Of a DNA stretch of 64,000 nt, positions 1 through 64,000 are shown piece after piece (within the stretch, counting starts at the first letter, position 1; the number at the start of each line of letters is the position of its first letter). Under the pieces are notes generated by a model. That model did no database searches. It was given only the letters and a program-made list of their open reading frames with translations, and was not told the origin of the DNA. The position numbers and the translations under genes were made by a program. Source of the DNA: Macrotis lagotis (lineage: Eukaryota > Chordata > Mammalia > Peramelemorphia > Peramelidae); the NCBI RefSeq assembly GCF_037893015.1, contig NC_133662.1, positions 273,375,444 to 273,439,443 of the forward strand, read 5' to 3'.

Positions 1-52
1 CCTCCTGATTCCAGGGCCAATGCTCTAGCCACTGTGCCACCTAGCTGCCCCT
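1..52 (-). repeat. tRNA-headed SINE fragment cut by the window edge
   Basis: Read on the minus strand, this is the 5' head common to the window's SINEs (GGGGCAGCTAGGTGGC, then 'agtggctagagc' and 'ctggaatcaggagg'). Only the head is present because the window begins inside the element. Confidence 0.8.
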
Positions 53-1130
53 AACCAAGGACATTCTTAAGTAAAACTGGAATTTGGGTTTTTTCTGGGA
101 CTGTGTTTGGTGCCCCTGCCTTGACTGGTGGGAGGGCAGCCCCAGCAGCTTGATGTACCATCAGGCACTGAATGTACCATTCAACACTGACTAGTTTGAC
201 TCCCTTGGTATTTGTCAGACATAGCTGAAGATGGGTTCATTTGTTAAGACCACAGAACCATTCTTTAAATAAAAGGTTTGCTCAGTCTTCATATTAGTAA
301 CCAGTTGTTCATTCCCAGCTTATGTTGCCTCTGAGAGGATGAGGACAAAAAGGGCAAATGGAGTTTTAGGAAAATAGTTTTGAACTCAAGGACGCCCTGA
401 AACAGGTTCTCCCAGGGGTCCAAGGGCCAAACTTCGAAGAAATGACATCACTACATTTGAGAAATGACAGTGTGTCCGACTGTCGCTGATCAGACAAAAA
501 CAAGCTAGGAATGTTCTACCCCAGGTAGGGCACAAATAGTCCATGTGAACCCCTGGGTGCGTCCTCTAAACTTACGCATGGTCATGTTTCCTTTGAGCTG
601 CTTCCATTCTGCCTTCTTCATAGAGAACAGCCCCCTCACTGATGAGGGCACGCCATGCTGGGCAGTGCCAGGCCACTTCTTCTGACCCCCCTTGTGAGTG
701 TTTGCCCTGGGTGAGTTCTCCATAAAATAATCTCTTGGCAAGCGTATGCCTGGCATTCTAACAACATGCTCAGCACATCAAGACTGCACTCTTTGGAGTT
801 GTGGATGATAAATGAGAGCTAAAACAGTCTCCCAACAAAGGTGGGGGGGTGTTATTTCCTGTATTTGGGTCAGAGAATCAGTTTCCCATGTAGAGAGCGG
901 GGCTTGGTAGCTGTCTCAATAGCAATCCCTGCTCTGAAGAAGAAGGTCTGAGGGGACAGAACGAGGCTCAAGCTCTCTGAGTCTACAATGTATGATATAG
1001 ATAGCCAGATAGCCAATGGGATTTTAGGCTTCATTAAGAGAGGCAGAAGACCTCGTCTCCTATTCAGACCCCACCTAGTGTATGGTGTTCTGTCCTTCCT
1101 CCCCATTTTAGGAAAGACATAGACAAAAAT
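53..1130. other. No gene seen
   Basis: I see no credible coding exon. An AATAAA lies at 268-273, followed by a GT-rich stretch, so a plus-strand transcript could end here, but no exon was found upstream to support that. The open frame at 505-756 has no recognisable domain. Confidence 0.5.
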
Positions 1131-1375
1131 GAATACTCCCTCTCCCTCTCCTCCTCCCTCCCTCCCTGTCTCCCTCCTCCTCCCTCCTTCTCTTCCTCCC
1201 CCTCCCACATTCCTTCCTTTCCCTGCTTGCCTCCTTCCCTCCTTTCCTTTTTCTCCTTTCTCATTCCTGCTTCCTCCCTCTCCTCTCTTCTCTCTTCCCC
1301 CCACCCCATCTCTGTCTTATTCTGCCTCTCTCCTCTCTGCCTCTTCCCCTCCCTCTCTGTCTCTGTCTCTCTTCA
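1131..1375. repeat. Pyrimidine-rich low-complexity tract
   Basis: About 245 bp made almost only of C and T on the plus strand, as interrupted CCT, CTT and CCCT units, ending in short TCTG repeats. Open frames across it are compositional artefacts. Confidence 0.9.
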
Positions 1376-1489
1376 TGGTAGATGAAGAATCAGACCCTAA
1401 GAGGTGGTTACTCGACTGTAAGTGTCTGAGGCAACCCAGGATGTCTCCACCTCCTGCACACTCTTGTACCTAAGGCTCAGGACTGTCGC

Positions 1490-1700
1490 AAGACACAGGC
1501 CATTCAGTAATTTCCATTGACTGCTTGGTTGGAAGGTCTTCAGACTGAGTGCCCCAACCCTTTCAGCCCACGTCCCCCCATTAGCTTGGGAGCTCCTGGA
1601 GAGTAGGGACCATCTATTTTTTTCTGTTTTCGCAGCACTTAGCCAGGGTCCACCCAACACATAAAAGGTGTTTCATAAATGAGAACTGAAGTGAACTGAA
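1490..1700 (+). repeat. L2/CR1-type LINE 3' end (old)
   Basis: The order 'gggagctcctggagagtag', a T-rich patch, 'gcacttagc' and 'acataaaaggtgtttcataaat' is what I recall of L2-family 3' ends. It is diverged and the left boundary is approximate. Confidence 0.5.
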
Positions 1701-2794
1701 TTGAATTGAGAGGCCAGAGGGCTGTGTCTAGTGTCTGAAGAACCCCAGGGGGGTTGGAGTGGTTCCCTCCGTGCAGGTCTCTAAGCAGAGTCCCGGGACC
1801 CCTGAGGATATAGCAGGGACTCTCTGGGAGACATGAGGAATAGACAGAGGCCAGCTCCAAGCTCCTCTGGAAAATCTCTGGATGTTCTTGGCAAACCACC
1901 CAGTCTGGTGGAATCTTCCTCAGAAATACTGACATTTCCCCACAAGTACAGAAGAGAAAATCTTTGGAGAGAAGACAATTCTCTGAAGTGGTGGTAGATG
2001 GCAACATGGCCATTCATCTGAAGTTGGGGTCTCCAGGAAAGTAACCTCCAGGAACTCTAATGTCCAGGGTCTTTGGCTCCCATCCACACCCTGAGCTGGG
2101 GGAGGCATGAAGTCCATCCTAGTTCAGCCATCACTGCAACCTGGATTAGGTATCGAGCAAGGCAGCAAAGGGCAAAAGACTGAAGAATTCTTTGGAAAAA
2201 CTGCCCTCACAGAAATAAATTCTAGAATAATGGAGACGTGAGGAACAGAACTCTGCCTCTCTGGAGAAAATTATTTCATAGGACAATAACTAAGAAAGGG
2301 CCAACCCTCTCCCCATCTCCTGCCCCAACCCAGTATGGGAATTCCCTCCACCAGTTCAGATCACTGGACTGACCAGGGTCCTGGGTGGCAAATGGATTGT
2401 CTGTGATTTCACAAATAGATTTGGGTCAGAGGTTGGGCTGGAACCCAGGTCTTTCTGGCACCCTCCACCCTCTGCTTGCCATAGTCTCTGCTATGCTTTA
2501 GGAAGGTACCTCTGAGGGGGAAATTGAGGCTTGAGATGGAATCCCACAACTTTTAGGGTGGGGTGGGCTCCCTTCATGCCCATTGCTATCTGCCAAGGAC
2601 CCTAGCAATGCTTCCCAAACTTGATGATCATTTGAGAGTGAGGAACCAGATGTTTTAATGTTCTTCATAATAATACCAGATGTATTGTAGATATCATCGG
2701 GTACTTAAGGAAAAATCATTTCAGGGGATTCCAGGACCAGGGCTGGCATCCTTGCTGTTTTCCTGTTGCCTCTAAGATAAATGACAAAGTCTCT
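1701..2794. other. No gene seen
   Basis: Unique-looking intergenic DNA. The short open frames have no domain and no convincing splice context. Confidence 0.5.
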
Positions 2795-3062
2795 GTCTGA
2801 CATTTTTTGTTGTTCAATTGCTTTTCAGCTGTGTCTGACTTTTTATAACCCCATTTGGGGTTTTCTTGGCAAAGATACTGGGCAGAGGGGTTTGTTTTTT
2901 CCTTCTCCAGCTCATTTCACAGATGAGGAAACCAGGGCAAACAGGGCAAAATGACTTGCCCAGAGTCACACAGCCAGTAAGAGTTGTGACACGATTTGCA
3001 CTCAGGAAGTTGAGTCTTTCCACCCCCATGCCAAGTGCTCTAACCAATGAAACACCAGACAT
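2795..3062 (-). repeat. MAR1-type SINE
   Basis: Minus-orientation SINE. On the plus strand it runs TTTTTTGTTGTTCAATTG, 'cccatttggggttttcttgg', 'ccttctccagctcatttcac', 'gatgaggaaacc', 'cacacagccagtaag'. The same body in plus orientation is at 32522, 49800 and 63543, so it is one dispersed family. Confidence 0.8.
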
Positions 3063-4970
3063 TTAAGGCCTCCCAGTCTGACTTCCCACTCTTTCCAGGG
3101 CTGTTTTCCATGGCCTCCACACTCCAGTCAAACTGGCCTGCAGACCCTCCCCAACATTGACATTGTGTGCTAGTCGTAGACTGTCCCTGAAGTCTGCAAT
3201 GCCTTCCCTCCTCCCTTTCAGGAAGACTCTGCTCCATTTGGTGTGGACACTCTTCTCAAATGACTTGATGTGCTCCACTCATCTTTCCAAGAAGTTTATT
3301 AACTCCCCGAGGTATCAACCAACAACCTACAGAAAACAAACTTATTATGGGGACTTCTTCAGCTTCTGTTAGGCCTGGCTCTCCTGCTTGACTCTGTGGT
3401 AAAGTGCTTGTGCCATCATCATCACTAAAGGAAAGCAGGAAAAGGCCAGGCTCCCCAAGAAGACCCTCTTCTTTTACCTCTTTCCCTATCTGATCCTCTA
3501 TGCAAGCGAAGACCCATATCTTGTGGTGGACCTGAGAGAGCCAAAGGAATAGCCACATGCCCTCAGGGTGACCATGCCTCTGATCAGACTATCTCCCCCT
3601 TCTCTCCGAGTCCAAGTAAAATATCCCCAGCTGTGGCTGACACAAGGGAACTGGGAGGGAAGGCTATCTGACGATGTGAGTTCATGGGAGAATGGGAGGT
3701 ATCATGTAATTTTGTGCAGTTAGTTCACTTTTTGGTCTGCTTCTATGACTCCACTGATGTCAGGAGCCCTCTGTCAGCACAAATAGCACCTCCTCTGGGT
3801 CTAGGGTCTAGAGTGCTGAAGCTCTCCCAACTCCTCAGTTAGCTTTCCATTGACCACCATAATGCCTCCTCCACATGACATATTCCGATTGAGTTACTAT
3901 TGAGTCAATCAGACAACTCGTGACTGAACAAGGAGAGGTCTTCATTCCAGAAAACCAACAATCATTTGGCTGTGCAAAGGGTCATCCTCACATTTACCTG
4001 CTGAGTGACTTTGGGTGTCCAGGGAACATGTCTTCTCCAAGGGACCCTTGACCAGGATGTCTGAAGCTCAACCTGAACGCAGTGCTGGCCAGGTCTGTCC
4101 TGGGGGCCATTGGACACTCTCCACAGCCTGGGCCATGGGTTGGCAAATTCACAACTATGAAGTGATTTTTATTGATATCTCTAAGATTTCCTATGAACTG
4201 CTCCTGATCCTTGAAAGCAGAAAGCCCTACCTAGAGAAGGATTCCCATATTCAACCCAACAAAATGTTTCCTATGTGACTAGTTGGGACCTACCAAGCCC
4301 TGTGAGGTCCTGGTTAGACAAGAAGAGGAAGCAGATCCTGACATCCTCCCAAGGACATTCAGTAGAATTCATCCTGGGGAAGGGGAGAGCCTGCAGGAAT
4401 ATTCAAAGGGTATAACAGGGCAACAGGGCAAGGGAGTGGGAGTCAGATGGTGCCACAGAACATGACTTGATCAAACCTCTCTGCCTCAGGAAAATTGTTT
4501 TGAGCCTCAAAATATGACCAAACCAAAGGAAAGAAACCAATTGGGGAACTTCTAATAAACCAGGTCAGATGGAGGAGTGGGTGTGGTGAAGTCTGGAAAA
4601 TCTGGATTATATTGTAAACTGCCAAACATTAAAGAGATGTTGGAGGCAACCTTTTTACAGATGAGTCTGAGGCCTAGCTCTTGGAAGGGATTTGCCTAGT
4701 CACACAGTTCTCATGGGGCACTTTCTCAGGTGGATCATACCCTTACCCCAGGCTCTATCACTAATTTCTAGTAGGACAGAGGAAAGTCATTTGCCCTTTG
4801 CTGCCTCAGTTCACCCTTTTGTAATTTCAGGAAAACTACTCCTGAGTTGGGATATGCAAAATAGTACACAGTATCTTCTGCACAGCTTTTGGCCCCATTA
4901 TCCTTAATCAAATGCTCTACAGGGGACTAGTTAATGATATTGAAATGAGAGTCCCAGGTCAGCAAGAAAT
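3063..4970. other. Intergenic, no gene seen
   Basis: Downstream flank of the crystallin gene. No crystallin-like or other exon was recognised. Short MIR-like scraps may be present near 4640-4710. Confidence 0.45.
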
Positions 4971-4973
4971 ACC

Positions 4974-4979
4974 TTTATT
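4974..4979 (-). terminator. Poly(A) signal of the crystallin gene
   Basis: AATAAA on the minus strand, 31 bp past the TGA stop at 5010-5012. A very short 3' UTR is normal for gamma-crystallins, so its placement supports an expressed gene. Confidence 0.8.
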
Positions 4980-5009
4980 GAATCTGGAAAGAACTGAGCT
5001 GAGAAGAGC

Positions 5010-6171
5010 TCAAACAGGCACCTCGCTGCTGTCAGTGGCCCTCTGGAAGGAGCCTAGGACTGCGGTACCAGCCCCCCATTCGCTGGGCCGCCGGTACTCA
5101 CCAGGTCGCAGAAAGTACTGCCGGCCCTGGTAGTTGGGCTGCTCAAAGAGGACCCAGTAACCATCCATGACATTACAAGAAAGGACATCCCTCTGGTGGA
5201 AGCGATCATGGACAGATGGACAGTCCTCGGTGAACTCCATCATCTGCCCCAAACAGTTCTCCCTCTCATAAATCCTCATGCGGAAAGAGCCTTCATGCTG
5301 CCAGGGAAGAAAGTGGAGGCCTTGAGCTAGAGGTTGGAGGGAGTGCCAGGGCCACCAGAAATCAAGTCCCCTCCTTTGGGAAGAATCACTCAGAGGGAGT
5401 CGAATGCCCATAGACATGGACAGGGCTTGGTAACTGCCAACATAGGGACCATCCCCCTTCTTCCTGAGACTCTACCCCAGGACAGCAGAGGGACCCTGGT
5501 GAACTCACCCTGGGCACCAAGCGACAGGAGCGAATGGAGTCATTTGTGCCCATCCACTGACGGTAGTCTGAGTAGTCGCCACGCCTCAGGAAGTACTGGG
5601 AGCCTTTATAGCTGGGCTGTTCATACAGGACCCAGGAGCCACTATCCACCCGCACCGAGTTGCAGCGACTGAAGTAAGCCTGCAGGTCGGCACAGTCACC
5701 ACTGCACTCATAGCAGCGGCCTTGGAAATGGCGGTCTTCATAAAAGGTGATCTGGGGAAAAAAGCAGGGCCGGGACCAAGATGGGTGCTGCCGCCATCCC
5801 TGGCCCTGGACCCCCTCCCCAGGTCCTGGAGTCACTCATCAGGATGGAAGCAATGTAAGGAGCCTCTGAACTCTCCCATCCAGAGAGGGAAATGGGGGCC
5901 CTGAGAGATAATGTGACAGCCAGGACAGCCCTGCCTCCTAAGCTTGATCCATTGCTTGGTGTCTGAAGTTCGGGTTGGGTCAGGGAAGTCCCTGAATGGG
6001 CCATTTTCCTGACTGTCCCACGAGACCAGGGTCACCCGACTAGCTCCTGGGCCTCACCTGGAAGACTGGAGCAGAGCTAGGCTATCCCACTTCTCCCCCT
6101 GGGCTAGAAGGCCAGGTCACCCCAGGACTCCCCTCTCCCAATGCCCAGGCCACACTGATTACCTTGCCCAT
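5010..6171 (-). CDS. Gamma-crystallin, three exons, 179 aa
   Basis: Structural beta/gamma-crystallin of the lens fibre-cell cytoplasm. Exon 1 (6163-6171) encodes only MGK, exon 2 (5509-5751, 243 nt, 81 aa) the first Greek-key domain, and exon 3 (5010-5297, 95 aa plus stop) the second. All introns are GT-AG and phase 0. This is the classic gamma layout: a 9-nt first exon, then one exon per domain. Domain 1 runs from ITFYED to SCRLVPR and domain 2 from HEGSF to the end. The four core tryptophans are kept ([26 protein letters not shown]). By eye it is closest to the gammaA-F group, but domain 2 ([16 protein letters not shown]) also recalls gamma-M/N types, and the tail SSEVPV is longer than in gammaD. 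I cannot assign an orthologue, so no symbol is given. The intact frame, promoter and poly(A) signal suggest it is functional. PFKL lies about 4 kb upstream on the same strand. Confidence 0.93.
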
Positions 6172-6226
6172 TTTGTAGGAGTGTTCAGGGCAATAGCAGG
6201 TGACCCCAACTGCCTGGGCCACCCTT

Positions 6227-6234
6227 CTTTATAG
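6227..6234 (-). promoter_or_regulatory. TATA box of the crystallin gene
   Basis: CTATAAAG on the minus strand, 56-63 bp upstream of the ATG. That leaves room for the short 5' leader usual in gamma-crystallins. Confidence 0.75.
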
Positions 6235-6260
6235 CCCCACCCCACCCCCAACACTCTAGG

Positions 6261-6305
6261 TCAGCATCCTTTCATTGGGGGATTTGCAACAGCCCCAAGT
6301 CAGCA
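6261..6305 (-). promoter_or_regulatory. Two Maf-type half sites in the crystallin promoter
   Basis: TGCTGA occurs twice on the minus strand, at 6261-6266 and 6300-6305, followed in both cases by C (TGCTGAC). They lie roughly 90-135 bp upstream of the ATG. Lens crystallin promoters are known to use Maf response elements with this core, so lens expression is the likely output. The sites are seen; the regulation is inferred. Confidence 0.6.
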
Positions 6306-6849
6306 GTCAATAGCTCACGCCCCTTGGGGCTTTGCTGAGTCTAGCACTTTCTTTGTGTGGAGAGTGTTGGGACCCCCCAAAGGGCATGTTTTCTACACTG
6401 AGCATTTTACTTTGGGGAAACCAAAGCCTTTTCATTGACGGATGACTGAGCTGAAATGACCCGGAACAGGGACTCTCAGAAAGAATCCAGTCAATCCAGT
6501 GGCTTCCCCACTCCCCCCCTTCTCCCCACCCTCTGACACTCTGGCCCTGGTCCACATGGCCTGAGAACAAGGCCTCCTCTAAGACCCACCTCCTACGCAG
6601 GTGCCACTGGAAGGCTTCTGGTCCATGTGTCAGAAGCAGACAAAGGGAGGGGAAGCTCTCTAGCCTACCCTTGCTAGCACCTCCCCCAGGTCACATCTCA
6701 GCCCATTCTGCCAGCCCTGGCTCCCCCACCCTGCCCCACCACTGTTTACTTTCCCTACTCTCCACTCCTTGCCCAGAGCTTTGAGGGAGGAAATCCCAGG
6801 ACATCCCTTTTAGGCCCATCTGGCAGCTCAACATGACTTTCTTTACCCT
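6306..6849. other. Upstream flank of the crystallin gene, nothing further seen
   Basis: Moderately GC-rich DNA without a recognised exon. More distal lens regulatory elements could lie here but none can be named. Confidence 0.4.
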
Positions 6850-8640
6850 CCTCTGGGCACCCTCCTACCTCTCCCTCGTCCTCAAAAAACCCTTCCTTGA
6901 TTCCTCTCTTGCCGAATGTAGCTAAACCTAAAGAGACTTTAGAGTGATATCTCTCCGTAAGATGTATGTACAACGGGGATGTCCACCGTCTCCTCTCACT
7001 CTCTTCCTAATCCTTTACACTGGCTTCCTGCCTCACTGTTCCACTCAAACTGCCCCCCATGATCTCTTAGTGGCCATGTCCAGGGCCCTTTCTCAGTCCT
7101 CATTCTCCTCGATCTCTCCCCAGCCTTGGACGCTGTGAGCCACTTTCTTCTGAGATCTTCTTGGCCTTCGAGGTTTTAGGGTCACCTCGCTAGCTCTCCT
7201 TTCTCTGACTGCCCCTTGTCTCTTCTGTTGGATCCTCCTCCCAAGTGACTAATAGTATCTTCATTCCCAAACCCAATGGCATTTTCTCAGTCTTCATTAT
7301 CCTTGAAATTTGTAGCTTTAGACACTACTCCTGGAAACACGCTTTCCTCTGTTTTGGGGTCACCCCACTCTTGATTCTCCTCCCTCTCTGACGATTCTGT
7401 CTTCTCTGCTGGACCCTCCAGATCATGTCCTCTAATGTAGGTGTCTCAGGATTCCATCTTGGGTCTCTTCTCTCTTCCTTCCCTATTTCACCTGTTGATC
7501 TCATCAGCTTCCCTGGACTGAATGATCATTCCCTAATTCTCAGATCTACCTTTCCTGCCCTAAACTCTCTGCCTTTCCAATTGCCTTTCAAATATCTCAA
7601 ACTGGATTCCAGTAGAATCTGCCATGTTGGCCAAAAAAGAATTCATCTTTCTCCCTTAAAACCTCCTCCTTCCACCTCCCACCTTTCCTTACCACCATAG
7701 GGGCCAATCTCTCAGGCTCACAATCTAGCAGTCCTGAATCCCTCACTCTGTCTCATCCCCAAGACCCAGGCTGTTGTCAAGGTCTGCCATGTTTCTGAAT
7801 CTCTCCTGATTTCACCTCTGCAGCCTCCCTTGTTCATTTTTTTTTTTTTTAGGTTTTTGCAAGGCAAATGGGATTAAATGACTTGCCCAAGGCCACACAG
7901 CTAGGTAAGTATTAAGTGTCTGAGGTTGAATTTGAACTCAAGTCCTCCTCACTCCAGGGCCAGTGCTTTAACCACCGTGCCTCCTAGTTGCCCCTTCTCT
8001 TGTCCATTTTACCTTTGACCTTCTCTCCTCTGCTCACTTTGAACTTCACCTCTTCAGCATCTCTATCTGCCCCTTCTCTCCTGATATTGAGCCCCCCTCC
8101 CCTGCACTCTGGGGCAGTCAGTCCCTGATCACCTCACCGCTGGACTATTGCAGTAACTGCTGGGGTGGGCATGGAGTTGTTTGCCTTCACTCTAATCCAT
8201 TCTCCACTCAACCAAAGTGATTTTTCCTGACTATGGCAACCTCTTACTCAAACTCAGGGTTCCCTACTACCTTCAGCAACAAATAATGTCGTTTGGCAGT
8301 CAAAACCCTTCATAACCTAGCCCCCCTCCTCCCTTTCCAGACTTCTTACACCTTACTTGCGGACACAGACTCCTTGTCAATCCAGCTGTGCCCATCTCTT
8401 GGCTCTGGGCATTTTCTCTGGCATCACCTAGGCCTGGAATGTTCTTCCTTTGTTGCAGTTATTAACTTCCCGGGGTTCAAGTCAGAATGGAAACCCCATC
8501 CTTCTACAGGAAGCCTTCCCTACATTCCCTTTTTATCCTGTCTAGAACTTGCATGTCAACTGCTCCGGCAATAAGAGCTCCGGGAGGGCAGGAGCCTTTG
8601 GCCTTTTCGTATCCCCAGCTCCTCTAACACCTAGTAAGGA
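6850..8640 (+). repeat. L2 LINE 3' portion, interrupted by a SINE
   Basis: The CT-rich plus strand follows the L2 3' order I recall: 'ggtgtctcaggattcc', 'ttgggtctcttctc', 'tgatctcatcagcttccctg', then 'tggactattgcagtaactgc' and the end 'gggcaggagcctttggcc', 'gtatccccagctcct'. The 5' limit is approximate. A SINE splits it at 7836-7995. No reading frame survives. Confidence 0.65.
7836..7995 (-). repeat. WSINE1-like SINE
   Basis: Minus-orientation SINE with a poly-T start, then 'aggtttttgcaaggcaaatg', 'ccacacagctaggtaag' and the tRNA-like head ending 'gtgcctcctagttgcccc'. It is inserted in the L2 fragment, so it is younger than that element. Confidence 0.85.
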
Positions 8641-9440
8641 TGTAACGTTTCCAGCTTGGAGAACGGAAGACCCTGAAGAGGACATATTAGGAGCCGGATG
8701 CTAGGGGAACAATGAAGGGGGGGTGCCCAGGGGACAATTTGGACTGTCTGTGAGAGGGAATGGGTTCCCCATTATTTTAAGTCTTTAAGCAAAGACCAGG
8801 AAGTAGAGGGGCTCTCTGTTTAATTGGCTGGGACCCCCACAGTTCCCCCTGGCCAGGTGCCTTCTTCTCCACTGACCAGTCCTGACCAGAAGACATGAGC
8901 TTCTTCCCCCTAAAGAGACAGGTGGCCACCTGCTGTACCATCACCCCTCTTCAATGCTCCCACCCCCTTGTGCTCCAAACCTGCTTCCCCTTCCCCCCTC
9001 CACAGAGACGAGCCAGGAGTGCCATGGGGAACAAGAAGTCAGAGCTGAGGCCTGGGGGAGGTACATTTGACAGATGAACAGGACAAGAGGAAGTGCCTGA
9101 ATAAGGATTCTGAGCCTTGACTCCAGGGAAGAGGGGATGCAGGATGAGGAAAGCCGGTTTGCTGACTCTCTGATACTGTAATTCACTCTAGCCCACACTG
9201 GCAGGTGGCACCAAGCTGGCTGATGGGATCTGGGGGGCTTTAGGGCTGGCCAGCATGCCCATATGGCTGTTGCCAAAATGCCCTCAGCCTGCAGAGGGGG
9301 CAGCAGCAGGCAGGGTGATACTCTAGTCTTCACCCAACCCCCAATCTTCTGGTTCAGCCAGGATGACCTCCCCAATATCCCCTCCTCAGTTCTGATCTGG
9401 TCCCAGAGCCTCAATCACACCACAGTTTGCTCCATCAGTA
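8641..9440. other. Intergenic between L2 and the PFKL 3' end
   Basis: No supported gene. The exon-like stretch at about 9009-9060 is discussed under rejected items. Confidence 0.4.
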
Positions 9441-9444
9441 GGTT

Positions 9445-9450
9445 TTTAAT
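9445..9450 (-). terminator. PFKL: Probable PFKL poly(A) signal (ATTAAA)
   Basis: ATTAAA on the minus strand, about 690 bp past the PFKL stop. It is the best signal variant I found between the stop and the L2 repeat; no canonical AATAAA was spotted in the proposed 3' UTR. The true 3' end needs transcript data. Confidence 0.5.
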
Positions 9451-10142
9451 CTACACAGACATGGCATGATCACAGTAGGAATGTTTGCACAGCTTGAGGT
9501 CCTGGCCCTAGGTGGCCGGCTCACCGCACAAGTGGCAGAGCCCCCTACCTGCCCTGAACCCAGCAGGCCCCAGGCTTTCTGGGGGAGGGAAAAGTGGTCC
9601 TCCCTCATGCTGGCGTGGACAACAGGCCCGGGGAGAAGCAGTGTGGACAAAGGCCAAGCCTTTCCTTGACTGAATGACAGGTAACAGTCACTTCCTCCTT
9701 CATACCAGTGGAATTGGGTAACAACCCTAACATAGATGAATGTTATTCCACTGCATGACTCAGTTTCCCTATCCATAAAACAAGGTGCTCTACCTTCAGG
9801 GTCTCTAAGGTCCCTCCCAGCTTCAATGAAAGGTCACTTCCCCACTCCAAGTTCATAACATGGTACTAAGCTAGAAGATCCTTCTAACTCTGGCAGTCTG
9901 AGTCTATGCTACCCAAACACAGAGTACCTGGTTTTGGTCATTTTCTTCAAATACTAAGATGCCAAGGACTGGGGATAGTGGATGACCCTCCCTTTGATGC
10001 AGCGAGGAAGTGACATCCCCAAGGGGTCACTGTCTACACACTAGGTCGCCTCCAGGCAGCGTGCCCACTGTGGAGGTTGTGAGGAAGGCATGGGGAAGGT
10101 GAGGCCGAAGAGGAAGCCGCAGGGAGGGGGTGGCGCCACTGC

Positions 10143-30323
<20,181 letters not shown>

Positions 30324-30417
30324 GCTGGGGGCCTCTCGGGGGTCTGTCCTGGGTCGTCCTGCGGCGGCTGCTCCGCCCGGCAGCCCCGGACGAGTGGGAG
30401 GAGCCTCCGCCGGGCCC

Positions 30418-30484
30418 GCCCCGGCCGTGGGGACCCCGCCCCGGCCCTGGGGGCCCCGCCCCGGCCGTGGGGACCCCGCCCCGG
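30418..30484. repeat. PFKL: 20-bp GC-box tandem repeat upstream of PFKL
   Basis: Three 20-bp units start at 30418, 30438 and 30458 (unit 1 GCCCCGGCCGTGGGGACCCC), plus a 7-bp partial fourth. Units 1 and 3 are identical and unit 2 has two changes. The run lies 95-160 bp upstream of the start codon, and each unit junction makes a CCCCGCCCC GC box suited to Sp1-family binding. Confidence 0.85.
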
Positions 30485-30560
30485 AGGGGGAGCGGCCGGG
30501 CCCAGGCTGGCGGGGAGGCCCCCGGGGCGCCACTACGGCCTCCACCTAGAGGCCAGAGGC

Positions 30561-32521
30561 TAGAGGGGTGGTAGGGGCCCGGGGGGTGGGTCACCCCCGA
30601 GTAAAGGGCCCCGCAGCCCCTCCCACGCCCACCTTGGCACCCTGGCGCTGGAAGCTAAACTCTCCCATCCCCCTCACTATTAGAATAAGCTCCATGCTCC
30701 CCCTCTCTAAACCCCGTGGCTCCCCAGTGCCCCCCGTGCAGAGCCGGGTCCCGGCCGCCAAATCGGGCGCCTCGTTCCACGTCTTGAATTTCGTTAGTCA
30801 AAGGGCCCGAGCAGCCGCCCCAAGGCCAACTGTCCGGGCTCCCCAGGGCCCCGAGCCGAGTGTCTCGGACTTCCCTCCCCTGCCTTAGCTCAGGCGCCCC
30901 GTCCCCAGGAAGCTCAGCCCCTTCCCCAACCTCCCTGTCCTTGAACGGCCCACTTCGGATCTCTGTGTCTCGACTTCGGATCCTCTTTGTGGCTACTTTG
31001 TGTCTCGGTGTGTTTACATTGTATCTCCCCAGTATCTCCATTGCCCCCCCATGCCATGGCCTGTCTCTCTCCATCCAGTTCCATCCGGAGGGCTGGGTGA
31101 GCAGGCCCTCTACAGGAATCCTGGCTGCCATCCCACCTTCTTCAGCACGTCCCCCCCTCATTCAGCTTCAGTGTCTTCCCTCCTCCGCACCTCCCCAAGT
31201 ATATGGACTGTTGGGTGGGACGAACTAAGGTTTGGGGGACCCTGCCGTCCACCTTGGGCATTCATCTGCACCTGATTCTCACCTGTGACTCCAAGAAGCT
31301 GTAGCACGAGCAGAGGCCACATCCCAGGAAAACCATGGGGCCAGGGAGGCCAAGCGCAGCTGAGGGGACCCCACAGAACAGGTGCAAGGGGGAGGGAGGG
31401 TGTCTACCCCCCCAGCAGAATGGGCAGATAATCATTTTCCCCATCCTCATGAAGGTGGCGAGGCAGGAAGAGTTAGAACTGGTGTGGCCAAAGTCATCCT
31501 CTGTATCCCAGGCCAGGTCATTCTGACCATTGTCCTGCCACTGGCCTTTGATGCCCCTGGAGGAGAGTGAGGTGGATGAGTGGGCAGCTCTGCCCTGTGA
31601 TGTTACTGATCCTCTTCCAAATGAGACAAGAAAGGCAGCTTTTCTGCTCCCTGCACACGTGCCCTTGTCTCCTCCATCCTTAAAAACCACTCTGGACTCC
31701 TCTATTCAGTCCATCTTCTCATCTCTCTCCTCCTCATGGCCAAATCCCTTGGGGAATCAATCTTCCACGGCCTCAGGTAGCAAGGCCTCCCTTCCCTCCT
31801 GGGGTCTAGTTTCCCATCCCTGTTCAAGGCCCTTCCCTCCCAATTTACCAGATCTGACCTTTCCTTTCTTGCCCCCCACCCTCAGTGCCATCTTTCCAGC
31901 TTTGGTTACCAATCTTTGCCATCTCTGGATCTGGACAGTCAGGCAACCTCAGGCCCCCTCCTCACTGCCTTGGGTGGCTCCAGTAACCTGCTCCTCTCCT
32001 GGCCAGTCTCCAGCACTCTGGAAGTCACTTAGCCAAGCCTTTCCTGTTCCCCACCCTGTCCAGTGGGTTTTCCCTGTTGCCCACACCTCTCCCCACTTTC
32101 CTTCTGAGATCCTCTATGTTATCAGGACTGCACCTGGATGGGCAGAATGTGCTCTCCTCCTAGACCTCCCCCTCCTCCCTTAGCCTGAGCTCCTGAACTT
32201 CAGAAGATCTTGTTGGTCTCCCCATTGAGCAGTCCAGACCTGGCACAGAGCAGGCTCCCATAAGTGGCCCCATGGATGGAGAGAGGTTGCAGATTCCTTT
32301 GGGCCAGGGCTCCAACACCTTCTGTCTTGTTTCTTCAGCATTTAGCCCAGGGAATGGTCCCTTACTCTCAATTCTGCAGGGCTCAAAAAAGAGGCAAACC
32401 CAAGGCCAAAGGGGATAGAGTAGAATGGATTCAATCTGAGATTCCATTGGTGGGAGGTGCTCCTGAGGGGAAAAATCCCTTTACCCACCCAGGTAGTCAG
32501 TCACCTTCCCATTCTACCACC
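30561..32521. other. PFKL upstream flank, no gene seen
   Basis: GC-rich to about 31.2 kb, then pyrimidine-rich with a possible L2/MIR-like end near 32235-32265 ('ctggcacagagcaggctccc'). No exon of a neighbouring gene was recognised on either strand, despite several open frames of 90-217 codons. Confidence 0.45.
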
Positions 32522-32727
32522 TGCAATGGATAGAGCATTAGTCCTGGAGTCAGAAAGTCCTGAGTTCAAATACAGCCTTAGACACTTATTAGCTGTAGGA
32601 TTCTAGACAAATGACTTCATTCTGTTTGCCTCAGTTTCCTCTTCTGTAAAATGAACTGGAGAAGGAATTTGCAAACCACTCCAGGTTCTCTGCCAAGAAA
32701 ACTCCAAATGAGGTCACAAAGAGTAAA
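32522..32727 (+). repeat. MAR1-type SINE
   Basis: Head 'gcaatggatagagcat', 'tggagtcagaaagtcctgag', then 'tgtttgcctcagtttcctc', 'tgtaaaatgaactggagaag' and the end 'ccaaatgaggtcacaaagag'. Confidence 0.8.
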
Positions 32728-33895
32728 TCCATGTGCCATGGGTATTCTGGGTGGGGGTGTGGAGAGAAGTCAGGTACATCTCTCCCCTCAGGGTCCTGGG
32801 GTATCTTGGAGAGGTTGGGTCTGCTCAAGCACACATTCCAGTGTGACCTTCCCTCTGCTGACCACTGTGGCTAGTACATTCCTTCCAATTACCCAATTAA
32901 AGTTAATTAACTTTCATAAAGGTGCTTTGACAGCAAAAACAGAACTAAGAACATTGCCTTGACACCTGGAGACCCCCTGCGTCTCTGGGAAGAGTTGGCT
33001 CACGCTACTCAGATTCTGTGTGGCCTTGGTTCCACCAGCCAAAGGCAATAGTGCACTACCAATGGGCATCCATTCCAGGGAGGCTGCAAAACCCATCAAG
33101 GACAGGACTCTCAGACTCACCTGGAGGCTCACTGCCCTGACCTTTCCTGACTCATCAGGCCAATCTACAAGGTTGTTCCCCAGAGTCAATCATTCAGTTT
33201 TCAGTGCGAGCATTACCCTTTGGAAATGGGGCTGGATTTGTTGTTTTGTTCTTTGTCTAGAAAATTGTAATGGAAAAAATGTTGGTGCAGATTCCAGGAA
33301 AGGAGTGGGATCCTCATTCCCCTCCCTCCCCCCCAGCACAAGGGGTGCTTTCTCTCAGGTCACATGGGCGGGGCGGGTGGGAGTCAATGATTTCACTAGA
33401 TCTTGGACACCTGGAAGGAGATAGCAGCAAGAAGAAAGGGAGGAAGCCTGCTGGCCTTTGAAATTCTTCTCTCCTCCTCCCCTAGCCCTGAGCTCAAGGA
33501 TCTCAGCTCAGTCAGTCTACAAGCACACATCTGCCTTATCAGTTCATTGGCCCAAAGTCCTCAGAAATTCTTCCAAATCTTTCAGCCCTCCTCCATCAAC
33601 CCAGGCTTTTCTCTTCCCCCAACCCTTTCAGCTGAGAATTCTAAGGACTTCTGTTTTACACAAAACTTGGAGGCCATTGCCTCCAACTCCCTCTTCTACT
33701 GCCCCATCTCTCTCACAACCCCTGCCCCTCTCCTCTCTCCTGGAGTTGGGCTCAGATTTCTTAGAAAGAATTGGGGCTGCAGAGCCCAGGTTCACTGAGT
33801 AAGTTATTTTATAGAACAAGATAAAGAAAATTTGGGAACTCAACGTCGGGCAATGGGAATTTCAGTCAGCTTCTATCAGCTCATTACCCACAAGG
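32728..33895. other. No gene seen
   Basis: Mixed unique and CT-rich sequence. The open frames at 33020-33424 and 33403-33802 have no recognisable domain. Confidence 0.4.
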
Positions 33896-33899
33896 ACCA

Positions 33900-35190
33900 A
33901 ACTGGTTTGGGACTCCATCTTTCCCCTCCAGCTACCTCTGCAATGACCAGTGATCTTAGTGATCAGGTCCGATGGCCTTGTCTCAGGGCTCGTTCTCCTA
34001 ACTCTCTGCAGTTTAGGATGCTGTGGGTCACTCTCTCCTCCTACATACTCTCTTCTCTAGGTTTTTGGATCACTGCTCTCTCCTGGTTCTTCTCTTACTA
34101 CTCTGACCACTTCTTTGTCTCCTTGGCTGCATTCTCTTCACAGCCTCTAGCCACAAGTGTCCAATAGGGTCTGTCCTGGATTCTCTTCTCCCTCCTTGCT
34201 CCCACCCTTTCCTGCCCCAAACTATCAGCTGACCTCCCACCTCTCATTTACAGTTGCCTTTCAGACAGCTTAAACTGGATGTCCACTTGGCAGTTTACTC
34301 TCAAACTGGTTCAAATGGAATATATTATCTGTCCCCCTAAACACCACCTCACTTCTTACCTCTTACTCAAGAAGGCAACAACCTGCTCCTAGGTCCTAGG
34401 CTCACAACCTAGGAGACATCCTGGACTCCTCACTCTCTTTCACGACCTCCATATCCAATATGGTACCAAGATCTTTCAATTTCCCCTTTGCATCATTTCT
34501 AGTTTTCACCTCTGCAGAAGACTCCCTCTTTTCCACTGACACAGCCCCATACTCTGATGCAGGTTCCTCATCTCTTCATACCTGAACTATAGCAGTAGCT
34601 GCTGGGGGGGCGGGGTGCCTGCTTCAGGTCTTTTCCTACTCCATTTCACTCTCCATTCAGCCACTAAAGTGATTTTCCTAAATGCAGAGCTGACCATCAC
34701 CCCCTACTCAATAAACTCCAGGAGTTCCTTCTTCTCTCCAGGAGCAAATACTAAATGCTTTGCTTGGCCTTCAAAGCCCTTTTTGACCTGATTCACTTCT
34801 TTCTTTCCCATCTTCTTCCAACTAACTCCCCAACATGAAGCCAGTGACCTCAAAACAAAAGCATCCATCTCTCTGTCCTGGGGATTTTCTCTCCAAGTCT
34901 GGAATGCTCTCCCACCTCTGTTCAGACTCCAGACTTCTTTGGCTTCTTCAAGTCCCATCTCTAATCCTACTTCTCTTCTTTTATTTTTTTAGGTTTTTGC
35001 AAGGCAAATGGAATTAAGTGACTTACCCAAGGTCACACAGCTAGGTAATCATTAAGTGTCCGAGGTCACATTTGAACTCAGGTCCTACTGACTCCAGGGT
35101 CAGTGCTCTATCCACTGTGCCACCTAGCTGCCTCCCTCCCCCCATTAGATCTTTAGGAGCTCCTTGAAGGCAAGGCCTGACTTTGTATCC
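33900..35190 (+). repeat. L2 LINE 3' portion, interrupted by a SINE
   Basis: Order of landmarks: 'ggtttttggatcactgctct', 'tctcctggttcttctc', 'tccttggctgcattctc', 'ccttcaaagccctttttgac', 'tctggaatgctctcccacct', then 'ctccttgaaggcaaggcct' after the SINE at 34978-35135. Non-coding and diverged. Confidence 0.7.
34978..35135 (-). repeat. WSINE1-like SINE
   Basis: Full-length minus-orientation copy: 'tttaggtttttgcaaggcaa' to the head complement 'ccactgtgccacctagctgc'. It is inserted in the L2 3' end. Confidence 0.88.
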
Positions 35191-35744
35191 CTAATATCAC
35201 TTCAGACCTATCAGATTGGCTAAGATGACAAAAAAAGGAAAGTGATCAGTATGGGAGAAGACATGGGGAAATTGGTACATAATACACAGATGGACTGCTT
35301 CTTAGGTTAGACAGGAGGAGATGGAACAGGCTATCCTGACTAGGTGATAAGAAGATAGTCATGAAAGATGATCTAGAGGTGCAAAAATAATTGGGACTTC
35401 CTTACAGTTGAGCCACCTCTGCTTGGTCATCAAGACAAGTAAAAACAAGGGTGGAGGCTCTTATCTAGCCTGTGGTTGTGCAAGTGTTCTTACCATCTGC
35501 AATCCATAGCTCTGCCACCCTATATACAGTTATGAACTGATTCAACCATTCTGGAGAATGATTTGGAACTATGCCCAAAGGGCAATAAAACTGTGCATAT
35601 CTTTGATCCAGCAATATCATTACCCAGAGAAAGCAACAAAAAAGGGGGAAAGTTCTCACACATTCAAAAATATTTATAGCAGTTCTTTCTATAGTGGCAA
35701 AAAATTGGAAATTGAGAGGATGCCCATCAATTAATCATAATGTT

Positions 35745-36055
35745 TTTGTCCCTCATTTTTATAGAAGACCACAAAATCAGGGAGGTGATGCCATGACAAT
35801 CACATGAATTGGATTTGAGTGAAAGGGTGCTGTGCTAAGTCACCAGTCTCACTTTCTCCTCCAGAACCATCTAGGTCTAATGGTCACATATGAATCAGGA
35901 CTACTGGAATTAGCTCTGGATGAGAGGCAATCAGGGTTAAATGATTTGCCCAAGTTCATACAGCTAGTAAGAGTCAAGTGTCTGAGGCTGAATTCAATTT
36001 GAACTCCCATCCTCCTGATTCCAAGGCCTGTGCTCTATCCACTGCGCCATCTATG
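35745..36055 (-). repeat. Long tRNA-headed SINE (about 310 bp) nested in L1
   Basis: It contains 'agaagaccacaaaatcaggg', 'aggtgatgccatgacaatca', 'ctttctcctccagaaccatc' and the shared SINE head complement 'tatccactgcgccatct'. The body differs from both the WSINE1-like and MAR1-type copies, so it is a third family with the same kind of head. Confidence 0.7.
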
Positions 36056-36091
36056 TTATGGAGTACTATTGTTCTTTAAAAAATAGTGTGT

Positions 36092-36250
36092 GAGGGCAGC
36101 TAGGTGCTGCAGTGGATAAAGCACCAGCCCTGGAGTCAGAAGGACCTGAGTTCAAATCTAGCCTCAGACACTTAATAATTGCTTAGCTATGTGACCTTGG
36201 GCAAGTCACTTAACCCCATTGCCATGAATAAAAAATAAATTTTAAAAATT
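36092..36250 (+). repeat. WSINE1-like SINE nested in L1
   Basis: Head 'gagggcagctaggtgctgc', middle 'gagtcagaaggacctgagtt', end 'gtcacttaaccccattgcc' followed by an A/T-rich tail. Confidence 0.85.
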
Positions 36251-36719
36251 TTAAAAAGAAATCATGTGAGGTCAGACTTTAGAGAAGTTTGGAAAGACTG
36301 GCATAAATTAATGCTGAATGAAATGAACAGAACCAAGAGAACATTGTTCACATTAATAACAACATTGTGAGTTGATCAATTAAGAAAGGACAAAGCCCCC
36401 CTCAGCAGTTCGGTGAACAAGGATAATCCTGAGAGATCTGTAATGGACAATACCATCCTCATCCAGAGAAATAACTATGGACTGAAAGAAGAGCAAACCA
36501 CTTCTTTTATGTTTTTTCTTTCTTACTTAGTTTGAATTCTTCTTTCATAATGGGATTACTATTAACCTGATTGTACATGTAAAACTTTTACCATATTGTT
36601 CACTGTCATGGGGAGGGGGAAGGGAGGGTGGTAGAAAAATGTGGAAGTCATGAATTTTCAAATGGATGAATGCTGAAATTACTTTTGCATGTAATTGAAA
36701 AATAAAGTAAAATTTTAAA

Positions 36720-37865
36720 AAGTAGATCATCCTCCCAATAATCATTTAGTCAGTGGAGATATCCCATGCTTCACCCAGTCTATGACCCTCCCCCCATATG
36801 TCATTTTTGAACCTCAAGAGCAAAATCTATCAACCAATAAGATTCTGTATTTACCATGCCTCTTTTGCATGTGGCATCAAACTCTAAAACCTGAGATCCC
36901 AGAGAAGGGAACAATCTCAGATTGTGAGGAAGATCTCTCCTTTCACCCTATCCCTCCTCATGAGTAATTTGTTTTTGAACCCCACCTGCCTCAACCTTTC
37001 CTCCCTTTCTACCACCAACGCCTTCCCCTTTCCCCTCCCATTTTCTTGTGGAATAAGATAAATTTCCAAAGTTAATTGGAAATGTATATTATTCCCTCTT
37101 AAAGCCCAATCCATTGAGAGTAAGATTCAATCAATGCTCACACTCTTCCTTATTTATCTCTATTATAAAAAAGATCTCTATTATAAAAAGATCCTTTGTG
37201 CCTCTTCATGTGACTTCTCCCAGTATTTTGCTTTTTAAAAAATATCACATCATAATCAATTTATATCTCCATACCTCTAAGTATTTTACTTTCAACTGTC
37301 CTTATATACAATTCTCAAGATTTATAAGTATTCTTACATCATAATCAATTTATGCCCATAGCTCCAAGTGTACTCCTTTTCACTGTCCTGATAGAAATAT
37401 AATTCTCAAGAGTTAACAATTATTATCTTCCTGTGTTGGCATGGAAACATGTCTTAATGACTAAATTTTTTTTTCTTTCCATTATGTTTTTACACATTTG
37501 TGTCTTGTATTCGATGATCAAATTTTCTATTCAGTTCTGGATCTTTTTATCAGATAAGTCTGAAAGTTCTCTATTTCATTGAAAATTTATTTTTCCCTTG
37601 AAAGAATATGCTGAGTTTTGCAGGATAGTTAATTCTTAGTTGAAATCCTTTGCCCTCCAGAAAATCATATTCCAGGACCTCCAATTCTTTAAAGTTGAAG
37701 TTGCTAAATTCTATATAATCTTGACTGTGGTTCCTTGGAATTTGAATTATTTCTTTTTGGCTACTTGCAGTATTTTTCCCTTTAGCTGATAATTCTGAAG
37801 TTTGGCTAAATATTCCTTGGAGTTTTTATTTTGGTACAATTATGTTTAATATATGCCCATAATTG
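36720..37865. repeat. AT-rich interspersed repeat DNA, possibly antisense L1
   Basis: From about 37480 the text ('ctgagttttgcaggatagtt', 'tggttccttggaatttgaat', 'tattccttggagtttttatt') resembles what I recall of L1 read in reverse, but I cannot delimit it. It includes an imperfect tandem duplication with an 89-bp period: 'acatcataatcaattta' recurs at 37247 and 37336. Confidence 0.35.
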
Positions 37866-37899
37866 TCAGGTTGTGAAAGAAGAATCAGAACTAAAGGGA

Positions 37900-38580
37900 T
37901 AAAAATTATGTGAAACTACTGGGTATATACCCTGAAGAGATGATGAAAAAAAGGTAAAAACATCACTTGTACAAAAATATTCCTAGCAGCGCTATTTGTG
38001 GTGGCAAAGAATTGGAAATCAAGTGAATGTCCTTCAATTGGGGAATGGCTGAACAAACTGTGGTATATGTATGTCATGGAACACTGTTGTTCTATTAGAA
38101 ACCAGGAGGGATGGGAATTCTGGGAAGCCTGGAGGGATTTGCATGAACTGATGCTGAGTGAGAGGAGCAGAACCAGAAAAACACTGTACACCCTAACAGC
38201 AACATGGGAGCGATGATCAACCTTGATGGACTTGTTTGTTCCATCAGTGCAACCATCGGGGACAATTATGGGCTCTCTGTGATGGAGAATACCATCTGTA
38301 TCCAGATAAAGAGCCATGGAGTTTGAACAAAGACCAGGGACTATTACCTTTAATTTAGAAAAAACAAACTGATATCTTATTGTCTGATCTTGCTATCCCT
38401 TATACTTTGTTTCTTCCTTAGGGATATGAGTTCTCTCTCATCACACTCAATTTGGATCAATGTACAACATGAAAACAAAGTAAACACTGACAAATTGCTT
38501 TCTGTGGGGGGGGGGGAGGAGTTAGATTGGGGGAAAAATTGTAAAACTCAAAATAAATAAAATCTTTAATTAAAGAATTT
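37900..38580 (+). mobile_element. L1 3' end with A-rich tail
   Basis: 'ctgggtatataccctgaag', 'tttgtggtggcaaagaattg', 'caattggggaatggctgaac', 'gatgctgagtgagaggagca', 'acagcaacatgggagcgatg' and the tail 'aaataaataaaatctttaat'. Truncated and non-coding. The inverted duplication begins just past its tail. Confidence 0.8.
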
Positions 38581-38590
38581 TATTATAATA

Positions 38591-38993
38591 TATAATGGGA
38601 ATGAATAGGGAGCTCTCAAACCAAAGGGGAGAAAAGGAATCACACTTAAGAATGCTCATGGTGGTGAATAATATTGTCCTGCCTAAAATAAAAGAGACAA
38701 GGAAGAGCTCTCAATCAATAGTCCTTTATTAAAGTATCTGTGGTTCCCTCTAATGAGGCGGAGCTCAGAGCTTCCTCATGGATGATCAACTATGATTGAC
38801 TCAGCTCCTTTCAGCAGTTCAGTGATCAAGGACAATTCTAAAAGACTTCTGATGGAAAATGCTATCCACAGCCAGAGAAAAAACAATGGAGTCTGAATGC
38901 AGAGCAAAACTTACTATTTCACTTTTTTAAACTGTTTCTTTCACATGGTTTTTTTTGTTTGTTAATGAAATCTTTAATAATTAAAAACAATAC
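38591..38993 (+). repeat. Left arm of a 403-bp inverted repeat
   Basis: Reverse complement of 39286-39688, compared base by base here: 402 of 403 match, the one difference being G at 38948 against T. The first ~175 bp are unclassified and the rest is L1 3' UTR-like (from about 38780). The left boundary abuts the L1 tail, and the right end runs directly into a copied zinc-finger segment. Confidence 0.97.
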
Positions 38994-39138
38994 ACACTGG
39001 AGAGAAACCTTATGACTGTACTTACTACATGTGAGAAGACCTCCAGGCATAAATCACATCTTAATATACACCAGAGTATTCACACTGAAAAGATTTTTTA
39101 TGAATGTAAAGATTGTGGGAAGGCTTTCACTAATAAGT
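38993..39138 (+). repeat. 146-bp exact copy of finger-pseudogene DNA
   Basis: Identical at all 146 positions to 40456-40601, same orientation, and sharing one base (38993) with the end of the inverted arm. It carries linker and finger remnants such as the text for CKDCGKAF. Confidence 0.97.
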
Positions 39139-39285
39139 TTATAATAAAAAATACAACAAAGTAGATCATAAATTAAAAATAGAAGACATGAGATAATAAG
39201 AGGTTTGTATCTCAGATAAAGAGCTTATTTCGGTGGTTATGAAGAATTAATATGAATATAGTGACTAAGACAGCAAAACGACCTA

Positions 39286-39688
39286 GTATTGTTTTTAATT
39301 ATTAAAGATTTCATTAACAAACAAAAAAAAACATGTGAAAGAAACAGTTTAAAAAAGTGAAATAGTAAGTTTTGCTCTGCATTCAGACTCCATTGTTTTT
39401 TCTCTGGCTGTGGATAGCATTTTCCATCAGAAGTCTTTTAGAATTGTCCTTGATCACTGAACTGCTGAAAGGAGCTGAGTCAATCATAGTTGATCATCCA
39501 TGAGGAAGCTCTGAGCTCCGCCTCATTAGAGGGAACCACAGATACTTTAATAAAGGACTATTGATTGAGAGCTCTTCCTTGTCTCTTTTATTTTAGGCAG
39601 GACAATATTATTCACCACCATGAGCATTCTTAAGTGTGATTCCTTTTCTCCCCTTTGGTTTGAGAGCTCCCTATTCATTCCCATTATA
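39286..39688 (+). repeat. Right arm of the inverted repeat
   Basis: Partner of 38591-38993. The arms are separated by a 292-bp spacer (38994-39285). Read on the plus strand, this arm is antisense L1 3' UTR followed by unclassified sequence with an AATAAA near 39550. That second part might be an old LTR fragment, but I cannot name a family. Confidence 0.95.
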
Positions 39689-40384
39689 GTCCCCCCTCTC
39701 TTCTCTGGTACCTCTTCATCTGGAGATGATAAAGGGGTCATTATCTCTATTCACTCATCCTCCCTTCCCATTTAGGGAGTTCCCTGTGCATAACTATGCT
39801 CACCAAGCATGCCTGATCAACCCAGAGATGAGAGAGAAATGAGGAGTTGACTTCAGCTCTACTTGTTTCCTTTCACTTCTAGTTACTTCTTGTCCTTATC
39901 TCTTTGTGCATGGGCAGGTTTTCTTTTCTTTTTTTTAAATCATCCCTATAGGTTATTCTGCTTGTTAAAATAGTCATACCTCAGTCCTTATTGGCTCCAA
40001 AACTTGTCAAACCTGGTACAGCATTTTGACAAGAAAAAATGTTGCAGTACTCTGGGCTTGCTAGAAATTGTATGTCATGACGCTGCCCTGAAAGAGAGAA
40101 TGCTTCATCCCTCATTTCATGCTTGCCACTTGGTGCTCCTCTCTCCTGATGAAACAGGTCTCCATGTCTGTCTCATGCATTGTCAGTGCTTGTGGGACAC
40201 CAACAAATTAAGAGTGATACCACTGCTCTGTCACCTCTCTCTCACACAAGCACCTCTATGCTTCTGACTGCTCACTTCTCCTCCTCTGTCCTGAACTGAT
40301 GAGAACCTCTGCCCCAGAAGGTGGGAGCCCTGAGGAATAGGGCATGGTTCCTGTCCTGGCAACCTGGCCTGGAAGGGAGCAAAG
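39689..40384. other. No gene seen; upstream flank of the finger pseudogene
   Basis: The open frame at 40004-40267 (87 codons) has no domain I recognise. If the pseudogene once had a KRAB exon nearby, it is not visible here. Confidence 0.4.
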
Positions 40385-41840
<1,456 letters not shown>

Positions 41841-42504
41841 GAAGTTCAAAGAGTCCCTATTTAGCTCCCATGGAAAAACATATTCCTCCCCTATGCAGAG
41901 TCCTCTTAAGGGGAGAAAGATTAATATTATCTTCCCATGGACCTTCTAGTATGGAGAGAATACAGCAGTTGAGTCAGAGGATACCAAGTGGCTGGTAGTA
42001 TTGGGAGACTCTTGATGTTAACTTATGTGATATATACCTGTTGACTGTGCCAGAAGAAGGTACCATATTTTATGTTGTGTTCCTGATTTTTCTGGCTACT
42101 TCTGCTCATACTTCAATGTAGCCACTGAACCATAAAGATTTATAATCCCATTAAATTTTTAAAAGCCTAGTAAGGCTCTATGGTACATATTGCCACTATG
42201 TGATTTTGGCCCCAATGATCTGAATGTCAAAATGAAGCAATTCAGTACTAGTAAACAACAGGAATAACTATTATACTTTTAAGGTAATCACAGGCCTTGT
42301 GATATTATTAGGGATATATGACCAGAAGAATGGGATTCTCATTATAGTCAAAGGTTATGAACTGGGAGTTTTATTTCCTTTTTTTGGAGATTTTATTTGT
42401 TTTGAGTTTTGCAATGTCCCCTCTAATCTTGCTTCCATTCCCCCCAGCTCCCCACGGAGGGCAGTTTGCCAGTCTTTGCATTGTTTTCATGGTGTGCATT
42501 GATC

Positions 42505-42960
<456 letters not shown>

Positions 42961-43594
42961 ACTTTATTTATACATTACTAAAATGTTCTTGTTTAAGAGT
43001 AAACATAATACCCCCTCCCCCACAAAAATATAGAACCTCATGAGAAATAAAGTAAAAAGAGAAAAAAAGAGTGATACCACTAAGCTTAAAAGGCAGTTAA
43101 TAAGAGCTATCATCAAAAAGAAAAGAGGTTGTAACTAATTACTGATATCGCTCTTATGTTCAAGATACCAAGAATGACAATCTCCTGACTCTTCCAAAAT
43201 GGTAACCCTTCTTCTCCTCCTCATACTCCACCTCACCACTATTCCATTATGCCAGGAACTCCACTCAGTAAAGGTAAAGTGAAGTTAAATTCGATTTTAT
43301 TTTTATGTAATTAATATATTTTCTGTAATTATACATGTCTGTTTAGTTTTAAGGTTCTGTATTACAAAACAACCTCCTTACTTAATATTAGCCCAGTAAA
43401 ATGAGAAACATTCCAAGAAACTTTTACCCATCATTTCTAATTACATTATTTCATATGAGAAAAATTCCTTTGGTATTTGATAGTTTTGACATTCATCAGG
43501 AGTTCTGGAACAAATTATTGACAAGTACCAAGTAATGAAGTACCATTGTAACTCCCAGATATGGAACAATTTATTCCATTAATGATTATTTTCT
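42961..43594. other. AT-rich, no gene seen
   Basis: No open frame or repeat that I can name. Confidence 0.4.
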
Positions 43595-43599
43595 TAGTG

Positions 43600-43757
43600 A
43601 TTTTTTGTTTTTTTAGTTTTTGCAAGGCAATGGGGTTAAGTGACTTGCTCAAGGCCACTCAGCTAGGTCATTATGAAGTCTCTGAGGGCAAATTTGACCT
43701 CAGGTCCTCCTGACTCCAGGGTCAGTGCTTTATCCACTGTGCCACCTAGCCGCCCCT
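43600..43757 (-). repeat. WSINE1-like SINE
   Basis: 'ttttagtttttgcaaggcaa', 'ggttaagtgacttgctcaag', ending in head complement 'tgtgccacctagccgcccc'. Confidence 0.87.
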
Positions 43758-43834
43758 CACTCTGGCTTTCATTGAAGGATCAGTTATAGCCCTGAGCCCA
43801 AGCCTCCTCTGGTTTGGTGCTTGCTATCTTTATT

Positions 43835-44036
43835 CAATATTTAAGTGTCCCCATTTGAGATTTTCTTGACATAGACACTATAGTGGTTTTCTATTTTTCT
43901 TCTCCAGCTCATTTTACAGATGAGGAAACTGAGACAGAGGTTGAAGTGACTTGCCCAGGGTTATACAGCTAGTACTGTAAGTGTTGGAGCCTGTATTTTC
44001 ACTCAGAACTTCCTGATTCTAGGTGGAGAGTCTGTG
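43835..44036 (-). repeat. MAR1-type SINE
   Basis: 'gtccccatttgagattttct', 'cttctccagctcattttaca', 'gatgaggaaactgagac', 'acttgcccagggttatacag'. Diverged, minus orientation. Confidence 0.75.
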
Positions 44037-44039
44037 TAT

Positions 44040-47000
44040 TTTGTTGTTTCTTTAGCTAGCAAAACTGGTTTCTTGAGCATTGGGCTTGTTTAAATGTCTT
44101 GTGAATACTTAATGTGGAGTGATTAAAATGGTTTTTATTAAGATATCTTAATGGCACACCTCTCTCAAAATGAGAGAAGGGCGAGGAAATCCCAAAATGC
44201 TGGGTCTTTTATGCACTTTGAAAGGCTTTGTTCCTGCCTTCATGCCAATCATTGGCAGGGGTAGACCTGGCCTAATCTTAATTTTTGATCAGATTGAGGC
44301 TACCTGCTTTTAGGTGACAATATAGACAAACCCCAGTCTTTGTCATGTAAACTAACAATTCTCCCTTCACATTCTTGTGGAACCCAAACACCCCTATATT
44401 CCTCACAGGGCTCCCATCAGGGATTTGCTACTGCTGATTGAGGCAGGAATGCCCTGAGACCTCTCTTCCAGAGATCATCTGCTTTTGCTTAGCTTGGACC
44501 AGGCTGGCTTCTCCAGGCTCCTCTGCAATCTCTCCCAAGGTAGTCTTAGACTGTGAAAAAGGCTGCTCCTTTGTGGTAGGAGGTCTTCCTCAGCTGCTTT
44601 CAGAGTCAATCACTGTAGGTCTGGGCATTTGGAGCCTTTTTTTTTTGGTTCCTGCCAGTGAGAAGCCTTAACTGTGTTCTGTAGCTGTCTTTTTAAACTG
44701 ACCTTGGGACCTAATTAGGGTTTGACTCACCTCATGTTTGGGCCTTAATAAAGAATAAAACTACATGTGTTAATCTCCAGAGTATGCCCTTTGTGAAAGA
44801 GATTAATTCCCTGGGCCTGTATCAGATCACCTAGTTAGGAAATAAGCTCTCTGTGTTCATTACAAATCCAAGAGAACAATGCTCAGGATGTGAGGAGGCT
44901 GTCCTCACAGAAAGAGACAAGAGAAGGATTCAGAAAGAGACACAGAGGTGATATCTTTGTAGAGCAGTTTCAGTTAGAGATATTGTGCAAATTCCTACGT
45001 ACAGGCTGCTAAGGAGGTTAATGATTTTTTCCCATTTCCCAAATGGTGTAAGGTTTCATTTTCTTTCCCAGTTTCTTGTGAACATCATGGGATGGTCTCT
45101 ATTACCTAAAAGTTTTGTTTGGTAAGTCCCAGAGAATAAAACTTCATGTTTAAACTATATTTTTCTGTTATGTTTGTTTTAATCCTCTATTTTTTGAAAT
45201 ACTTAACATTTTTTGAGTTTGTATCTAATAGGAAACAAATGGAGTTAGGTCAACTTGTGTTAACCCTCAGTTAGGTCTTAGAAAGAAAGAACAAACAGAA
45301 ATTAGGTTAACATTCATGTGGATTAATTCTTCTAAACTCTGCAGGAAACTGCATATGCATATGCATGGGGGTGGGGGGGGGAGGGTCCAGTAAGGAACCA
45401 TTTCCCAGAATGAGATCTCAGGACATATTTACAGCAAGTAGACAAAGGACCAAAAAATGATTGTCAGCAGCCAATAACATGTCACAGCATAGCTTATAGT
45501 GTCCTTTCCTGATGCACGATGTCTGCCTCATGTGTGACTGTCAGAGATCCCACTCCAGGGGAAGAAGAGTGCCTTCTCCTAACTCAACTGGGGGCATCCA
45601 GCCCTTATGCATCCATAAGTCACGAGATTCTCTCTCCCCTTTCCAGGATGTCTGTGCCATTCTGTGACTGTTGATACAATGGGGGTGTTAGAGTTGTTAT
45701 CACATTTATTTTCCAAAGATGAAGCTGACATCTTTACACTCAGCTCCATAATTGTTATTACAGGGAGAGAAACAGACAAAAGTCTATTCTTTGTCTGGAT
45801 CTAATAGGCTTGGTCACTGGGGATCTGGTGAAGAAGGAACCCTGACTCTACTCAGGTGTTTGATTGTTCTTTAAATCTTACTTCAGATTGTATGACACTG
45901 ACTGTAAAAAATTATTCATTATAGTGTACCCTTAATAGAAGGTTTGGGTAAGGTGTTAAAGAGAACTTGAAACAGTGTTCCCCTTCTCCTCCTGTTTTCT
46001 CCAATTGTCATGTTAGAGCTAGACAGAACCTAGGAGTCCACTTAAGTCAATGCCCTGATTCTACAGAGAAGGAAATTGAGGCCCAAAGCAGTAATATCCC
46101 TTGCCCAAGATCCTAGTGGGAGACCCATTCACCTTTTAACAAGAATGAGGCTGAGTTATAGATCTTGTGAGACTAGAGCCCACAGCTTGAAGGCTCAGAC
46201 TATGAGAGCTTCTTGTGTAAACCTACTCATAGTAGAGAGGAGGTAACCAACTCCAAGGTTAGTTTGCATGCAAGTGAGGTCAGAGGTGTTGGGGAGGGGA
46301 AGCAGCAGCCCCAGGTATCCAGACCCAGGAGGGGCAGCGATAGGAAGACCTCCCATCTTTCCAGATCCCAAGCTCTGCCTCTGATCCTCTCACTCACACC
46401 CACCCCAGAAAAATTTAAGCATTTGGGGGGGGGGGAAGTTATGTGGAAAAGAATAATTCCAAGGTTTGGGGAGCAGTGCCCTCCCTGGCACTGTCTAGTT
46501 CTTCACTCAAAGTAGAAAGTGCTGAGGCCCAGAGAGATAACAAGGAAGTTTTCCAAGTAGCGTGTAGTCTTTTTCCTAGCCTTCCCCAACAATGCCACCT
46601 TCCCCTCTGTCAGCTCCTCACAATCAGACTCCTTTGGAGCTAAGACCCAGGTAAGAATTAATGGGTCTCAAATTACCTGGGGTTATTCTATTGGGTGGGC
46701 CATCATTTCTCTCACTGGGGTGTTTCTGCTGCTTTTTCATCTTTATGAATAACCTCCAGATCCCTTTCTATCCTTGATCTTGGGAGCTTCCACAAAACAG
46801 GTGTGGAGGGTCCAATTCTCCTGTCCACCCTTACTTCTGCTCACTGCATCTGATTATTTGGAAATGATCTGAGGGGGCAGTTCTCCTGCCAAACAATCCA
46901 TACCCTAAAATATTCACTTGCTCAGTCTTTCCATCTCTGATGCCCGTCTCCTTCTCTGGACTCTACATTCCAAGCAAATGGCATCCTCACCACTCCTGAA

Positions 47001-47435
47001 GCACACCATCCTCTTCTTCCATCATGAGTTGGCACAGCTTGAGTACCATCCTCTTCACTTCTGCTCCTCAGAATTCTAGTCTTCTAAGACTGCCATCACA
47101 GTCACTGTGAAGCTCTTCTTGAATGCCCCTCCATGCCTGACAAACAATCATAAGAGCTGACATGCCTGGTACTTTCAGGGGTGTGAGGCACTTTGTATGA
47201 TATCCTGGGGGATTCAAATAGTCTGACCTGGTAAGTAAACCAGGTTTGGGTGTGGGAAGTTCTTGGATGGGAGACCCAGGAATCCTTACTACTAGTGGGT
47301 GCCTCTGAAGGCTGGGTCTGGAGCCAAAGGGTCCAGGCTCAAACTTGGGGGCAAACTGTAGGCCACTGGATAAGCAGATGAGGAGGAATAGATGTGGGCC
47401 TTGGGTCTGGGATGGGTTACAGGGGCTCTGCATGG
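44040..47435. other. Unclassified intergenic DNA
   Basis: I see no gene. A MIR-like scrap lies at about 46060-46115 ('gaaggaaattgaggcccaaa'). Parts of 44.1-45.2 kb have several AATAAA-type signals and may be an old LTR-type element, but I could not find paired ends, so I do not call one. A short palindromic ATGCATATGCAT run lies at 45352-45366. Confidence 0.35.
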
Positions 47436-47446
47436 ACTCATGACTT

Positions 47447-48393
<947 letters not shown>

Positions 48394-48649
48394 CATGACT
48401 TCTTGCCAGGACTGGGTTACTTCTATATACATCACAAGAGTGGGGGAACTTTCTAGCCTCAGGTGTCTTATCCACCAGACCCTGTTGCCTCCTTCATCTC
48501 TTCCAACTCTCAGCTCTTGTCCCCTGTAACTGGTGTGAAGAGAGAGCAACCTTCCCATTCTCCATGTAGGATATGGGGTTCCCTCAGGATGGAAGGGCCA
48601 GAGAGAGTCAAAGAGGATCTAGATTTTCTCTACTCTTCAACTCAGTTCA

Positions 48650-48800
48650 GTAAGCAATAATTCGAGTCAACAAGCACTGATCAAACACCTAATATATGCC
48701 TAGCTCTGCTAAGCACTAAGAAAGAGAGGGTTCTTGCCTTCAAGCAGCTTCCATTTTAAAAGGTCCCAAAGGTACCAATGGTAAATCTTGTGAAGGGAGA
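48650..48800 (+). repeat. Unnamed interspersed repeat (copy 1 of 3)
   Basis: 'caacaagcactgatcaaaca', 'ctctgctaagcactaag', 'ttcttgccttcaagcagctt'. Related text recurs at 56490-56610 and 57455-57780. I do not know the family name. Confidence 0.45.
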
Positions 48801-49001
48801 GCAAGATCCAGCAACTCCTGAAGGAATCAAGAATGAGGTTTTCTCCCAAATCTCCTGTCCTGAGCCCTCTTCTCCTCTGCACCCTGCCCCTTGGAAACCT
48901 CATCAGCTATCAACGTTTTTGAATGTCTAATAGAAAGAAAAATATAACTAAATTATGGAACTGAACAAAGCTGGAGAACCTAGACTTAAAAGACTGATGA
49001 C

Positions 49002-49010
49002 ATGGGATAG

Positions 49011-49086
<76 letters not shown>

Positions 49087-49108
49087 TATCTAAATGGGAT
49101 AGTAATAT

Positions 49109-49144
<36 letters not shown>
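49002..49144. repeat. Paired (TA)n and (CA)n microsatellites
   Basis: (TA)n spans about 49017-49080 and (CA)n 49112-49144. Each is preceded by the same 19 bp, ATGGGATAGTAATATTATA, at 49002-49020 and 49094-49112. Confidence 0.95.
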
Positions 49145-49149
<5 letters not shown>

Positions 49150-49189
49150 TTCTCAACACCACGTGGAATAAAAAAAGATCATGTACTCA

Positions 49190-50345
49190 TATAGATATTG
49201 CAAACCAATGTAAAAAAGCAGAAATGAGTTAATATATCTTTTATAGAGCTTCAAAAAATAAAAATAGAAATTGGTTCAGGGATCTTAACAAAAGATACAG
49301 ACCTAAATGAAGACTTAACAATGAAATTAATGAGTCAAAGAACAAAACATGATAATGATTAACAACTATGTAAAAGAAATGATAATGATGAAACAGCATA
49401 ACATAATTCTGGGAATATAGCCATAACAGATCTCAGGGGCAAATCAAAACATACCTGAACAAAATAGAGAGGATTGATGAGCTGAATCTACATTTTAAAA
49501 AATTAGAAAATAAGCAAACTTAAAATAAGTACATAAGAGGAAATAGAAGTTAGAAGGGAAAGAAATTGGTAACCCCCCAAATGGCATAGAAATGATAAAA
49601 CTAAAAGATGGTTCTTTGGGGAAAAAATTAATAAAATTAATCAACCTGTAGCTAATCAAATGAGCAAAGTAAAATCACAGCAAAACCAGAAAAAATAAAA
49701 AGCTAAATCAGAACATATCATGCATATCTTTATGTTAACAAAACAGGGGATACAAAACAAAGAGGAATGCTTTCAAAAACATAAAACAGTCAAACTATCA
49801 GAAAGATTAAATCTGGTCTCAGAGAGCTGGCTAGCTATGTGATCCTGGGCAAGTCACTTAACAGTATCTGCTTTAGCTTTTTTCCTCTGTATAATGAGCT
49901 GGAGAAGAAAATTGCAAAATCACTCCAGTATCTGCCAAGAAAATCCCAAAAAGGGTCACAAAGAGTCAGACATGATTGAAAAAATGACTAAACAACAACA
50001 AAAATTTGCTGATATGACTATTTACTTAGAAAGAACTAGGGAATCAACAAAGATATTGAGACAGCAGCTTCAGTAAATTGCAGGCTACAAAATAAATTCT
50101 CAAAAACCAATATCATTTTTACATAACAAAAGAACAATAACAGAAAGGAAAATCAAATTCCAAATATCTATAAAATGCACAAAATATCTGGGGATCAACC
50201 CACCAAAATACACAAAAGATTTGTACAGATTCAATTACAAATGTTCCCTAATGAAATAAAGATCAACTTATTTAGTTGGGGGAATATTCAGTGCTCATGG
50301 CTAGGCTGTGCTAATATAATAAAAATGAAAATATTACCAAAATGA
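49190..50345 (+). mobile_element. Degenerate L1 ORF2 fragments split by a SINE
   Basis: 'aaagatggttctttggggaa' with 'aaattaatcaacctgtagct', and later 'ttgcaggctacaaaataaat', 'atatctggggatcaaccc' and 'cagtgctcatggctagg', follow L1 ORF2 order in its N-terminal and RT regions. Intervening parts are deleted and a MAR1-type SINE sits at 49800-50010. No open frame is left. Confidence 0.65.
49800..50010 (+). repeat. MAR1-type SINE
   Basis: 'gtgatcctgggcaagtcac', 'tgtataatgagctggagaag', 'ccaagaaaatcccaaaaagg', 'caaagagtcagacatgattg', ending in AACAACAACA. Confidence 0.8.
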
Positions 50346-51739
50346 ATCTATATTTTTAATCATAATATTTAAGTTTAATCTGCATTATCAACATTCTCTC
50401 TATTAGTTTCTGTCTACTTGAACAATAAAGGAAGACCTAATTTGTAACACTGTAAGTTGTAAATGCTCACAATGTAAACTTAAGTATTTCATAAGATAGT
50501 CTGAACTGACTTTAAGAAACATTTGAATAAACTTTTTCATTTTTAACTTAGAAGCAATGACAGAACTGGGAAAAGTTTAAGGGAACCAACACAAAAGGAA
50601 AAATGCTAACTCTCAAAAGAGGGGGCATTTGAATGGAAACAAAATTGTAAATTTAAATAATATTTTATAAAAATATATAACTTCCTAGTAAACAAAGCAG
50701 GTATCAGAGCAAAAAATAATGATACCCTAAGATTAGGATCCAGATCCATCACTATATTTCTTAACCAGTACCAAACTGTTTTGATTATATTGCTTTATAA
50801 TAATTAGCAACACTGTTAAAATAGAATTCCTCACATTCAGTTACTCACAAACCAAAAACAAACCCTTATATTTACAAATCATTTTGTTCAGTCATTTCTC
50901 AAACAAATCATTTCCCCAAGTTTCTGCTACCACAAAATTGTTGATATGAATTGAATATTGCTTGCCAAATGTGTGATACTCTATGTGATAGTGCCTACTT
51001 AATTCTAGATCAAAAAAGTATGATCCATTCTGATTATCTTCTCCTCAAAAAGATCAACCCCTTTATGTAATATCATCTATCCCATTTTCTCCAGAAGATT
51101 CTATCAGTGACCTCCCAGTTGCTGGTTCTTTGTCTCTATTCCTTTGCAATGAATCACCACAATAAATTTATTTTGGTAATACAATTAACCCTAATTTTTG
51201 TAGAAAGAATATGTATTAGGCAATTTATCTAAAGGCTCCATTCACCATTTCTGATAGTCCAGACCAAAACACCCATCTGGGGCAATCACTTCACCAAATG
51301 TATTGTCTCATTTTATTATGTTTTGAAGGAAGGAACTATTCTGCTCCCTCTAATTATATCCACATAATTTAGCACAGCATTTGGCAAATAATTAGGGCTT
51401 AATAAATGCTTATTAATTTATTGGGAAATGAAATTAATATCATTAGTAAAACATTGACATCCAAATGTATCTTAAACTGTATAAAAGTTCATATGTAAGT
51501 TAACATATGTAGAAACAAATATTTTAGCTGTTTCTACAGGCTGGGAAAAAATTCTGCATCTGCATGAATGTAACAATCCTTTTTAATTTCTAAAAATTGT
51601 ATAGATATATTTTTAAACAAAGAAACAGACTTCTAACAGATGGGTTTATCATATTTCTCTCTCAAGGAAGAACTGTTTATTGTTTCACAGTTTTTATCAT
51701 TTATCACATATTCCATTCATAATTTCTCTGTGGTATAGA
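50346..51739. other. AT-rich DNA, no gene seen
   Basis: Includes a probable L2/CR1-type 3' end at about 51310-51420 ('agcacagcatttggcaaata', 'gcttaataaatgcttatt'). Otherwise nothing recognisable. Confidence 0.4.
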
Positions 51740-51849
51740 TTCTGTCTATACCACACAAGGAAGGCCTTCCCATATTCACTACAATTGTAGAATATCAAGA
51801 TAAATGCACTGATTTCAGGCAAGCTCTTAATTCTGTACATTTGCTAAAG

Positions 51850-52130
51850 TTATTTCTTATAGTCAAGATATCTCCTTTGGTATTAATTCTGGCATTCTAT
51901 GAGGAAGGCAAAATTGAAGCAGCTCAAAGGCAATGTGGCATCCATAAGTTTAAAGTACCCACCCCAAGTGCTGCTCACATGGACTATTTGTGCCCAACCT
52001 GTGGTAGAACAGTCCAAGTTCATATTACTCTGATCAGTTACAGTAGGACACACTGCAATTTGTCTCAAATTTAGTGATGCCATTTTAATTTTCTTTGACA
52101 ATGAAGGACAAGAACCAACCAACCAACCAA
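51850..52130 (+). repeat. RTE-type LINE 3' remnant
   Basis: A frame at 51841-52074 ends CPTCGRTVQVHITLISYSRT, like the Cys/His C-terminal tail (CPTCGR...SHLRTH) of RTE-type non-LTR retrotransposons. It is followed by 'tttgacaatgaaggacaaga' and ACCAACCAACC repeats, which I associate with RTE 3' ends. Only this tail survives. Confidence 0.55.
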
Positions 52131-53080
52131 TTCTGGCATATCAAGATAGCAGTGCAATCACAGGGAAGACTTTCCAAATTCATAAAATTTCTCTCCAGAA
52201 TGAATCTTCTGCTATTAGATTATTATACATTCTAAAAGACTCTCCCAGTTCTTTTACATTTTTTACATTTCTCTGAAGTGAATACTCTTAAAGACAAGAA
52301 AGTTCTGCATTTTGGAAAAAGGACTTTCCTTGTTCCTGTTTTCTCCATTATGACATTCATGATGTATCAACTCAAGGAACAAAGCATCTCCACACAATCA
52401 ATTCATTTATAAAGCTATACTCAGATTCATTAAAGTCTTTTTTCACTCCAATTTCACTGTAAATATGTTTATAAGATTTCTCTTCAAAATGACACCACTG
52501 ATGTGGAATAGCTGTATGTCCAGACTGTTGAGTAGAATTTCTTCTATATGAATTTCATAATGTTGAGCAAGTTATATCTTCACTTGGAAGGCCTTCCAAT
52601 ATTCATTACTTTTATAAGGCTCCTTAGCAGTATGAATTTTCTGGTGAAGAATAAAGAGATCTCTAATACAGAAGACTTCCCAAACTCTTTATATTAATAA
52701 GGTTTTTACTGCCATATATATTAAACTGATGTACAGGTAGAAGGCCTCTATGGCTGAATCTCTTGACATTGATTATATTCATAAAATTTCTTACCAATAT
52801 GAAATCTCTAATGTAAATTATCAGATTGAAAACTTTTAATACAGTGATTGCATACATAATCTTATTCTCCAGTAGGAATTCTCTGCTGCAGGGAAATCTC
52901 TATGCCCAGGCTGAAGGACACCTCACAGAAGTGATTTATAAAATATTTCTCTACTATGAAGATTCTCATGTTAGACATTATTTTTTAGATGAGAAGTCTT
53001 TTCATATTCATAAGGTTTCTTTCCAGTATAACTGTCTGATGTTGAGTGGTTTTCTCATACACAGATATAAACACATATAC

Positions 53081-53081
53081 A

Positions 53082-53140
<59 letters not shown>
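53081..53140. repeat. Adjoining (CT)n and (CA)n microsatellites
   Basis: (CT)n runs 53081-53108, then (CA)n to 53140. They lie within the decayed end of the finger array. Confidence 0.97.
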
Positions 53141-53142
<2 letters not shown>

Positions 53143-53374
53143 TTAACACTGATTCCTCTCATAAGCTTTATCTTCAGAATGAAAGTCCTGTTGCTGGCTG
53201 AGTTGAGCGTTCTCTTCAATGGCCTTCCTATATTGATTACATTGATGAGATCTCTCTCTAATATGAACTTTCCCATGCTTAATAAGATGCTCACTTTGGC
53301 TGAAGATTTCCCCACATTCATGACATTTAAAAGGTTTCTCTCCAGTACGAATTCTCTGATGTCGGATAAGGATT

Positions 53375-60877
<7,503 letters not shown>

Positions 60878-61722
60878 TCCTGAGTCCACAGAGCTCAATC
60901 TTCATAGGGAAACTGGACAGGGAGCTGGACAGAAAGGCATGTGGGGGGGAGAAGTAAACCATGAGCAGGGCTGGTCCTGCTAGTGGTTGGGAAGCTAGAT
61001 AGCCCCCCTCCCCAAGAGCCCCTTCCCTATACCTAATGCAGAGCTGGGTAGGCAGGACTGAGGAGAAACAAGTTGTGAATGGAGATAATCCTGTTGGAAA
61101 TGGAACATGCCCTAAAAGACCCCCCCACCCCCTCCTCCTGGGACAGTTGGGCTAGCAGGACTGGGGGAGGTTTGGGGCTGGTCACCTCTGGTGACCCCTC
61201 GCTCCCCTCCTCTTGTGGAAGTTAGACAGAGCTGGTCACAAGGGCTGGAGAAACCTCAAGGAGGCTCTTCCTATTCCTCGGGGGCAGGCAGAGGGCTGGG
61301 AGGAGCCGGACTCAAGCAGAGCCGGCCTGTGGAAGGGGAGAGGGGGAGCGGCGGGGGGCGACCCCCAGCCCTGGGGTGCCCTATGCCCGTGACCACCTCC
61401 CAGCAGGAGGGCCGCCTGCCCTCCGGGAGCCCCCAGGCCCGTCCCAGCCCACTTGGGGGCGGCTCGCGGGCAGGAGCCAGGGCCGGGGGCTCCCGCTGCC
61501 CGCAGGCTTCGCTGGTCTCGGGCATCGCGGCAGCCGCACTCCGGGGGGCCCCGTGGTGCCAGAGAGGGACACGGGGGGCCGGTGCCCGGGAAACGGGGCC
61601 CCTTGGGCCCCCCAGCAGCCGCGACACCCGCTCTAGGAGGCCGGGCTGCCCGGGCGGATGGACCCCCAGACTGCGGAGGCGGGGTCCCCCCGGGGGCTCC
61701 GGCCCCCACGAGCGGGAGGGGG

Positions 61723-61808
61723 CGCCCTTGGGCTGGGGGCGTCTGGCGGGGGGGGGGCGCCGGGCGGGGGGCCGCCCTTGGGCTGGGGGCGTCTGGGGGG
61801 GGGGCGCC
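61723..61808. repeat. 50-bp GC-rich tandem duplication in the CpG island
   Basis: CGCCCTTGGGCTGGGGGCGT recurs at 61723 and 61773 with the same trailing TCTGG and G-run. The second copy is truncated at about 61808. The G-runs could fold into G-quadruplexes. Confidence 0.9.
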
Positions 61809-61871
61809 TGACCGCGACCCGGAGCGGCCTCGGCTCGGGAGGGCCGAGACCCCCCGAACCCAGCCCGGGAC

Positions 61872-61884
61872 GGAAATGACGTCA
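61872..61884 (+). promoter_or_regulatory. Joined ETS core and CRE
   Basis: The core GGAA at 61872-61875 is followed by a full palindromic CRE, TGACGTCA, at 61877-61884. Both are common core-promoter elements in CpG islands (ETS/GABP and CREB/ATF families). Use is inferred. Confidence 0.6.
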
Positions 61885-62023
61885 GGAGGCCCGCCCCCGC
61901 AGCGCCGCCCGCGGAGCCGTTTCCGTGACAACCGGCCGGAGCGCTTCCGGGGACGCTCAGCCTTCTGGGAAACGGACCCCGAGTGCGCAGGGGCTGCCGG
62001 GGCCCGGGCTGGGTCCGCGGCTC

Positions 62024-62035
62024 TGCGCATGCGCC
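62024..62035 (+). promoter_or_regulatory. NRF1 palindrome
   Basis: TGCGCATGCGCC at 62024-62035 is a textbook NRF1 site. Such sites usually lie close to the start of transcription in CpG-island promoters, so the start region may be near 62.0 kb. Confidence 0.7.
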
Positions 62036-62350
62036 GACGCTTCCCTCTCCCGCCGCCCCTCCCCGTCGGTGTGCAGCCCGGGGGGCGGGGCGGGGCTGCC
62101 CTCAGAGTGAGCGGTCTGCACCCCCAAACTCGGGGGGCGCAGTTGGGGAGGGAAGGCCGGCTCCGGGGGCCCCCAGTGGAGGAGAGCCGCCTCTGACTGG
62201 GCCGGGAGGGAGGGGCCGGAGCCATCAGCCCCCCAACCCCCCTCAGCATCACCGGGAGGGTGCCCCCGCGTGATTTGTAAATAAGCCCCCCAGTCTTGCA
62301 CCACCCACCCCATGTGAGGCCCTCCTGGGACCACCGCTCGGAGCTCTCAC

Positions 62351-62371
62351 CTCTTGTTTCAGGCCTAATCT
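62351..62371 (-). pseudogene. 21-bp match to the start of a KRAB-ZFP finger exon
   Basis: The minus strand reads AGATTAGGCCTGAAACAAGA plus G, after an acceptor-like 'tttgccccag' and before a donor-like 'gtgagagc'. It closely matches the first bases of the real finger exon (GGAGACTAGGCCTGAAAACA at 55799-55818). No fingers follow. It may be a relic of another KRAB-ZFP gene or an alternative exon. Confidence 0.45.
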
Positions 62372-62379
62372 CTGGGGCA

Positions 62380-63540
62380 AAAGAAAAATGGAAGTGAAGA
62401 TTTCCCTGGCATTCATGCGCTCCACAACTGCCCCAGCCTGGAATCTCTTCTAGAAATATTACTGCACAACAATTATAAATATTTGTTCATTTGGCATTCA
62501 TAAAAATGTACCATAAGATAGGAGATTTTCCAGGGGAAGCGAATCACTGACCCTCAATTCACCCCTGAAGTACAGGGGGAGATGAGCAGGATTGATCTCA
62601 CGCACAAATTTAAAACAGCTTGAGCATTTGAAAGAACCCCCGAATGTCCTTGACAGGTCCTGGCCAGACTCTCCAGGGCATACTTAATGAACACTGCTTA
62701 TCTGCTCAGGAACAAACCATTCCTGGATGCAAACACCCTAATTCTTGGGGTTCGGGGAGGGGTGGCTCCCTCCTTGGACATCCTGGAAAATTTGGTTTTA
62801 TTCTACAAAAAATTGGCAAGAAGCCTTCTTTGTTCTCAAGCTCCTTAAGATCTAATTAGACCTTAGACTAATTGGAGTCTCACCCATGGAGAGGATGCTC
62901 TGCCTGGGACCTTCCTGATAGGGACTCTGGAGGCTGGGCTGTATCCTGGGACTCCCCAGCCACTGTTGATTCAGATGTTGGAGCTCTCCCAAATCAGTAA
63001 TGTTTTCTCTTTATTTATGTTTATGTAAGCTTTGCTCTTTTTATTGTATTAGAACTTATTGGTTACTTCTGCTGTAAAACTGATTTATTTCTACCTGTTT
63101 TATAATCACTTTATTAAATACACTTTTCAGTTTTGTTGGTGTGAAATTTTGTACGAGCGAATCAAAACCAAAATTCATTAATCAAACTGGTCCTCACAAG
63201 TTTATGAAGAGGAAGGGAGGATGAAGAGTACCTCCAGATTCTCGCTGAAAAGCTGGAGGCTTTGGTAAGTGGTCCAAGGTCAGACCAAGGACATGGGCCC
63301 TCTGCCCCTCCTCACCAGACTCCTGTATTCATGGGAGCCTAGACACAGTTACAGACTAGCAGTGTGCTTCTAAAACAGGAATGGACATTTAATTTAGTTC
63401 TCAAGAATATGATGTCGGGATAAGGAAATGACCAAGACCTTCCTGAATGTGACTGGGAGTCTCTGGTTTCTGAGTATGAGGCAGTTCAAAACCTTGCATT
63501 TATTTGTTACATTTACTCTCAATATATGCACATATGCATT
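62380..63540. other. No gene seen
   Basis: Intergenic DNA becoming AT-rich after 63000. It may contain old repeats that I cannot classify. Confidence 0.4.
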
Positions 63541-63542
63541 CA

Positions 63543-63738
63543 GGGCAGCTAGATGATGCAGTGACTGAGTTCAAGTCCAGCCTCAGACAGACACCTACTA
63601 GTTGCATGATCCTAGGCAAGTTATTTTATCCTGTTTGCCTCAGTTTCCTCATCTGTAAAATGAACTGGAAAAGGAAATTACAAACTATTCCAATATCTCT
63701 GCCAAGAGAACCCCAAAAGAGGTCAAAGAATTGGACAA
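63543..63738 (+). repeat. MAR1-type SINE
   Basis: 'gggcagctagatgatgcagt', 'tgtttgcctcagtttcctca', 'tgtaaaatgaactggaaaag', 'ccaagagaaccccaaaagag'. It is followed directly by a second SINE. Confidence 0.88.
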
Positions 63739-63900
63739 GGGGCGGCTAGGTGGCATAGTGGATAAAGCACCGGCCTTGGAGTCAGGAGTACCTGGGTTCA
63801 AATCCCGTCTCAGACACTTAATAATTACCTAGCTGTGTGGCCTTGGACAAGCCACTTAAGCCCATTGCCTTCCAAAAACCTAAAAAAAAAAAAATAACAA
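63739..63900 (+). repeat. WSINE1-like SINE, full length
   Basis: Starts GGGGCGGCTAGGTGGCATAG, middle 'gagtcaggagtacctgggtt', end 'ccattgccttccaaaaacct' and an A-tail. It is one of the best-preserved copies here and sits in the 3' end of the preceding MAR1-type SINE. Confidence 0.9.
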
Positions 63901-63919
63901 CAAAGAATTTGACAAGACA

Positions 63920-64000
63920 AATATGTGTAAGCATGTGTATATGAGTGAATGTATATGTATGTCCATGTATGTATGTGTGCATGTAAGTATATGGATGTAT
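63920..64000. repeat. Imperfect (TGTATG)n simple repeat
   Basis: Degenerate TATG/TGTG run reaching the window end. Confidence 0.8.

Follow-up and report, generated by a model that had tools for sequence, protein, structure and literature searches.

The MMBIR model was built on junctions with 2–5 bp of microhomology (PMC2621351), and in one survey 80% of junctions carried 2–12 bp (PMC8421209). The various replication models are described as indistinguishable by their breakpoints (PMC4056370). Among germline templated insertions in two people, 33 of 103 and 26 of 99 were complex events, with up to five templates per event (PMC8421209), and dispersed duplications comprise 773 of the 13,850 insertions annotated in one human genome (PMC7640490). 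Among templated sequence insertion polymorphisms (TSIP), a poly(A) together with a TTTT/A cut is typical of class 1 (PMC5110952), and one tripartite LINE chimera flanked by 14-bp repeats has been described (PMC2104539). The present report concerns a composite insertion in a window, i.e., the whole 64-kb stretch of DNA analysed, which is part of contig C5 in a genome of 3.66 Gb.

The insert occupies positions 38591–39138 of the window (548 bp) and consists of two fused copies of neighbouring DNA, one of which is inverted (Table 1). The first piece, arm A, is identical to the reverse complement of arm B at 402 of 403 positions, and the second piece is identical to its donor at all 146 positions in direct orientation. 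Base 38993 is common to both blocks, and the 548 bp are wholly covered with zero leftover bases. These coordinates and identities, the one-base overlap at the joint, and the 292-bp spacer between the arms (the loop of a hairpin) had been given in a preliminary description and were reproduced exactly on recounting. The arms differ only by a G/T substitution (38948 against 39331, complemented), which borders a T-run. When mismatches are permitted, the direct copy reaches 38989–39138 (99.33% of 150), and neither donor alignment carries on into the flanks beyond the outer edges of the insert. Both donors are still present in place, and the insert was therefore copied, not moved. Comparison of the window with itself (64 kb, word 14, E ≤ 1e-5) gave 88 self-alignments, in which the other pairs of at least 100 bp were all approximately 87% identical or less. 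In a genome search with the 548 bp, which scored the 40 best of 3663 candidates and whose repeat counts are consequently lower bounds, the full composite was found at this locus only; the next matches were the two donors and then a place on contig C1 that matches the zinc-finger part at 92%, and the dispersed repeat inside the arm gave matches of 81–88%. The frequency control comprised 61 non-window loci (211,297 bp), a small and biased set chosen for repeats common with the window and including several overlapping or identical loci. At thresholds of at least 60 bp and at least 92% identity, the control yielded nine rows in three loci (one 68-bp pair in L029, a repeat pair in L034, and seven overlapping rows of 60–63 bp in L035), and none of its pairs reached 150 bp or 99%. 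The inverted 142-bp pair in L034 (95.8%) was considered as a second local inverted copy and rejected, because it is a dispersed repeat present in most of the loci compared and in the window.

Table 1. Positions within the window of the insert, its donors, and the adjoining features.
Feature	Position	Strand	Remark
Old repeat, host context of the target	37915..38577	+	many loci matching at about 90%
Left copy of the 8-bp direct repeat TTATAATA	38583..38590	+	abuts outer left joint
Arm A, derived inverted copy, first insert piece	38591..38993	-	402/403 to reverse complement of 39286-39688
Second insert piece, derived direct copy	38993..39138	+	146/146 to 40456-40601
Right copy of the 8-bp direct repeat TTATAATA	39139..39146	+	abuts outer right joint
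Element X, low-copy; right flank of insert, extends into arm B	39148..39323	+	genome matches
Arm B, donor of the inverted piece	39286..39688	+	left edge internal to element X
Donor of the direct piece	40456..40601	+	within decayed C2H2 zinc-finger array

Information regarding which copy is original has been obtained from paralogues in the same genome. Read on the minus strand, arm B comprises low-copy or single-copy DNA (39688–39619), an old repeat (39618–39499), a fragment that we take to be an L1-like 3′ end (39498–39324), and the start of element X. The non-self matches listed for element X (176 bp) are two, one on contig C4 at 84% and one of 40 bp in arm A, and the former (C4:273757773–273757951) is unbroken through 39285/39286. 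The array around the donor of the direct piece contains Pfam zf-H2C2_2 and zf-C2H2 (40394–40777), and its zinc-finger reading is split between frames. The C1 paralogue of this donor, locus L029, is unbroken over both 40455/40456 and 40601/40602, with matches at 75 of 80 positions to the left of the donor block, 135 of 146 inside it, and 135 of 146 to the right. At the insert, the pieces that are continuous in the paralogues stop and adjoin foreign DNA: the right end of arm A adjoins zinc-finger DNA, whereas its donor runs into sequence common to the C4 locus. The continuity of the paralogues over the donor edges, together with the broken pieces at the insert, argues that 39286–39688 and 40456–40601 are the donors, in line with the polarity assumed previously. 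The insert appears to be the derived copy and both donors look old, with paralogues backing three of the four donor edges. For the fourth edge (39688/39689), no paralogue was present among the matches listed, and the 38 non-self matches listed for 39500–40000 all end by 39618–39624. The G/T difference was discarded as a weak mark of polarity, with gaps nearby, T as in arm B at 10 of 12 distinct repeat loci aligned around the site, and G as in arm A at 2 of 12. Conversion of the zinc-finger donor by the C1 paralogue was likewise rejected (135/146 against 530/605 in the remainder of the block; Fisher p = 0.11). The decayed zinc-finger block as a whole extends over 40376–42940, and its C1 paralogue (C1:36732000–36741500) is 85.6% identical over 40376–41126 and 82% identical over 41105–42940. 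Elsewhere in the window, a KRAB zinc-finger gene is located at 53378–60040 on the minus strand (Pfam), comprising an open 818-codon C2H2 array (53378–55831) and a KRAB box (59570–60040), and exons of a beta/gamma-crystallin gene and a phosphofructokinase gene are located at 5013–5471 and 14015–14413, also on the minus strand (Pfam).

The old repeat to the left of the insert, presumably an L1-like 3′ end, has an A-rich 3′ tail, and the insert starts 13 bp past this tail; in the 38000–38590 part, 46 of 590 positions (7.8%) depart from the majority sequence of 19 copies. With element X to the right, the target is an AT-rich seam between the old tail and X. The insert is bracketed by an 8-bp direct repeat, TTATAATA, which was overlooked previously. 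A flanking repeat of at least 8 bp was obtained from 96 of 200,000 shuffled flanks, 99 of 200,000 Markov-sampled flanks, and 110 of 294,521 random AT-rich site pairs of the window; a chance origin, at about 4–5 in 10,000, is unlikely. The pair could be a tandem repeat in the tail predating the event, which would look identical. Exact microhomology amounts to 0 bp at the outer left joint, 1 bp (C) at the inner joint, and 0 bp at the outer right joint, and the inner joint reaches 4 of 5 bp when AATAC/AATTC is permitted. The inverted donor opens with TATAAT, and this hexamer recurs on either side of the target at a distance of no more than 15 bp; of 5208 random local donor starts, 46 have such a match in the left flank and 15 in both flanks. 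Because the flanking TATAAT does not line up with the joint itself, its occurrence in both flanks hints at annealing without proving it.

Regarding age, the insert and its donors differ at 1 of 549 sites, i.e., 0.0018 (Poisson 95% range, 0.00005–0.0101). Gene conversion between the arms could make the arms look younger than they are, and because inverted arms can be evened out in this manner, the direct piece was also counted in the estimate; this piece alone has 0 differences in 146 positions, with an upper bound of approximately 2% divergence. On these divergences, the insert is far younger than the host repeat (7.8%) or the paralogues (about 7–16% different).

The insert is probably the product of one young templated insertion, made from two nearby templates during the repair of a break or a collapsed fork and leaving 8 bp on both sides. 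We infer a single event, templates of DNA and not RNA, and a repair or replication setting. Briefly, a break or a collapsed or stalled replication fork would have arisen in the AT-rich seam between the L1-like tail and element X, a template 0.3–1.1 kb downstream would have supplied 403 bp in inverted orientation and another, about 1.5–2 kb downstream, 146 bp in direct orientation, the pieces being joined nearly end to end, and the copied DNA would have been rejoined to the target with TTATAATA on either side. The machinery may have been either replication template switching of the MMBIR/FoSTeS type or repair of a staggered break capturing locally copied patches; the two fit equally well, and the sequence does not separate them. 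Fork switching accounts for the mixed orientation and the near templates, and the serial switching, in mixed orientation and within 2 kb of the target, is that of MMBIR/FoSTeS; however, it predicts joints of 2–5 bp, and the exact joints observed here fall below this microhomology. Patch capture at a staggered break explains the blunt outer joints and the 8-bp duplication. The preliminary description had attributed the insert to template switching at a replication fork, considering near-zero overlap its hallmark. The youth of the insertion, its composite, copy-type character, and its origin from two nearby donors are upheld, whereas fork switching is only partly backed, owing to the 0-, 1-, and 0-bp joints and the 8-bp duplication, and the supposed hallmark is to be withdrawn because MMBIR was modelled on junctions of 2–5 bp.

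Reverse-transcriptase template jumping is an unlikely alternative source of the insert, in which a LINE enzyme would nick the target and copy two local RNAs in a row, namely a sense RNA from the zinc-finger region and an antisense RNA from arm B, generating a chimeric retrocopy with an 8-bp TSD. End-to-end fusion of transcript copies is reported for LINEs (PMC2104539), and class 1 human templated insertions have duplications of at least 5 bp (PMC5110952), a length that the flanking duplication of the insert exceeds. Nevertheless, reading by eye revealed no poly(A) at either end of the insert and, in the boundary sequence, no L1 endonuclease TTTT/A motif at the nick sites in either orientation; with one piece also inverted, the previous dismissal of normal retroposition remains sound. 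The ATTAAA at 38980, at the end of the arm, was dropped as a poly(A) signal, since no tail follows it. Template jumping would furthermore require one and the same 1.5 kb to give rise to overlapping RNAs of both polarities, sense and antisense, and both donors are located beside the target, whereas retrocopies land anywhere. Less likely again are two separate events, in which an inverted copy of 39286–39688 was later joined at its edge by a direct copy of 40456–40601, or the two were made in reverse order. The donors are non-adjacent and differ in orientation, as two events would allow, but the second piece must then have hit the exact edge of the first, both pieces are nearly identical to their donors, and the flanking repeat measures 8 bp when the composite is taken as a unit, as against 1 bp around the arm by itself and 0 bp around the zinc-finger piece by itself; the repeat brackets the composite and neither single piece, which favours one event. 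An assembly or sequencing artefact, more improbable still, would account for the near-perfect match of the insert to nearby DNA; however, a fold-back would yield one adjacent inverted copy instead of an inverted and a direct piece with an 8-bp duplication, and the arms are separated by one substitution. Capture by a DNA transposon has next to no probability: hAT-type elements make 8-bp duplications such as the one flanking the insert, but the insert ends (TATAATGGGA... and ACTTATTAGT...) have no terminal inverted repeats, no transposon sequence remains, and the donors account for the entire insert.

In the predicted RNA fold of 38591–39688, the arms pair along their length (MFE −777.8 kcal/mol, without a shuffle control), as anticipated in the preliminary description, and such a long hairpin follows from the inverted repeat itself. 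Nothing in the present data supports the putative dsRNA role suggested previously for the arms, and the zinc-finger piece derives from the array with the split reading. It is very improbable that a new, near-perfect 403-bp hairpin locus would be transcribed in the germline and yield dsRNA, or small RNAs targeting L1-like tails or zinc-finger sequence; were this so, a small-RNA source would have been born in a single repair event. No function is indicated for the insert. Near-perfect long inverted repeats are unstable structures, and the insert is for this reason a candidate for polymorphism. The insert is well preserved, young, and ordinary in kind, and provides a clean example in which both templates, the copying order, and the 8-bp duplication are readable from one genome, although the case by itself changes no model.

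Among the described systems, microhomology-mediated templated insertion (MMB-TI; PMC8421209) resembles the insert in involving copies of nearby DNA that are often inverted, several templates that can be joined, and germline variants. The search described for MMB-TI was directed at inverted copies whose templates lay no more than 100 bp away and whose length did not exceed that of a read, whereas the present insert is 548 bp long with templates 0.3–2 kb away, and the exact microhomology at its joints is 0, 1, and 0 bp. FoSTeS, MMBIR, and serial replication slippage (PMC2621351, PMC4056370) are similar in that nearby templates are copied one after another in either orientation; FoSTeS/MMBIR is different in being modelled on 2–5 bp of microhomology, and the 8-bp flanking duplication lies outside the definitions given in these two sources. 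TSIP, as described in PMC5110952, likewise places a copied patch at a break, with a duplication of at least 5 bp in class 1 and without poly(A) in class 2; by contrast, TSIP donors are distant, and the insert combines the class 1 duplication with the absence of a poly(A) or an L1 site. LINE template-jump chimeras (PMC2104539) similarly consist of fused copies of different templates with short terminal direct repeats, although those reported are of separate transcripts, whereas the templates here lie next to the target, one being antisense with respect to the other. Short-range template switches in great apes (PMC7954356) also arise by local inverted copying that produces an inverted repeat, and returns behind the start point are reported; the gold-standard switches in that study, unlike the insert, have a median copied length of 12 bp, a maximum of 128 bp, and a single fragment. 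The insert is of the same kind as MMB-TI and the great-ape switches, being larger and copied from more distant templates than the limits of those searches themselves allow.
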